Assembly: GCF_003576455.2 (NCBI RefSeq)
Contig: NZ_CP032869.1
Coordinates: 6,076,001 to 6,140,000 of the forward strand
Length of the DNA stretch: 64,000 nt
Direction of reading: 5' to 3'
Source: Mucilaginibacter celer
GTDB lineage: Bacteria > Bacteroidota > Bacteroidia > Sphingobacteriales > Sphingobacteriaceae
In this document: positions 1-64,000 of the stretch, piece by piece
Position numbering within the stretch: position 1 is the stretch's first letter
Layout: each line of letters opens with the position of its first letter
Translations under genes and position numbers: made by a program
Notes under the pieces: model-generated
What the model was told of the DNA's origin: nothing
The model's database searches: none
What the model saw: only the letters and a program-made list of their open reading frames with translations

Positions 1-171
1 ACAAGCGTAACCATCGGTCTTTTTGTTGATGATGTGCACGCGGTAATGGAGCAGGCAAGGCAAGCCGGTGCTAAAGTTGCCTCGGAGGTACAGGATTATG
101 ATTACGGCTACCGCCAGGGCGATTTTGTTGACCCCTTTGGGCACAGGTGGATGATTGAGAAAGCGATATAG
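1..171 (+). CDS. VOC/glyoxalase-fold protein, C-terminal fragment
   Basis: The frame is open from the left edge and ends in TAG at 171, so only the last 56 residues are present. The segment reads GLFVDDVHAVMEQA followed near its end by DFVDPFGHRWMIEKAI. This is the last beta-alpha-beta module of a PhnB-like VOC (glyoxalase/bleomycin-resistance) protein, where a 'DPFGHRW' strand closes the metal or ligand cup. The real substrate cannot be told. A second VOC gene follows 51 nt downstream on the same strand, so the two may be co-transcribed. The family call is good; the function is unknown. Confidence 0.8.
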   Translation, partial: TSVTIGLFVDDVHAVMEQARQAGAKVASEVQDYDYGYRQGDFVDPFGHRWMIEKAI

Positions 172-222
172 GCGCAGAGAAGCAAGCTGTAAAAAATCAG
201 TTAACAAGATAAAACACGCAAT

Positions 223-594
223 ATGGCGAAGCAACCTACTTTCGGTAACGGCAAGATCTGCTACATCGAGATCCCGGCCATTGATATACCAACCTCGGCA
301 AAGTTTTTTGAAACTGTTTTTGGATGGAATGTGCGAACGGATAATCACGGCTTCGCGGCCTTTGATGACGTCGTCGGCGAAGTAAGCGGCATGTGGGTAA
401 CCGGCAGGGAACCAATGGGCAAGGCTGGCTTGCTGATATCTATTATGGTTGATGATGCCGCAACAGCTGTTAAATTAATAGAAGCTAACGGCGGGATAAT
501 TATTAAACCGGTAGACAAGGAATCATCCGAAATTACCGCTCACTTTACGGATCCGGCCGGTAATTTATGGGGAATTTATCAGCACGGAGGATAA
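223..594 (+). CDS. VOC family protein (glyoxalase/bleomycin-resistance fold)
   Basis: A 123-residue single VOC domain. The N-terminal part contains CYIEIPAIDI and TSAKFFETVFGW, the usual first beta strand and helix where the protein aligns itself with its substrate. The C-terminal part ends HFTDPAGNLWGIYQH, the usual closing strand. Length fits a one-domain VOC protein that works as a dimer. No confident metal triad can be assigned, so it may be a binding protein rather than an enzyme. The ATG at 223 is preferred because the domain begins about 10 residues later. It follows another VOC gene and is followed at once by a strong inverted repeat that probably ends the transcript. Confidence 0.85.
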   Translation: MAKQPTFGNGKICYIEIPAIDIPTSAKFFETVFGWNVRTDNHGFAAFDDVVGEVSGMWVTGREPMGKAGLLISIMVDDAATAVKLIEANGGIIIKPVDKESSEITAHFTDPAGNLWGIYQHGG

Positions 595-596
595 AG

Positions 597-642
597 GCAT
601 TAACGAACTGTTATACGATATTGTACAACAGTTCGTTAATGC
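597..642. terminator. Inverted repeat after the VOC genes, probable terminator
   Basis: GCATTAACGAACTGTT at 597-612 is matched exactly by its reverse complement at 627-642, a 16-bp stem. The stem can extend inward with one mismatch. There is only a weak T tract after it (TTTAATTA), so termination efficiency is uncertain. Confidence 0.6.
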
Positions 643-665
643 TTTAATTATAAACCGATCACAAT

Positions 666-1532
666 ATGTTACTGCCCCGCTATTTTAAATTTATCGGATT
701 TTTCCTGGTTATTCCCTCGCTGGTAATTGGTGTACTGTTTGAGTTTGCCGACTATGTTATCCCCTTTTTGAATTATCATGGAGGAAGGCGACGAGGCGCT
801 ATGGCGGCTATTGGCGATCACAATATGACGGATGAAATAGCAACTACTCTTTTAATCTTCGGACTGTTTTTTATTGGCCTCAGCAAGTTAAAAAACGAAA
901 ACGATCAAACACTTAAACTGAGGCTTAGCGCATTGTTTTGGGCCGTTTTAGTCGAGGGGGTTTCTGAGTCGGCATTGTTAATCGTCTTCAATTCCGGGTT
1001 ATTCCAAATTGATTTTATCCAACAATACGATACGCCTGTTCTCGTTTTCATAAACAATAACAATCTGGTTATTTTATTCATCACCTATCTATTACGATTT
1101 TACTATTTGTATTACTGTAATAAACAGAGCCCGAAGCCATACTATATTTCATTCCGCCCGTTGGTCTTAGCGGCCAAAGCAATCACCATTATATTGCTCA
1201 CCTATATCCTTGGTGCTTCATTAGATCTTATTAAAATAAAAGCGCTCGACTATGCAATTTTCATTTTATTACCGGCAATTTTGATATGGGTCGGCTCTGG
1301 CGACCAAACAAAAGGTGAGTTGATCGAGCCCATCAGGTTAAAGGCTATGCTTATAAGTGTAGGTTTTAATTATAGCTTATTTATTGTGCTAACATGGGCC
1401 GTTTACGGCATCAACTATCTTGCAGTGCAATATATTAGCATGGCTTCCGTGCCGCTTTTGTTTATTCCGCTTTTTTATTGGCTTAAATCACGGCAAAAAT
1501 CACAACCGGGAGTTACAGTTTCACTTTCGTAG
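666..1532 (+). CDS. Polytopic membrane protein of unknown function
   Basis: A 288-residue protein with about eight hydrophobic segments, near residues 9-35, 58-75, 90-113, 123-150, 163-187, 193-212, 228-248 and 253-275. Short basic or polar loops separate them, so it is an inner-membrane protein. No signal peptide cleavage site or catalytic motif is visible, and I do not recognise the family. Residues 36-55 form a polar Gly/Arg-rich loop after the first helix. The gene stands between the terminator-like repeat at 597-642 and trmD, in the same direction, with no obvious functional link to either. Confidence 0.7.
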   Translation: MLLPRYFKFIGFFLVIPSLVIGVLFEFADYVIPFLNYHGGRRRGAMAAIGDHNMTDEIATTLLIFGLFFIGLSKLKNENDQTLKLRLSALFWAVLVEGVSESALLIVFNSGLFQIDFIQQYDTPVLVFINNNNLVILFITYLLRFYYLYYCNKQSPKPYYISFRPLVLAAKAITIILLTYILGASLDLIKIKALDYAIFILLPAILIWVGSGDQTKGELIEPIRLKAMLISVGFNYSLFIVLTWAVYGINYLAVQYISMASVPLLFIPLFYWLKSRQKSQPGVTVSLS

Positions 1533-1593
1533 GCCAACTATTCCTCCCCCGCATTCGCAAATTTGATCTCCGCATATCTGCATATTGATTTAT

Positions 1594-1602
1594 TATCTTT
1601 GC
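1594..1602 (+). promoter_or_regulatory. Bacteroidota -7 box of trmD
   Basis: TATCTTTGC matches the Bacteroidota consensus TAnnTTTGC exactly. It ends two bases before the preferred trmD ATG at 1605. Transcription would start at or next to the start codon, so the mRNA would be leaderless or nearly so. No clear -33 TTG was found. Confidence 0.5.
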
Positions 1603-1604
1603 GC

Positions 1605-2288
1605 ATGCGTTTTGATATCATCTCTGTTTTGCCCGGTTTGCTCGAAAGTCCTTTTGCTCACTCAATTTTACAGCGTGCGCAAAAAAAAGGTATTTCTGAA
1701 ATTGTAGTCCATAACCTGCGCGACTATGCTACCAATAAGCAAAAAAGCGTGGATGATTATCCTTACGGCGGCGGCAGCGGCATGGTAATGACCATTCCGC
1801 CTTTTGCAGCCTGTATTGAAAAGCTAAAATCAGAACGGGAATACGACGAGATCATTTTTATGAGCCCAGATGGCGAAACCCTTAACCAGGCTATAGCCAA
1901 CCAACTCTCCATCAAAAAAAACATCATTATACTTTGCGGCCATTACAAGGGGATAGATCAGCGCATCCGTGATATTTATGTAACCCGCGAAATCTCGATA
2001 GGCGATTATGTGCTTTCGGGCGGTGAACTACCCGCCGCGGTACTGGTTGATGCCGTAGTGAGGCTCATCCCGGGCGTACTGAGCGACGAAACATCGGCCC
2101 TGTCGGATTCCTTCCAGGATGATCTCTTGGATGCCCCTGTATACACCCGCCCCGCCGACTGGAACGGCCACAAAGTGCCCGACATCCTGTTAGGCGGCAA
2201 CACCCCCGAAATAGAAAAATGGCGTCACGAACAGGCGCTGGAGCGGACGAGGCTGAGAAGGCCTGATTTGTTGGGGGAAGGTGAGTAG
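1605..2288 (+). CDS. trmD: tRNA (guanine-N1)-methyltransferase TrmD
   Basis: The 227-residue protein methylates N1 of G37 in tRNAs with G36, using S-adenosylmethionine, and prevents +1 frameshifting. It acts in the cytoplasm as a dimer with a trefoil-knot (SPOUT) fold. Visible family motifs are [10 protein letters not shown] at the N-terminus, YGGGSGMVM at residues 54-62, [11 protein letters not shown] near 112-122 and [11 protein letters not shown] near 133-143. The last two form the knotted cofactor pocket. The frame could start at a TTG at 1563, but the family begins at the ATG at 1605, which a -7 promoter box directly precedes. In many bacteria trmD is joined to rplS. Here rplS is about 1.8 kb downstream, beyond a sigma-factor operon. 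Confidence 0.95.
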
Positions 2289-2300
2289 TTATTTTTTTGG

Positions 2301-2470
2301 TGAGTAATTGATTAGGTTGGATTAAGTGAATGGTTGTTTTGTCTGAACCGGAATTTTTAGAATTAAAGAATTTACAGAATGCTGAGCAAATTCTAAAAAT
2401 TTCAATAATTCCCCCAAATTCGAGTTCAGACAAAACAACCATTCTCCTAATCAACCACTCACCCAATCAA
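2301..2470. repeat. Long palindromic REP-like intergenic element
   Basis: A nested inverted repeat fills most of the gap after trmD. A perfect 21-bp arm at 2328-2348 is repeated in reverse complement at 2424-2444. A second perfect 13-bp pair (2352-2364 with 2389-2401) lies inside it. The outer flanks, starting near 2301 and ending near 2470, are also complementary apart from small bulges. The inner word 'TTTTTAGAATT' next to 'GTCTGAAC' resembles dispersed palindromes I remember from Bacteroidota intergenic DNA. As RNA it would be a long hairpin. It probably isolates trmD from the sigma-factor operon. Confidence 0.75.
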
Positions 2471-2507
2471 CCATTCACCCAAAAACCTTAAATTAGTTTG
2501 CAACCAA

Positions 2508-2526
2508 ATAATGCATCGTGCATTAT
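2508..2526. promoter_or_regulatory. Perfect dyad upstream of the sigma-factor gene
   Basis: ATAATGCA (2508-2515), spacer TCG, then TGCATTAT (2519-2526) form a perfect 8-bp palindrome. It lies 16 nt before the ATG at 2542 and just after a -7-like TTAGTTTGC at 2493-2501. It looks like an operator or a start-site-proximal control element. The preceding word TTGCAACCAAA recurs before the next gene at 3112. Confidence 0.45.
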
Positions 2527-2541
2527 AGTGGCATTGCAGCT

Positions 2542-3108
2542 ATGAACCCAAGCCATAACGAAGCCCAGCTTATTGAACAATGCCGAACCGATCCGGCTGC
2601 TTTCGGGCAGGTGTTTGACCGTTGGTATAAGCCGGTTTTTGGTTACGTGATGCGCCGTTGCGGCGATTACGATTTGGCCCGCGATATTGCCGCCGAAACA
2701 TTTCTGAAAGCTTTTTTAAAAATCGGTTTGTTTAAATGGAAGGGCATCAGTCTTTCAGCATGGCTTTACCGCATTGCCACCAACGAGCTTAACCAATACT
2801 ATCGCGCCAGCAAATACAAACCCGAATCGTTACAGCAACTGCTCGAAAACCCGCAGATGGAAAAACTACTGCATGACCACGCCGGCAACGAGCGCGAAAT
2901 AATAGAACAGGAACTCAAAGCCTTTGATGAATATAACCGCATCCGCCAAAACCTGCTGAAGTTGGATATCAAATACCAGGAGGTAATAGCCCTGCGCTAT
3001 TTTGAACAGAAAAGCAATACCGAAATCAGCGAGATACTGGATAAAAACGAGGGCACGGTAAAATCGCTGCTATCGCGCGGGCTTGAAAAATTAAGAAATA
3101 TGCTTTAA
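2542..3108 (+). CDS. RNA polymerase sigma factor, ECF/sigma-70 family
   Basis: A 188-residue ECF sigma factor that would direct core RNA polymerase to a specific regulon. Region 2 covers about residues 20-90 and includes DRWYKPVFGYV, DYDLARDIAAETFLKAF and AWLYRIATNEL. Region 4 covers about 125-185, with YQEVIALRYFE, TEISEILDKNEGTVKSLLSRGLEKLR forming the -35-recognising helix-turn-helix. No region 3 is present, as expected for the ECF class. A GTG at 2518 is in frame but would place the palindrome inside the gene, so the ATG at 2542 is chosen. Two small membrane proteins follow; the first may act as an anti-sigma factor, though no known zinc-finger anti-sigma motif is visible. Confidence 0.9.
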   Translation: MNPSHNEAQLIEQCRTDPAAFGQVFDRWYKPVFGYVMRRCGDYDLARDIAAETFLKAFLKIGLFKWKGISLSAWLYRIATNELNQYYRASKYKPESLQQLLENPQMEKLLHDHAGNEREIIEQELKAFDEYNRIRQNLLKLDIKYQEVIALRYFEQKSNTEISEILDKNEGTVKSLLSRGLEKLRNML

Positions 3109-3111
3109 GCA

Positions 3112-3140
3112 TTGCAACCAAAATCAATTAATGCATTATA
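3112..3140 (+). promoter_or_regulatory. Second copy of the sigma-operon leader motif
   Basis: TTGCAACCAAA at 3112-3122 followed by TAATGCATTATA at 3129-3140 repeats the arrangement found at 2498-2526 before the sigma gene. The copy lies in the 44-nt gap between the sigma gene and the next gene. It may be an internal promoter or operator. Confidence 0.4.
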
Positions 3141-3152
3141 AGGGTAATTAAC

Positions 3153-3644
3153 ATGAAAAATCAGGACGAATTTTTAAAACAAATGGAAAACCTAAAAGTA
3201 CCCGATGTAAATCCATCCCAACACCAGCAACTGGTAAAAATGGCGATTATGAATGCCAGCCGTTCTGCTGCGTTGGGCTTATGGCTGGTAATACTGCCGT
3301 GCTATTTTATGATATGCGTATTTTTATATTATTACTTCCACCCAAACACCAACTGGTTCAGTTCGATGTTTGGTGTGATGATACAGCTTGAAAAAGTGCC
3401 GTACATTAACTACACCGGCCCTATTGTACTATTTATATTGCCCGTAGTATGCATTATCATCAACCTGCTATCCATTATCCATGTTGGCGTTAAGCAAATC
3501 GACCCTAACCGGCGTATGGCTAAAGAACTCAACATCAGCATCAGGCTGAAGCTGTGGAATATTATATTAATCCTTATCAGCCTGGGTATATTATTCGCAT
3601 TTCTCGCCTTCGCCATGACAGAAAACATCTCCATTAAAAATTAA
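3153..3644 (+). CDS. Small membrane protein downstream of the ECF sigma factor
   Basis: A 163-residue protein with a polar N-terminal cytoplasmic part (residues 1-38, beginning MKNQDEFLKQMENLKV). Three hydrophobic helices follow near residues 39-62, 87-110 and 128-155. The position directly behind an ECF sigma gene and the soluble N-terminus followed by membrane spans is the layout of many anti-sigma factors. However, I see no HxxxCxxC zinc motif or known anti-sigma domain, so that role is an inference from context. It is probably co-transcribed with the sigma gene (44-nt gap) and with the next gene (6-nt gap). Confidence 0.75.
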   Translation: MKNQDEFLKQMENLKVPDVNPSQHQQLVKMAIMNASRSAALGLWLVILPCYFMICVFLYYYFHPNTNWFSSMFGVMIQLEKVPYINYTGPIVLFILPVVCIIINLLSIIHVGVKQIDPNRRMAKELNISIRLKLWNIILILISLGILFAFLAFAMTENISIKN

Positions 3645-3650
3645 ATCATC

Positions 3651-3890
3651 ATGAAACTAAACTGGTTTACCCGTAAAGGGATCATTTACCTGCCGGTATC
3701 AATAATTGGCTGGGTTATATTAACAATAGCGGTAACTTACGCGGCGATTGCCTCGGTAATTATCGGCAAACATTCAAATTCGGTGGGCGATATGCTTATC
3801 AATGCTATATTTAACCTGCTTTTAAGCGGATTGGCGTACACCCTTATCGCATACTTTACCGAGCGAAAATCGCAGCCCGGAACAGCGTAG
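3651..3890 (+). CDS. Small two-helix membrane protein
   Basis: A 79-residue protein with two hydrophobic segments, near residues 11-37 and 48-68, and a basic C-terminus (TERKSQPGTA). It starts 6 nt after the preceding membrane-protein gene, so the two and the upstream sigma factor form one operon. No family was recognised. It may be a subunit or partner of the 163-residue membrane protein. Confidence 0.65.
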   Translation: MKLNWFTRKGIIYLPVSIIGWVILTIAVTYAAIASVIIGKHSNSVGDMLINAIFNLLLSGLAYTLIAYFTERKSQPGTA

Positions 3891-4002
3891 CCATCGTGTG
3901 CAATACCCTAAAAACCGCAGATGTTTGTTAATAAAAAAACTAAATGTGGAAATTTTTAAATTTGGTTTTTATTTAATGAAAAAAATGCCTAATATTGCAA
4001 TC

Positions 4003-4025
4003 CGATTTTTACGGGCTAAAAATCG
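4003..4025 (+). promoter_or_regulatory. 5' leader hairpin of rplS
   Basis: CGATTTTT (4003-4010) and AAAAATCG (4018-4025) pair perfectly around the 7-nt loop ACGGGCT. A -7-like TAATATTGC lies at 3990-3998, so the transcript would begin almost at the hairpin, leaving about 18 nt before the ATG at 4044. L19 leaders that regulate their own gene are known in other lineages. Whether this one does so is inference. Confidence 0.5.
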
Positions 4026-4043
4026 CATTAAGAGCTTAAAATC

Positions 4044-4391
4044 ATGGATTTAGTAAAATTTGTTGAAGAGCAATCAGTAGAAAAAAAGCAGCTTCCAACC
4101 TTCAAAGCTGGTGATACTGTAAGTGTTCACTATAAAATCAGAGAAGGAAATAAAGAACGTGTTCAGGTTTACCAAGGTGTTGTTATTCAGCGCAACAGTA
4201 CTGGTGTAACTGAAACTTTTACTGTACGCAAAGTATCAAATGGTATTGGCGTTGAGCGTATCTTCCCTGTTAACTCTCCAAACATCGACAAGATTGAGGT
4301 TAACAGCGTAGGTAAAGTTCGTCGTTCAAAACTTTACTACCTGCGTGCCCTTACCGGCAAAGCTGCCCGTATCAAATCAAAACGCGTTTAA
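4044..4391 (+). CDS. rplS: 50S ribosomal protein L19
   Basis: A 115-residue protein of normal length for bL19, which sits at the 30S-50S interface of the ribosome. Family motifs are [42 protein letters not shown] and [13 protein letters not shown], in the usual order. Codon choice is noticeably biased to a few codons, as expected for an abundant ribosomal protein. It is transcribed alone from its own -7-like box (3990-3998), through a small leader hairpin, and ends in a hairpin terminator at 4424-4462. In many other bacteria it follows trmD directly. Confidence 0.97.
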
Positions 4392-4423
4392 TTACCTCGC
4401 TGCTTAGCAGCATATAAAAAATT

Positions 4424-4462
4424 AAAAGGCCTTTCTGAAAGCAATTTTCGGTAAGGCCTTTT
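4424..4462 (+). terminator. Rho-independent terminator of rplS
   Basis: AAAAGGCCTT at 4424-4433 pairs with AAGGCCTTTT at 4453-4462. The gap between the arms can add an inner CTGAAAG/TTTTCGG pairing. It lies 32 nt after the rplS stop codon. Confidence 0.8.
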
Positions 4463-4605
4463 GCTATGCGATGGTTTTTGAATTGCAGGTTGTTTAACGG
4501 CTTCATTTTCAGAAACACGGGATTGGCGATTAAATAATTCAATCAGAAATCTTCCGGTAGCTGACTAAGTTCAGAATAAGGGAAATCAACTCCCATTAAT
4601 AAAAA

Positions 4606-4750
4606 ATGTCATTTCGATAGAGCGACGGGGAGGTTGTGGGATGGCGCGAAAGAGAAATCTTCTACGCCATGCAAAGCGGTTATGCACGGCGTAGAAAATT
4701 TCTCCTCACTCCTTTATAGCAATTCTCCGCCGTTCGATCGAAAGGACATC
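4606..4750. repeat. Palindromic REP-like element with nested stems
   Basis: The outer arms TGTCATTTCGATAG (4607-4620) and the reverse complement near 4733-4749 are imperfectly paired. An inner pair, GAGAAATCTTCTACGCC near 4652-4668 with GGCGTAGAAAATTTCTC near 4688-4704, forms a strong stem with a small loop. The 'TGTCATTTCGA ... GAGAAATCTTCTACGCC' pattern resembles a family of dispersed repeats I recall from Sphingobacteriaceae intergenic regions. An open frame inside it (4634-4828) is not considered a gene. Confidence 0.7.
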
Positions 4751-4810
4751 AATTGTTTCCCTGCCCCGAACTTACGTTCTGTCAGGCATCGGGATAATCA
4801 CAAGAAAAAA

Positions 4811-4847
4811 GAGGCCGGTCATGACTGATGACCGGCCTCTTTTTTTT
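4811..4847. terminator. Bidirectional terminator between rplS side and TonB-type gene
   Basis: GAGGCCGGTCAT (4811-4822), loop GACTG, ATGACCGGCCTC (4828-4839), then eight T. The stem is perfect. On the minus strand the AAAAAA before the stem reads as a T run, so it can also terminate the gene ending at 4882. Confidence 0.85.
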
Positions 4848-4881
4848 GTAGCCAAGCAAACTGCCCACCGGCAACTGCTAA

Positions 4882-7329
4882 CTAATTATTCCCTTTCACC
4901 CTGCCCTTTTCATCATCGGCACCGCTGCGGTGCTGGCGCATTTTGATGGCGCTGTTGCCAAAATTATAGGTAAAGGTAAGGCGCATCACGCGGGTGTCGT
5001 TTTTCTGTTTAATAACAAAGTTATTATTAACCACCTGGCTGCTTAAATCATTGCGGCGAATATTAAAAATGTCATCGCATGATGCCTTGATGTTGAATTT
5101 CTTCTCCATAAATGATTTGCTGATGCCCATATCAACCGAATAACGCGGTCTTATTTTATAAATACCATAAGTTAAAGGTGATTGGTAGTCGCCCATCACT
5201 TCAAAACGGTAGCCTGCAAATTTAAAGGTTTGCGTAGCACGGCCCTGGAAAGCCCACTGCCCGTCGTTAAATTTTTGCCCGGCCAGCGTGTCTGATTTAA
5301 AGCCGAGGTAGAATGAAGTGAGGTTTACGTTACCTTCCCACCATTTGGTGATGGTAAAAGGTGTATTAACGTTAATGTTGTAAGCGGTTTGTGTTTGCAG
5401 GTTCTGGTGCGTTTCGAACGAGCGCTTGCCTTCGGTTAAAATCAGTTCGGTAATAGCATCGGTGGTGTGGCTGTAACCAAGGCTTACGTTAACGGTTTTA
5501 TTATAGGTATAGTTAAACTCGAAGTTTTGCGTGTATTGCGGATTAAGGAATGCGTTACCCTGCGAGTAGGTGTATGGATCCAGGTAATAAACAAATGGGT
5601 TCAGATCATCATAACCCGGGCGATCGATACGGCGGCTGTAAGAAAAACTCACCTCGTTTTTATCATTAATGGTTTGGTTGATGAATGCGCTCGGGAACCA
5701 GTTTAAATAACTCCTTTTCACCGGCGTGCTGCCAATAAGGTTACCGGTTGAACGGGTTTGCTCGGCGCGGATACCTATCTGTATAGAAAACTTTTTGAAC
5801 TGCTTGTTCAGGTTCAGGTATCCGGCGTTAATTTTTTCGTCGTAAATAAAACGGTTGGTACGCGTACTATCGTTTCTGTAGGCACCGTTAGCAAAAATTT
5901 GCGCCTGCAAATCATTATCGGTTTTAACACTGCTGAATTTTACGCCGGCTTCCAGCTTAATGGTTTTGGTAAGCGGTTTGGCATAATCGGCTTTGCCCGT
6001 ATAAATACTGATGGTTGATGGGGTTTGGTTACGCAACATCTGCGGATCGTGCTGTTTACTGCCATCCGGTAAAAAATAGTCAGTATTGTACATCGCGTTC
6101 GAGTTGTTTTTAAATTTCGAGTAATCCAGGTCAATGCTCAATTCCTGTCCGCTGGTGTCCAGTTTAAGCCTGTCGTTAAGATTAAGCGCAAAGTTTTTAT
6201 AGGTTTGGCGGATATCCGATGTGGTACGCAATGACGAATCGGCCACGCCAAATTGTTTACCTATTATAGTAGTGTTGTCGTTCAGATCTTTTCCGCTGTT
6301 GGAGTAGCCGCTTACCACAAAGCCGATGGTATGTTTAGAGGTAAGATCATAATCGGCACCGAGGCGGTAATTGTTATAATGATTAACGCTTGGCATATCC
6401 GATTTTTGGTTGAAATAGGTTTTATTGCCCAACGAATCGCTGATGATGCGGTTAATGCCTATATCGTGCCCGCGTTTGTTATCGCCCCTACTTAATGAGG
6501 TAAACACGTTAAGGTTACCTTGCTTGTGGTTAAGGTTAAGGCTGCTGTTATCGCGCCAGTACTGGCTTTTAGCCCCGCCAACAGTAATGCTGCCGTTAGT
6601 GCCCGATTGGGTATTCTTTTTCAGTTTGATGTTGATAATGCCCGAGTTACCTGCGGCATCGTACTTGGCCGATGGATTGGTAATGATCTCGATAGATTTA
6701 ATGGTATTACCATCGGTAGAGCGCAGCAGGGTAGCCAGCTGCGCTGCCGTTAGGTAAGTAAGCTTATCATTAATCATTACGGTTACGCCCTGCTTGCCTT
6801 TCAGGCTGATGTTATCATCCTTATCAACGGTAACGCCGGGGGCGCGTTCTAAAATTTCCATGGCCGTGTTGCCGGCCGCCAGTACGCTATTTTCAACGTT
6901 CATTACGGTGCGGTCAATTTTGCGTTCAACCAGGGGTTTGCTGGCGGTAATGGTTACACCTTTTAATTCGGTGGCACCCGCATGCATGTTGAGGGCCGGG
7001 GCGGTTACGTGGGTTGAGTTTTCGGCAACGGTGAAGGCCTTGCTTACGGCTTTTTTATAGCCTACAACGGTAGCCTTTATTACATAATTGCCGGCTTTAA
7101 TGTTATCAAAAACGTAAACACCGGCATCGTTGCTCAGCGCACCTTTAACCAGGGTTGAGTCGGAAGCGCGCAAAAGACTTACCGAGGCATAATCAAGCGG
7201 TTTACCCTGCTCGTTTACCAGCGAGCCTGATACCTTTGCCGCGGGCTTGGCCTGCTGGGCAAAAGATGCACTCCAACTGATAGCAACAAGCAGAAGTGTG
7301 AAAAATATGTTGTGTATGATGGATTTCAT
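4882..7329 (-). CDS. TonB-type outer-membrane beta-barrel receptor
   Basis: An 815-residue outer-membrane protein. A signal peptide covers about residues 1-24 (cut after SASFA). A carboxypeptidase-regulatory-like beta-sandwich spans about 30-115 (GSLVNEQGKPLDYASVSLLR). A plug domain at about 125-235 includes ERAPGVTVDKDDNISLKG and IEIITNPSAKYDAAGNSGII. The rest is a beta barrel ending in FTYNFG near the C-terminus. This is the 'outer membrane beta-barrel family' type, not a SusC, since no SusD gene is adjacent. Such proteins are usually TonB-driven importers; the ligand is unknown. It stands alone, with a bidirectional terminator behind it and a hairpin at 7370-7389 in its leader. Confidence 0.9.
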   Translation of the reverse strand: MKSIIHNIFFTLLLVAISWSASFAQQAKPAAKVSGSLVNEQGKPLDYASVSLLRASDSTLVKGALSNDAGVYVFDNIKAGNYVIKATVVGYKKAVSKAFTVAENSTHVTAPALNMHAGATELKGVTITASKPLVERKIDRTVMNVENSVLAAGNTAMEILERAPGVTVDKDDNISLKGKQGVTVMINDKLTYLTAAQLATLLRSTDGNTIKSIEIITNPSAKYDAAGNSGIINIKLKKNTQSGTNGSITVGGAKSQYWRDNSSLNLNHKQGNLNVFTSLSRGDNKRGHDIGINRIISDSLGNKTYFNQKSDMPSVNHYNNYRLGADYDLTSKHTIGFVVSGYSNSGKDLNDNTTIIGKQFGVADSSLRTTSDIRQTYKNFALNLNDRLKLDTSGQELSIDLDYSKFKNNSNAMYNTDYFLPDGSKQHDPQMLRNQTPSTISIYTGKADYAKPLTKTIKLEAGVKFSSVKTDNDLQAQIFANGAYRNDSTRTNRFIYDEKINAGYLNLNKQFKKFSIQIGIRAEQTRSTGNLIGSTPVKRSYLNWFPSAFINQTINDKNEVSFSYSRRIDRPGYDDLNPFVYYLDPYTYSQGNAFLNPQYTQNFEFNYTYNKTVNVSLGYSHTTDAITELILTEGKRSFETHQNLQTQTAYNINVNTPFTITKWWEGNVNLTSFYLGFKSDTLAGQKFNDGQWAFQGRATQTFKFAGYRFEVMGDYQSPLTYGIYKIRPRYSVDMGISKSFMEKKFNIKASCDDIFNIRRNDLSSQVVNNNFVIKQKNDTRVMRLTFTYNFGNSAIKMRQHRSGADDEKGRVKGNN

Positions 7330-7637
7330 TTTTTTATAGTTTTAGATTGTAAAGGCAAAGCGATGCCACAAAGAAGCGCCTGCTTCTTTTTTTGTGTTGT
7401 AAATAAGTTTTTTGCTATTCCGGCTTGTTTACCGGCTTGGGGCTTGGGTGTTTAGTATTTATGAGATATAGGCAGTTGTTTTCATTGTTTCCTTGTTTTA
7501 TGATTTAAAAATTAAGGCAAAACAATTCCACCTGGCTTTGCGCCATTTTTTTAACAGTATCGAAATTTATATTTCCGGATTACCCGGTTGGTGATTGTGT
7601 TGCTTTTTACATTAAGATGCAAAAACCGGTGCTTTGG
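7330..7637. other. Gene-free stretch upstream of the TonB-type receptor
   Basis: No gene is supported here. A hairpin, AAAGAAGC (7370-7377), loop GCCT, GCTTCTTT (7382-7389), lies about 40 nt upstream of the receptor ATG at 7329, within its likely leader. It could form in the receptor's mRNA. No exact -7 box was found on the minus strand. Confidence 0.5.
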
Positions 7638-7859
7638 TTACAGATTATTTTCACTTTTTAATACCGGAGTAAAATTTTTTGCCAATTCTTTAATTATCCG
7701 GAAAGTAACAAGCAGGTTATCAGCTGTTGAGGGATGAGTAGCAATGCGCCCAACGCAGTTGCTTTTTACCACGGCATCAACTCCTTTAAACTGGTAATAA
7801 AAAGGTATAATAAGCCCGCTAAAAATTAGCAGGCTTATATATTTTAAAATGGTTTTCAC
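7638..7859 (-). CDS. Small hypothetical protein with N-terminal membrane segment
   Basis: A 73-residue frame that begins 20 nt after the stop codon of the PspC-domain gene and runs in the same direction. It has an N-terminal hydrophobic stretch (ISLLIFSGLIIPFYYQF, residues 8-24) that could be a signal anchor, then a polar tail. No family was recognised. The tight spacing favours a real, co-transcribed gene, but the frame is short and could be chance. Confidence 0.4.
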   Translation of the reverse strand: MKTILKYISLLIFSGLIIPFYYQFKGVDAVVKSNCVGRIATHPSTADNLLVTFRIIKELAKNFTPVLKSENNL

Positions 7860-7879
7860 AGGCAGGTTGTTTTTACGGT

Positions 7880-9538
7880 TTACTCTGTACGGGCAGTATC
7901 CGCAGCGATGGCCTTAAGGCTATCGGCTTTTGCTTTGGCGGCAACCACCGGCGATATTTTGCATTCGAGACCGGTAGTTGTCATCACAAACTCGGCGGTG
8001 CTGCCCTGGTCATTATTGTTGGTGGTTTTGCACTCGTACAAGTTGAAGTTTAAGTTACGATCAAGCTTATCGTCAATAATTACTTTGGCGTTAAGCGGCA
8101 GTTTTAAGGTTAAATGAACTTCCTGCCCTCTCCATAAAAAGCCTTTAGGGGTTGAAATATGGCGATCAAAGTTCAGTACCGAATCTCTCTGGTCAAAACG
8201 GTAGGTGGCGGCGCGGGCGTTGGTAAGTGCATCTTCCAGGTCGGTACCGCGGGCGCTGAAGGTTTCAACCAGGGTTGGCTGGGCCACATCGCTTTTTTCA
8301 ATATCAATATTTACACTGTGATACGGTCCGTCCGATCCGTTAAAATCATCATCCAGTATGATCATGCCTTTAAAGCGATCATTAATGCGCAGGCGGGTGC
8401 TATCCTCATTGCTTAAATATTTGGTATCATTTAAGCGCAGGTAATAAACATTATTGGTTGTTGGTTTCAGTTTAATGGTTTGGGTAAACCTGCCGCCCTC
8501 GCGAAAGTTGGCTGCGGTTTTTATACCATAATACGTTACTGCGCCCAAAGATGCCAGCCAGATACATAATAAGGTAGTGCCGATAGAACGGTTGAAGGAT
8601 ACCTTTTTAAATATAAACCCAATGGTCATTAAAATGATGGCAAGCAATGGGATAGATAATAACAGGAAGCCTGCTACCATAAATATACCGTTGGCCTGGT
8701 GATTGGCAATATTAAAAGGGAATACATTATAGATCCCCATGTTACCGGCGGCAAACAACCCGATTAACGATATGATAAGCGCCACAGCCATCCCGAAACA
8801 GCCTATTAAAATAGCGGCAGCAATAATTTTACCCACTATATTACCGGTACCTCTGATAAAAGCGGCCAGATGATGAAAAATATCACTTAACAAATCGCGC
8901 AGCTGGTATATAAATGGTTTTGCTTCGTGTTTTAAGTTTTGCAGGTTTCCGCGTACGGTGCTTAACTCTTCCTCAAAGTTCTTTTTAAAACCTTTCAGGT
9001 CCTGTTTTTCGCCTTTCATAGCCATGCGGTCGGCGCGGGTGATGGCTTTGGGCACTACCATCCATAATATAGTATATATAATAAGGCCGATGGCGGCAAA
9101 AGGTACCAGGATAGCAAAGGCCAGGCGCACCCATACCGGGCTGATATCAAAGTAATTGGCAATACCTGCGCAAACGCCGCTTACCAAATGATCGTCCGGA
9201 TCGCGGAAAAGCCTGCGGCGTTCGGTGTTATATGAAGAAAATGGATTACGCGGATCTTTAGCATCGTTTTCTGCGGTTTCAAAATCCTGTACCGAGCCCA
9301 TTTGCTCTACCACCTTTTTTACGTCGGCATCCACAATAACCTGCCTGGCTTCGGCAGCCAGGATCTCGTTAAACATTTCGGCAATACGGTTTTCAATGTC
9401 GGTTGTGATCTCGAGGCTATCTTCTGAGGTTGAAAAATGACGCTTTACATCGGTCATGTAGTTTTTCAGTACCTCGTAGGCATCTTCTTCAATGTGAAAA
9501 ACCATGCCGTTAATATTTATGATGATTGTTTTGTTCAT
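7880..9538 (-). CDS. PspC-domain membrane protein
   Basis: A 552-residue protein. Residues 1-110 are an acidic cytoplasmic region (starting MNKTIIININGMVFHI). The PspC domain covers about 108-170, with RRLFRDPDDHLVSGVCAGIANYF followed by its hydrophobic helix IGLIIYTILWMVVP; in this list the motif is split across residues 108-130 and 150-165. Further membrane helices lie near 235-265, 285-310 and 320-340, then a large beta-rich C-terminal domain of about 200 residues that is probably outside the inner membrane. PspC-type proteins take part in envelope stress sensing. A PadR regulator lies 24 nt upstream in the same direction. This PadR-PspC pairing is common in Bacteroidota and suggests regulated expression. 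Confidence 0.88.
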   Translation of the reverse strand: MNKTIIININGMVFHIEEDAYEVLKNYMTDVKRHFSTSEDSLEITTDIENRIAEMFNEILAAEARQVIVDADVKKVVEQMGSVQDFETAENDAKDPRNPFSSYNTERRRLFRDPDDHLVSGVCAGIANYFDISPVWVRLAFAILVPFAAIGLIIYTILWMVVPKAITRADRMAMKGEKQDLKGFKKNFEEELSTVRGNLQNLKHEAKPFIYQLRDLLSDIFHHLAAFIRGTGNIVGKIIAAAILIGCFGMAVALIISLIGLFAAGNMGIYNVFPFNIANHQANGIFMVAGFLLLSIPLLAIILMTIGFIFKKVSFNRSIGTTLLCIWLASLGAVTYYGIKTAANFREGGRFTQTIKLKPTTNNVYYLRLNDTKYLSNEDSTRLRINDRFKGMIILDDDFNGSDGPYHSVNIDIEKSDVAQPTLVETFSARGTDLEDALTNARAATYRFDQRDSVLNFDRHISTPKGFLWRGQEVHLTLKLPLNAKVIIDDKLDRNLNFNLYECKTTNNNDQGSTAEFVMTTTGLECKISPVVAAKAKADSLKAIAADTARTE

Positions 9539-9562
9539 GAGTGTTTTAAATTTTAGGTTTTT

Positions 9563-9895
9563 TTATTTTCTCTCGCCGATAGCTGTTTGCACGGCAAATA
9601 CCAGTTCCTGCCAGGTTTTATCCAATTGTTCAAGCACCGACCGGCCCTCGTCAGACAGGACATAGTACTTTCGGGGAGGCCCGGAAATGGACTCGACCCA
9701 GTTGTAAGTGAGCAGGCCGTTATTTTTTAGGCGGGTTAAAAGAGGATACAGAGTACCCTCAACTACAAGCAGTTGGGCTTTCTTAAGTTCAGCAATGATG
9801 TCTGATGCATATGTTTCGCCCTTAGCTATGATGGAAAGAATGCAGTACTCCAGTATGCCTTTCCTCATTTGGGTTTGAGTGTTTTCTACGATCAT
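9563..9895 (-). CDS. PadR-family transcriptional regulator
   Basis: A 110-residue winged-helix regulator. Visible motifs are MRKGILEYCILSII (first helix), YASDIIAELKK, VVEGTLYPLLTRLKNNGLL (recognition helix) and YYVLSDEGRSVLEQL (wing and dimer region). The frame could start at 9931, but the ATG at 9895 is preferred. It starts the family's usual N-terminus and follows a promoter whose -7 box nearly abuts it. The gene precedes the PspC-domain gene by 24 nt and probably controls that operon, including itself. The inducing signal cannot be inferred. Confidence 0.9.
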   Translation of the reverse strand: MIVENTQTQMRKGILEYCILSIIAKGETYASDIIAELKKAQLLVVEGTLYPLLTRLKNNGLLTYNWVESISGPPRKYYVLSDEGRSVLEQLDKTWQELVFAVQTAIGERK

Positions 9896-9950
9896 AATAC
9901 AAAGATATATGTTTAAGATTGTATTATGCAATACATAGTACTATAATTAT
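9896..9950 (-). promoter_or_regulatory. Promoter of the padR-pspC operon
   Basis: Read on the minus strand, TTG in the word ATTGCATAAT is followed by 21 nt and then TATCTTTG, a close match to the Bacteroidota TTG-N19-23-TAnnTTTG promoter. The -7 box lies within about 10 nt of the ATG at 9895, so the mRNA has almost no leader. The AT-rich words TACTATGTATTGCATAATA around the -33 region could hold a PadR operator. Confidence 0.5.
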
Positions 9951-10078
9951 TAATTTTTTAGCTTTAGATTGATTTTTTGAAAAAAAAATACGCTTTTGTT
10001 AGAAATTACTTGACTTTTTGATAATGTAACATTACTTTTATGATTAATTAACTATTAACTGATCTTATTATTAGCGAA

Positions 10079-13000
10079 ATGAAAAAACTTCTACTCGTAA
10101 GTTTGTGCTTGCTTGTGTTGTCTATAACACAGGTATTCGCGCAAAACCGTACAGTTACTGGTACGGTTACGGCCAAAGACGACGGCCTACCCATCCCGGG
10201 AGTAACAGTAAAGGTGAAAGGTTCTACCATCGGAACCCAAACCAACGCAGCCGGTAAATTCTCTCTCAGCATCCCGGCAAATGCAACCCTTGTTTTCTCG
10301 TTCATCAGCTACGAAACACAGGAAATTGCTTCAGGGCAGCGTTTAACTTTCAATGTTGTTTTGGTTAGTGCCAGCAAACAACTTGGTGAGGTTGTTGTGC
10401 AGGGCGCCCTTGGTGTTAAAAAGCAAGCCAGGGCTGTTGGTTATGCTTCAACAAACGTTGACAATAAATTGTTAACCGAAGCTAAGGTTACCAACGCTGC
10501 TAACGGTTTAACCGGTAAAATTGCAGGTTTGCAGGTAAACACGGTAAACAACGGCGTTAACCCGGATACCCGTATCGTATTACGTGGTAACAGGAGTATC
10601 AACGGTAACAACCAGGCGCTGATTGTTGTTGACGGTACACCGGTAAGTAATGCCTTCCTTAACCAGATCAACCCTAACGATATCGATAACATTACCGTAC
10701 TTAAAGGTGCCGGTGCATCGGCTGTTTACGGTTCTGAAGGTTCGAACGGTGTGGTTTTGGTAACTACCAAACGTGGTGGCGGCGTACCAACTGTTACTTA
10801 CAGCAACACAACACAGGTTGAAAATTTCTCTTACTTCCCAAAACTGCAAAGGCAGTTTGGCGGTGGCGCAGGCGAGATCATCGATCCTTTAACCGGTGCT
10901 TACGGTTATGTGCCTTACGAAAACCAATCATTTGGTCCGTTATTTGATGGTTCAACTGTACCACTGGGTGCACCTCGCTCTGATGGTTCAACTCCTATGG
11001 TTAAATATTCATCAACCGGTAAAGATCCTCGTTTAGCCGTATTTAACACCGGCTTAACCGAGCAAAATGATATCTCTTACCAATACGGTGATGATAAAGG
11101 TACTTTCTTCTTCTCGGCACAGGATGTATATACTAAAGGCGTGGTACCTAACGACAGGAACCGCCGCGATGGTATCACTGTAGCCGGTTCAAGAAACTAT
11201 GGTATCTTCAAAACTGATTACCGTGTTCAGTACACTCAAACCAATACAAGCGTTTCGGGTCCTGACTTTTTCCAGGGTCGTGGTTTTTACTGGAACGTAC
11301 TTAACCAGCAAGCTAACGCGCCTTTAACAGATTATAAAGATCTGAACAGCAGGTATGGCAGCGTTGATGGTTTTTACAACGCATACTATCCAAACCCATA
11401 CTGGCAAACAGTTAACTCGCGCCAGGTAACCCGTAAAGACGCCCTTATCGGTAACGCAACTATCTCGATTAACCCGGTAAAATGGTTCGAGGCTTCATAT
11501 AAGGTGTCTGCATCTTACGGCTGGCAGCAGTACAGGGCAACAAATGCACAGGTTGATTTTAGCCCTTATGCAATTGCCGATACTTATACCGATGCTGATG
11601 GTAATACTTACCGTACAGGTAACATCGCTTCGCAGGTTAAATTTAAACCAGGCAGTGTTGCCGATGCCGATGTATTTGGCGACGGTACCGGTAACGGCTA
11701 CTCTCGTTTACAAGGCGACTTGTTCCTGAACTTTAAACATAAGATAGGTGATTTTACCGGTAGCTTATTATTGGGTAACTCTATCTATACCAAAAAACTT
11801 AAATTTGTACAAAACGGTGCAAACAACCTGTTGCTGAAAGATTTTTACAACTTAGCTTACCGTACAGGTGATGTTACAGCAAGTACAGGCTATCTTGAGC
11901 AAAACCTGGTTGGTTTCTTAGGCGATTTTAACTTAAGCTACAAAGACTGGGCTTTCTTAGAGGTAACCGGTCGTAGAGATAAAACTTCTTTGTTATCAAA
12001 ACAAAACAGGTCTTTCTTCTACCCATCAGCAAAACTATCATTGGTGTTAACTGATGCTATCCCATCTTTAAAGAAAATTGATTTCTTATCATACTTAAAA
12101 GTAAGGGGAAGCTATAGTAAGGTAGGTCAGGTTGATGTAAGCCCATATGCATTACAAAACGTATTTGCAAGTGCCGGCGGTTATCCTTATGGCAGCATTG
12201 CATCGGTAGCGCTAAGCTCAAACTTAAATAACCCTAACCTTAAGCCCGAGTTATCATACGAGCAGGAATATGGTTTGGAGTTAGGTTTGTTTGATAACCG
12301 GATCTACATCAACTCAAGCTACTATAACACCCATACTAAAAACCAAACTTTTGGTGTAGCGATTTCACCTGCTACAGGTTACTCAACAGCAGTACAAAAC
12401 GCGGGCGAGCTACAAAACAAAGGCTGGGAGTTTGAGGTAAAAGCATCTCCGGTTGTTAAATCTGGTGGTTTCTCATGGGATTTAGGTGCTAACTTCTCTA
12501 TCTACAACTCAAAAGTATTATCATTATTGCCAGGTGTTCAGTCGTTTAATATCCCATTTGCCAGCGGCGCAAAAAGTACGAGCTACGCTATAGTAGGTAA
12601 GCCTTACCCGATGATTATGGGTACCGATGTTAACCGCGATCCGCAAGGGCATGTTATTGTTGATGCCATCAGTGGTTTACCTTCACTTAACCAAACTAAC
12701 CAGGAATTGGGTAATGCCGCTCCAAAATATATCTTAGGTTTCAATACTGCTTTCAGGTACAAATTTGTTACCTTATCTGCAGTGGCCGAATACCGTGGCG
12801 GTTACAGCATCTACAACGCTGTGGGCAGGGCCTTAAACTTTACCGGTACATCAGCTATCTCTGCTTCTGCAGGCCGTCAGCCTTTTGTTTATCCAAACTC
12901 TGTTATCCAAACAGGTGCTAACACTTACGTGCCAAACACCAATGTATCAGTTAACGATGGCAACGCCGGATTCTGGACTAACTCGGCTTACTATACTTCA

Positions 13001-13270
13001 ACAGCTACTTATGTAAGCAGCGCTGCTTTCTGGAAGCTGAGGGAGGTTGCCCTGAATTTTGATCTTTACCAGTTTATTAAAGGCCAGAAATATATTAAAG
13101 GTTTAACATTTGGTTTAGTAGGCCGTAACCTGTTAATGTTCAGGCCGAAAAGCAACCCATGGACAGATCCTGAATATAGCGTAGATAACTCGAACGCTGT
13201 TGGTATAACCACAGAAGATCAAACTCCGCCAACAAGGATTTACGGAGCAAATCTTACTGTTAAATTTTAA
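10079..13270 (+). CDS. SusC-like TonB-linked outer-membrane protein
   Basis: A 1,063-residue SusC/RagA-type importer. A signal peptide covers residues 1-21 (cut after QVFA). A carboxypeptidase-regulatory-like domain covers about 23-105 (TVTGTVTAKDDGLPIPGVTV). The plug at about 110-235 has GKIAGLQV, RGNRSINGNNQALIVVDG and the SusC signature DIDNITVLKGAGASAVYG near 196-213. The rest is the beta barrel, ending in LTVKF. It works with the SusD-like lipoprotein encoded 14 nt downstream, which closes the barrel as a lid. No glycoside hydrolase lies nearby, so the imported substrate (glycan, peptide or other) is unknown. Codon use suggests strong expression. Confidence 0.95.
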   Translation: MKKLLLVSLCLLVLSITQVFAQNRTVTGTVTAKDDGLPIPGVTVKVKGSTIGTQTNAAGKFSLSIPANATLVFSFISYETQEIASGQRLTFNVVLVSASKQLGEVVVQGALGVKKQARAVGYASTNVDNKLLTEAKVTNAANGLTGKIAGLQVNTVNNGVNPDTRIVLRGNRSINGNNQALIVVDGTPVSNAFLNQINPNDIDNITVLKGAGASAVYGSEGSNGVVLVTTKRGGGVPTVTYSNTTQVENFSYFPKLQRQFGGGAGEIIDPLTGAYGYVPYENQSFGPLFDGSTVPLGAPRSDGSTPMVKYSSTGKDPRLAVFNTGLTEQNDISYQYGDDKGTFFFSAQDVYTKGVVPNDRNRRDGITVAGSRNYGIFKTDYRVQYTQTNTSVSGPDFFQGRGFYWNVLNQQANAPLTDYKDLNSRYGSVDGFYNAYYPNPYWQTVNSRQVTRKDALIGNATISINPVKWFEASYKVSASYGWQQYRATNAQVDFSPYAIADTYTDADGNTYRTGNIASQVKFKPGSVADADVFGDGTGNGYSRLQGDLFLNFKHKIGDFTGSLLLGNSIYTKKLKFVQNGANNLLLKDFYNLAYRTGDVTASTGYLEQNLVGFLGDFNLSYKDWAFLEVTGRRDKTSLLSKQNRSFFYPSAKLSLVLTDAIPSLKKIDFLSYLKVRGSYSKVGQVDVSPYALQNVFASAGGYPYGSIASVALSSNLNNPNLKPELSYEQEYGLELGLFDNRIYINSSYYNTHTKNQTFGVAISPATGYSTAVQNAGELQNKGWEFEVKASPVVKSGGFSWDLGANFSIYNSKVLSLLPGVQSFNIPFASGAKSTSYAIVGKPYPMIMGTDVNRDPQGHVIVDAISGLPSLNQTNQELGNAAPKYILGFNTAFRYKFVTLSAVAEYRGGYSIYNAVGRALNFTGTSAISASAGRQPFVYPNSVIQTGANTYVPNTNVSVNDGNAGFWTNSAYYTSTATYVSSAAFWKLREVALNFDLYQFIKGQKYIKGLTFGLVGRNLLMFRPKSNPWTDPEYSVDNSNAVGITTEDQTPPTRIYGANLTVKF

Positions 13271-13284
13271 AATTGTATAAGATC

Positions 13285-14805
13285 ATGAAAAAATATATCA
13301 TATATTCTTTAATGCTGATTGCGGGAGCGGTTAGCAGTTGCAAGAAGAATTTCTTTGATTTAACGAACCCGAATCAGCCTACATCGGCGTCGGCGGCCTT
13401 AGTGTTGCCAAGTGCTTTAAGCACGTCGGCAGCATTGGTAAACGGAAGCTATACCGTATATGGTTACTGGATGGGTTATTTATCACCGGCTGCCGGTTAT
13501 GCGCCAAGCCAAACGTTATTAACCTATAATTTTACAACAACTGATTACCAGGTTTGGACAGGTTATTACCTAAACCTTGCCAACTATGATTATGTCCTGA
13601 AACAAACCGCCGGTGATAAAACCCAGGTTTATTTCAACGCGATAGCGCAGATCATGACGGCTTACGGTTTTGAAGGATTGGTTGATAACTATAACAACGT
13701 TCCTTATACCAAAGCTTTCCAGGGTTCTGCTAATTTGTTACCATCGTACGATAAGGGACCGGATATTTATGCCGACCTGATTAAGAGGGTTGACGGCGCT
13801 ATTGCCGCTATTAACGGTGCGGATACCAAGGTTGCAGTTAGTCCTTCATCTGCAGATATCGTGTTTGGCGGGGATATGACCAAATGGAAAAAATTTGCAA
13901 ATACATTGAAACTGCGCTTAATTTTAAGGCAGTCAAATACGTCAAACTTCGGCACTATCTCTGGTGGCATTGCAAGTACAGCTACCGAAGGTTACCTTAC
14001 TGCTGACGCTGGTGCCAACCCTGGTTTCCAGAATATTGATGGTAAGCAAAGCCCTTTCTGGAATGTTTATGGATATAGCCAGGCGGGTTCAACAAAAAGC
14101 CCGGCCACAACTGCTGGTGCTTATGCAGTAGGCTTATTTAAAAGCAATAATGACCCGCGTGGTCCGTTGTTTTATCAGCCAATTGGCGGCGATATCATAG
14201 GGAATGTATTTGGTGCTGCTGTACCGGTTACTGCAAGTAATTTTGGTAACACTACTATATCTGGCGGTTCTTTTATAAGCGGTAAGGGGTTATTAAAAAG
14301 CCCTTACATGGATGCGATACTATTTTCGGCTGCCGAATCATACTTCCTGCAAGCTGAAGCAAAATTCAGGGGCCTGGCCGTTGGTACTACAAGTGCTGAA
14401 GATCTTTACAATTCAGGTATTAAGGCTTCTTTTGAAAGCGCTTATGTAGGTTACACCGGTACAACAAAAACCAGTAATAACACAGCGGCAGATGCTGATG
14501 CCGTTACTTATTATTCGCAAGCGAAAAATAATGTAAATTATGCGGCTTCTTCAAATAAGATTCAAGCCATCATTACTCAAAAGTATTTTGCTTTAACAGG
14601 CTATAATATGTTTGAGGCTTACAATGAATATAGAAGGACTGGTTTCCCTAATCCTCCTGCTTCGGTAGCGAGCGGCGCAATTGGTGATGGAAAATTACCA
14701 AGCCGTATTTTCTATCCTGATACCGAATACAGCCAAAACACAGCTAACGTAGGTGCGGAGGGCACAATAAACCAGTTTACATCAAAAATTTTCTGGGCTA
14801 AGTAA
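13285..14805 (+). CDS. SusD/RagB-like nutrient-binding lipoprotein
   Basis: A 506-residue surface lipoprotein. The signal peptide ends in a lipobox with Cys19 (IAGAVSSC). The body is the alpha-helical, TPR-containing SusD fold: NGSYTVYGYWMGYL early, KWKKFANTLKLRLILRQSN in the middle, and the conserved end FEAYNEYRRTGFPNPP near residues 445-460, then the terminal segment with LPSRIFYPDTE. It resembles the SusD-like subfamily with 'SRIFYP' endings. The ATG at 13285 is chosen over a TTG at 13273 because it gives a normal signal peptide. It pairs with the upstream SusC-like protein to capture ligand at the cell surface. Confidence 0.93.
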   Translation: MKKYIIYSLMLIAGAVSSCKKNFFDLTNPNQPTSASAALVLPSALSTSAALVNGSYTVYGYWMGYLSPAAGYAPSQTLLTYNFTTTDYQVWTGYYLNLANYDYVLKQTAGDKTQVYFNAIAQIMTAYGFEGLVDNYNNVPYTKAFQGSANLLPSYDKGPDIYADLIKRVDGAIAAINGADTKVAVSPSSADIVFGGDMTKWKKFANTLKLRLILRQSNTSNFGTISGGIASTATEGYLTADAGANPGFQNIDGKQSPFWNVYGYSQAGSTKSPATTAGAYAVGLFKSNNDPRGPLFYQPIGGDIIGNVFGAAVPVTASNFGNTTISGGSFISGKGLLKSPYMDAILFSAAESYFLQAEAKFRGLAVGTTSAEDLYNSGIKASFESAYVGYTGTTKTSNNTAADADAVTYYSQAKNNVNYAASSNKIQAIITQKYFALTGYNMFEAYNEYRRTGFPNPPASVASGAIGDGKLPSRIFYPDTEYSQNTANVGAEGTINQFTSKIFWAK

Positions 14806-14827
14806 TATATATTAAAAAGAGATAAAG

Positions 14828-15784
14828 ATGAAAATGAAATACATAACCCAAGGTTTAGCATTATTAGTGCTAACCGTGTTTTTCAGCTCGTGCCTGAAGG
14901 ACGACAGATATGTTGATTTTGGTGCATCAGGTACTATTGTTGAATTCCCACTTGGCGGTAAAATTAATTTTGCGGCTGATGCAATCACCGAAACTCCTGA
15001 TCCATCAGATAACAGTACCATAGTTAGGGAATTTGCGGTAAACGTAGCTTCGCCGGAATTGCCAACTAAAGAAACAAAACTAACACTTGCTGTAGATAAT
15101 TCAATTGTTGCTGATTATAACAAAAGCCAGTCAGTAGTATCTTACGAGGCATTTCCAACCGATGCATTTAAATTTACCAATACCAGCGTATCTATCGCTG
15201 CAGGTAAAAGGGTTGCCATCGTTTCGGTTACTTTTTACAAAGCCAAGCTTGATCCATCAAAAAGCTATATGCTTCCAATCAAAATTGCTGATGCAGGCGG
15301 CTTAAATATCAGTGCTAATAAAGGCATTCACTATTACCACATCATTGGTAACGATTTTGCCGGTACTTATATTTATGATTACAGAAGGTATCAAAATGGT
15401 ACAGGCCCTGGTCCTGGCAAAATTCCTTCAAAAGGTGAAGGCTTGCCTCCGGATATTACCAACGATCCTAACACCAAAGTGGCAATCAGCCCTATAACAC
15501 CAACATCATTCTCGATGGTGACAAACTACAACGGTCAAAACGTTGCGTATACTGTGTCATTCACCAGAACTGTTGATGGCAGCATCGTTCGTTACACTGA
15601 TTGGCAGGTAACTTTTGATGATGATAACCTGAAGAAATGGGCAGATGCCGGCATTACCAATAAGGTAGCTCCTGCGTTTACATTGCCGCCACCGGCTACA
15701 AGCACCGATCCGAAATTCTTTGAATTGAATTACGTATCGGGTGGTGCTTCGGGCAGGTATATTGATGATACATATCATAAATAA
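14828..15784 (+). CDS. DUF1735-domain (BT_3987-like) surface lipoprotein
   Basis: A 318-residue lipoprotein with the lipid-accepting Cys22 (VFFSSC) followed by LKDDRY. A Lys plus acidic pair just after the Cys fits the Bacteroidota lipoprotein surface-export signal. The domain at about 30-170 has the DUF1735 pattern: REFAVNVASPELP, TKLTLAVDNSIVADYN, and SYMLPIKIADAGG. It lies 22 nt behind the SusD-like gene. Genes in this position often code for extra glycan-binding or surface-accessory proteins of a SusCD system, so I infer the same here. A strong terminator follows at 15801. Confidence 0.85.
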   Translation: MKMKYITQGLALLVLTVFFSSCLKDDRYVDFGASGTIVEFPLGGKINFAADAITETPDPSDNSTIVREFAVNVASPELPTKETKLTLAVDNSIVADYNKSQSVVSYEAFPTDAFKFTNTSVSIAAGKRVAIVSVTFYKAKLDPSKSYMLPIKIADAGGLNISANKGIHYYHIIGNDFAGTYIYDYRRYQNGTGPGPGKIPSKGEGLPPDITNDPNTKVAISPITPTSFSMVTNYNGQNVAYTVSFTRTVDGSIVRYTDWQVTFDDDNLKKWADAGITNKVAPAFTLPPPATSTDPKFFELNYVSGGASGRYIDDTYHK

Positions 15785-15800
15785 TAAAACCCTTGTTATA

Positions 15801-15838
15801 AAAACCGGCCCCACAGTTATGGGGGCCGGTTTTTTTTT
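15801..15838 (+). terminator. Terminator of the SusCD operon
   Basis: AAAACCGGCCCC and GGGGGCCGGTTTT pair across a short loop, followed by a T run. The hairpin begins 16 nt after the stop codon at 15784. Confidence 0.9.
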
Positions 15839-15859
15839 ACAACAATAAAATAAATTGAG

Positions 15860-15875
15860 GTAACAAGCGTGTTAC
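15860..15875. promoter_or_regulatory. Dyad upstream of the secreted-protein gene
   Basis: GTAACA, spacer AGCG, TGTTAC form a perfect 6-bp palindrome, 61 nt before the ATG at 15937. It is a plausible operator for a dimeric regulator. Confidence 0.35.
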
Positions 15876-15936
15876 TTATTGTTGTTGTAAAGCGGGTATT
15901 TACTGATTATATTCAAAAAAATTTAAATCTTATTGT

Positions 15937-16905
15937 ATGAAAAAGTTTCTTTTGGTTGGCCTTTTGACATTAACAGGGGGGCAATTATTCAGCCAGACAA
16001 GTGTAGTGAGCGGCAGAATAGCAGATGTACATAATAAACCGGTAGCTTTTGCCTTTATAGCGGATATTACCAATAAATCTGCCACCTACTCAGATTCACT
16101 CGGATCATTTAACCTGAAAGCCAACCCTGAGGCCAAACTTACTGTTAAAGCCTACAATTTTAATGATACGGTAGTTAACGTAAACAATCAAACTAATTTA
16201 AATATTAATCTGAGAGGAGATGGGAGCACGCAGAAGGCTGCGCGGTTAAACACTTCGATAGTTAATAACTCTGATAGTTTTAATTCGAGGATCAATACCA
16301 TGGCGGCAAACACAAACGCCATAGCTGTTACACGTCACCAGGATGCCACGCAAGGAAGCAGGTACTTATATGATACCTGGGTACATGGATATGTTACCAG
16401 CGCGGCCGATTCGATAGTTGAGAATATTCATTATTTGTTCAATTATGATAAAATAAGCGGGAACCTGTTAGTTAATAAAGATGATAACACCGTATTGCAG
16501 ATTGATGGCAGCAGCTTTAAAACATTTATATTGTTTGATGGGCAGGCCAAAGCACATCCTTTTGCCAAGGTGCCTGCAATTAGTCCGCAACGTTATGTTG
16601 AGGTAATAGCAGATGGTGCTAAGTATAAAATATATAAGGATTTGGCTACTAAATTTCACAAGGCCGATTTTGCAACCAACGGCATTGCTTCTACAGGTAA
16701 CAACTATGATGAATATATTGATCAGAATTTTTACTATGTTGTTAAGGATGGCGGCCAGCCGGTTAAATTACAGCTTAAGAAAAAAGCCATTAAAGAAGTA
16801 TTTGCAGCAGATGCTGATAAACTGAATAAGTTTATGGCTGCCGCGGGTTCAAGCGATATCGATGAAGTTTATTTGACACAATTAGGTGAAGCATTGAATC
16901 AATAA
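15937..16905 (+). CDS. Secreted protein with carboxypeptidase-regulatory-like domain
   Basis: A 322-residue protein with a cleavable signal peptide (residues 1-19, cut before QTSVV). Residues 20-95 form a small beta-sandwich like those at the N-terminus of TonB receptors (VVSGRIADVHNKPVAFAFIAD). Here it is not followed by a plug or barrel. The remaining 220 residues form a soluble domain with no family recognised. It is probably periplasmic or exported. The gene is flanked by terminators on both sides, so it is monocistronic. A perfect dyad at 15860-15875 lies upstream. Confidence 0.75.
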   Translation: MKKFLLVGLLTLTGGQLFSQTSVVSGRIADVHNKPVAFAFIADITNKSATYSDSLGSFNLKANPEAKLTVKAYNFNDTVVNVNNQTNLNINLRGDGSTQKAARLNTSIVNNSDSFNSRINTMAANTNAIAVTRHQDATQGSRYLYDTWVHGYVTSAADSIVENIHYLFNYDKISGNLLVNKDDNTVLQIDGSSFKTFILFDGQAKAHPFAKVPAISPQRYVEVIADGAKYKIYKDLATKFHKADFATNGIASTGNNYDEYIDQNFYYVVKDGGQPVKLQLKKKAIKEVFAADADKLNKFMAAAGSSDIDEVYLTQLGEALNQ

Positions 16906-16930
16906 CTGCTTAACCCAAAAAAGCTTAAAA

Positions 16931-16967
16931 TGCAAAAAGCCGCTACATCAGCGGCTTTTGCATTTTT
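16931..16967. terminator. Terminator between convergent genes
   Basis: TGCAAAAAGCCGCT pairs with AGCGGCTTTTGCA around a 5-nt loop, followed by T residues. The A run on the left gives T's on the minus strand, so it can serve the convergent gene that ends at 16982. Confidence 0.85.
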
Positions 16968-16981
16968 ATAGATAGAATAAA

Positions 16982-17863
16982 TTACGAAAGATCAACGGTT
17001 AGCCCGCTATAAGTTACTGTTGTTCCGTCATTTTTCACAATAGTAACGTTAACGTTGAAGATGAATTGATTGGTGGTGGCCGTATAAGTTCCCGAGGCTG
17101 ATTTGCAATCACTATCGTTTATTTTAGTGATTTTACCATCGGTTCCAAAAATGTGGTAAAACTGATTATGATTTTCAGGATGGGGTACACCGCCAAGAAA
17201 TGTAGGATAAGTGGCAGTAGAGCCCTGAGCTTTAGGTAGCGGGTAGTTGATAGTTGCAATAGCTAAATGCGATCCCGTTGTTACGCGAATCAGCTTGCCT
17301 GTAGTTGTGATTAAATGGGGAGTATTTGGATCGGTGTAAGATAGTTTAACATAGTTGTAAATCAGTGGATAAGAAGTAGTGTCGGGCATCGGTTTAGGGT
17401 CATTCCTTTTATGCCAGCTTTCAAGCGAATCCTGGAATGTACCAAGGTCTTTATGAAAAGCCTGGAAATTAAAAAATGGTGTAGAGCCGGCTGTTACCGT
17501 GATAATATCCTCCTCGCCTGAAATATTGAAATCAACACTGTTTGCACCAACATACGCCGCGTATGCGCCGCCAAAAGCAGGCACACCATTTTGCAGGGTT
17601 GGATATTTTACGGTGTTCCAGCTTGGAGTCCCCATCAGTTTGATATCGGCCGAACCCCATGTGGCTTTATAGGTATCATAGGTTTCTCCGGCTTGCCTTG
17701 GCTGTAAAATCAGATCGACATAAGAATAGGTTGGCTGAACGGAATTTGGCTTCGGCTGGTTTTTACCGGCTGTAGATGCATCAACCGATTTAAGCTCATT
17801 TTTCGAACACGAAGTAAACGCCGCAGCAAATAACAGCGCAGCCCATAATAATTGTTTTTTCAT
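16982..17863 (-). CDS. Hypothetical lipoprotein, paralogue A
   Basis: A 293-residue lipoprotein with lipobox Cys19 (AAAFTSC) and a basic Lys-Asn-Glu-Leu start after it. The body is polar and beta-rich: QPTYSYVDLILQPRQAGE near residues 43-60, then ATWGSADIKLMGTPSW, and GKLIRVTTGSHLAIATINYP near the middle. It shares these blocks with the neighbouring gene at 17927-18796, so the two arose by tandem duplication. No conserved domain was recognised and no enzyme motif is visible. It is probably a periplasmic or outer-membrane-bound protein. It lies 63 nt behind its paralogue and may be co-transcribed. Confidence 0.75.
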   Translation of the reverse strand: MKKQLLWAALLFAAAFTSCSKNELKSVDASTAGKNQPKPNSVQPTYSYVDLILQPRQAGETYDTYKATWGSADIKLMGTPSWNTVKYPTLQNGVPAFGGAYAAYVGANSVDFNISGEEDIITVTAGSTPFFNFQAFHKDLGTFQDSLESWHKRNDPKPMPDTTSYPLIYNYVKLSYTDPNTPHLITTTGKLIRVTTGSHLAIATINYPLPKAQGSTATYPTFLGGVPHPENHNQFYHIFGTDGKITKINDSDCKSASGTYTATTNQFIFNVNVTIVKNDGTTVTYSGLTVDLS

Positions 17864-17926
17864 AATGATTTGTGGATAGTTTAGATATTTTATGTTTATT
17901 GATAAAGGTTGTTAATGGACAACGAG

Positions 17927-18796
17927 TTATGAAATATCTAAATTGCCATTAAACGTAAAGGAAGTACCGTTAGCACGATAAACGGTTACAGAAACATGGT
18001 AAATGTTTCCTCCAACAAACGTATATGTTCCTGAAGAGAAACCGCCAGCCATTCCTTGCTCTGTGCCATTTTTAAATATTTTGGTAATAGTAATATTGCC
18101 GTTGGTGCCGTAAACATCGTATACGATGGTGTTATCATTTGGATCAGGAACAGCGCCCACAAATTTAGGAGAAGCTGGCGCAGTAGCTGTCGGAGTAGGA
18201 TAATCAACAGAAGCTAAGGCCCAGTGTGAACCGGTGGTAACGCGTATTAATTTCCCGGTTACGGTTATATATCCTCCCATTCCGGATGTATAGGAGTCTT
18301 TAATATAATCAGACGCCAACGGAACTTGGGTTTGGCCTCCCAGCTTCTCATAGTTATCGCGCGCTTTCATGTAACTATCTACATCTTTTTGAAAAGCCTG
18401 AAGGTCGGGCAAAGCTATTGTTCCAATAGATAAAATAATAAAATCCTGGCCGGCGGCGACACTCGATGAAATCATGTTTCCATTACTATAGACTCCGTAG
18501 GATGCGTTTAATCCTGGAATTCCGTTTGTTAATGTTGGGTATCCGGCCTGATACCATGTTGGTGTGCCGATCATTTTAACCTCTGCTCCGGACCACACAC
18601 CTTTATAAGTGTCAAAATTTTCCCCCGCTTGCCTTGGCTGCAATAGCAGATCTGCATAATGATACGTAGGTTGGGTAGTGTTTGTTTTTAACTTGTCTTT
18701 ACCGGTAGTTGTAACTTCGGGTTTAAGCTCATTTTTTGAACACGAAGTAAACACTGCAGCCATTAGCAGCGCAGCCCATAATAATTGTTTTTTCAT
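17927..18796 (-). CDS. Hypothetical lipoprotein, paralogue B
   Basis: A 289-residue lipoprotein with lipobox Cys19 (AAVFTSC). It matches the adjacent protein A over its whole length: the same signal peptide MKKQLLWAALL, QPRQAGENFDTYKGVW, GKLIRVTTGSHWALASVDYP and TFNGNLDIS at the end. The two are clearly a tandem pair that has diverged mainly in the middle (residues about 95-160). The function is unknown. The 250-nt AT-rich region upstream is its likely promoter, and the pair likely forms a small operon. Confidence 0.75.
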   Translation of the reverse strand: MKKQLLWAALLMAAVFTSCSKNELKPEVTTTGKDKLKTNTTQPTYHYADLLLQPRQAGENFDTYKGVWSGAEVKMIGTPTWYQAGYPTLTNGIPGLNASYGVYSNGNMISSSVAAGQDFIILSIGTIALPDLQAFQKDVDSYMKARDNYEKLGGQTQVPLASDYIKDSYTSGMGGYITVTGKLIRVTTGSHWALASVDYPTPTATAPASPKFVGAVPDPNDNTIVYDVYGTNGNITITKIFKNGTEQGMAGGFSSGTYTFVGGNIYHVSVTVYRANGTSFTFNGNLDIS

Positions 18797-19046
18797 ATTT
18801 TATATAGTATATTTTTTGTAAGTATACCATATAAAATATTTCGTTCAAATAGGTGTTTTAACTATTTTTTATAAGTGTTTTAACTGTGGTGTGTAAAAAT
18901 GATACAAAAATTACTCTGTGTTAATATTTATTTTTTAATATAAATGCCCATTTTGAGAGAAGTGCAATGTAAAAGTGAAATATAATTAACCCGGGTGTAT
19001 ATAAAAGGGTGTTTATAAGTATTTTATAAAAAAAATCGGTTGTTTC
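18797..19046. other. AT-rich gene-free stretch
   Basis: Very A+T-rich DNA between the lipoprotein pair and the LD-carboxypeptidase gene. It presumably holds the promoter of paralogue B. I see no hairpin with a T tract and no clear TAnnTTTG box on the minus strand. Confidence 0.4.
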
Positions 19047-20012
19047 TTATACAAATTTCAGCCTCGCCTGCTGCTCATTCACCATCAGGTGTACCGGCCG
19101 CCCCAGCACCAAACTATTATTATCCGGGATATGCCCCGCGGGGAAATCAAAACAAACCGGATAATTATACCCGCTTACAACATCCATCACAATTTCGGGC
19201 ACAGTTTGGCCAAAAGGGATGTCATTATCCTTCATGCCCGAAAAACCGCCCACAATAAGCCCTGCAAGGCCGGCCAGCTTCCCGGCGCGTTTCAGCATTC
19301 GCAGCATCCTGTCTACCGAGTACAGGTATTCGCCCACATCCTCAATAAATAAAATTTTGCCGCTATAGTCCGGGTCGGATATCGAACCCGAGGCGGCAAC
19401 CAGTAGAGATAAATTTCCGCCTATTAAAATACCCTGCCCCTCCCCGCTCCTGTTAATGCCATACGATGTAAATTCGTAGCTTAATGATTCGCCAAATAAA
19501 GCCTGCCGCAAAGTATCCAGCGAGTGTTTGGATGCATCGGGGATATTAATAGGCATTTGCCCGTGGATGCTTTGCAGGCCATAATTGGCTAACAGGTGCG
19601 TATGCAAAATGGTGATATCGCTAAAGCCGATAAGCCATTTGGGGTTGGTGGCGAGGCGGCTAAAATCAACCTTATCTATAATCCGGATAGCGCCGTAACC
19701 ACCACGCGCGGCAATAATGGCTTTAATACTATCATCATCAATAAAACGCTGCATATCGCGGGCACGCAAATCATCATCACCGGCAAACTGATGGTAGGAG
19801 GCTTCAACTGTTTCGCCCAAAACAACTTCAAGGCCCCAGCTTTGCAGCAGATCTATAGCATCCGTCATGGGGGCGGGTAGCTTTTTGGCCGGGCAGGTAA
19901 TGGCAACTTTGTCGCCTTTTTTTAAATATGGAGGTTGGATGGAGGCTGGGAGCCCGTAAGTCCGTAAGTCCGCAAGTCCGTAAGAGTTTATATTATTATC
20001 AAGATTATCCAT
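19047..20012 (-). CDS. Murein LD-carboxypeptidase, peptidase family S66
   Basis: A 321-residue cytoplasmic enzyme expected to remove the terminal D-Ala from muropeptide tetrapeptides (LD-carboxypeptidase) during cell-wall recycling. MccF-type self-immunity proteins share the fold. The nucleophile is Ser131 in GFSDIT, the other triad members are Glu224 in FIEDVGE and His294 in PAGHIPDN. The N-terminal lobe starts KKGDKVAITCPAKK. The family normally begins near residue 26. The extra 25 residues come from a simple repeat (GTAAGTCC type), with no other start codon in frame, so the ATG at 20012 is the likeliest start. It diverges from metG, whose ATG is at 20135. Confidence 0.9.
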   Translation of the reverse strand: MDNLDNNINSYGLADLRTYGLPASIQPPYLKKGDKVAITCPAKKLPAPMTDAIDLLQSWGLEVVLGETVEASYHQFAGDDDLRARDMQRFIDDDSIKAIIAARGGYGAIRIIDKVDFSRLATNPKWLIGFSDITILHTHLLANYGLQSIHGQMPINIPDASKHSLDTLRQALFGESLSYEFTSYGINRSGEGQGILIGGNLSLLVAASGSISDPDYSGKILFIEDVGEYLYSVDRMLRMLKRAGKLAGLAGLIVGGFSGMKDNDIPFGQTVPEIVMDVVSGYNYPVCFDFPAGHIPDNNSLVLGRPVHLMVNEQQARLKFV

Positions 20013-20100
20013 CGCTTTATAAAAAATGGGTTCGGCTTCCGGACTTTACTGACTTTCCGACTTTCGGACATCCAACTACCTCACTCCCGTATAAATCAAT

Positions 20101-20109
20101 TATCTTTGC
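20101..20109 (+). promoter_or_regulatory. -7 promoter box of metG
   Basis: TATCTTTGC is an exact TAnnTTTGC match, 25 nt before the metG ATG at 20135. No TTG was found at the usual -33 spacing. The gap upstream, 20029-20090, is phrase-like simple sequence. Confidence 0.5.
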
Positions 20110-20134
20110 ACACTATTTACCAAGGCGATATTTA

Positions 20135-22207
20135 ATGTCACAACTCAACAAATATAAACGATTCACCATTACATCGGCCCTGCCTTATGCCAACGGGCCA
20201 TTGCACATCGGTCACCTGGCGGGTGCTTATTTGCCTGCCGATATTTTTGTGCGCTATTTAAGGCTCAAAAAAAAGGATGTAGTGTATATCTGCGGCTCGG
20301 ATGAGCATGGAGCAGCTATCACCATCAAAGCCAAAAAAGAAGATACCACGCCGCAGGCTATTATTGATAAATACCACAAGCAGATTAAAGAAAGCTTTGA
20401 GGATTTTGGAATTGCCTTTGATATTTACCACCGTACCTCATCGCCAATTCATCACGAACTGAGCCAGGAGTTTTTCCTGAACCTTTATGAAAAGGACGAG
20501 TTTGTTGAGAAATTCTCGGATCAGTATTTCGACGAGGATTACCAACAGTTCCTGGCCGACAGGTACATCATCGGCACCTGCCCCAACTGCGGCAATGAAA
20601 ACGCATACGGCGATCAATGCGAACGTTGTGGTACATCCCTCAACCCTACCGATCTGATCAACCCAATCTCAACCCTAAGCGGCAAAACGCCTGTGTTAAA
20701 ATCAACCAAACATTGGTACCTGCCCTTAGATAAATATCAGCCATGGTTGGAGCAATGGATTGATGCCAAAGAAGGCAGCTGGAAGGTGAATGTATTTGGG
20801 CAATGCAAATCGTGGCTCAAATCGGGCCTGCAACCACGTTCCATGACCCGCGATTTGGACTGGGGTATCGACGTGCCCCTTGCTGAAGCCAAAGGCAAAA
20901 AGCTTTACGTTTGGATGGACGCGCCGATAGGCTATATTTCGGCCACCAAACAATGGGCTATCGATAACAATAAAGACTGGAAGCTATACTGGAAAAAACA
21001 AGCCGACGAGCAGGATGATGCCTGTTTGCTGCATTTTATAGGCAAGGATAATATCGTATTCCATTGCATTATTTTTCCATCCATACTGCACGCCCACGGG
21101 GAGTATATTTTACCGCAAAACGTACCTGCCAACGAGTTTTTAAATTTGGAAGGCGACAAGCTCTCCACCTCGCGCAACCACGCTGTGTGGCTGCACGAGT
21201 ACCTGGAAGAGTTTCCGGGTAAACAGGACGAACTGCGTTATGTGCTTACCTCCATCCTGCCCGAAACCAGCGACAGCGAGTTTACCTGGAAAGATTACCA
21301 GGCCCGCGTAAATAACGAACTGGTGGCCATCCTTGGTAATTTTGTTAACAGGGTAATGATATTAATGCACAAGTTTTACGACGGTAAAATTGAGGCTGAT
21401 ACCGACCGGATAGAGTTTACAGATGAGGCCCTTAGCAACGGTATAGGCGAGTACTACGATGAGATTGAGAAAAACCTCGAGGCATACCGTTACCGCCAGG
21501 CCTTGCAGGCTGTAATGGACATGGCCCGTTTAGGTAACCGATATCTTACCGAAAAAGAACCATGGAAAACCATTAAAACAGATCCGGCGGCTGCCAAAGA
21601 GGCGCTGCACAATTGCCTGGTACTGATTGGACACTTGGCTACCGCTGCGCAGGCCTTTTTACCGGCTACAGCTAAAAAAATTATCACGATGCTTAATCTG
21701 CCCAATGAGCCCATTACGTACGATCAGGAAATGTATTTTAATAACGGCCACCAGTTAAACCCGGCTGCTTTGTTGTTTGAAAAGGTTGAGGACGATGTGA
21801 TAGAAGCCCAGTTAAAAAAATTGGCAGATAAAAAAGCTGCTGCAGTTCCGCCAAAATCGGCAGATGTGCTGCCGGCAAAAGAAAACGTTAACTACGAAAC
21901 CTTTGCTACCATGGATATCCGCACAGGTACCATTTTAGCCGCCGAGAAGGTTGCCAAAACCAAAAAGCTGCTAAAGTTAACTATTGATACCGGTATCGAT
22001 GAGCGCACCGTAGTATCGGGCATTGCCGAATATTACGAGCCCGAAAACATTATCGGGCAAAAAGTGAGCATCCTGGTAAACCTGGAGCCAAGGGAGATTA
22101 AAGGCATTGTATCGCAAGGCATGATCCTGATGGCCGAAAACAGCGAAGGTAAACTAAGCTTTGTTGCCCCAACCGAAGATTTTCACAACGGTGCGGTGAT
22201 CCGGTAG
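20135..22207 (+). CDS. metG: Methionine--tRNA ligase
   Basis: A 690-residue class I synthetase that charges tRNA(Met), including the initiator, with methionine using ATP. The HIGH motif is HIGH at residues 24-27 and the KMSKS counterpart is KLSTS at 342-346. A zinc knuckle uses Cys149, Cys152, Cys162 and Cys165. An anticodon-binding helical domain follows at about 390-560. A C-terminal tRNA-binding OB-fold domain at about 585-690 starts ETFATMDIRTGTIL, so this is the long, dimeric form. A longer frame from 19928 exists but runs through simple repeat, and the family begins at the ATG at 20135, behind an exact -7 box. Confidence 0.97.
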   Translation: MSQLNKYKRFTITSALPYANGPLHIGHLAGAYLPADIFVRYLRLKKKDVVYICGSDEHGAAITIKAKKEDTTPQAIIDKYHKQIKESFEDFGIAFDIYHRTSSPIHHELSQEFFLNLYEKDEFVEKFSDQYFDEDYQQFLADRYIIGTCPNCGNENAYGDQCERCGTSLNPTDLINPISTLSGKTPVLKSTKHWYLPLDKYQPWLEQWIDAKEGSWKVNVFGQCKSWLKSGLQPRSMTRDLDWGIDVPLAEAKGKKLYVWMDAPIGYISATKQWAIDNNKDWKLYWKKQADEQDDACLLHFIGKDNIVFHCIIFPSILHAHGEYILPQNVPANEFLNLEGDKLSTSRNHAVWLHEYLEEFPGKQDELRYVLTSILPETSDSEFTWKDYQARVNNELVAILGNFVNRVMILMHKFYDGKIEADTDRIEFTDEALSNGIGEYYDEIEKNLEAYRYRQALQAVMDMARLGNRYLTEKEPWKTIKTDPAAAKEALHNCLVLIGHLATAAQAFLPATAKKIITMLNLPNEPITYDQEMYFNNGHQLNPAALLFEKVEDDVIEAQLKKLADKKAAAVPPKSADVLPAKENVNYETFATMDIRTGTILAAEKVAKTKKLLKLTIDTGIDERTVVSGIAEYYEPENIIGQKVSILVNLEPREIKGIVSQGMILMAENSEGKLSFVAPTEDFHNGAVIR

Positions 22208-22340
22208 ATGTGCAAATTTCAAATGTGCGGATGTGCAGATGAAGTATGTTTTAAATTTTGAATTTTTAGGGTGTGATTTTTCAATGAAAAATTGCACCTT
22301 TGCAAACTAAATAAAACACCGGTACTTAAAAGCCGGTAAT

Positions 22341-22412
22341 GGCCCTGTAGTTCAACGGATAGAATAGAAGTTTCCTAAACTTTAGATATGGGTTCGATTC
22401 CCGTCGGGGCTA
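22341..22412 (+). tRNA. tRNA-Arg (anticodon CCT)
   Basis: The acceptor strands GGCCCTG and CGGGGCT pair with G-U pairs at two positions and are followed by discriminator A22412. The anticodon arm is GAAGT TTCCTAA ACTTT, giving anticodon CCT (codon AGG). The T arm is ATGGG TTCGATT CCCGT. CCA is not encoded. A terminator follows, and an orphan AT-rich gene lies about 450 nt downstream. Confidence 0.95.
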
Positions 22413-22415
22413 CTG

Positions 22416-22455
22416 AACGGAATGGTGAAAATCTAATTCGCCATTCCGTTTTTTA
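22416..22455 (+). terminator. Terminator of tRNA-Arg
   Basis: AACGGAATGGTGAA (22416-22429) pairs with TTCGCCATTCCGTT (22437-22450) with one mismatch, followed by TTTT. Confidence 0.8.
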
Positions 22456-22863
22456 TTTCTTAACCTTTGTTTATCAGTATATAAGGTTGATAATTTCTTT
22501 GGTTTTTTTGGCAATATATTCAACCAATTATGCTCGCCCGGCAGATGGAGGTTTTAATGTATGTCGAAGTGATGAAGAACACTGTTCTTATAAATGATTT
22601 GAAGAGAAGCAAATAGCTTATGGTTAATGAGGGAGTGAAGAATTTTACTTTTCATGTAGCCACAACGGTTTATTTCTGAGGGATGAAATTTCTATTTCTA
22701 CATTACGTAAACTCATACTGTTTAGAAGACAACTTAACTTCTAAAGAAAAAACCAAGCTTCGAAATCTCAATTCTATTTTCAAACTTAGTAATCGGAAAA
22801 TACAAGTTCAGTACAAACTCCGGTTTTCATTCCTTGTGAATCAAACACTAAAGCAAAGTTATC
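22456..22863. other. AT-rich stretch between tRNA-Arg and the orphan gene
   Basis: No gene is well supported. A 70-codon frame (22683-22895) overlaps the start of the next gene and has no recognisable features. No integrase gene, and no second copy of the tRNA 3' end that would mark an attachment site, was seen. Confidence 0.4.
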
Positions 22864-23751
22864 ATGACAAGCAAAATAAAAATACGGAGGCATAGGCATT
22901 CCGAATCCACACAGTGGATATCAAATTGGATTCTATTTCCTCTTAGTATTTTCATTTCGTGGCTCTTAATCACCATATTGTACTTGATTGCATCCTACTT
23001 CATAACGGGTGTGGATGAATATTTTATTTGGTTTTATATAGTATTGTGGCTGCCTCTAACTTTTTATTTTGTCACCTTATTCATTGATAAACTTCATGTA
23101 TCATCTAATAAAACCAAGATACTTGAAAAAAATAAAAAGGCGTTGGAGATCATCGGCAGGTTAGAGAATAATAAAAGTAACGATGTTTATTTTGTCCACT
23201 TACGTTCCTTTAAATTCGAAAACATATCCCATAATTGGTATTGGGAACCTGTTCATTATACAGCGGATATTTTTAAAGAAACAACCATTGAGGAAGAATT
23301 GAGCTACTGTTTAAGCTTAATGGAAATTGAACTAATTTCTTTGGGTGATACAAAAAAATTAAAAGCAGGCGCAGCAAGAATAAAAACGGACGACGCTAAC
23401 TGGAGGGAAAATATAGATTTGCTTTTGGAGTCTTCAATGGGTATATTGATCGTAGCCGGACCAACGCCTGGTATTATTGAAGAGATTGTGAAAATATACG
23501 AAAACGAAAGTCTGATGGAGAAGAGCGTTTTTATTATGCTTCCTAAAACTACCGGATCCTGGTATTCAGCGTTTTGGAACGTTGTACTTGTAAATAAGCT
23601 AAAGGAAAAAGGAATAGAATTTCCGGAACATAAAAAAGAAGGGTTGATTTTTAATACAATGGGAGATGCTATTCCATTAATTGGTTATCATCTGAAATCT
23701 CCTTTAGATTTGGCAGACAGTATTATAAAAATCAGAGGATTATCGAGATAA
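22864..23751 (+). CDS. Membrane-anchored Rossmann-like protein of unknown function
   Basis: A 295-residue protein. A basic N-terminus (KIKIRRHRH) is followed by two membrane helices near residues 24-50 and 56-80, so the rest faces the cytoplasm. The soluble domain, residues about 95-290, has alternating strand and helix segments: VYFVHLRSFKF (111-121), TIEEELSYCLSLMEIELISLG, AGAARIKTDDANWRENIDLLLES, GILIVAGPTPGIIEEIV and SVFIMLP. The pattern 'LRSF ... GAAR ... W ... LL ... G.T.G..E' recalls a widespread uncharacterised family with a nucleotide-binding-like fold. No enzyme motif is certain. Base composition is visibly more A+T-rich than in neighbouring genes, and the gene is alone beside a tRNA, which suggests transfer. 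Confidence 0.7.
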   Translation: MTSKIKIRRHRHSESTQWISNWILFPLSIFISWLLITILYLIASYFITGVDEYFIWFYIVLWLPLTFYFVTLFIDKLHVSSNKTKILEKNKKALEIIGRLENNKSNDVYFVHLRSFKFENISHNWYWEPVHYTADIFKETTIEEELSYCLSLMEIELISLGDTKKLKAGAARIKTDDANWRENIDLLLESSMGILIVAGPTPGIIEEIVKIYENESLMEKSVFIMLPKTTGSWYSAFWNVVLVNKLKEKGIEFPEHKKEGLIFNTMGDAIPLIGYHLKSPLDLADSIIKIRGLSR

Positions 23752-23946
23752 ATTGTCCAATCCCTAAAGAACTACCATTAGCTTTCTACATAATTACTAC
23801 ACGCTGGTTTTCAATGGCCTTATACTATTGGGCCAACGAGTGTATGCCTACGATCAAATAATCGCGTAGGCGGTTTCAAAAGGCAGGTAAATCAAACTGA
23901 TTGGAGGCCAACCATCAGTGATCTCCCTCCAATCGGCTTTTTTAAC
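23752..23946. other. Intergenic stretch with three successive hairpins
   Basis: TACAC (23798-23802) with GTGTA (23840-23844); GCCTACGAT (23846-23854) with ATCGCGTAGGC (23861-23871), one bulge; GATTGGAGG (23899-23907) with CCTCCAATC (23926-23934), then CGGCTTTTTT. The last is a probable terminator for the orphan gene. The convergent histidine-kinase gene ends at 23947. Confidence 0.5.
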
Positions 23947-25056
23947 TTAACTCATCCGTTTTAACCATTGAAAATAAAAAGTACTGCCCTCGCCCGGAGT
24001 AGATTCCACATTAATTTTGCCGCCCTGTTCTTCTACGTGCATTTTCATAATATTTAAGCCTACACCGGTACTGGTATCCCGTTTGGAGGCATGCCCCGCA
24101 GTTTCAAACAGGTTGAATATTTTCTGCCTGGCTTCTTTTGGGATGCCGGCACCGTTATCTTTCACGTAAAAATTGTAAAAATCCCCTTCTTCCCGGTGGC
24201 CTATGCTAATCTCGCCTACCGGCTTATCAATATACTTGATAGAATTGGTGAGCAGATTTTGAAAAACCTGCTGCAGTTTCAGTTTTTTGGTTCGGATACT
24301 GGGCAGACGGTTATCAAAACCAATGTGAATATGGCTGGGCGGGAAAAGCAGCCTGGCCATTTCGGCCACCAGTTCATGCACATCAAATTCCTCAATGCTT
24401 TGATCTTTTTGATTTTGACGGCTGTATTCCAATATAGAGCCTATCATGTTAATGAGATGGTTGGAGGCCTCAAGCATCAGTTTCATATAATCCAGCAACT
24501 CGTCAGACGAGGTGATCCTGTCGTCGTCCTTCATTAATTGCAGCAAACCTACCACACCCGCCAGCGGCGATTTTAAATCGTGAGCAACCATAAACATAAA
24601 GCGCTCCAGCTGTTTATTGATCTTGTCTTTAAGTTCGATGGTTTCTTTAAGTTGCTGCTGGTAAAAATAAAGATCCTGGAAAACCTTAACTTTTGATTGC
24701 GTTACAGCAATGTGCAGGGGTTTTTGCAGGTAATCAACCGCGCCATGTGCATAGCCTTTAAGTACATTATTTAATTCGGTACTGATGGCGGTTACAAAAA
24801 TGATGGAGATATCGCGGGTGCGCGGGTTCGATTTCAGGATGGAGGCAACTTCAAAACCATCCAGATCGGGCATTTGCACATCCAGCATAATTAGCCCTAT
24901 ATCTTCATTTTTCAGCGCCATCTTCAAGGCTTCGTTGCCCGAATGCGCTTTTAAAAATTTACGATCAGGCGCTTCCAGTATTTCTTGTAGTGATATGAGG
25001 TTTTCTTCGCGGTCATCTACTAATAAAATAGTAAACGTTTGATTAAAGGGTCGCAT
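23947..25056 (-). CDS. Response-regulator/histidine-kinase hybrid
   Basis: A 369-residue soluble signalling protein. A receiver domain covers about residues 8-125, with the phospho-acceptor Asp59 in LIMLDVQMPD and the terminal Lys in QKP at 112. A coiled-coil linker spans 130-150. The HisKA domain has His159 in VAHDLKSPL. The ATPase domain at about 225-365 has QVFQNLLTNSIKY (N box), DNGAGIP (G1) and GVGLNIMKM (G2). The layout means it receives phosphate from another kinase and may pass a signal on by its own kinase domain. It lies 47 nt after the larger kinase gene, so both probably form one operon. Confidence 0.9.
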   Translation of the reverse strand: MRPFNQTFTILLVDDREENLISLQEILEAPDRKFLKAHSGNEALKMALKNEDIGLIMLDVQMPDLDGFEVASILKSNPRTRDISIIFVTAISTELNNVLKGYAHGAVDYLQKPLHIAVTQSKVKVFQDLYFYQQQLKETIELKDKINKQLERFMFMVAHDLKSPLAGVVGLLQLMKDDDRITSSDELLDYMKLMLEASNHLINMIGSILEYSRQNQKDQSIEEFDVHELVAEMARLLFPPSHIHIGFDNRLPSIRTKKLKLQQVFQNLLTNSIKYIDKPVGEISIGHREEGDFYNFYVKDNGAGIPKEARQKIFNLFETAGHASKRDTSTGVGLNIMKMHVEEQGGKINVESTPGEGSTFYFQWLKRMS

Positions 25057-25103
25057 GTTGGGTCAGTTTTAGGGGGAATAGTATCAGCTAAATAGTTTCA
25101 ATT

Positions 25104-28100
25104 TCATTTATCGGCCGCCAGCCATACACGTAGCAGCGCCAGTAATTTTTGGTTATCAACAGGTTTGGTAATATAATCCGAGGCTCCGGCGGCAAGGCAT
25201 TTTTCCCGGTCGCCAACCATTGCTTTCGCGGTGAGGGCAATTATCGGCAACCGCGCATATTTATCATCGGTCCGTATCAGCTGCATGGCCTCATAGCCGT
25301 CCATTTCGGGCATCATCACATCCATCAGTACAATAGCTGTTTCGGGGTGTTGGTGCAACATTTCTATTGCCTCTTTGCCATGTTCGGCGGTAAGCACTAC
25401 CATGTCTTGTGCTTCCAGCAGGGCCGAGAGGGCAAAAATGTTGCGCATATCATCATCGGCTATCAATACTGTTTGGCCTTGCAGTGCACTGGTAAATGAA
25501 GCACTTATTTTTTGCGGAGATTGAATAGCGCCGGTATCATCAACCTTTTTCAAAAACAATTCAATCTCATCAAAAAGACGGTTATTAGCCTGTGCCGACG
25601 GACCGATGATGGCGTTGGATACCGCCTTAAGCTGTTTGATCTCATCGTTATTCAAATCGCGGTTGGCATAAGCTATCACATATAAATGCCCGGCAGCTGC
25701 CTCACGGAATACCTTGAGCGTTTCTGCCTCTTCGGCAATCGGCGCGCTGCAATCAACAATTAAACAATCGGCCAATCCTGCTTTTATCATCTGCAGCGCC
25801 TGTTCGCGACTGGCGGTAATATCATAAACTATTCCGGGCAGGCCTCTGGCCGTAGCGTTTTCAAATAATTGCTTCAAAGCGGCGCTATTATCACACAGTA
25901 TAAGCGCTTTGCGGTAGTGTTGGCTGATATAGGTTTCTATGCTGCTAAAGGTATATTCAAGATCGTGCTGTTTTACGGGTTTTTGTACGTAACCTGCCAC
26001 ATCCCTGGCCGGGAGATCAAAACCATCATGGGCCGATATTACATGAACGGGGATGTGCTGCAGGGCAGGCTCGGCTTTTAAGCTTTTAAGGATATGCTGC
26101 CCGCTCAGTACCGGCAGGGCAAGGTCAAGAATAATGGCTGCCGGGCTGTATTTGCTTGCATAATGCAGGCCCTCATCGCCGCTAAGAGCAATAATGGTTT
26201 TAAAGCCGCGCTGCACGGCGTAATCATTTACCGCACGGGCAAAATTTACATCATCTTCAATAATCAATATAGCGCGCTCATTGCGGATTATCCCGGCACG
26301 GCTATCATCAATTTGCGTTTGCTCATGAATAGGTAAGGCTACCGGCGCAATGTATTCTGTCACAGTCCCGGCCGAAGCAGTATTTTCAGTTAGTACCACT
26401 TGTTGTAAGGGCAATTGAACAATGAATGTGCTTCCCTTGCCTTCGGTGCTTTGCAGGGTGATGGTACCGCCCAGTTTGCTTACCAGTTCCCGGCTGATGG
26501 ATAAACCAAGTCCGGTGCCGCCGTAGCGCCTTGTGGTGGCACCATCTGCCTGCCTGAAGGCTTCAAAAACAAGTTCCTTTTTTTCTTTGGGGATACCTAC
26601 ACCGGTGTCGGTTACGGTTATCCTCAGTGCTTCATCAACGGATGAAAAACTCAGATCGACACTACCCTTGTTAGGGGTGAATTTAAAGGCGTTCGAGAGC
26701 AGGTTTTTAATCACCTGCCCCAATCGTTGCCGGTCGGTTGTTACATATTCGGCTGTAAGCAAAGTATTGGTAACTCTAAAGTTGATCTGTTTATTGGTAG
26801 CCACGTGAGCAAATGCCTGGTGCATATCTTCGGCCAGGCCACGGATGGATACCTGTTCGAAATTAAAATCAGCTTTGCCGGCCTCAATCTTCGACAGATC
26901 GAGGATATCATTAATAAGGTTAAGTAAATCAGTGCCCGATTTATAAACAATACCCAGGTTTTCCTGCTGTTTATGGCTCAGGTTTTTGTCTTTATTTTCC
27001 TGCATCAGTGCAGTAAGGATCAGGATGCTGTTTAAAGGGGTACGCAACTCGTGCGACATATTGGCCAGAAACTCCGATTTATATTTGCCGGCCAGTTCCA
27101 GGTCTTCGGCTTTTTTTAATGCCTCCATGCGGGCCAGCTCAAGCCCTTCGGTTTTTTCTTCCAGCTCGATATTCATCCGGATGAGTTCGGCCTCCTGCTC
27201 TTTAAGGCCTTCTTCTGATGCGCGCAATTCTTCTGCTTGTACCGATAGTTCATCATTGCTTTGGCGCAGCTCTTCCTGCTGCACCGCCAGGGCATCGCGC
27301 TGCTGCTGGGTAAGCGCCAGTAATTGCGCAGCCGAAAGACCCAAAGCGATATTGGCAGCCATGCCATTTAACAATTCAACTGCATCACTCACATCTTTAC
27401 CAAAGCAGCCCATTTCAATAGCGCCTATTAACTCGTTACCTTTCCACAGGGGCAGTATAACAAGTGTATCCGGAATTGCACTGCCGCTGGCCGAGCCAAT
27501 TTGCCAGTAGTCTCCAGGAATTTCATTAATTACTGTAAGCGTTTTTCGTTTAATGGCCGCACCCGTAATACCTTCGCCTGGTTTTATCCGCTCCTTCATT
27601 CCGGGTGCCAGGGCTACCGCTCCGGTTTGTATTAACTCATTCTGCTGGTTGTCAAACAGGTAGCAAACGGCGCAGGGCACTTTAAGGTAAGTGGTAAGGG
27701 TTTCCAGGCAGCTCATCACCAGTTCGGTTACGCTATCGTTACCCATCAGACTATCGTTCATCTGCCGAAGGCCGTCAAGCAGCAGGTTGGCGGTATTGGT
27801 AACCTCATTAACCTGGTTTAACTCAGCATATTTTTCGTTCAGCAACAATTCGGCTTTGGTACGGTTGGTATGTTCGGCAATAACCAGGCGTATCAGGCCC
27901 AAAATCACCAAAAGTATTAATACGGTGCCAACTGCAATAATCAATATGGCCTGCTCAATGCCATTGTTTTTTGCCTGTTGGCGTTCTTCAAGCAGTTTGC
28001 CTGCGGATAGGCTGATATTACGGAGCCGATTTTGAACAGCATCAACCAATTCTTTTTCGCGGCGGAAGCTGCTCTGGTCAAACTTTATATTTTGCGTTAC

Positions 28101-28457
28101 CCGGGTTTCCCAAAACAGGTTGAGCATCTGGATGTCAGCTTTTAAAAGCTGCGCACTCTGCCTGTCTGTACTGTTGGCTATGGCAATACTATCGGTGGCG
28201 GTAACAGCATCACTTTGCAAACCTGCATATTTATCAAGATAAGCACGGTCGCCGCTGCTTTGATAGGCCTGCCTTATGGCCTGCATATTCATGAGCAAGC
28301 CGCTTATTTTACTGGTTTGATCAATTACCTTATACGCTTGGGTAATATCAACCTCATCAGCTATTTGCTTTTTTAGCGATGTGTAAGCGGCAATTCCAAC
28401 AGCAATAACTAACAAAACCGCGAGGGTAAACCAGGGTAGAAGACGTTTGTTTATCAT
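25104..28457 (-). CDS. Multi-receiver hybrid sensor histidine kinase
   Basis: A 1,117-residue membrane kinase. A transmembrane helix lies near residues 9-27, a CHASE3-like extracytoplasmic helical sensor at 30-165, and a second helix at 168-192. A GAF domain covers about 235-375, a coiled coil 380-455. HisKA has His469 in MSHELRTP. The ATPase domain at 575-690 has QVIKNLLSNAFKF, DTGVGIP and GTGLGLSIS. Receiver 1 (729-840) has Asp778; receiver 2 (850-965) is degenerate, with Asp902 but few other motifs; receiver 3 (996-1110) has Asp1046 in LMDVMMP. The order fits a BarA/TorS-like hybrid phosphorelay, without a visible HPt domain. It precedes the smaller kinase and diverges from the BLUF gene. 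Confidence 0.92.
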   Translation of the reverse strand: MINKRLLPWFTLAVLLVIAVGIAAYTSLKKQIADEVDITQAYKVIDQTSKISGLLMNMQAIRQAYQSSGDRAYLDKYAGLQSDAVTATDSIAIANSTDRQSAQLLKADIQMLNLFWETRVTQNIKFDQSSFRREKELVDAVQNRLRNISLSAGKLLEERQQAKNNGIEQAILIIAVGTVLILLVILGLIRLVIAEHTNRTKAELLLNEKYAELNQVNEVTNTANLLLDGLRQMNDSLMGNDSVTELVMSCLETLTTYLKVPCAVCYLFDNQQNELIQTGAVALAPGMKERIKPGEGITGAAIKRKTLTVINEIPGDYWQIGSASGSAIPDTLVILPLWKGNELIGAIEMGCFGKDVSDAVELLNGMAANIALGLSAAQLLALTQQQRDALAVQQEELRQSNDELSVQAEELRASEEGLKEQEAELIRMNIELEEKTEGLELARMEALKKAEDLELAGKYKSEFLANMSHELRTPLNSILILTALMQENKDKNLSHKQQENLGIVYKSGTDLLNLINDILDLSKIEAGKADFNFEQVSIRGLAEDMHQAFAHVATNKQINFRVTNTLLTAEYVTTDRQRLGQVIKNLLSNAFKFTPNKGSVDLSFSSVDEALRITVTDTGVGIPKEKKELVFEAFRQADGATTRRYGGTGLGLSISRELVSKLGGTITLQSTEGKGSTFIVQLPLQQVVLTENTASAGTVTEYIAPVALPIHEQTQIDDSRAGIIRNERAILIIEDDVNFARAVNDYAVQRGFKTIIALSGDEGLHYASKYSPAAIILDLALPVLSGQHILKSLKAEPALQHIPVHVISAHDGFDLPARDVAGYVQKPVKQHDLEYTFSSIETYISQHYRKALILCDNSAALKQLFENATARGLPGIVYDITASREQALQMIKAGLADCLIVDCSAPIAEEAETLKVFREAAAGHLYVIAYANRDLNNDEIKQLKAVSNAIIGPSAQANNRLFDEIELFLKKVDDTGAIQSPQKISASFTSALQGQTVLIADDDMRNIFALSALLEAQDMVVLTAEHGKEAIEMLHQHPETAIVLMDVMMPEMDGYEAMQLIRTDDKYARLPIIALTAKAMVGDREKCLAAGASDYITKPVDNQKLLALLRVWLAADK

Positions 28458-28704
28458 TTAGCGACTAACTAATTAAAAATTGTAAATAAGGTGATCCCGG
28501 TATTTCGATAAATCAATATCAAATAGTCGCTACGTTGTTTTTATGTGACAGACGACAGTTGCAGTTCCGGGGAATGCCACAATTCGCAACTTATATATAC
28601 GGGGTTTGCATTTGTTGAGATTTGCCTTATAGCAAAAAGGAGTGAGAAATAAATATGGGCCTACGGTTAGTTTTTAGGGGGTGGCGATTGGTATATTAGC
28701 CCTT
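28458..28704. other. Divergent promoter region of the kinase and BLUF genes
   Basis: No gene is supported in these 247 nt. It must hold the promoters of the kinase operon (minus) and the BLUF gene (plus). A frame to the left of the BLUF ATG, from a GTG at 28681, is not needed. No exact TAnnTTTG box was identified by eye. Confidence 0.4.
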
Positions 28705-29118
28705 ATGAAATACCTCATTTACCTCAGCACGGCAGTTAATTTATTTAGCCAGGATCAACTGGAAGAATTATTAAAAAAAGCCCGCGCCAACAACGCCAAA
28801 AAATCGGTTACGGGGATGTTGCTTTATTACGATGGCAGTTTTATACAGGTGTTAGAAGGCGATGCAACAGACGTTGACGCGGTATACGATACGATAAAAG
28901 CCGATAACAGGCATAAAGACCTCATTAAAATTGCCGATGGCGAGCATGATGAGCGTGCTTTCGCCGCCTGGTCGATGGGTTTCAGAAGGGGTACGGCAAC
29001 AGAATTTGCCGAGCTTGAGGCCTTTACCGATCCGCGTAAACTGAGCGAACTTGTTTCCGGTTCAGATCATCCGGCATTTATCATGCTTAAAACTTTTGTG
29101 CGCACCAATTTGCAATAG
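28705..29118 (+). CDS. BLUF-domain blue-light sensor
   Basis: A 137-residue single-domain blue-light receptor that binds FAD. The expected flavin-pocket residues are Tyr6 in LIYLSTA, Asn30 in ARANNAKKSVTG, Gln48 in SFIQVLEGD and Trp89 in AAWSMGF. The spacing between Asn30 and Gln48 is 18 residues, as in AppA. There is no fused output domain (no EAL, GGDEF or HTH), so it must act through a partner. The ATG at 28705 is preferred over the GTG at 28681 because the family begins MKYLIY. It diverges from the kinase operon, which makes signalling through those kinases possible but unproven. Confidence 0.93.
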   Translation: MKYLIYLSTAVNLFSQDQLEELLKKARANNAKKSVTGMLLYYDGSFIQVLEGDATDVDAVYDTIKADNRHKDLIKIADGEHDERAFAAWSMGFRRGTATEFAELEAFTDPRKLSELVSGSDHPAFIMLKTFVRTNLQ

Positions 29119-29202
29119 CCACTGTTATCGAACTTAAAAACTAAGTAAATAAACAAAACTGCCCCTGTTTGGGTATAGTATATAACTACTAATCCAATAC
29201 CG

Positions 29203-29910
29203 ATGAAAAAGCGCCCCTACGTAATCTGTTTGATGATGACATCTGTCGACGGTAAAATACTCACCGAGCAATGGGGTAATGCGCCGGCTATCACCAAACT
29301 CTTAAAAAACTTTGAAGATACCCACGAAACCTTTGGTATAGGTGCCTGGATAGTTGGCCGCGCTACCATGGAGAAGGATTTTACTAAAGGAGCCAGCCCG
29401 GTATTAAAAAAAGGGCACCAGGAAGTTTCGCGGGAGGACTTTGTGGCCGGTCATCAATCTGAAACTTTTGCTATCGCCATTGATGCGCAAGGCAAGCTGG
29501 GCTGGAAAAAAGCCACTATGCACGGCGATCATGTAATTACTATACTAACCACACAGGTAGAGGATGCTTACCTGGCCCATTTGCAGGACATCGGCCTCTC
29601 GTACATTTTTGCCGGCGAGAAGGGGATTGATTTGGCCATTGCTCTCGAAAAGCTTTATACCTTGTTTAATATCGAAAAACTAATGCTGGAAGGCGGCGGC
29701 CATATTAACGGAAGCTTTTTAAATGAAGGTTTGATTGACGAGTTCCATCAATTATTATTGCCAATTGCCGATGGCACAGCGCAAACGGCCACTGTTTTTG
29801 ATATCGACGAAAAAGCAAAACGGGGTGGCGCCACGCTGCTGCAGCTTGAAGATGTTAAAAAACTGGACGATGATGTATTGTGGCTGAAATATAAGGTGAG
29901 CAAAAGCTGA
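29203..29910 (+). CDS. RibD C-terminal/DHFR-like reductase
   Basis: A 235-residue protein of the RibD-reductase (dihydrofolate-reductase-like) fold. It starts KKRPYVICLMMTSVDGKI, the usual first strand with the catalytic Asp in SVDGKI. It has AWIVGRATMEKDF (NADPH-binding loop) and LMLEGGGHINGSFLNEGLIDEFHQLLLP, split around the conserved GG and GL(I)DE motifs. The length fits a stand-alone reductase, with no deaminase domain. Family members reduce riboflavin precursors or other pyrimidine- or folate-like substrates; the substrate here is not known. It follows the BLUF gene by 84 nt, and flavin chemistry links both in theme only. Confidence 0.88.
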   Translation: MKKRPYVICLMMTSVDGKILTEQWGNAPAITKLLKNFEDTHETFGIGAWIVGRATMEKDFTKGASPVLKKGHQEVSREDFVAGHQSETFAIAIDAQGKLGWKKATMHGDHVITILTTQVEDAYLAHLQDIGLSYIFAGEKGIDLAIALEKLYTLFNIEKLMLEGGGHINGSFLNEGLIDEFHQLLLPIADGTAQTATVFDIDEKAKRGGATLLQLEDVKKLDDDVLWLKYKVSKS

Positions 29911-30241
29911 TAGGATATATTATATGTTACAAGAAATCCCATAAATACTAAAAATCTCCCCTCTCCCCGGTTCAGATATCCATAAAACCGCAAACTGTCA
30001 ACTAAAAACTGCCAACTGAATAAGGGTGTTGCCTTCGGCGCGGGCTATCCGCTCATACTGCACTACCCGTCCCGATGCCCATCGGGAGGCCTTAGCCACA
30101 GGGGCCGGTATCCGCTGCTATCCCTAACACAAAACACGTTATTATTAAGCTTTTTCAAATTTTTCCACTTCGTTATCAGGATATTAAGTGAGTGTTAAGG
30201 AAAAAGGGTAAAGAATAATTTGGATGGATGAAAAAAGGATG
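29911..30241. other. Intergenic stretch before the rRNA promoters
   Basis: No gene. The left part contains phrase-like simple sequence (CTGTCAACTAAAAACTGCCAACTG at 29997-30018, given here split in meaning only). 30023-30129 is a GC-richer structured element; see the next entry. Confidence 0.4.
30023..30129. repeat. Candidate dispersed GC-rich element upstream of rRNA
   Basis: The segment has a short internal dyad, CCCGATGCCCATCGGG at 30071-30086, and two related words, GGGCTATCCGCT (30042-30053) and GGTATCCGCTGCTATCC (30107-30123). I recall similar sequence near rRNA and tRNA genes of Bacteroidota, but this is memory only. No gene is present. Confidence 0.3.
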
Positions 30242-30250
30242 TACCTTTGC
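30220..30250 (+). promoter_or_regulatory. rRNA promoter P1
   Basis: TTG at 30220-30222, 19 nt, then TACCTTTGC at 30242-30250. This matches the Bacteroidota TTG-N19-TAnnTTTGC promoter exactly. CCCGC and GCGGG behind it can pair in the early transcript. Confidence 0.75.
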
Positions 30251-30338
30251 AGCCCGCAAACGAGGAAACGAGGCAGCGGGGAAGTTCATTAAAGGATTAG
30301 AAAAGGCGAAGAGAAGGAAAAAAAGATTTAAAAATCTT

Positions 30339-30370
30339 TTGTGAAAATGAAAAAGAATTCGCACCTTTGC
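30339..30370 (+). promoter_or_regulatory. rRNA promoter P2
   Basis: TTG at 30339-30341, 20 nt, then CACCTTTGC at 30362-30370, a one-base variant of TAnnTTTGC. The words AGCCGCTT and AAGCGGCT behind it (about 30371 and 30413) can pair. Confidence 0.7.
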
Positions 30371-30486
30371 AGCCGCTTCGAAAAGGAGCGGAAGTTCTGA
30401 AAAGGGATTGAAAGCGGCTGAGAAGCAGGGGTAAAGAGAAGTAGAAAAGCCGCGAAAACCACCAAAAAAATAAAAAAATATTTTTT

Positions 30487-30517
30487 TTGGAAAAACAAAA
30501 AAGGTTTTTACCTTTGC
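30487..30517 (+). promoter_or_regulatory. rRNA promoter P3
   Basis: TTG at 30487-30489, 19 nt, then TACCTTTGC at 30509-30517, an exact match. It is the promoter nearest the 16S gene, about 370 nt upstream. The leader, 30518-30887, holds no gene. Confidence 0.75.
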
Positions 30518-30887
30518 AACCCCGAACGGAAGGGAGCTTAAAAGGGCGAAAGAAGTTGAGGCTAAGCGAGTTTAGCCGATAAGAAAAGAAGAAGTTTAAT
30601 AAAAGCTTCAAACAAGAAAAGTGAAAGGGAGCGATTCCCGCACTGATAAAATGACAAGTTAAGCTAAGCGAAAGTAAAGCAAAAACATAATAGCTGATTC
30701 GGATGATGAAGCGAGCAAGTTCTTTTAAGAAATGGAAATCATGTAGCGTAACGGGAGATTGACCGAGACTAAGGTTAAGGAAGATTGAAGAGTTACAATA
30801 AAACAAGCGGAATCTGTATAAAGATACAATAATGATAACAGATTCTATTAATTAATAATAGGGTCGGGAAATCAAACAAAACATTTT

Positions 30888-32408
<1,521 letters not shown>

Positions 32409-32649
32409 CTGGAGCAGTTTCCGCAAGAGTAACGAAGAACTGTTACCTACATGATAATTTCTTAAATACAGAAACAAAAAGACAAAAGGAAACCCAGAAG
32501 ATGAAGCCATCGATGTGGGCCGGCCGCTGAGGCCAGGACACAGTAGGCAGTCTTCAGTGGGCAGTAAGCAGTTAGCAGTTGGCAACAAGAGCTGGCTGGA
32601 AGCAGAATAAGAGCTGCACACTGCAAACTGAACACTGCAAACTAAGAAT
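32409..32649. other. 16S-tRNA spacer with phrase-like repeats
   Basis: No gene. The stretch 32532-32585 repeats the words GGCAGT, GCAGTTAGCAGTTGGCAA and similar. 32427-32475 is partly complementary to the 16S leader and probably forms the processing stem. Confidence 0.5.
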
Positions 32650-32724
32650 AGTCCTGTAGCTCAGCTTGGTTAGAGCACTACACTGATAATGTAGGGGTCA
32701 GCAGTTCAAATCTGCTCGGGACTA
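32650..32724 (+). tRNA. tRNA-Ile (anticodon GAT)
   Basis: The acceptor strands AGTCCTG and CGGGACT pair (one G-U) with discriminator A32724. The anticodon arm CTACA CTGATAA TGTAG gives GAT. CCA is not encoded. It sits in the usual place in the rRNA spacer. Confidence 0.97.
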
Positions 32725-32815
32725 CTATGCGGCGGAGCCGCAGGCGAAAAGAGGTTAGAGAATAGAGATTAGGCAACTAATCACAGATTAACCAATCTCT
32801 GATCACTCATCGACG

Positions 32816-32888
32816 GGGGATTAGCTCAGCTGGCTAGAGCACCTGCCTTGCACGCAGGGGGTCAACGGTTCGAATCCGTTATTCTCCA
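32816..32888 (+). tRNA. tRNA-Ala (anticodon TGC)
   Basis: The acceptor strands GGGGATT and ATTCTCC pair with one mismatch, and A32888 is the discriminator. The anticodon arm CCTGC CTTGCAC GCAGG gives TGC. The T arm is AACGG TTCGAAT CCGTT. It follows tRNA-Ile in the rRNA spacer, as in most bacteria. Confidence 0.97.
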
Positions 32889-33145
32889 CGATGCAGATTA
32901 GCAAATGTGAAGATATGCAGATATGCAAATGAGAAATCATCTGCACATCTGAAATCAAAACATCTGCACATCCGCAAAACGTTCTTTGACATATTGGAAG
33001 AAGTAATTGAAAACAAGAGAAAACAACAGATAGAGACATTGAGTCGAAAGTCTGAAGTTAAAAGTCGAAAGACTTAAGACTAAGCACTTGGAACTTAATA
33101 CTCAAATAAAGACATACCATACGGCGCAAAAGGCGTATGAGTAGA
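32889..33145. other. tRNA-Ala to 23S spacer, including the left pre-23S arm
   Basis: 32890-32975 has repeated words ATCTGCACATC and GATATGCAGATATGC. 32987-33029 is complementary to 36100-36143, after the 23S gene. The pairing, with small internal loops, would close a stem around the 23S rRNA and is a likely RNase III site. The segment 33030-33145 has more simple sequence of the AAGTCGAAAG type. Confidence 0.6.
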
Positions 33146-36019
<2,874 letters not shown>

Positions 36020-36271
36020 TTCGGATCAGAGATTAGAGGATAGCGATTAAGAGATTAGTCGCTACCTCTAATCCGCGACAAAACAGATAAACAATAATGC
36101 TGTTGTTTTCTCTTATTCAAATACTTCTTTCAATAATATGTCATGTTGAGCTAAAAGCGGAAGGCGTAAAGCCGAAAGCTGAAAAGCGAAACAATAAAAT
36201 AATAGAATAATAAAAGAATTGGCAAAAAGGCTTTTAGCTTTCAGCCTTGAGCATTAAGCTCAAAAGAAATT
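36020..36271. other. 23S-5S spacer with right pre-23S arm
   Basis: 36100-36143 pairs with 32987-33029 (the right arm of the pre-23S stem). 36026-36060 has the word AGAGATTAG(T/A) repeated, and 36150-36260 has AAAGCC/CTTTTAGCTTTCAGCC-type simple sequence with short complementarity. No gene. Confidence 0.6.
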
Positions 36272-36383
36272 CAGGTGCCTATATCGGCGGTGTCTACCTC
36301 TTCCCATTCCGAACAGAGAAGTCAAGCCCGCCAGAGCCGATGGTACTGCGGTAAAACGTGGGAGAGTAGGTCGGTGCCACCCT
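36272..36383 (+). rRNA. 5S ribosomal RNA
   Basis: About 112 nt. The ends CAGGTGCC... and ...GGTGCCACC pair as the terminal stem. The middle contains CCCATTCCGAACAGAGAAGT and GGGAGAGTAGGTCGGTGCC, the conserved loop and helix regions. Ends are approximate by a few bases. Confidence 0.95.
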
Positions 36384-36411
36384 TTATCAGCTTCAATGCT
36401 GCAACAAATGC

Positions 36412-36440
36412 AAAGCCTTAGTGAATAACTAAGGCTTTTT
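36412..36440 (+). terminator. Terminator of the rRNA operon
   Basis: AAAGCCTTAG (36412-36421) pairs perfectly with CTAAGGCTTT (36429-36438) around TGAATAA, followed by T's. Confidence 0.85.
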
Positions 36441-36442
36441 GC

Positions 36443-36657
36443 GTTGATAAGGGTTCGTAAGTTAGGTAAGCCTTGTCCTGGCGCAGAGGGTTGAGCTCGC
36501 AAAGACGCGAAGATTCTAAGTGTTTTTTGTGGATAGTTGGCGATCATAAGCACGCAAAGAGGCTAAGGACGCAAAGAAACTAATCTCTGTTCTCCAATCA
36601 CTAATCTCTAAAATCACCAACTCTCCATTCTCCGCTCACCACTCATCCAAAAACCTA
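36443..36657. other. Gene-free stretch after the rRNA operon
   Basis: No gene. 36580-36650 is phrase-like simple sequence (CTAATCTCT, CTCCAATCACTAATCTCT, CACCAACTCTCC, CTCATCC). It borders the TGGAACAC array. Confidence 0.5.
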
Positions 36658-36870
36658 CTGTTCCACTTTTAAAGGTGGAACACTTTGTGGAAATCTGAAA
36701 AATGGAACACCTGATAATCAGCGTGTTGTAAAATCGTAAAAACCTCCAAAAGCAAATTGGAACACCTTGGTATTGACAATCAGTTATTTACGAAAATCGA
36801 AAATCAAAACTGGAACACTGCGTTTTTAAAAGTGGAACACTGACAATGCCCCTCGGAGGGCATTTTTTTT
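36658..36870 (+). repeat. TGGAACAC repeat array with a terminal hairpin
   Basis: Five direct copies of TGGAACAC start at 36676, 36703, 36758, 36811 and 36833. Spacings are 27, 55, 53 and 22 nt, nearly symmetric. TGTTCCAC at 36659-36666 is an inverted copy pairing with the first direct copy. Two 53-55 nt units (36703-36757 and 36758-36810) also share AATCAG, AAATCG and AAAA in the same order. The array ends with a hairpin, ATGCCC/GGGCAT at 36846-36862, and a T run. It may be a fossil IS21-like end, an operator or iteron array, or a small RNA gene. I cannot decide. Confidence 0.7.
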
Positions 36871-37170
36871 GATACAACCTGTGGGCAGTCGCCCGGGCCA
36901 GGGTGTCTTTGAGTTTTTATATAAGTAATTGATAATCAGTTGTAAAGCTGTAATTGTTATTTAATTTAATAATGGCATAAAATTAACTTGTTACATGCTG
37001 TGTTTTCGCCAATTATCTGGCTAACAGCTAATAAAAGGTTAACGGGCTATTTATAATGTAATCACTTTGTTGCGGTTACTTTGTGGTGTCGGGTATGAGT
37101 TATAAGCCTGCAAGCCTATTATAACTCAACAACCTATAAAATATTGTAACTGTTATCACACAAGTGTTCT
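36871..37170. other. Upstream region of the TonB-dependent receptor
   Basis: No gene. It has a perfect dyad, GAGTTATAA (37097-37105) and TTATAACTC (37119-37127). A 29-nt word at 36972-37000 nearly repeats (27 of 29) at 58624-58652, before the wbpM-like gene. A further AATCAG..TTGTAAA word near 36932 recalls the array. No exact -7 box was seen. Confidence 0.5.
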
Positions 37171-40100
37171 ATGCCTTATTATTACGTTTTAAACTTATTT
37201 ACAAAGTTTAACAGATGTCTCCTGCTCGTTGCATTTGTAGCAATGTTACCGGCTTACGCCGGGGCGGTAACTGTTAATAATGTTTCAACAGTAACTGAAA
37301 CTGCCGATGGAGGCAAAATTGCCGGTAAGGTAGTTGATGAAAAGGGAGAAACTATTCCGGGCGCTACCGTAAAAATAGTAGGCCAGTCAATAGGTGCACA
37401 AACCAGCATCGATGGAAGCTTCTCGTTGTCGGTTAAACCAGGTGTTTACACACTTGAGTTCAGCTTTGTATCCTACCAAACCAAACGTATCACCGAGGTT
37501 GTTGTAAAAAACAACGAGGTAACCACCTTGTCGGTATCCCTCAAGCCTTCAAAAAACGAGCTTAAAGAGGTTGTAATCACTTCGAGTTATCGTAAATCAT
37601 CTGTAGAGGGTGTTTACACAAGGCAAAAAAATGCCGCAGGTATTACCAACGGTATTTCGTCCGAACAAATAGCTAAAACCCCCGATGCCAACTTGGGCCA
37701 ATCCTTAAAAAGGATCAGCGGACTTAGTACTTTCGATAATAAATATGTAATTGTAAGGGGTATTTCTGAGCGATATAACGTAGCCACGCTCGATGGTACG
37801 CCGCTGCCAAGTACCGATTATTCAAGAAGGAATTTCTCATTCGATGTAATCCCTTCTGAGATGATTGAGAGCGTTACCGTTTATAAAACAGTTACGCCTG
37901 ATTTGCCGGTTGGTTTTGCAGGTGGCATGGTGCAGATCAATACCCGTGATATCCCTACAAAAAACTTCATCAACTTTTCGATTGGTACCGGTTTTAACGA
38001 TCAATCAACAGGTAAAGATCTGATCTCGACCAAACGCGGAAAATATGATTATTTTGGTTTTGATGATGGTACGCGCAAAATGGCAGGTTACTTTGCTGTT
38101 ACCCAAGGTACGGTTGATCCGGCAAATCCGAAACCTTTTACTGATGATGATATCGCCTTCAGCAGGCAGTTTACTAATAATTGGAGATTGTATAAATATA
38201 AAGCTCAGCCTAATCAAAATTATACATTAACCTTTGGTCAGTCGTTTCCACTTAAAAATGCCGATAATAAAATAGGATATATCGCATCCATTAACTATCG
38301 CAATACACAAACAATAACAGATATTGTAAACCAAAGGGGCGACTTCAATTTAGGGGTAAATGATAATTATCCGCAATTTGATGCCACCCACCCATCAGGA
38401 TACGGAAAAGTTTATAATTTCAATACTACCTACGGGGGCTTATTAAATATTGGCTTTAAAAGCAAAAACCATTCAATAGGTTTAAGAAACACTTATACCC
38501 GCATTTTTTCCAATCCGCTTACCGATTTATTTGGATACCGGGATGACGAGCCAAACGCAGTTTTTGATCCGGCCTATGCGCCAACTACAGAACGTATATT
38601 AACCGAACCGGATTTTTTAGGACTGTTGCAAAATAAACTACAGGGCGAGCACAAATTTGGTAAGGTTAAATGGAACTGGGACGCAAGCCGCACCAATATT
38701 AATCGTAAACGAAAAGATATGCTTCGCCGCGAAATGACCAATTTAGCACAACGGTACGGCAGTTATTTTGTTGATTACGTTTCAAAAGATGCTGTTAACG
38801 TTTTCCCGCTGTCAAGGCAAACGTTTAATCTTTCCGAAACAGATTATAACTGGTCTACATCTTTACAGCGCACGTTTGGCAAGGCTGATTATGCCAGCCT
38901 GGTTAAAGTCGGTTATATCGGCATCAGCAAAAAGCAGACTAATGATTTTGTGACCGCCTATTTAAGAGCCGGAACGGATGCCGATATCGGCAGTGATTTC
39001 ATTAAGAAACTGATTATTGAGGATGCGCATAATAACCCCGAAAATTTCAGTAACGACAAGCTTGTTTACCAGGTTTACCCTTTCGGTTTAAGCAGTTACA
39101 GCGGTTCGTCAAACTCGCACACCTTTTACGCAATGGTTGATCAAAAAATTGGACCAAAAGTGCGTTTTGTGGGAGGTTTAAGAGCCGAAAACTTTAAGCT
39201 TGGTTTAGCAAACGACGGCTTTAGTTCGGCGAATAAACTCCTTAATACTACCGATTCGCTAATTCCTACTTTCGTTGATAAAAAATGGGAGTTTCTGCCA
39301 TCGGGTAACTTAACCTACTCGGTAAATGATCAGTTAAATCTAAGAGCTTCTTATTCGCAAAGTATTGTAAGGCCTGAATTTAACGAACGTTCATTGGCAA
39401 GTAATTACAACTCAGAATTATTGGCCGACGTAACAGGTAACCTCGTGGTGAGTACGAAAACTACCAGCTATGATATCAGGGCCGAGTGGTTTCCGGGAGT
39501 TGGTGAAATTATCTCATTAGGCGCCTTTTATAAATACCTTGATAAGCCGCTCGAGCTGGTACAGCAAAGCACTACACTGTATTATTACAATAACGGTAAG
39601 TGGGCTAAAGATTACGGTATAGAAGCCGAAGTTAGGAAGCGCTTAGGCTTTATAAATGATAACTTGCCCATTTTAGATAAAATAACCGTATTTGGTAACG
39701 CTACCTACATTAGATCAAGAGTATTGGGCTTGAAGTTTGATAAGCTGGCCCCGGTACCCGACAGACCCGGATTTCTGATGCTTACTTATAAAGAATCGCT
39801 TCAGACACGGCCTTTATATGGCCAGACACCTTTTTTGCTTAATGCCGGTGTTGGATATGACGGCGACATATTTGGGTTAAACATTGTACATAACCATACC
39901 GGGCGTAAATTTTATATCCTTACCAACGATTTAAATACCAACGAATTTGAAGGTGCTTACGACCAGACGGACGTTCAGTTGAGCGCAAACATCTGGAAAA
40001 AGAAAGGTAAGATTCGCTTTAACGTAGCCAACCTTTTTAACAGTGTTGATTTTTACTACGATAACCAGCGTAGCTACGAAAATATTGACCCTAACGGACC

Positions 40101-40218
40101 AGAACTGGGTAAAAAACTTAAGTCGGGGTATTCGGACAATTTTGAAAAAGATGATAACGTGACTTTCTCGCGTAAAGTGGGGCGTACGTTCACAGTATCA
40201 CTCAATTACTCCTTTTAA
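37171..40218 (+). CDS. TonB-dependent receptor
   Basis: A 1,015-residue outer-membrane receptor. A signal peptide covers about residues 1-32 (cut after AYAGA). A carboxypeptidase-regulatory-like domain follows at about 50-130 (GKVVDEKGETIPGATVKIVG). The plug at about 140-260 has TPDANLGQSLKRISGL, RGISERYNVATLDGTPLP and IESVTVYKTVTPDLP, then GFAGGMVQINT. The barrel ends in SLNYSF. The plug motifs are of the 'TonB-dependent receptor, outer membrane type' seen with neighbouring beta-helix lipoproteins, not the SusC type. It lies 59 nt upstream of such a lipoprotein and is probably in one operon with it. The ligand is unknown. Confidence 0.92.
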   Translation: MPYYYVLNLFTKFNRCLLLVAFVAMLPAYAGAVTVNNVSTVTETADGGKIAGKVVDEKGETIPGATVKIVGQSIGAQTSIDGSFSLSVKPGVYTLEFSFVSYQTKRITEVVVKNNEVTTLSVSLKPSKNELKEVVITSSYRKSSVEGVYTRQKNAAGITNGISSEQIAKTPDANLGQSLKRISGLSTFDNKYVIVRGISERYNVATLDGTPLPSTDYSRRNFSFDVIPSEMIESVTVYKTVTPDLPVGFAGGMVQINTRDIPTKNFINFSIGTGFNDQSTGKDLISTKRGKYDYFGFDDGTRKMAGYFAVTQGTVDPANPKPFTDDDIAFSRQFTNNWRLYKYKAQPNQNYTLTFGQSFPLKNADNKIGYIASINYRNTQTITDIVNQRGDFNLGVNDNYPQFDATHPSGYGKVYNFNTTYGGLLNIGFKSKNHSIGLRNTYTRIFSNPLTDLFGYRDDEPNAVFDPAYAPTTERILTEPDFLGLLQNKLQGEHKFGKVKWNWDASRTNINRKRKDMLRREMTNLAQRYGSYFVDYVSKDAVNVFPLSRQTFNLSETDYNWSTSLQRTFGKADYASLVKVGYIGISKKQTNDFVTAYLRAGTDADIGSDFIKKLIIEDAHNNPENFSNDKLVYQVYPFGLSSYSGSSNSHTFYAMVDQKIGPKVRFVGGLRAENFKLGLANDGFSSANKLLNTTDSLIPTFVDKKWEFLPSGNLTYSVNDQLNLRASYSQSIVRPEFNERSLASNYNSELLADVTGNLVVSTKTTSYDIRAEWFPGVGEIISLGAFYKYLDKPLELVQQSTTLYYYNNGKWAKDYGIEAEVRKRLGFINDNLPILDKITVFGNATYIRSRVLGLKFDKLAPVPDRPGFLMLTYKESLQTRPLYGQTPFLLNAGVGYDGDIFGLNIVHNHTGRKFYILTNDLNTNEFEGAYDQTDVQLSANIWKKKGKIRFNVANLFNSVDFYYDNQRSYENIDPNGPELGKKLKSGYSDNFEKDDNVTFSRKVGRTFTVSLNYSF

Positions 40219-40277
40219 TCACACAGAAACAAGCAAATTAAAACTATACCTGCAAACAAAACAATTATCAAATTAAA

Positions 40278-41669
40278 ATGAAAAAATTCTTAATCTTAGG
40301 AGCTGCTTTGGCAACATTTGCAATGAGCAGCTGTAAAAAAGAAGCAGCGGTATCAACTGCTGATTCTTCATCAGAAGACTTTGGTAAAGTAAATACCAAA
40401 GCTGCTGATTATGCAGAGAGCTCACTTCCAAAAGATACCCTCTCTGGTAACATTTCAAGCAACATCACCTTAACAAAAAACAAAGTTTGGGTTTTGAAAG
40501 GTATCGTTGCTGTTGATAACGCTACTATCACTATCGAAGCCGGTACAGTAGTAGTTGGCGTTGTTGACGCTAACAACAAACCAGGTACATTGGTTATCTG
40601 CCGTCACGGTCAGATCAATGCTGTTGGTACCAACACATCTCCTATCATCTTCACCAGCCGTAACCTTGTTGACGGTAACACTTTCACTACTGCTCAGCCA
40701 GGTGATTTTGGTGGTGTGGTATTGTTAGGTCAGGCTCCGGTTAACGTAGCTAACAAAACCATCGAAGGTTTAGATGCTATCGAACCATTTGATAACAGGT
40801 ATGGTGGCGCCGTTCCAACTCACTCTTCAGGTACTATCAAATATGCCCGTATCGAGTATGCTGGTTATATCCTGTCTCCAAACAACGAGCTTAACGGCTT
40901 AACTTGCGGTGGTGTTGGTAGCGGTACTTCTCTTGACCACATCGAAGTTGCTTATGGCAAAGACGACTCTTTCGAGTTCTTCGGTGGTACAGTTAACGCT
41001 TCTTACCTGGTTTCTTTAGCACCGGATGACGATAACTTCGATTTTGATAACGGTTTCACTGGTACTTTACAGTATTGCTTAGCTGTAGCTGATATCTATG
41101 CTACTCACAGCGCAAGCGGTACTAATAGCGATTCAAACGGTATCGAGTCTGATAACAACGCTCCTGCAGAAGATGGTACCTTCTCTTTAACTCCAAAAAC
41201 TCACCCTATTGTTAAAAACCTTACTATCATTGGTGCTAACGCTATCAATGTATGGTCGGCTCCAGGTTACCTGTATGCTGCACGTATCCGCAGGGGTTCT
41301 GAAATGGAGATCTCTAACTCAATTTTCTTAGGTTACCCGGAGGCTCTTAACTTTGATGCTACCACTTCAGGTTTCGTAACCAGCGGTGTTACTAAAGTTA
41401 CCAACAACGTTATCTCTGCTTTCACTACTGCTGTTAACCCAACCAGCTTAAACACTAAAATTGATGCTTCTGGCAACAAACGTAACGTGTTTGCTACTAA
41501 CAGCAATGGTTTTGCAAGGTTAACTCAGCCTTACTTAAACAACACTAAATCATACCTTAACGTAATCCCTACAAGTGCTTCACCAGCAACTGCAGGCGGT
41601 TGGGGTGCTTTCAACAACACAAGCCGTCCGGTTTGGTTTAACGCTAACTGGACTAAATATTATTTTTAA
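40278..41669 (+). CDS. Beta-helix-like lipoprotein, highly expressed
   Basis: A 463-residue lipoprotein with lipobox Cys19 (ATFAMSSC) and an acidic Ser-rich linker to residue 50. The main domain resembles a family of Bacteroidota cell-surface proteins with a parallel beta-helix: ITLTKNKVWVLKGIV, TITIEAGTVVVGV, PIIFTSRNLVDGN, FGGVVLLGQAPVN, KYARIEYAGY, TCGGVGSGTSLDHIEVAYG and DDNFDFDNGFTG. Its substrate is unknown. Codon use is strikingly biased (GCT, AAC, GGT, ACT preferred), as in the ribosomal protein gene, which points to high expression. It is the likely partner of the upstream TonB receptor. A terminator follows at 41710. Confidence 0.85.
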   Translation: MKKFLILGAALATFAMSSCKKEAAVSTADSSSEDFGKVNTKAADYAESSLPKDTLSGNISSNITLTKNKVWVLKGIVAVDNATITIEAGTVVVGVVDANNKPGTLVICRHGQINAVGTNTSPIIFTSRNLVDGNTFTTAQPGDFGGVVLLGQAPVNVANKTIEGLDAIEPFDNRYGGAVPTHSSGTIKYARIEYAGYILSPNNELNGLTCGGVGSGTSLDHIEVAYGKDDSFEFFGGTVNASYLVSLAPDDDNFDFDNGFTGTLQYCLAVADIYATHSASGTNSDSNGIESDNNAPAEDGTFSLTPKTHPIVKNLTIIGANAINVWSAPGYLYAARIRRGSEMEISNSIFLGYPEALNFDATTSGFVTSGVTKVTNNVISAFTTAVNPTSLNTKIDASGNKRNVFATNSNGFARLTQPYLNNTKSYLNVIPTSASPATAGGWGAFNNTSRPVWFNANWTKYYF

Positions 41670-41709
41670 TTAATAAAGGTTAATTAAATAATACTATTTG
41701 CTTGTCAGA

Positions 41710-41745
41710 AAAATCTACGCCTTACATAAACAGGGCGTAGATTTT
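41710..41745 (+). terminator. Terminator after the beta-helix lipoprotein gene
   Basis: AAATCTACGCC (41711-41721) pairs with GGCGTAGATTT (41733-41743) around an 11-nt loop, followed by T's. It separates the next lipoprotein gene. Confidence 0.8.
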
Positions 41746-41778
41746 TCATATTAACCTTTATCATTAAAACATTAAGTT

Positions 41779-42642
41779 ATGCTTAATTTCAACAATTATA
41801 AATTAGTTAAAGGCGTTTTCATTCTGCTTGTACTGGCCGCTGTTTCGGGTTGTGCAAAAAAAGATTACCGCCCGGGTTATGCTGTTGGTACCACATTCCC
41901 AATTATCAACCTTAAAGGGTACACCCTTGAGCGGATGCAGGTACGTGTAGGCCCGCGTAGCGTGGTTGCCGGGTATGTAACTGAAGAAATTTCAGGAGTA
42001 TCATACGAGGTGCCCTTTAATCCTTCGCAGGATCTAAACCGGGTGGTTTTTTATAAAGAAGACGGCAGTGTGCCTTATGCGGGTAGCCAGATCAGGTTTA
42101 ATACGCCAAACCGCGATACTACCGTAAAGATTTTTTACGATGGCAAAACCTTTTTTCAAAACCCGGTATTCCCTGCTCCAACTGCGGGTTCGATGGGTTT
42201 GAGGATCACTTTTAAAAGCACAGCTTCAACTTATAAAGGCCCGGTTGATATAGAACTTCATGAACGTTATTCAACCACGGTTAAGGTTACCAGGGTTGAT
42301 CCTAAAACCGGGAAACCAATTACTGTAAATGTTGATACCGTATTGATTAAACCCGAGCCTGCGGGCATAATACACGGCGTTAAACAAACCGAATTTAATA
42401 CTTACACCGAATTAAACCCACCGGCATCGCCAACATTTGTTGATTATGCTGTTTATATCCATGTAGCTAATACCGGCAATCCGCTGCCCTATCCTACTGG
42501 CGTTGTTGTTACCCCGTATGATCTGTTGCCGTTTCAGCCCGATTACTTCGCGCTTTACACCATTACCGATATCAGGGTAACTGCCGAAAAGCCTAACGTG
42601 ATTACCTATAAAGTTGATGACAGGGCAAGCCTTTTTCAATAA
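41779..42642 (+). CDS. Hypothetical lipoprotein (DUF1735-like)
   Basis: A 287-residue lipoprotein with lipobox Cys25 (LAAVSGC) then AKKDYRPG. The body is beta-rich and Pro-rich: TTFPIINLKGYTLERMQV, EVPFNPSQDLNRVVFYKEDG, GLRITFKSTASTYKGPVDIELHER, VDYAVYIHVANTG. No enzyme motif is visible. It may be a surface protein of the preceding receptor system, though a terminator lies between them, so a separate or read-through transcript is needed. It converges on the S41 protease gene with no gap at all (42642/42643), so the two transcripts must overlap. Confidence 0.7.
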   Translation: MLNFNNYKLVKGVFILLVLAAVSGCAKKDYRPGYAVGTTFPIINLKGYTLERMQVRVGPRSVVAGYVTEEISGVSYEVPFNPSQDLNRVVFYKEDGSVPYAGSQIRFNTPNRDTTVKIFYDGKTFFQNPVFPAPTAGSMGLRITFKSTASTYKGPVDIELHERYSTTVKVTRVDPKTGKPITVNVDTVLIKPEPAGIIHGVKQTEFNTYTELNPPASPTFVDYAVYIHVANTGNPLPYPTGVVVTPYDLLPFQPDYFALYTITDIRVTAEKPNVITYKVDDRASLFQ

Positions 42643-44058
42643 TTAATGATCTTTCAATAAAGGCGCACTAAATGCCGACACCGCTGAGTTGAAGATCTCG
42701 GCGGTTTGCGTTTGTGACGTACTTCTTAAACTGTTGTTACTTAAGCCCGAGCCGCTTGTTGAAAAGCCTTTGCCGTCAATCAATCTGAGCGTGGCAGCTA
42801 TCATAGGGTCGGTTTCGATGCCGAAGTTCATGAGGGGCAGGTGTGCCGATTCGACCATAGAATAAGCCGGGGTGATACCCGCCGAATAGCCTCCGTTACC
42901 GCGGGAGTTGAGTATTTTGTAAACGATGGGATACATCACCCAGTCAACCCGTTTGGCAGAGCGCCTGTCGGCAATGGTGATGGATGCTTCGTCTTTACCG
43001 CGGGTGGTTTGGCCTATTTGCACAACAGTAAGATAAGGCTGCAGGTTATTGATCACCAGTTCGGCAGCCGATTCGGTGGCGGCAGTGGTTAAAACATACA
43101 GGCGAATTAATCCAAGGTTACGCTGCTGCAGGGCGGTAAATGACGGGCCGCCGGATACCGTGGCTGCCTCGGCAAAAGTTTCATTACGTTCGCCGGCATT
43201 TCTGTTTCCTTTATATTCAATGAAGCCGCTTGATGCGGTTATACCCACCGGAATCATGCTGCACATGGCCGCTGCGGCTGATACATCGCCGCCGGCATTA
43301 TAACGCAGATCGAGGATCAGGTCATTTATCCCACTGGTTTTAAAATCATTAAAAACAGTTAAATAAGCTTCCCTGTCGGTAGCCAAAAATGCGGTGAAAA
43401 ACAGGTACCCCACTTTTTTACTGCCAACCGTAAATGTTTTTTGAACAGCGGTTTGCTCGAGGGTATTCCCTGCCGGAATAGTTATCGAGCCGGTTTCTTT
43501 AATGCTACCGGTATCAAACGATGCTGCCGTCAATTTAACCGATGAGCCGCTTAGCAACTGGCTTTGCAAATAGGCGGCGTTGGTTTCAGTTAATTCGGTA
43601 TTGTTTATTTTATTAAAATATTGCCCGCGCCTTAAGCCCTGGCCCTGCGCAGGCGAGGTATTTAATACAAGCGTTACCAGGCCCAAAACATGGTTGGTTG
43701 TGGGCTCTTTAAAAACCACATAGTCAAAACCATATTTTGATCGGCTATCGGCCTTGCGCGAGGTTGCGCCGTTGGGGATGTTGATGAATGAAAACCTGTC
43801 GGCACTATACTTTACGCTGTTAAAAAACGGGATTGGTTCCTGGCCGGTGTTTGGTGATGCGGGCAGGTTATCCGTCCAGTAATAATACCGTTTCAGGCTA
43901 TCCAAAATCCATTTATTTATTTCGGCATTGGTAGGGGGACCTGTGGGGTTAACCGGCCCGTCGCCTTTTTTATCGCAACCATAAATAATAACACTGGAGG
44001 CAGCCGCCAGCGATAAAACCTTTAAGTTTTTTAAAGGCAGTAAGCGTTTTAATAACAT
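42643..44058 (-). CDS. S41-family C-terminal-processing protease
   Basis: A 471-residue serine protease of the Tsp/CtpA type. The start at the ATG 44058 gives a signal peptide with lipobox-like Cys28 (IIYGC). A TTG start at 44085 was rejected. A PDZ-like region covers about residues 115-200 (GQGLRRGQYFNKINN). The S41 core has YLFFTAFLA, DLILDLRYNAGGDVSAAAAMC (about 246-266), and a nucleophile Ser330 in ESAAELV with the general-base Lys355 in TTRGKDEAS. It probably acts in the periplasm on unstructured C-termini. It is alone on the minus strand, diverging from the polysaccharide locus. Confidence 0.88.
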   Translation of the reverse strand: MLLKRLLPLKNLKVLSLAAASSVIIYGCDKKGDGPVNPTGPPTNAEINKWILDSLKRYYYWTDNLPASPNTGQEPIPFFNSVKYSADRFSFINIPNGATSRKADSRSKYGFDYVVFKEPTTNHVLGLVTLVLNTSPAQGQGLRRGQYFNKINNTELTETNAAYLQSQLLSGSSVKLTAASFDTGSIKETGSITIPAGNTLEQTAVQKTFTVGSKKVGYLFFTAFLATDREAYLTVFNDFKTSGINDLILDLRYNAGGDVSAAAAMCSMIPVGITASSGFIEYKGNRNAGERNETFAEAATVSGGPSFTALQQRNLGLIRLYVLTTAATESAAELVINNLQPYLTVVQIGQTTRGKDEASITIADRRSAKRVDWVMYPIVYKILNSRGNGGYSAGITPAYSMVESAHLPLMNFGIETDPMIAATLRLIDGKGFSTSGSGLSNNSLRSTSQTQTAEIFNSAVSAFSAPLLKDH

Positions 44059-44313
44059 GTTTGTGCAGGGTGATAATACGGGCAAATTTACTGAAGCGCC
44101 CGGCCTAAAATCGGGGGCAACGGGTAAATGCCCATAATATAATCTGCACTTAATAATTGCCTAACAAACACCTGTGCTTTTGCGTAAGTTGCTATTTAAC
44201 AGGGAGGTAAAAGATACATTAACAAAATATAAGCGTAATATAAAAGTTACATTGCCCGGTTATCTTTACCGCTGTTTAACATTCCTTGTCACGGGGGAAT
44301 ATCCTGCAAATTA
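44059..44313. other. Divergent promoter region of the S41 protease and the EPS locus
   Basis: No gene in these 255 nt. A TATCTTTAC at about 44261-44269 is one base from the TAnnTTTGC consensus and may drive the plus-strand EPS operon. A suitable -33 TTG was not found. Confidence 0.4.
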
Positions 44314-45123
44314 ATGATTAGTAAATTTTTTGAACTAAGTTATCACAACTTAAAGTATTGCTCCTGTATTTTGTTTGCCCTGCTCCTTTCTGCTTGTGCC
44401 GGCAAACGCAATTTGGTTTATATGAGCAATTTGGGCGATACCGCGAAGTACAGCTCAAAAATAACCAACCTGGTACAACCCCGCCTGCAGCCTGGCGATA
44501 TGCTGAGCATAGTAATTACCAATGTCGATCCGGAAACGAGTACCTTATTAAATAAAGGCCTGTTGCCTGTGGTTAACACTGCTGTGCTGCCCGGCAATGC
44601 TGCCCCCGCCGATGCACCGGGTTACCTTGTTGATGGCTCGGGCGAGATTACCTTCCCGGTGGTGGGTAAGGTTAGGCTGGAGGGTATGACGGTTGAAGAG
44701 GCGGTTGGCCGCATGGGCCAGGCACTGGCCAATGTGGTAAAAAATCCGATCATCAGTATAAAAGTTATCAATTTTAAAATTACCGTGGTAGGCGAGGTGA
44801 ATAAACCCGGCGTATTTAATATCCCCAACAGCCGGGTTAATGTACTGGAAGCCCTGGGCATGGCCGGCGATATGACGGTTTACGGCCGCCGCGAAAACGT
44901 ACAGGTAATTCACGAAGAGAACGGGCGGCGTACGGTAACCCGCATCAACCTCAATAATGCAGATGCCCTGCAATCGCCGGCGTATTACCTGCAGCAAAAC
45001 GATGTGGTTTATGTAATACCCGATAAACTGCGCGAAAAACAGGCCCGTACCGATACCAAAACCCTGTCAATCATTGTAGCGGCTGCTACCGTTATCACTG
45101 TTATCATATCCCGGTTATTTTAA
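44314..45123 (+). CDS. Polysaccharide export lipoprotein (Wza-like)
   Basis: A 269-residue outer-membrane lipoprotein that would form the export channel of a Wzx/Wzy polysaccharide pathway. Lipobox Cys28 (LLLSAC) is followed by the Poly_export domain (VQPRLQPGDMLSIVITN, residues 53-70; GSGEITFPVVGKVRLEGMTVEEA, split over 107-130) and an SLBB domain (ITVVGEVNKPGVFNIP). A hydrophobic C-terminal helix (LSIIVAAATVITVIISRLF) anchors it, as in short Bacteroidota Wza forms. It is 10 nt upstream of the Wzc-like gene, the usual export pair. Confidence 0.92.
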   Translation: MISKFFELSYHNLKYCSCILFALLLSACAGKRNLVYMSNLGDTAKYSSKITNLVQPRLQPGDMLSIVITNVDPETSTLLNKGLLPVVNTAVLPGNAAPADAPGYLVDGSGEITFPVVGKVRLEGMTVEEAVGRMGQALANVVKNPIISIKVINFKITVVGEVNKPGVFNIPNSRVNVLEALGMAGDMTVYGRRENVQVIHEENGRRTVTRINLNNADALQSPAYYLQQNDVVYVIPDKLREKQARTDTKTLSIIVAAATVITVIISRLF

Positions 45124-45133
45124 ATAATTAATC

Positions 45134-47512
45134 ATGTCACAACCCAATCCCTTTCAACTACAGCCGCTTGAGCCTGTAAATGTGAAGGATGCTTTTCTGA
45201 AATATTCCCGTAACTGGGGCTGGTTCCTGATATCGGTAGTAGTTTGTGTTATAGCCGCGTTTTTATACCTGCGCTATGCTACTACCGAGTACCACATTGA
45301 AAGCACCATATTAATTACCGACGATTCGAAGGGCTCCGATCTGTCGCAGATGAATAACCTCTTCAGCGATCTGGAGCTATTTAAATCGGGAAAAAATATT
45401 GACGACGAGATAGAAGTTATCAAAGGCAAAACCCTGATGCAACGGGTACTGCGCGATTTAAACCTGCAGGTATCTTATTTTAAAAAAGGAAAGATAAAGA
45501 ATAACGAGGTTTACGGCAGCTCGGTGCCGGTTAAGGTAGTGGTAGGCCGGGTTGATTCATCGGCTTTTGAAAAAAAAGTAGCCATCAACCCCATCTCGGC
45601 CACGCAATTTACGTTGGATGATGTAGGCGGCCATGAAACCTGCACATTTGGGCAGCCGGTAAAAAGGAGTTACGGTACCTTTACGGTATACCCCATGGTG
45701 CCGGTTAATAAACTGGTGAGTAATGCCGTGCTGTGCCAGTTTAAGGATATGAAAAAACTGGTGCAGGATTACCTGGATAACTTAACCATCAGCCCGGTTA
45801 ATAAAAACGGCAATGTACTTAAACTTTCGCTCAATAATTCGGTGCCTGCCAAGGGCATTGATGTGCTGAATAAACTGGTAGAGTATTACAACCTCGAAAA
45901 CATCGAAAACAAAAATGAAACCGCTGCCAAAACTATTGCTTTTATTGACGACAGGCTGGTGTTTTTGGTGAAGGAATTATCAGGCGTTGAAAAAGATGTA
46001 GAAAATTACAAGAAGAAAAATGATGTAACGGATATCAGTTCCGAATCGCAGCAGTACCTGCAAAGCACCGGCGATTATGATAAAAAACTGGGCGATTACG
46101 AAATTCAGATCAGCATTCTGCAGTCTATCGAAAGTTATATCACCAGCCAAAAAACACAAGCCGACCTGGTGCCAAGCTCGCTCACCATTCAGGACCCTAC
46201 TTTGGTTGAGCTGATCAACAATTTTAACCAGTTACAATTACAACGCAAGCGCCTGCTCAAATCAAACTACGAGAGCAACCCGGTTGCCGTTAACCTAAGC
46301 GACCAGATCTCTACCCTGCGTCAAAACATCCTCGAAGATATCCGTAATATCAAAAAAGGATTGATCATAGCCCGCAATTCGCTGAGCGGCAAAAACGTAA
46401 AGTTCGAGTCGCTGAAAAAGAATGTTCCATCCATCGAGCGTGAATTACTGGAGATAAAGCGGCAGCAAAATATAAAGGAAAACCTGTATCAATACCTGTT
46501 ACAAAAACGCGAAGAAGCCAGTTTGTCAAAAGCCGCCGCGGTATCAAACCTGCGGATAATTGATAAAGCCGATGCCGATGAAATTCCGGTAAAGCCCAAG
46601 CGCTCAATTATTTTATTGGCGGCCCTGATGGCCGGGTTTATTTTCCCTATATCGATAATATCTGTAATTGCACTGCTTAATAATAAGGTGGCCAATGTTG
46701 ACGATGTGAAGAAAATCGGCGCACCTGTTTTGGGTGAGATCATCCACACCATCTCTAAAGAACGCTTCCTGATCCGTAAGGATAGCCGCACCGTATTTTC
46801 TGAAATGTTCAGGCTGTTGAGGAGTAAGCTGCAGTTATCGGCCCCGGAAGAAGAAAACAAAGTATTGCTTATCACCTCGACCATGAGCGGCGAGGGCAAA
46901 ACATTTTTCAGTATTAATATGGGTGCCACTTTGGCGCTGGCCGGTAAAAAAGTGATCATTTTGGAGTTCGACTTACGCAAGCCAAGATTATTATCAGATA
47001 TGGGCCTTTCGGCTGCTACGGGTATCACCCATTACCTCGTATCGGGTGCAAAAAATATCGACAGCCTCATCCAGCCGGTACCTGATTTTGAAGGCTTGTA
47101 TATTATGGGCTCGGGCGAAATCCCTCCCAACCCATCCGAGCTGATTTTGAATGGCCGCGTGAACGATCTGTTTGCGCAGTTGAGGGAGCAGTTTGATCAT
47201 ATCCTGATCGATTCGCCGCCGGTAGGACTGATTGCCGATGCTTATAATTTATCGGCCTTTGCGGATAGAACGCTGTACATGATCAGGTATAACTACACGC
47301 TGAAAAGCCAGATCAATATCATCAAAGACATCTACGATAAAAATAACCTCCGCAACCTGATGCTGATTTTGAACGACGGGCGCAAGCGTAATATGCAGGG
47401 CTATGGTGGCTATGGTTATAACTACAGTTATGGCTACGGTTATATGCTTGATGAAGACGGGCCTAACTGGTTTGAAAAGTTCCTGAAAAGAAAAAAACAG
47501 CGTGTAGATTAA
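45134..47512 (+). CDS. Tyrosine autokinase for polysaccharide export (Wzc-like)
   Basis: A 792-residue inner-membrane protein that controls chain length and export by phosphorylation. An N-terminal Wzz domain lies between membrane helices at about residues 29-50 and 491-514, with a long coiled coil (about 255-480). The kinase domain at 555-745 has Walker A TMSGEGKT with Lys589, Walker A' VIILEFDLRKP (607-617) and Walker B ILIDSPPVG. A C-terminal tyrosine cluster, at about 753-770 (GYGGYGYNYSYGYGY), is the autophosphorylation tail. It pairs with the Wza-like gene just upstream. Confidence 0.95.
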   Translation: MSQPNPFQLQPLEPVNVKDAFLKYSRNWGWFLISVVVCVIAAFLYLRYATTEYHIESTILITDDSKGSDLSQMNNLFSDLELFKSGKNIDDEIEVIKGKTLMQRVLRDLNLQVSYFKKGKIKNNEVYGSSVPVKVVVGRVDSSAFEKKVAINPISATQFTLDDVGGHETCTFGQPVKRSYGTFTVYPMVPVNKLVSNAVLCQFKDMKKLVQDYLDNLTISPVNKNGNVLKLSLNNSVPAKGIDVLNKLVEYYNLENIENKNETAAKTIAFIDDRLVFLVKELSGVEKDVENYKKKNDVTDISSESQQYLQSTGDYDKKLGDYEIQISILQSIESYITSQKTQADLVPSSLTIQDPTLVELINNFNQLQLQRKRLLKSNYESNPVAVNLSDQISTLRQNILEDIRNIKKGLIIARNSLSGKNVKFESLKKNVPSIERELLEIKRQQNIKENLYQYLLQKREEASLSKAAAVSNLRIIDKADADEIPVKPKRSIILLAALMAGFIFPISIISVIALLNNKVANVDDVKKIGAPVLGEIIHTISKERFLIRKDSRTVFSEMFRLLRSKLQLSAPEEENKVLLITSTMSGEGKTFFSINMGATLALAGKKVIILEFDLRKPRLLSDMGLSAATGITHYLVSGAKNIDSLIQPVPDFEGLYIMGSGEIPPNPSELILNGRVNDLFAQLREQFDHILIDSPPVGLIADAYNLSAFADRTLYMIRYNYTLKSQINIIKDIYDKNNLRNLMLILNDGRKRNMQGYGGYGYNYSYGYGYMLDEDGPNWFEKFLKRKKQRVD

Positions 47513-47592
47513 TTTAAAGTTGTATTGACATACCCTGAATATTTGATGAGTTAATTTATATCCTGATTATACATACTAACCTGTCTCGACAA

Positions 47593-48891
47593 ATGAACGC
47601 TGATTTTGACCTGCAACATGCAAAAATAGCTGTCATCGGTCTCGGATATGTGGGCCTGCCGCTGGCCGTTGAATTTGCAAAAAAATACAACGTTACCGGC
47701 TTCGATATCAATATAAACCGCATTAACGCACTTAATGCCGGTTTTGATACCACCCGAGAAGTTGATGATGATACCCTTAAACAAGTTTTAGCCGATACCG
47801 GTATCAACGGCCTGAAGTTGACCAACATCAACACCGATATTGAAAACGCCAATATTTATATCATTACCGTACCCACCCCGGTTGATAAATATAACCACCC
47901 GGACCTTACCCCGCTGTATAAAGCAAGCGAAACCGTTGGCAAAGTTTTAAAGCATGGCGATATTGTAATTTACGAATCGACAGTTTATCCCGGCGTTACC
48001 GAGGATGAGTGCGTACCGGTGCTTGAAAAATTCTCCGGCCTGAAATTTAATGCCGATTTCGCGGTGGGTTATTCGCCCGAGCGGATCAATCCGGGAGATA
48101 AGGAACATACCCTTACTAAAATAAAAAAGGTAACATCGGGTTCAACTGATGAAGCGGCAGAGATTATTGATAAACTTTATCAATCCATCATTGTGGCCGG
48201 TACTCACAAAGCCCCATCTATCAAAGTTGCCGAAGCGGCCAAAGTTATTGAAAACTCGCAGCGCGATATCAATATCGCTTTTGTAAACGAGCTGGCTAAA
48301 ATTTTCTGCAAACTGGGTATCGATACCCGCGAGGTATTGGATGCGGCATCAACCAAATGGAACTTTTTACGCTTTAGCCCCGGATTGGTGGGCGGGCATT
48401 GCATCGGTGTTGATCCATACTACCTGTCGCAAAAGGCGCAGGAGGTGGGCTATCACCCCGAAATTATACTGGCCGGTCGAAAGCTGAATGATGGCATGGG
48501 TGAATATATAGCCCACGAGGTAATTAAGCTAATGGTGAAAAAGGATATCCCGGTGAAAGGTGCCGAGGTATTGGTTTTGGGTATCACCTTTAAAGAAAAC
48601 TGCCCCGATGTGCGTAACACCCGCGTGGTTGATATTGTAAATACGCTTAACGAGTTTGATGCCCGCATCACCGTTTATGATCCGCTGGCCAATTGTGCAG
48701 AAGTGGAGCATGAGTACGGTGTACAATGCGTAAGCGAGCTGCAGGAAGGCAAAATTTATGATACCGTAATACTGGCCGTGGCCCATGATGAGTTTAAAGC
48801 TTTGGATATTGAAAAGCTTTGCAACGGCCACAAGGTAATTTATGATGTGAAATCGGTATTACCAAAACAACTGGCCGATGCAAGATTATAA
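47593..48891 (+). CDS. UDP-N-acetyl-hexosamine 6-dehydrogenase (TviB/WbpO-like)
   Basis: A 432-residue NAD-dependent dehydrogenase that oxidises UDP-GlcNAc (or UDP-GalNAc) to the corresponding uronic acid. The NAD fold starts KIAVIGLGYVGLPLA (residues 11-25). The thioester Cys270 lies in GGHCIGVDPYY, and Lys217 is in AEAAKVIENSQRD. The C-terminal domain has ITFKENCPDVRNTRV. The Vi-antigen/O-antigen subtype is suggested by the motif 'GHCIGVDPYYLSQKAQEVG' and by the epimerase gene that overlaps its end. Together they would make UDP-GalNAcA. Its start is 80 nt after the Wzc-like gene. Confidence 0.92.
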   Translation: MNADFDLQHAKIAVIGLGYVGLPLAVEFAKKYNVTGFDININRINALNAGFDTTREVDDDTLKQVLADTGINGLKLTNINTDIENANIYIITVPTPVDKYNHPDLTPLYKASETVGKVLKHGDIVIYESTVYPGVTEDECVPVLEKFSGLKFNADFAVGYSPERINPGDKEHTLTKIKKVTSGSTDEAAEIIDKLYQSIIVAGTHKAPSIKVAEAAKVIENSQRDINIAFVNELAKIFCKLGIDTREVLDAASTKWNFLRFSPGLVGGHCIGVDPYYLSQKAQEVGYHPEIILAGRKLNDGMGEYIAHEVIKLMVKKDIPVKGAEVLVLGITFKENCPDVRNTRVVDIVNTLNEFDARITVYDPLANCAEVEHEYGVQCVSELQEGKIYDTVILAVAHDEFKALDIEKLCNGHKVIYDVKSVLPKQLADARL

Positions 48892-49900
48892 TGCAACCGA
48901 TGGAATAAGCGAGGCTGTATTCCATTCGTCCGATCTGGGCAACTACCATTTCCTGGTAACAGGCGGTGCCGGTTTTATAGGTAGCCATTTGGTGGAGTAC
49001 CTGTTGAGGCACAAGGCTGGTAAGGTAAGAGTGCTGGATAATTTTTCTACCGGATCGATAGATAACCTGCTGCCATTTCAGGAAAACCCCGCTTTTGAAT
49101 TGCTGGAGGGCGACATCCGCGAGCCGGAGCATTGTAAAGCCGCCATGCAGGATATTGACTTTGTGCTGCACCAGGCCGCTTTGGGTTCGGTACCGCGCTC
49201 TATTTCAGATCCGCTTACTACAAATAATGTTAATATCACCGGTTTTTTAAATGTGATAACCGCCGCCCGCGATGCCGGGGTTAAGCGCATGGTGTATGCC
49301 GCCAGTTCGAGCACTTATGGTGATAGCAAGGAGCTGCCCAAGGTTGAGGATAACATAGGCAAGCCGCTGTCGCCTTACGCGGTAACCAAATATGTTAACG
49401 AGTTGTATGCCGATGTTTTTGCGCGTACTTATGGCTTTAATACCATTGGGTTGAGATACTTTAATGTTTTCGGTCCCCGGCAAAACCCTTTGGGCGCTTA
49501 TGCGGCGGTGATCCCATTGTTTATTAAAGCCGCTTTAAATAATGAAACGCCAACCATTAACGGCGATGGATTAACCAGCCGTGATTTTACCTACGTTGAA
49601 AACGTAATCCAGGCCAACATGAAAGCCCTGTTTTTTGATGGCCTGGATAAACACGAGATATTTAACATAGCCTGCGGCGGCCAAACCACGCTTAACCAGC
49701 TTTGGGAGCGGATAGCCGGGATGGCCGGTATTGAGGCCAATGTACAGCATGCCGCCGAAAGGTTGGGCGATGTAAGGCGAAGCCTGGCCTCGATAGATAA
49801 AGCCGCAGCAGTATTGGGCTATGAGCCACAGGTACAGGCTGCCGAAGGCCTGCAAAAAACCTACAATTGGTATAAAACAAATTTAAAGCTTAACACATAA
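48878..49900 (+). CDS. UDP-GlcNAc(A) C4-epimerase (WbpP/TviC-like)
   Basis: A 340-residue extended short-chain dehydrogenase. The Rossmann motif TGGAGFIGS spans residues 28-36; the catalytic pair is Tyr167 and Lys171 in SPYAVTKYV. The signature QAALGSVPRS (99-108) is characteristic of WbpP/TviC-type epimerases that act on N-acetylated or uronic-acid UDP sugars. It overlaps the upstream dehydrogenase by 14 nt, so translation is coupled. The pair fits the two-step Vi-antigen route, oxidation of UDP-GlcNAc then C4 epimerisation to UDP-GalNAcA. The order of steps is inferred. Confidence 0.9.
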   Translation: MQDYNATDGISEAVFHSSDLGNYHFLVTGGAGFIGSHLVEYLLRHKAGKVRVLDNFSTGSIDNLLPFQENPAFELLEGDIREPEHCKAAMQDIDFVLHQAALGSVPRSISDPLTTNNVNITGFLNVITAARDAGVKRMVYAASSSTYGDSKELPKVEDNIGKPLSPYAVTKYVNELYADVFARTYGFNTIGLRYFNVFGPRQNPLGAYAAVIPLFIKAALNNETPTINGDGLTSRDFTYVENVIQANMKALFFDGLDKHEIFNIACGGQTTLNQLWERIAGMAGIEANVQHAAERLGDVRRSLASIDKAAAVLGYEPQVQAAEGLQKTYNWYKTNLKLNT

Positions 49901-49904
49901 GCTA

Positions 49905-51170
49905 ATGATAGGCCGGTTATTAAAAAAGGCGAACGCCAAAAGCTACTCCTACTCCTTCCTGGGCAATTTGTTCAGTTCGGTGAGCCAGTGGGTGGTTTTG
50001 ATGTTGATCTCCAAGCTGTACGGAACGGCACAGATGGGCTCATACTCGCTGGCCATGGCCTGGATTTTGCCTTTTTATGCTTTTTTCTCGCTCCAGATAA
50101 GGAATATTCACGTGGCCGACCAAACCGATACGTACGGCTTCAACGTGTTTTTTATGGTGCGGGTGGTTTGCGCCATCGCCTTTTTGCTCACCACCGCTTT
50201 AACCGGCTTTTTGTTTTACCGCGATATCTTCATGATATTTTTATTAGGCGGATTGTTTAAAGCCATCGAAATGATGAGCGATATTATCCATGCCGAGTTT
50301 CATAAGCGCAAAAAGATTGAGGTGTACAGCAAAATGCTGATGTTCCGTTCGGTGCTGGCTATTTTGCTTAACCTGTTGATGTTTAGGTTTGTTAAATCGT
50401 TCCAACTGGCACTCATTTCCTTGCCTATCGCCTATTGCTGCAGCATGCTGATCGATTTTAAGCTGCTCAGCAATCTGAAAGTGAAGATCAGGTTTGATGC
50501 CGGCAACCCGCTTATCAAAAAAATTGTAACTACTGGTGTGCTTACGGGTTTATCCCTGCTGCTGGTTTATCTGCTGCCCAATATCCCCCGCTTTGTCCTC
50601 GAAAAATACAGGAATAGTTTTGAGTTGGGGTTATTTTCGGGCTACCTGTCGCTCATTGTTTTCAGCCGCATCTTTGTGCAATCGGTGGTGCAAAACAGCC
50701 TGCCTTATCTCGCGCAACATTATGATGAAAATAACTTCGATAAATTTCTATCCAAATTAAAAATCGAAGCACTGGTAATTGGCGGGCTTGGGCTGGCGCA
50801 ATTTATACTGGTACCATTAAGTAACTATCTGTTCCCGATACTATTTAATAAAGATTTTAAAGGGAACGAGGGTTTGTTGTGTATCATTTTCGCGGGCTCG
50901 CTGTTTTCGTTCATGGCCTTTGTGTTAAACAACGCCATCAATGCCATGAAAATGTTCAGGGTGCAGCTGCCGGTTTACGCCGCGCTGGTGGCTATCTCCT
51001 TTGTGCTTGGTTTTTTGTTGATCCCTAAATATGGCCTAAACGGTGCCGGCATGGTTTTTTTACTGGTGAATGTTTGCCTGTGCCTAATGATGGGCATCAT
51101 CATTTACAACCGGTTGCACAACCGTATTAAAGAGTTGAGCGTTATGCCGAAGGAGGTGGAGGTATGTTGA
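49905..51170 (+). CDS. Polysaccharide flippase (Wzx-like)
   Basis: A 421-residue inner-membrane protein with about 12 hydrophobic segments spread over its whole length, basic at the N-terminus. Features of the MATE/Wzx superfamily are SYSFLGNLFSSVSQWVVL, RNSFELGLFSGYLSLIVFSRIF and FKGNEGLLCIIFAGSLFSFM. It is thought to move lipid-linked repeat units from the cytoplasmic to the periplasmic side of the membrane. It starts 4 nt after the epimerase gene and overlaps the next gene by 7 nt, within the EPS operon. Sequence is too variable in this family to predict the sugar. Confidence 0.85.
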   Translation: MIGRLLKKANAKSYSYSFLGNLFSSVSQWVVLMLISKLYGTAQMGSYSLAMAWILPFYAFFSLQIRNIHVADQTDTYGFNVFFMVRVVCAIAFLLTTALTGFLFYRDIFMIFLLGGLFKAIEMMSDIIHAEFHKRKKIEVYSKMLMFRSVLAILLNLLMFRFVKSFQLALISLPIAYCCSMLIDFKLLSNLKVKIRFDAGNPLIKKIVTTGVLTGLSLLLVYLLPNIPRFVLEKYRNSFELGLFSGYLSLIVFSRIFVQSVVQNSLPYLAQHYDENNFDKFLSKLKIEALVIGGLGLAQFILVPLSNYLFPILFNKDFKGNEGLLCIIFAGSLFSFMAFVLNNAINAMKMFRVQLPVYAALVAISFVLGFLLIPKYGLNGAGMVFLLVNVCLCLMMGIIIYNRLHNRIKELSVMPKEVEVC

Positions 51171-51748
51171 AAGTGCTGTTGTTTATCTGCTCGATAATGC
51201 CGAAGCCGCTGTTGGTTTTTTGGTATGATAGTATCAAGCCTTTCTCTGGAAAGCTGTTTTTAGGCATCCGTTATTGCATATTAAAAAGGCTGTGCGCATC
51301 GGTAGGCAGTAAAGTGATCATAGGTCCCAACGTGGCTATTAAAAACTGGAAGGGTATCAGCATAGGCAATAATGTAAGCATTCATGATAGTTGTTATGTT
51401 GAAGGCTATGGTGGCATCACCATCGGTAACGATGTATCCATAGCGCACCACTGCTCGCTATTAAGTACCAGTCATACCTGGGCCGACGCTACTTTGCCCA
51501 TCCGCCTTAACCCGGTTGAAAATAAACCCCTGTTGATAGGCAATAACGTTTGGTTGGGCTGCGGGGTACGGGTAATGAGCGGCATCACCATCAGCGATAA
51601 TGTAATTATTGGCGCAGGCAGCATAGTAACCAAAAGCCCGGCTGCTAACGGAATTTACGTAGGCAACCCGGCAAAATTTTATAAACAGGTTTATCCCCAG
51701 GCTATCGACGCCCTGAAAAACGGAAAGGAGTTGGTAATAAATGGATAA
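51164..51748 (+). CDS. Hexapeptide-repeat acyltransferase
   Basis: A 194-residue left-handed beta-helix (LbH) transferase. Hexad repeats run through KVIIGPNVAIKNWKGISIGNNVSI, ITIGNDVSIAHHCSLLS and PLLIGNNVWLGCGVRVMSGITI, ending near IGAGSIVTKSPAANGIYVGNPAKF. The His in SIAHHCSLLSTSH is the likely catalytic residue. Such enzymes usually acetylate sugars from acetyl-CoA. A hydrophobic N-terminal stretch (VLLFICSIMPKPLLVF) may hold it at the membrane. It is one of two LbH genes in this locus, so the polysaccharide or its precursor is probably O- or N-acetylated. Which sugar is modified is unknown. Confidence 0.88.
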   Translation: MLKVLLFICSIMPKPLLVFWYDSIKPFSGKLFLGIRYCILKRLCASVGSKVIIGPNVAIKNWKGISIGNNVSIHDSCYVEGYGGITIGNDVSIAHHCSLLSTSHTWADATLPIRLNPVENKPLLIGNNVWLGCGVRVMSGITISDNVIIGAGSIVTKSPAANGIYVGNPAKFYKQVYPQAIDALKNGKELVING

Positions 51749-53216
51749 TATGCTGAACAGATCGACCGTGGCGATAGCGCTTATTTGCGTTATCGATCTG
51801 GTGATGATGCTGTTTTTCAATGTTCCGTTCGATTGGTATTTGCTGCCGGTATCGGTTTGCGGGGTGTTAGCTACCTACCAAATTATTTATATTTTCCAGG
51901 TTACCGGGCAGCATGGTTTGAGGCTGCCATTGGTGTTTTATTTTTATTGCACGCTTTGGTTTGGTTGCTACTTTGCGCCGCTGCTGCATTTTGCCTTAAA
52001 CTTCTGGCTCATTTTCAATAATTCGTTAATCCTGCCCAAGCGCTGGGAGCCTTATGTATTCATTATCGGTTTGCTTAACGCGGGTGGCCTGGTATTATTT
52101 ATTTATGCCTACAAGTATTTTTACGGCATCCGCAAGCCGCATAATAAAGTTTACCTGCTGCTTAAGGCCGGCAAGCTTAATTATGTTTACCTGCTTTGCG
52201 CGGTAAGTTTTGTATGCCAGATTATTGTTTACGCCAAACTGGGCGGCATCTCCGGCTTTATCAGCACTTACGAAACCCGCTCGGAAGATCAGGGCTTTGC
52301 AGGTTTCGGCCTGTTATTCGTTATCTCCGAATTTTTCCCCATTGCGCTTATCTTTCTTTTTTATATCAAGGCGCTTTACAACCCGGCGTTGCGCAAGGGG
52401 CAAAGTATCATGATCTTCCTGTTTTTACTGTTTGTAGCCTGTATGCTGTTTGGCGGCTTACGCGGCAGCCGCAGTAATACCATATTAACCATGCTGCATG
52501 CCTGTATGGTGATCCATTATTTTATCCGCAAGTTCCAGGTTAAAGAAATGGTGATTGGTATGGTGATGCTGATTTCGTTTATGTACGTATACAAATTTTA
52601 CAAACAGGGTGGCTCGGAAGCTGTAGCGCAATACACCGAGGGCACGCTGGATGTATCGGAAGATAAATACAATTTTAACGTGTTTGAGATGTTGCTTACC
52701 GATTTTGCCCGGGGTGATATCCAGCCCTACATGATCTACCGCTACCAAAACTCCAACTATAAACCCAAATTAGGGGCAACCTATATTGGCGGTCTGCTGC
52801 ATTATATCCCGGGGGTAGATAAGGAATCGTTAACTACCAAAAAAACCGCTGCTACCGAACTGTTGTATGATTATGACGGAAAGGCGATGGGGTTTTATAC
52901 CACTCGTATTTTCGGTCTGCTGGGCGAGTACATTTTAAACTTTGGCTACTATACCGCCTTCCTCATTTTTTTACCCCTTGCCTTTTTTATGGCGCGGCTG
53001 GATAAATGGGTTTATTCGCTTACACCAACGGATGTACGCAATTTTATTGTGCCGCTCTGGATCCTCTTCATCGTGTTTTTGTTCAGCGCCGATTTGGATA
53101 ACGTGATATTTTTTTACATGAAGAGGATGCTGCTGGTAATAGTGATGCTGTGGCTGGTATCGGGCAAGTTTGCCATGACACGTACTAACGAGGACAACAA
53201 CAAGCTCGCCGCATGA
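51741..53216 (+). CDS. O-antigen/EPS polymerase (Wzy-like)
   Basis: A 491-residue polytopic membrane protein with 12 or so hydrophobic helices and one long periplasmic loop (residues about 290-390, rich in Tyr, Asp and Asn, with GGLLHYIPGVDKES). This is the arrangement of Wzy polymerases, which join repeat units in the periplasm. A basic loop, LRGSRSNTILTM near 235-250, resembles the catalytic Arg segments of this family. Start at ATG 51741 overlaps the acyltransferase gene by 8 nt. It overlaps the next gene's ATG by 4 nt. The assignment rests on topology and position in the locus. Confidence 0.75.
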   Translation: MDNMLNRSTVAIALICVIDLVMMLFFNVPFDWYLLPVSVCGVLATYQIIYIFQVTGQHGLRLPLVFYFYCTLWFGCYFAPLLHFALNFWLIFNNSLILPKRWEPYVFIIGLLNAGGLVLFIYAYKYFYGIRKPHNKVYLLLKAGKLNYVYLLCAVSFVCQIIVYAKLGGISGFISTYETRSEDQGFAGFGLLFVISEFFPIALIFLFYIKALYNPALRKGQSIMIFLFLLFVACMLFGGLRGSRSNTILTMLHACMVIHYFIRKFQVKEMVIGMVMLISFMYVYKFYKQGGSEAVAQYTEGTLDVSEDKYNFNVFEMLLTDFARGDIQPYMIYRYQNSNYKPKLGATYIGGLLHYIPGVDKESLTTKKTAATELLYDYDGKAMGFYTTRIFGLLGEYILNFGYYTAFLIFLPLAFFMARLDKWVYSLTPTDVRNFIVPLWILFIVFLFSADLDNVIFFYMKRMLLVIVMLWLVSGKFAMTRTNEDNNKLAA

Positions 53217-54352
53217 AAAAATTACTGATCCAGGGCTGGTCGCTCGAAAAAGATGAGGAGGGTTATCATATAGCCGCCACGCATTATATCTACATCAAAG
53301 AAATTGTACAGTATTACAGTACCGTTTGCCTGCTGGCCCCCGTAAAACAATTGCCGGCCGGTACCAAAAGCGCGCTTACCCCATTAAAAAATGCGGGTGA
53401 TATTTTAGTGCACGAATTGCCTTATTCAAACAGCTACATATCGGCCATAAAAAATTTTAAAGCCTACGTTGCAGCCTACAAACAATTGCAGCATGTGTAT
53501 GATAGGGTTTATGTGCGCTATCCCACCCCTTTCGGCTGGCTTGGTATCCGGTATTTTAAAGACGCGATTATCCATTTTGTAGGCGACCCTATTGATGCTG
53601 CCCAAACCAACCCTAATTTTGGCAAGCTGAAAAAAGCTACGCTTATCAGCATGTTTATGCCCGAGCATTTAATGTATATGCAGGCCTGTAAAAAAGCGAG
53701 GGTATTAACCAACGGCTTCCATCTGCAACAAAAACTAAAAAAATACAGCATCCGGGCCGAAGCAGTGATTTCATCAACTTTAAACGATGATGATTTTTAT
53801 ATGGATGAAGGCAGCCTGCCATCTCGGGATAATTTAAAAATATTATATGCCGGTTACCTGCGCAAGGCCAAAGGCGTTGAGGTATTGATTGAGGCTTTTG
53901 CTAAGCTTATCAAAGATTTTCCGACAGCCACTTTTACTATCGTGGGTTCGGGCGAAAGTGAGGCCGAACTGAAAGCCAAGGTAAGTGCTATGGGCATCAG
54001 CCAATCAATAACATTTACCGGCCACGTGGATAAGCGGGAGGAACTGAACCAACTTTTCCGCACACACAATTTATTTGCTTTTGCCAGTTTTTCGGAAGGC
54101 TCGCCAAGGGTGGTGCTGGAGGCTATGGCCAATGGGCTTAATGTGGTATCAACCCCGGTTGGTTCGCTACCCACCGTTTTTAAAGATGGTGAGAATATAG
54201 TTTTTGCCGAAGCCGGAAATCCGGATGATTTCCATCAAAAAATCTCGACCCTGGTAACCGACCATGAGCGTTGCCTGCAACTAAAAAAATCAGCTTTCGA
54301 AAAAGCTAAAACATATACCACCGCTCAGTTCATTAAAAATATCTTTCAATGA
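53213..54352 (+). CDS. Glycosyltransferase, GT4 family
   Basis: A 379-residue GT-B-fold glycosyltransferase. The C-terminal half has the GT4 features LKILYAGYLRKAKGVEVLIEAF (about 207-230; strand and donor site), TIVGSGESEAELKAKV, and the acidic EX7E-type motif SEGSPRVVLEAMANGL (about 287-302), in which Glu acts in donor binding. It would transfer an alpha-linked sugar from a nucleotide-sugar donor to the growing lipid-linked unit. It overlaps its neighbours by 4 nt on both sides, so it is translated with them. The sugar cannot be named. Confidence 0.9.
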   Translation: MKKLLIQGWSLEKDEEGYHIAATHYIYIKEIVQYYSTVCLLAPVKQLPAGTKSALTPLKNAGDILVHELPYSNSYISAIKNFKAYVAAYKQLQHVYDRVYVRYPTPFGWLGIRYFKDAIIHFVGDPIDAAQTNPNFGKLKKATLISMFMPEHLMYMQACKKARVLTNGFHLQQKLKKYSIRAEAVISSTLNDDDFYMDEGSLPSRDNLKILYAGYLRKAKGVEVLIEAFAKLIKDFPTATFTIVGSGESEAELKAKVSAMGISQSITFTGHVDKREELNQLFRTHNLFAFASFSEGSPRVVLEAMANGLNVVSTPVGSLPTVFKDGENIVFAEAGNPDDFHQKISTLVTDHERCLQLKKSAFEKAKTYTTAQFIKNIFQ

Positions 54353-54882
54353 AAACCCGCATCACCATCATTTACTCCTGGTTTATCCGCGTAGTTACTG
54401 CCTGGATGCCCGATGTGCCTTTTATTATGCGGTTTAGGGGCTGGCTTTATTCGCTGATGATGAAAAAATGCGGACGAAACCTGCAGGTACCTTCTACGGT
54501 AATATTTAACAGCTTATCGGGTTTGGTTATGGGCGATAATGTATTGTTCGGTCACCGGGCAATCATTATTGGTTTGGATGTGGAGATTGGTAATGAAGTG
54601 CTGATTGGCCCCAATAGTTTAATATCGGGCGGAAACCATACGTTTTTAAATGGCTCGTACCGCTTTGGTCCTCATGTGGCCCAAAAAGTAATAATAGGCG
54701 AAGGATCATGGATCTGCGCCAATTGCGTAGTTACGGCAGGTAGCGTACTGCCCGACAGATCGGTGCTGGCAGCAGGTTCGGTACTAACCAAAGCCTGCCA
54801 ACAAACCGATAGCCTTTACGCCGGTTTGCCCGCCAAATTTTTAAAACAGTTAACCAATGTTCCCGAAGAAGTTGTTGCATAA
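54349..54882 (+). CDS. Hexapeptide-repeat acyltransferase (second)
   Basis: A 177-residue LbH transferase. Repeats begin near residue 38 (KKCGRNLQVPSTVIFNSLSG), continue in LVMGDNVLFGHRAIIIG, and end in IIGEGSWICANCVVTAGSVLPDRSVLAAGSVLTKACQ with PAKFLKQL at the C-terminus. A catalytic His in SGGNHTF is expected. It would acylate a sugar residue, most likely with acetyl groups. It starts with an ATGA overlap with the GT4 gene. A membrane-near N-terminus (TIIYSWFIRVVTAWMPDVPFIM) is hydrophobic. Confidence 0.88.
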   Translation: MKTRITIIYSWFIRVVTAWMPDVPFIMRFRGWLYSLMMKKCGRNLQVPSTVIFNSLSGLVMGDNVLFGHRAIIIGLDVEIGNEVLIGPNSLISGGNHTFLNGSYRFGPHVAQKVIIGEGSWICANCVVTAGSVLPDRSVLAAGSVLTKACQQTDSLYAGLPAKFLKQLTNVPEEVVA

Positions 54883-55990
54883 TAGCTTTTGGCTGATAGC
54901 CCTCTGTATGCTGCTTTCGGCATGCGATGGCTATGGGCAAAGCAAAGCTTTTGTGTACAAGCCGGTGCCTGCCGACTATTTACGAGACTACAGCTTCGTT
55001 CCCCGAAACAAAACAAACCGGGATACCGCTTTCGATATTACCCGTGCATTACCCCAGGGCTACGTTACCGATGGCTCGGTTGATTATACCGCATACCTGC
55101 AACAGGCCCTTAATAGTCACCCCAAAGTTGCTATGCCCAATTTCGCGGTGATGGTAAACGATGCCGGTTTAACTTTAAACAGCGGCCAGACGGTTGTTTT
55201 TAAAGACAGCTCGAAGCTGATTTTAAAACCCAGTGCACCGGGCACTTATGAGATTATCAGGATCCACAATGTTGAAAATGTAACGGTTTACTCGGCCGTG
55301 ATTTTGGGCGATAAAACCACGCATACAGGCACCGACGGGCAATGGGGGATGGGCATTGCTATCCGGGCTTCAAAAAACATTACCATCATTAACCCCAAAG
55401 TTTACCGTTGCTGGGGCGATGGTATTTATGTTGGGGGATTGAAAAATGTGCCCTCGCAAAACGTCAATATTGTGAATCCTTTGCTGGATGATAACCGGCG
55501 AAACGGCATCTCGGTTACTTCGGCAAACCAGCTTAGCATTACCGGCGGGGTGATAGCCAACAGCAACGGGCAGATGCCCCAAAGCGGCATCGATATCGAA
55601 CCTAACCGCCCTACCGATGTAATTGATCATATCAATATCAGCGATGTGGTAACCTATAATCACCCTAAATACGGCATTGTGATCTCATTGCAGCAATTGC
55701 GGGGCCGCAAAGCGGGCGAGACCAATATCAATATTAAAAACCCGGTTGATGATGGCTCGGGCAATGGTATAGCCATTATCGGCAGGCCATCGGCCGATGA
55801 TACACTCAACGGAAATATCAGCATAGTAAACCCGGTTTATCTTAACCAGGGCGATGCAGCCATTAAACTGCCTTTGCGTAATTACGGTATGCGGCTGCAC
55901 ATCAGCAACCCCGTAAAAGGCATTAAGCCCCGCGATTTTGACAAATTGAAAAAAGCCGCGCAGGCACAGCCCGGGGTGCAGATAGATTAA
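54857..55990 (+). CDS. Parallel beta-helix lipoprotein (pectate-lyase-like fold)
   Basis: A 377-residue lipoprotein with lipobox Cys23 (LLSAC) followed by DGYG. The domain from about residue 60 is a right-handed beta-helix with repeats of the type NITIINPKVYRCWGDGIYVGG, NVNIVNPLLDDNRRNGISVTS, and DHINISDVVTYNHPKYGIVIS. The 'GDGIYV' and 'RNGISV' turns resemble polysaccharide lyases and GH28. It may bind or trim the polysaccharide made by this locus. No catalytic residues are certain. It overlaps the preceding gene by 26 nt and is the only such enzyme-like gene in the EPS locus. Confidence 0.78.
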   Translation: MFPKKLLHNSFWLIALCMLLSACDGYGQSKAFVYKPVPADYLRDYSFVPRNKTNRDTAFDITRALPQGYVTDGSVDYTAYLQQALNSHPKVAMPNFAVMVNDAGLTLNSGQTVVFKDSSKLILKPSAPGTYEIIRIHNVENVTVYSAVILGDKTTHTGTDGQWGMGIAIRASKNITIINPKVYRCWGDGIYVGGLKNVPSQNVNIVNPLLDDNRRNGISVTSANQLSITGGVIANSNGQMPQSGIDIEPNRPTDVIDHINISDVVTYNHPKYGIVISLQQLRGRKAGETNINIKNPVDDGSGNGIAIIGRPSADDTLNGNISIVNPVYLNQGDAAIKLPLRNYGMRLHISNPVKGIKPRDFDKLKKAAQAQPGVQID

Positions 55991-56011
55991 CAACAGAAAA
56001 CAGTACACGCC

Positions 56012-56755
56012 ATGATCTCCATAATAACAGCCGCTTACAATTGCGCCGCCTATATTGCCGATACCATCCGCTCGGTACAAAACCAAACGGTTGGTGATTG
56101 GGAGATGATTATTATTGATGATAACTCGACGGATGATACGCTGAGCATTATTAAAGCCGAAGCTGCTGCCGATAGCCGGATTAAATATTTGGTTAATGAA
56201 AGCAACCTCGGTCCGGCAAAAACCCGCAACCGGGGCATTGAACTGGCGGCGGGTAAATACCTTGCTTTTTTGGATGGGGATGATTTGTGGCTGCCCGGCT
56301 TTATCGAAACCTCGTTAAATTTTATGCAGGCGCACAATTATCCTTTTGTTTTTGCCTCGTACAAAAGGGTTGATGAGGAGTTGAATCCTTTGTATACCGA
56401 TTTTATTGTACCTGAAAAGGTTAATTATCATAGCCTGCTGAAAACCTGCCCTATCTCCTGCCTTACCGCGGTGATGGATATTGAACGCATAGGCAAGTTT
56501 TACATGCCCGATATCCAGAAGCGACAAGATTATGGCCTGTGGCTATCTATCCTCAAAAAAATTGATTATGCCTACGGAATTGCCGAGCCGCTGGCCGTAT
56601 ACCGCATCCGCAAAAACTCGGTATCGCGCAATAAATACAAGGCAATGTTGTATGTATGGAAGGTTTACCGCGATGTGGAGAAACTGAATATGGTATACTC
56701 GGCCTGGCTGATGGTTAATTATGTGATTAACGGATTAAGAAAATACGCCCGATGA
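56012..56755 (+). CDS. Glycosyltransferase, GT2 family
   Basis: A 247-residue GT-A-fold transferase. It starts MISIITAAYNCAAYIADTIRSV, with the nucleotide-binding strand, followed by DWEMIIIDDNSTDDT (Asp pair at 36-37) and AFLDGDDLW near 92-100, where the DGDD is the DxD metal motif. The C-terminal part has KRQDYGLWLSIL, near the acceptor site. It is inverting in most family members. It follows the beta-helix lipoprotein gene by 21 nt and overlaps the next gene by 4 nt. The donor sugar is unknown. Confidence 0.9.
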   Translation: MISIITAAYNCAAYIADTIRSVQNQTVGDWEMIIIDDNSTDDTLSIIKAEAAADSRIKYLVNESNLGPAKTRNRGIELAAGKYLAFLDGDDLWLPGFIETSLNFMQAHNYPFVFASYKRVDEELNPLYTDFIVPEKVNYHSLLKTCPISCLTAVMDIERIGKFYMPDIQKRQDYGLWLSILKKIDYAYGIAEPLAVYRIRKNSVSRNKYKAMLYVWKVYRDVEKLNMVYSAWLMVNYVINGLRKYAR

Positions 56756-57678
56756 AAAAGATAGTAGTAACCGGCTATACCGGTTTTGTTGGCAGCAATT
56801 TAATGCCCTATTTAATAAATGAGGGTTTTGAGGTGATTGGTTTGGGGCGAACAAAACCGGCAGGCCAATCCTTTGCCCAGTTTACTTATGATGAGCTGCC
56901 CCAAATTACCGGCTACGATACCATAGTACACCTGGCCGGCAAAGCCCATGACCTGAAAAAAACTGCCGATGACCAGGCGTATTTTGAAGTAAACACCGAT
57001 CTCACTATCAAGCTTTTTAGCAGTTTTTTACAATCCGAAGCATCTACCTTTATTTATATGAGTAGTGTAAAGGCTGCTGCCGATACGGTAAACGGTATTT
57101 TGCTTGAAACCGACAAGCCCGAGCCTAAAACTCCCTACGGCCAATCCAAACTAAAAGCAGAAGAGTTTTTACTGAATGCCGCGCTGCCCGAGGGGAAACG
57201 GGTTATTATCCTAAGGCCCTGCATGATCCATGGTCCCGGTAATAAAGGTAACCTGAATCTGCTGTATCAATTTGTAAAAAAAGGAATCCCTTATCCGCTG
57301 GCTGCTTTCCAAAATAAGCGCTCATTACTATCCATAAACAACCTCCTGTTTGTTATAAAGGCTATTATAGATAAAAACTATATTGTTAGCGGATGTTATA
57401 ATGTTGCCGATGATGAACCACTTGCCACATCACAAATCATCGATGTTTTGGCCGCAGCTCAGAATATCAGGCCTAAAAAATGGGCTATCAATGCCGGCCT
57501 TATCAAATCAATTGCAAAAACAGGTGATGTGTTGAGGCTCCCGCTCAACTCCGAAAGGCTTAAAAAACTTACCGAAAGCTACCTGGTAAGCAATGACAAA
57601 ATAAAAGCCGCCATCGGGGTAGACCAAATGCCGCAGAGCGCAACCGATGGGCTTACCTACACCGCTTTAAACTTATAA
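56752..57678 (+). CDS. NAD-dependent epimerase/dehydratase (SDR)
   Basis: A 308-residue extended SDR. The Rossmann motif is TGYTGFVGSNL (residues 7-17). A catalytic Tyr in TPYGQSKLKAEEF (about 129-141; Tyr131, Lys135) and MSSVKAA are visible. C-terminal features LRPCMIHGPGNKGNL are typical of nucleotide-sugar epimerases and reductases such as WbpV/WbpK. Its partner WbpL-like gene lies 3 nt downstream, and the WbpM-like gene follows, so it may reduce a 4-keto sugar to make UDP-FucNAc or UDP-QuiNAc. Which one is inference from gene order. Confidence 0.82.
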   Translation: MKKIVVTGYTGFVGSNLMPYLINEGFEVIGLGRTKPAGQSFAQFTYDELPQITGYDTIVHLAGKAHDLKKTADDQAYFEVNTDLTIKLFSSFLQSEASTFIYMSSVKAAADTVNGILLETDKPEPKTPYGQSKLKAEEFLLNAALPEGKRVIILRPCMIHGPGNKGNLNLLYQFVKKGIPYPLAAFQNKRSLLSINNLLFVIKAIIDKNYIVSGCYNVADDEPLATSQIIDVLAAAQNIRPKKWAINAGLIKSIAKTGDVLRLPLNSERLKKLTESYLVSNDKIKAAIGVDQMPQSATDGLTYTALNL

Positions 57679-57681
57679 GTT

Positions 57682-58632
57682 ATGCTGCCTTACCTGCTTA
57701 TAACACTTATTTTAATTGTGCTGATTAATGCCTACTTCAGTCTCTCGGTACACTATAATATTTTTGATGTGCCCAATCACCGCAGCTCGCACCAGGAAAT
57801 TACCATTCGGGGGGCGGGTATTATTTTTCCGCTGGCTGTTATAGCGGGTTGGTTATTTTTTGGCGATGTGCCGGTATGGTTAATGGCCGGCTTGCTGCTC
57901 ATTAGCGTAATTAGCTTTGTTGATGATTTAATGCCCCTTAGCGCGGTTTTACGTTTGGCGGTTCATCTGGCAGCGGTTTCGATGATGCTTTATGCGTTGG
58001 ATGTTTATAACACCTGGCCGTTATGGATGGTTATTGCCGGCTACATTGCCATCATCGGCACCATTAACGGGTTTAATTTTATGGATGGCATTAACGGCAT
58101 TACCGGCATTTATTGCTCGGTGGCTTTAATCACGATGTTGTACATTAATTATTTTATCAGCCTGTTTGCCGCCTGGCACCTCATAATTTGTTTGCTGATA
58201 GCCTGCCTTATTTTCCTGTTTTACAATTTCAGGAAAAAGGCGAGGTGCTTTGCCGGTGATGTAGGCAGTATCAGTATTGCCTTTATACTGATAGCACTCA
58301 CCATTATGCTGCTTAACAAAACACATAATTTTAAATACCTGTTTTTATTTGGAGTTTATGGTACCGATGTGGTTTTAACCATTATAAAAAGGCTAAGACT
58401 TGGGCAAAACATTATGCAGGCGCACCGGCTGCACCTGTACCAGTTGATGGTGCATGAGCGGGGCTACACACACCGGCAAGTGGCCTTAATTTATGGCGGA
58501 ATACAACTATTAGTTAATTTATTTTTGGCCTGCACACATCTGCATTTCTACGTTTACCTGTTAATTATAACAGCCTGTTTAAGTGCCCTGTATTTAATTT
58601 TACAACGCAACCTTAAGTTAAAGATGGCATAA
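57682..58632 (+). CDS. Undecaprenyl-phosphate sugar-1-P transferase (WbpL/WecA-like)
   Basis: A 316-residue membrane enzyme of the MraY/WecA family, with 10 or so helices. It starts polymer synthesis by moving a sugar-1-phosphate from a UDP-sugar to undecaprenyl phosphate. Motifs in order are DVPNHRSSH (33-41), FVDDLMPL (about 75-82), NGFNFMDGINGI (about 131-142), AGDVGSISIAF (about 190-200) and QNIMQAHRLHLYQ (about 238-250). These match the DDXXD and HXH regions that bind metal and substrate. It directly follows the SDR gene and precedes the wbpM-like gene. WbpL uses UDP-FucNAc-type sugars. Confidence 0.9.
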   Translation: MLPYLLITLILIVLINAYFSLSVHYNIFDVPNHRSSHQEITIRGAGIIFPLAVIAGWLFFGDVPVWLMAGLLLISVISFVDDLMPLSAVLRLAVHLAAVSMMLYALDVYNTWPLWMVIAGYIAIIGTINGFNFMDGINGITGIYCSVALITMLYINYFISLFAAWHLIICLLIACLIFLFYNFRKKARCFAGDVGSISIAFILIALTIMLLNKTHNFKYLFLFGVYGTDVVLTIIKRLRLGQNIMQAHRLHLYQLMVHERGYTHRQVALIYGGIQLLVNLFLACTHLHFYVYLLIITACLSALYLILQRNLKLKMA

Positions 58633-58822
58633 TATTAACTTGTTACACGCTGATTTTGAGGGGTTTTATTGACCGAAATGCTGTAATATTCCTTTTACAA
58701 TTAATGCTGAATTAATTATAGCTTATCATTTGGTTTCTACTTTCGTTATGGATTACAAGCGTCCTTATCACAAATCGATCTTGTAATCCGCGTTAACAAT
58801 ATCACACTGCTGTTATCCTGTC
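58633..58822. other. Intergenic stretch with a dyad before the wbpM-like gene
   Basis: A perfect dyad, GGATTACAAG (58750-58759) and CTTGTAATCC (58780-58789), lies 34 nt before the ATG at 58823. 58624-58652 nearly repeats (27 of 29) the word at 36972-37000. A separate promoter for the wbpM-like gene is possible. No terminator is seen. Confidence 0.5.
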
Positions 58823-60772
58823 ATGCTAAAATTTTTACGGAAGGCGCGTACTGTTCCGCGCTGGATAGTGCTTTTTATTGACCTGTTTATAGCGTCAATC
58901 GCTTTCACTGCGGCCTGTGTGCTTATTAAACAAATAGGCCTGGTACCGATAGATAAGCAAGAGTTTTTGATGATGTGCGAAGTTTATCTCGCTGTCACTT
59001 TCGGCGTGTTTTTTTTAATGCGCATCCACACCGGGCTTATCAGGTTTACCAATTCGCAGGATATGCTGCGGATTTTTATAGCGGTTTTAATTTGTAATGT
59101 GGTATCCGGCGCTGTTTACGCCCTTGCTTTCAGCATTAAAGAGTTTACCGTTAACAAAGTGATCCTGCTGCTTATCATCAATTTCTCTATTAAAAGTTCG
59201 CTCATGATTTTTTTGCGTACTGCCGTGCGCAGTATGTACTACTATATCAAGTACCATTCATCCGCCAGTAAAAAATCGGTACTCATCTACGCTACCAATC
59301 ATAATTCGCTGCTGCTGAAACAAGCGTTGGAGGCCAGCAAAACGGGCAATTTTTATATAGCCGGTTTTGTAGAGATTGATAACCCCAAAATAAACAAGTT
59401 TATTGAGCAGCGTAAGGTATACCCCCTTGCCGAACTTGACAGGGTTGCCCGCCGCATGAATGTGGAGCGCCTTATTATCCCCGATGAAAAGCTGGATAGC
59501 CAGATTAAGCAGCAACTGATTGAACGCTGCCTGCAGGCCGGTATCAAAATATCATCGGTACCCCCATCAGATCAATGGTTTTCGGACGAGAGCCTGCCGA
59601 GGCAAATTAAGGATCTGAAAATTGAAGATCTGTTATCACGCAAGCCTATCGTTATCAATAACCAAAAAATTCATGGCGAACTGAGCGGCAAACGCATCCT
59701 GATTACCGGTGCTGCCGGATCAATAGGTTCAGAAATTATGCGCCAGGTGCTGCGCTTTGAGCCTGCCATGCTCATCCTTTGTGATCAATCCGAATCGCCC
59801 CTGCATGATTTGGGGCTGGAAGTTGAAGAGCTTGCACCCAACTGTACCGTAAAATTATTTATTGCCGACGTGCGCAACTATAAACGCATGCGGGCAATGT
59901 TTAAGGAGTTCAGGCCCGAAATTATATTCCATGCGGCAGCTTACAAGCACGTACCCCTGATGGAGGATAACCCTGCCGAGGCCATCCAGACCAATGTAGG
60001 CGGCACCAAAAACCTGGCCGACCTGGCCGTTTATTTCGATGCCGATAAGTTTGTAATGATCTCGACGGATAAGGCGGTTAACCCTACCAATATCATGGGT
60101 GCATCAAAACGCATTGCCGAAATTTATATCCAATCGCTTAATGAGGCCATTACCCACGGGCGCGATCATTTAAATACGGTTGATGGTTTATTAGCCGCCC
60201 CGGCTACCGCTAACACCAAATTTATCACCACGCGCTTTGGTAATGTTTTGGGTTCCAACGGATCGGTGATCCCGAGGTTTAAGGCGCAGATTAAAAAAGG
60301 CGGACCGGTTACCGTAACCCACCCCGAAATAACCCGCTATTTCATGACCATACCCGAGGCTGTGCAACTGGTGCTGGAAGCCGGCGTAACCGAGCAGGGC
60401 GGAAAAATATTTGTGTTTGACATGGGCGAACCGGTGAAGATAAGCGACATGGCCAAAAAAATGATCAGGCTGGCAGGCTTCACCCCCGGTGCCGAAATTG
60501 AAATTGTATACACCGGTTTAAGGCCTGGCGAAAAGCTGTACGAAGAACTACTGAACAACGAAGAGCTTACCCAACCAACCCATCACGAAAAAATTAAAGT
60601 AGCCAACGTACGCACTTACGATTATAAGGATGTAGTGGCCGATGTGGAAAAGCTACTGCAACTGGTGCAACGCGATGACGAGGAGGAGATTGTGAAAAAG
60701 ATGAAACAAATGGTACCCGAATACCTGAGCAACAACTCATACTACCAAAAACTTGATAAAGAACCTATATAG
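58823..60772 (+). CDS. UDP-sugar 4,6-dehydratase, WbpM/CapD-like
   Basis: A 649-residue membrane-bound dehydratase. Four helices at the N-terminus (about residues 14-35, 50-68, 80-105, 110-132) are followed by a nucleotide-binding linker. The catalytic SDR domain starts ITGAAGSIGSEI (294-305). The active site has MISTDKAVNPTNIMGASKR (412-430), in which Met425 replaces the usual Tyr and Lys429 is kept, as in WbpM. It forms a UDP-4-keto-6-deoxy sugar from UDP-GlcNAc. This supplies a 6-deoxy-sugar such as FucNAc or QuiNAc for the first residue, completed by the SDR and WbpL-like genes upstream. Confidence 0.92.
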   Translation: MLKFLRKARTVPRWIVLFIDLFIASIAFTAACVLIKQIGLVPIDKQEFLMMCEVYLAVTFGVFFLMRIHTGLIRFTNSQDMLRIFIAVLICNVVSGAVYALAFSIKEFTVNKVILLLIINFSIKSSLMIFLRTAVRSMYYYIKYHSSASKKSVLIYATNHNSLLLKQALEASKTGNFYIAGFVEIDNPKINKFIEQRKVYPLAELDRVARRMNVERLIIPDEKLDSQIKQQLIERCLQAGIKISSVPPSDQWFSDESLPRQIKDLKIEDLLSRKPIVINNQKIHGELSGKRILITGAAGSIGSEIMRQVLRFEPAMLILCDQSESPLHDLGLEVEELAPNCTVKLFIADVRNYKRMRAMFKEFRPEIIFHAAAYKHVPLMEDNPAEAIQTNVGGTKNLADLAVYFDADKFVMISTDKAVNPTNIMGASKRIAEIYIQSLNEAITHGRDHLNTVDGLLAAPATANTKFITTRFGNVLGSNGSVIPRFKAQIKKGGPVTVTHPEITRYFMTIPEAVQLVLEAGVTEQGGKIFVFDMGEPVKISDMAKKMIRLAGFTPGAEIEIVYTGLRPGEKLYEELLNNEELTQPTHHEKIKVANVRTYDYKDVVADVEKLLQLVQRDDEEEIVKKMKQMVPEYLSNNSYYQKLDKEPI

Positions 60773-60794
60773 TATTAAAACATAAAAAAAGATA

Positions 60795-61865
60795 ATGAAA
60801 ACATTTGCACTAAACCTGTTCCTTTTACTCATGATTTGCGCTTCGGCCGTACACGCGCAGGATCAGCCGGCTGCCGGGCGCGACAGCCTGTACAAGAACG
60901 CCGATTTTGAAAGGCTTACCTCGAGGGTGTTCTCGCTCAACAGCACCACGCCGCAAACCGGCATCCTGGTTGATTTTTCAAAAAAACCGGTTATCAAAGG
61001 TTCGATACCTGTTTACCAGGGCAACATGTCGATGCTGTTTGTTGAGGCAGCGGTAACCTCTAATAATGATTTTATCCCGCTGTTTGAAAAAGGAAAATGG
61101 GCCACCAACGCCTCAGGCAACCTGGCCTATACCCTGTTTTTAAACCGCGATACCAAATATGAAAGTTCGGCAGTAAGCAACGCTGCTTATACCCAGCCAT
61201 CAAGCGTGATGTGGGCATGGTTAACTGCCAAAGGTGGTTACAATTTTCAGAGCTACCTGTTTTTTTTGGATAACGGCGCCAGCAATGTTGAAAGCCAGAT
61301 TTCGCGTAAAAACTATAACAGCCTGTTTGGCCAGTTAACCGGCGGTTTTTATTTAACGCCGTTTAAAGGCACGGGCATGTCGTGGTTAAATATTACCGGT
61401 AACCTGGGTTTTGAGTACAGGCAAAATGATAATAATTACCTGGCTATGCAAACGGTTATTGTACGCTCGTATGATAAAATCACCTCAACCAAAAGCAGCG
61501 AAGCGCTTGAGGCCACCAGCGAGGAAACATCGGCAAAAAAAGGGTTATTTATAAAAGCTAATACAACAAGTGCCCTTTATAATGTTACTTTTTTAATCAG
61601 CCCCGATAAATACACATTCGGTCTTAATTTTTACGGTAAAACCAGGCTTACCGAAGCATTGAAATCAACTGATATCGGTTTTGGTATCAATATCCCGGTT
61701 CAGCGCACGGTACAAAACGAGCGCCGCACGCTGGTTAACCTAAGCCTTAACTACGAGGTGCCGGATATCAGCAATAAATTAAATAAAAATGCGAGGTTTT
61801 CTGATAAAGGTTTATTGGGCTTAACTGTTGCTATTCCTGTTTATACTTTAAGCTACGGTAAATAA
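60795..61865 (+). CDS. Hypothetical secreted/outer-membrane protein in the EPS locus
   Basis: A 356-residue protein with a signal peptide (residues 1-21, cut after AVHAQ). The rest is beta-rich with alternating hydrophobic strands: NLAYTLFLNR, NFQSYLFFLDNG, GQLTGGFYLTPF, NITGNLGFEYRQ, YTFGLNFYGKTRL and LGLTVAIPVYTLSYGK at the end. The terminal strand and aromatic residues suggest an outer-membrane beta barrel. No family was recognised. It is 22 nt downstream of the wbpM-like gene and 1 nt upstream of the next small gene, so it belongs to the EPS operon and may help surface attachment or secretion. Confidence 0.7.
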   Translation: MKTFALNLFLLLMICASAVHAQDQPAAGRDSLYKNADFERLTSRVFSLNSTTPQTGILVDFSKKPVIKGSIPVYQGNMSMLFVEAAVTSNNDFIPLFEKGKWATNASGNLAYTLFLNRDTKYESSAVSNAAYTQPSSVMWAWLTAKGGYNFQSYLFFLDNGASNVESQISRKNYNSLFGQLTGGFYLTPFKGTGMSWLNITGNLGFEYRQNDNNYLAMQTVIVRSYDKITSTKSSEALEATSEETSAKKGLFIKANTTSALYNVTFLISPDKYTFGLNFYGKTRLTEALKSTDIGFGINIPVQRTVQNERRTLVNLSLNYEVPDISNKLNKNARFSDKGLLGLTVAIPVYTLSYGK

Positions 61866-61866
61866 A

Positions 61867-62250
61867 ATGCACGGCATCAGTAAAAGTAAACATGAGCATT
61901 TAATTGAATCATTGCTCCTGCTTGAAAAATTACTTGCGGAAGAACAGGCCATTATAAAGCGGGCAAACGCCGAGCTGAACGGAAACGGGGCCGACATTGC
62001 CGATTACAGCGGCGAGCATAAACTGGCTGCCGTTTACCGCGAAGAACTTGACCAGATCTATACGCAATACAATACCATTTTGGTATCGCTTGCCGAGGTT
62101 ATTGAACGTTATGATAAACTGTTTAACCACGTGCGCCTGGAATACGTGAGTAAAAAACTAAAAGAGTTAAAGCGCAAAGTGAGCGCCGGCGAGGTGCGGT
62201 TTGACCTGCTGAAGGACAATATCCACACCGCCTACGGAATTTCCGACTGA
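61867..62250 (+). CDS. Hypothetical coiled-coil protein
   Basis: A 127-residue, charged and helical protein without signal peptide or membrane segment. Long heptad-like stretches (LIESLLLLEKLLAEEQAIIKRANAEL; LAEVIERYDKLFNHVRLEYVSKKLKELKRKV) indicate a coiled coil over most of its length. No family was recognised. It starts 1 nt after the preceding gene's stop, so it is probably translated with it and is the last gene of the EPS locus. A terminator follows at 62279. Confidence 0.6.
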   Translation: MHGISKSKHEHLIESLLLLEKLLAEEQAIIKRANAELNGNGADIADYSGEHKLAAVYREELDQIYTQYNTILVSLAEVIERYDKLFNHVRLEYVSKKLKELKRKVSAGEVRFDLLKDNIHTAYGISD

Positions 62251-62278
62251 CCATATCACTATAAGCACCTGCAATGCA

Positions 62279-62313
62279 TGTCCCGTTCGGCGCTTGGCCG
62301 GCGGGATTTTTTT
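62279..62313 (+). terminator. Terminator of the EPS locus
   Basis: TCCCGTTCGGC (62281-62291) pairs with GCCGGCGGGA (62297-62306) with small loops, followed by seven T's. It ends the transcription of the polysaccharide genes. Confidence 0.8.
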
Positions 62314-62359
62314 GTTTGACAAGCAGAAGATTGTAGCGTGTTGGGTATAATATGTTAGC

Positions 62360-62821
62360 TCAATCTATAAAATGATATAAAAATACCACCTCGCCGCTGA
62401 AGGCCGGTTTGCGCTGATCTTTTATTTCCATTTCGATAGCCATGGTAGCCTTGATTACGCCGCGCAGGTTTAATAAGCCTGCCAGTTTCACTTTTAAGCG
62501 TACTTCGCTGTTAACCAGTGCGGGCTGGGCAAAGCGCAGGCTTTCGATACCGTAGTTAATTTCCATTTTCAGGTTTTCGATCTTTACAATCTCTTTCCAC
62601 AGGTATGGGGTAAGCGACAGTGTAAGGTATCCATGCGCGATGGTGGTTTTAAACGGACTATCGGTTTTAGCTCTTTCCTCATCCGTGTGGATCCATTGAT
62701 GATCCAAAGTGGCATCGGCAAACTTGTTGATCTGCTCCTGGGTAATGGTATGCCATGATGAGGTACCCAATTCTTCGCCTACATGCTGTTCAAATTCCTG
62801 GAAACTTTTTATAACTATCAT
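62360..62821 (-). CDS. MaoC-family dehydratase/hydratase
   Basis: A 153-residue single hotdog-fold protein. The hydratase motif is DATLDHQWIHTD at residues about 35-46, with the catalytic Asp and His (DxxxxH) and then PFKTTIAHGYLTLSL at 57-71. It would hydrate enoyl-CoA or related thioesters. The start at 62821 (ATG) is in agreement with the family. It has its own promoter (62871-62879 on the minus strand) inside the end of the ligase gene, and no link with the neighbouring EPS or ligase genes is evident. Confidence 0.9.
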   Translation of the reverse strand: MIVIKSFQEFEQHVGEELGTSSWHTITQEQINKFADATLDHQWIHTDEERAKTDSPFKTTIAHGYLTLSLTPYLWKEIVKIENLKMEINYGIESLRFAQPALVNSEVRLKVKLAGLLNLRGVIKATMAIEMEIKDQRKPAFSGEVVFLYHFID

Positions 62822-62870
62822 ATCGGTATTTAATAACCGGCCACACGCAGCGGCCTTAAATTTTGAAGGC

Positions 62871-62879
62871 GCAAAGGTA
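62871..62879 (-). promoter_or_regulatory. -7 promoter box of the MaoC-like gene
   Basis: Read on the minus strand, TACCTTTGC matches TAnnTTTGC exactly, about 50 nt upstream of the ATG at 62821. It lies in the gap between the ligase gene end (62895) and the start codon. A -33 TTG at the usual spacing was not found. Confidence 0.5.
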
Positions 62880-62894
62880 TCAAATTAATCGTTA

Positions 62895-64000
62895 TCATTC
62901 ACCTAATAAAGCTTTTAGGCTTTCAAGGGTGTCGGCTTCTTCCTTGGGTTTATCATGCCGCCAGCGCAAGATCCGCGGGAAACGCAGCGCTATGCCCGAT
63001 TTATGCCGGCTTGACTTATTGATACCCTCAAAGCCTATTTCAAAAACCAGCTCGGGCTTTACGGTACGTACGGGACCGAATTTTTCGATGGTATTGCGTT
63101 TGATAAAATAATCAACCTTATTGATCTCGGCATCGGTAAGGCCCGAGTAGGCTTTGGCAAAGGGAACCAGCTTATCGCCGTCCCAAACGGCAAAGGTATA
63201 ATCGGTATACAGGTCGGCCCGGCGGCCGTGACCTTTTTGGGCATAGATCATCACGGCATCAACAGATAGCGGGTCGATCTTCCATTTCCACCAGTCGCCC
63301 CGGCGGCGGCCCACCTGGTAGGCAGCGCTTTTCCGTTTCAGCATAATGCCTTCGGCAATCATAGCGCGCGATTGTTCGCGAATTTTCCCCAACTCCTCCC
63401 AGCTATCAAATTTAATTAATGCCGAAATCCGGAAAACTTCGGAATAAGCCGTTACCGACTGCAGACGCTCCAGCACCTCACGACGTTCTGATTGTGTTTT
63501 ATAGCGGATATCCTCGCCCGCGTATTCCAGGCAATCATAAGCAATAACAGCTACCGGGCTTTCTTCCAGTATTTTTTTGCTGAGGTTTTTCCTGCCGATG
63601 CGGGTTTGCAGCACATTGAAGGGCATGGGTAAACCATGTTGAAAACTGAGGATCTCGCCATCTATCACGGTACCATCGGGCAGGGCGTTTAAAAATGGAT
63701 GCAATTCGGGGAATTTTTCGGTGGCGAGGTCTTCGCCGCGGCTCCAGATAAAAATTTCGCCGCCGCGCTTTATCATTTGCGCGCGGATGCCGTCCCATTT
63801 CCACTCGGCTTGCCAATCGGCGGCGTCACCTAAAGCTATCCCTACTTCGGCGGGTGTTTTTTGTTTTTCGGATGTTTCCTGTATGGGATAGGCCAAAAAG
63901 AAGGGGTAGGGGCGGGAAATATTGGCCGCCTCGTCCTGCTCTTCCATCAGTTGCGTAAACTGGTAAGTTTCGGGTAGCCAGCTGCCCATAATACGGTGCG
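62895..64000 (-). CDS. ATP-dependent DNA ligase, N-terminus outside the window
   Basis: The frame runs off the right edge; at least 367 residues are present. The codons before the Met at 63989 still fit the family (HRIMGSW), so this Met is internal. The catalytic Lys lies in EWKWDGIRAQ (KxDG, motif I). Further motifs are IDGEILSF (motif III-like), EGIMLKRKSAAYQVGRR (motif IV-like) and WWKWKIDPLSVDAVMI (motif V). The OB-fold follows to the end, with KFGPVRTVKPELVFEIGFEG. It is a stand-alone ATP-dependent ligase of the kind linked to DNA repair with nearby helicase and phosphoesterase genes, which would lie beyond the edge. Confidence 0.9.
   Translation of the reverse strand, partial: HRIMGSWLPETYQFTQLMEEQDEAANISRPYPFFLAYPIQETSEKQKTPAEVGIALGDAADWQAEWKWDGIRAQMIKRGGEIFIWSRGEDLATEKFPELHPFLNALPDGTVIDGEILSFQHGLPMPFNVLQTRIGRKNLSKKILEESPVAVIAYDCLEYAGEDIRYKTQSERREVLERLQSVTAYSEVFRISALIKFDSWEELGKIREQSRAMIAEGIMLKRKSAAYQVGRRRGDWWKWKIDPLSVDAVMIYAQKGHGRRADLYTDYTFAVWDGDKLVPFAKAYSGLTDAEINKVDYFIKRNTIEKFGPVRTVKPELVFEIGFEGINKSSRHKSGIALRFPRILRWRHDKPKEEADTLESLKALLGE

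Follow-up and report, generated by a model that had tools for sequence, protein, structure and literature searches.

Transpososome ends of the Tn7/Mu type and lambda-type attachment sites combine repeated protein-binding sites with sites at which the DNA is bent. Among dispersed elements, the Correia/NEMIS repeats of Neisseria are described as almost exclusively intergenic, and their 155-bp form holds an IHF site (PMC2229807). According to the description consulted, each end of an IS21 element holds several transposase sites for cooperative IstA binding and a terminal CA, and the target-site duplication is 5 bp (PMC10122671). The array described here has an architecture like that of Tn7/Mu-type ends and lambda-type attachment sites, but no linked recombinase or DDE transposase was found. 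It is like Correia/NEMIS, as portrayed in that source, in being non-coding, shorter than 200 bp and dispersed, and in having terminal inverted repeats and an IHF-type site; it is unlike them in presenting six boxes of one motif at kept spacing together with two IHF-like motifs, in a concerted shift of the boxes between species, in the link of related arrays to an ATPase gene and in that a target duplication was not found (PMC2229807). Among the open-access papers listed in literature searches on Mucilaginibacter repeats and comparable elements, none described this array family. We regard the array, with moderate confidence, as one copy of a MITE-like, non-coding dispersed element that would serve as a nucleoprotein assembly site.

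The array lies in the window (the whole stretch of 64,000 nt that was analysed) between a 5S rRNA gene (36271-36382) and a long ORF from 37171, whose product we take from its sequence to be outer-membrane-receptor-like. Its features are collected in Table 1. An earlier note on this DNA had described five direct copies and one inverted copy of TGGAACAC in a gene-free stretch, and this was borne out: the direct copies occupy the plus strand as boxes B2 to B5 and, from 36833, B6, the inverted TGTTCCA is B1, and no ORF of at least 60 aa overlaps the array, the nearest being a mechanical ORF of 97 aa at 36260-36553 and the long ORF already mentioned. Spacings of 27, 55, 53 and 22 nt were reproduced from the TGGAACAC positions. 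As for their supposed mirror symmetry, the geometry does recur in other copies, but the two sides are unequal (82 versus 75 bp). Over both strands of the whole window TGGAACAC occurs 7 times versus 1.46 expected, a number reached in 0 of 100 shuffles. At the element ends, TGTTCCACTTTTAAA and TTTAAAAGTGGAACA form a perfect 15-bp inverted pair. The window element is non-coding, dispersed, about 180 bp long and provided with terminal inverted repeats, as in MITEs.

Table 1. Features of the array and its right border (window coordinates).
Feature	Coordinates	Strand	Basis
Whole element (six boxes, two IHF-like motifs, right-end CTGACA)	36659..36845	+	Repeat, alignment and copy comparison
Left terminal inverted repeat, including inverted box B1 (TGTTCCA, 36659-36665)	36659..36673	+	
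Box B2, TGGAACAC; near-perfect 24-bp palindrome jointly with B1	36676..36683	+	
Box B3, TGGAACAC; least kept box in relatives	36703..36710	+	
IHF-like motif 1, TGATAATCAGCGTGTTG	36712..36728	+	
Box B4, TGGAACAC	36758..36765	+	
IHF-like motif 2, TGACAATCAGTTATTTA	36774..36790	+	
Box B5, TGGAACAC	36811..36818	+	
Right terminal inverted repeat, including box B6 (TGGAACA, 36833-36839)	36825..36839	+	
CTGACA, half of the palindrome CTGACA-N-TG(T/C)CA	36840..36845	+	
Terminator-like hairpin and T run, local to the window copy, outside the element	36845..36872	+	

The IHF consensus is WATCAANNNNTTR, and two further motifs of the array, TGATAATCARNNNNTTR, resemble it. In 97 aligned copies both sites keep TGATAATCAR, followed by four free positions and a kept TTR. 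Judged by sequence, the pair fits the IHF-site consensus as WATCAR-N4-TTR at both sites, which are candidate IHF sites. With at most one mismatch allowed, the window contains 5 IHF-like motifs versus 0.58 expected, 3 of them at or beside the array. What had been reported as a diverged AATCAG..TTGTAAA copy near 36932 overlaps the IHF-like motif TGATTATCAATTACTTA on the minus strand (36938-36922); this motif stands outside the array, upstream of the long ORF. At the right end, CTGACA is present in 42 of 100 extracted copies and the palindrome CTGACA-N4-8-TG(T/C)CA in 35.

The complete genome (G000), a single contig of 7.15 Mb, contains 14 copies of the array. Among the 13 own copies examined for boxes, 9 keep all six at a spacing of 17-18/27/55-56/53/21-23; the remaining ones lack B3 or show a middle variant, and some have extra boxes at the right. 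The search of the genome and of close relatives that the earlier note had called for found the repeat unit in both, and the notion of a multi-copy, constrained array is upheld by these 14 copies, by their kept geometry and by the constraint on the boxes in relatives. The window was compared with the locus in which a copy is linked to the ATPase gene (L002). Identity is 98% over positions 35223-36581, from the 3′ part of the 23S rRNA to past the 5S rRNA, and 89% over 36632-36846, which comprise the array and 27 bp to its left; the intervening 50 bp are unaligned, and the match ends where the promoter side of the ATPase begins. Since both loci have the rRNA-operon flank and the array in common, the window copy likely arose via recombination between operons; it probably came from the ATPase-linked copy rather than from a fresh insertion. 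Two other sequences were noticed in array flanks. A different repeat of about 95 bp (L003:1758-1851) lies in the flank of one copy and matches many places in relatives, mostly in G093, and TCGTCCTGAAAAAAGTTTACACTT-like sequence, by eye a possible insertion-sequence end, occurs close to arrays of different genomes (L006, L011, L111, L112, L121).

A class-1 profile was built from the 14 own copies and 6 copies of relatives and run on 110 genus genomes. Matches at E<1e-12 were obtained in 9 of them (G000, G013, G017, G027, G031, G061, G093, G096 and G113), and some match at E<=0.01, mostly weak, in 65; copy numbers per genome in this search are lower bounds, taken from at most 23 scored candidates of each genome, and include opposite-strand echoes. 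The exact right-end pattern matched 24 stretches in named genome records, all from Mucilaginibacter. The sole match in the plasmid collection was 33 bp at E 0.2, and 0 contigs of the viral collection had the class-2 pattern (see below). From 10 genomes we extracted 100 copies, to which G010 contributed one weaker copy. Comparison of 1.1-kb flanks by reciprocal best hits gave 16 neighbourhood groups spanning at least 2 genomes, four of which have one copy in each of 8 genomes; the largest group mixes paralogues (11 members, 8 genomes). No counterpart of L001, L003, L011 and L012 of G000 was present among the copies extracted from relatives. In the group of G000_L007, the arrays of G000 and G027 have the opposite orientation, relative to their neighbours, to those of six other species. 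Contexts of the 100 copies, counted with mechanical ORFs of at least 100 aa and with orthologues counted repeatedly, were 41 -/-, 24 +/+, 19 divergent, 14 convergent and 2 undetermined, and revealed no bias towards convergent genes; when each group and each single copy was counted once, the numbers were 13, 7, 5, 4 and 2, respectively. Three arrays of G093 (L122:14544-19274) lie beside repeated gene tips that read as RHS-like and have about 80 bp of their right flank in common with a fourth array (4131-4324), which suggests local duplication.

Copies at shared sites have not diverged evenly. By mean pairwise identity, boxes were more identical than spacers in 16 of 16 groups (sign test 3e-5), a contrast to be read as an upper estimate because the profile search for copies favours intact boxes; the IHF-like motifs also exceeded the spacers in 16 of 16. 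In the six groups that hold all six TTGAACA species, identity was 0.82-0.92 for boxes, 0.87-0.98 for IHF-like motifs and 0.69-0.79 for spacers. Among the copies of one genome, spacer identity was 0.47-0.55.

The box itself differs between species: G000 has TGGAACA, six relatives have TTGAACA, and a seventh (G027) has a mixture. We scored the base before GAAC at B1, B5 and B6 in 97 aligned copies, leaving out the B2-B4 columns, which align less surely; the copies dropped from the 100 were G010_L076 and, from G027, the partial copies L082 and L085, in which the boxes that remain look G-type. The base was G in 42 of 42 cases in G000 and T in 205 of 213 in G013, G017, G031, G093, G096 and G113. 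The 11 aligned elements of G027 comprise 7 T and 4 G elements, the three boxes of each agreeing except for one truncated end, and two elements (L072, L193) are mixed at inner boxes. Eight sites could be paired between G000 and G027: four have G in both, and four have G in G000 and T in G027. Spacers were then compared for the 10 G000 copies with a counterpart. Those of L002, L004, L005, L006 and L007 are nearer to G000 paralogues than to orthologues, those of L010, L062 and L013 are nearer to orthologues, and L008 and L009 are about equal; all but one of the 10 (the exception is L005) are nearer to their orthologues than to the remaining copies in the species concerned. This comparison shows that some G000 copies were homogenised among themselves and that L010, L062 and L013 changed in place. 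Reinsertion or gene conversion was considered as the sole cause of box uniformity and rejected, given that by the spacers copying explains only part of it.

This distribution of box forms over the species points to recognition by a protein. Random decay does not yield concerted change; a protein with changed specificity, combined with copying between the arrays, would. We put forward, tentatively and as a proposal that is rather unlikely to hold in full, a genus-specific recognition system in which a six-fold box, present at twelve or more chromosomal sites that are mostly passed on vertically, would have been respecified genome-wide (TTGAACA or TGGAACA, and CGAAC-type elsewhere), tracking a changing binding protein, with the RecA-fold ATPase/HTH protein as dedicated partner and G027 caught mid-switch. 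Precise six-box geometry, inheritance at the same sites across species and joint change of the boxes make this family noteworthy among common dispersed elements. If the binder were found, the eight genomes would offer a natural series in which a protein and dozens of sites change specificity together. The arrays also connect a defined DNA element with a helicase-like family of ATPases that is so far uncharacterised.

One array group lies, in 8 genomes, directly upstream of an AAA_25 gene with a C-terminal HTH, the HTH matches of the G000 protein having E<0.001 but falling below curated cut-offs. The predicted fold (mean pLDDT 81) matches RadA, KaiC, DnaB and T7 gp4, and no solved structure matched by sequence at E<=0.01; going by this model, the ATPase is a RecA-fold helicase-like protein and not a known transposase. 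Homologues (E<=1e-20) are present in 71 of the 110 genus genomes. Among 20 ATPase loci hand-picked from well over 100, partly from array-rich genomes, a related array was located less than 1 kb upstream in 12 and downstream in 0; three of the 12 arrays (L215, L219, L220) had themselves gone into the class-2 profile by which they were detected, four (L211-L214) share one neighbourhood, and two matches (L223, L226) are weak. CTGACA-N4-8-TG(T/C)CA occurs within 300 bp of the start in 12 of the 20 loci, and in many of the ATPase upstream regions displayed the palindrome precedes TAAATTTG-like sequence. Genomes with at least 4 array matches all carry the ATPase family (28 of 28, versus 71 of 110 overall; Fisher 4e-7, with the cut-off of 4 chosen afterwards), a value that is not a probability of independence because the genomes are related. 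Some genomes that lack array matches have the family as well. G013, whose array-linked ATPase gene is broken into two frames, has a second homologue. We do not claim the ATPase as the box binder, since its HTH is similar in TGGAACA and TTGAACA species and the family occurs in array-free genomes.

Other genomes of the genus contain related arrays with other boxes, either class-2 arrays of the form GTTCC...GGAACACC(C/T)GGAACA with the same TGATNATCA motif or arrays with GTTCG/CGAAC boxes. With a class-2 profile, 13 of 151 genomes of the family gave matches at E<=0.001, strong ones only within the genus; the three matches outside it had E 3e-4 to 1e-3. The complete genome G117 alone gave 49 class-2 matches at E<1e-10. 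Of 30 contexts examined there, 14 were between convergent, 14 between co-directional and 2 between divergent genes, a bias that is as expected of insertions tolerated away from promoters. In some class-2 arrays (L110, L202), TGGAACAAAGTGAAA...TTTCACTTTGTTCCA forms, by eye, a long inverted repeat centred on CTGATTATCA.

The MITE-like reading is based on the number of copies, their constant geometry and terminal inverted repeat, the constraint on boxes and IHF-like motifs, the positions shared between species, the concerted box change and the repeated linkage of related arrays to the AAA_25/HTH ATPase gene. In the mechanism that goes with it, one sequence-specific protein would bind the GAACA boxes together, an IHF/HU-type protein would bend the DNA at the two intervening motifs, and the resulting complex would mobilise, or would once have mobilised, the element. 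The element itself would be non-autonomous, and the ATPase would be carried by coding relatives in its family; the comparison for an autonomous parent did find ATPase-linked arrays, without a transposase. Neither a transposase nor a target-site duplication nor a clean empty site turned up for the arrays. For 13 of the 14 own copies, six-frame ORF lists of the surroundings, read by eye, contained no recognisable transposase, and five own flanking proteins, beside L002, L003, L006, L009 and L013, were also scanned with profiles. No target duplication was obvious by eye at the own copies. In the empty-site comparison, the stretch flanking the window locus had no match in seven relatives, and the intergenic stretch at L003 was wholly different in relatives. 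Further results count against this reading: only one PF00216 (HU/IHF) gene turned up in G000, the constraint on boxes in old shared copies is greater than expected for a dead MITE, the class-1 contexts lack a bias towards convergent genes, and the ATPase is not a known transposase and has family members in genomes lacking array matches.

The main rival, to which we give roughly one chance in four, is that the arrays are cis-elements maintained by the host for a cellular job (chromosome architecture, or control of the ATPase or of neighbouring genes) and either do not move or have ceased to do so. The constraint on boxes and IHF-like motifs at sites common to up to 8 genomes argues for it, as does the concerted change of the boxes. 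Even spacing of the G000 copies on the chromosome (CV 0.41, reached by 0.05% of random placements) would fit as well; we set it aside because it was tested only after being noticed and does not recur, by eye, in the listed G093 positions, where gaps range from about 0.06 to 1.4 Mb. Against host maintenance stand the variation of copy number between genomes, the four G000 copies lacking a counterpart in the extracted set and the absence of a consistent neighbour or gene orientation for class 1.

Other readings of the array fared worse than the MITE-like one. That it is a REP/REPIN-type element moved by a RAYT is improbable. Like REPINs, as far as they are characterised in the source used, the arrays are dispersed extragenic repeats, and RAYTs are found near two copies in relatives; unlike them, they have no REP-type hairpin doublet and, in G000, no adjacent RAYT (PMC3116915). 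The two neighbouring RAYT genes, assigned by NCBIfam, adjoin the array in G013 (L075:653-1225) and G027 (L124:7855-8361), the G027 protein having no Pfam match, and REP-like hairpins flank some arrays by eye. However, the four RAYT-family matches in G000, one of them over the curated cut-off, come no closer than about 32 kb to any copy, a partial G027 array looks split by separate REP-like hairpins (by eye), and the boxes are spread across 180 bp instead of lying in one hairpin.

The earlier note had also listed IS21-like ends. An origin of the array from an IS21-type (IstA/IstB) insertion sequence, as its MITE or its solo end, is very improbable, despite the TG...CA termini and the likeness of its repeats to the repeated transposase sites and terminal CA described for IS21 ends (PMC10122671). 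The genome has 8 IstB-profile matches over the cut-off, six at 240.5 bits and two weak ones (33.8 and 27.8 bits) inside longer frames, and the six strong ones are about 97 kb or more from any copy. The edge of this IS21-type element, read on one side and in L034 and L035 only, shows TTGACCA repeats and no TGGAACAC array. Neither istA nor istB, which the note had proposed to look for beside other copies, could be made out by eye in the surroundings of 13 of the 14, and five of the six boxes point in the same direction.

The remnant of an iteron-type replication origin is a still poorer fit: the direct repeats at a distance of 22 bp, the inverted pair of boxes and the IHF-like motifs would suit it, as would the gene for a helicase-like ATPase beside one copy, but 14 copies on a chromosome and the 49 class-2 matches of G117 do not, and no Rep initiator was recognised by eye in the flanks. 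Least credible of all is a small-RNA gene ending at the T-run hairpin, for although the window copy has such a hairpin and the B1/B2 stem pair switches from C-G to A-U in 6 of 20 sequences, Rfam matches within 35000-37300 are rRNA only, with no known small-RNA family, the covariation that had been suggested as support amounts to a consensus-fold term of -0.17 with two pairs changed on both sides, the direct boxes B5 and B6 have changed too, although pairing with a single inverted box would not call for this, and among the 13 own copies shown the hairpin is confined, by eye, to the window copy.

The hairpin said to close the array exists (36845-36864 plus a T tail) but is not part of the repeat: the alignment of the window copy to its closest copy stops at 36846, where the hairpin begins, and at that place the hairpin is absent, by eye, from 12 of 12 other own copies shown. 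The interval 36380-37200 contains 4 terminator-like sites versus 0.6 expected, and one of these is the B1/B2 palindrome, which also scores as terminator-like on the minus strand (36682-36659).
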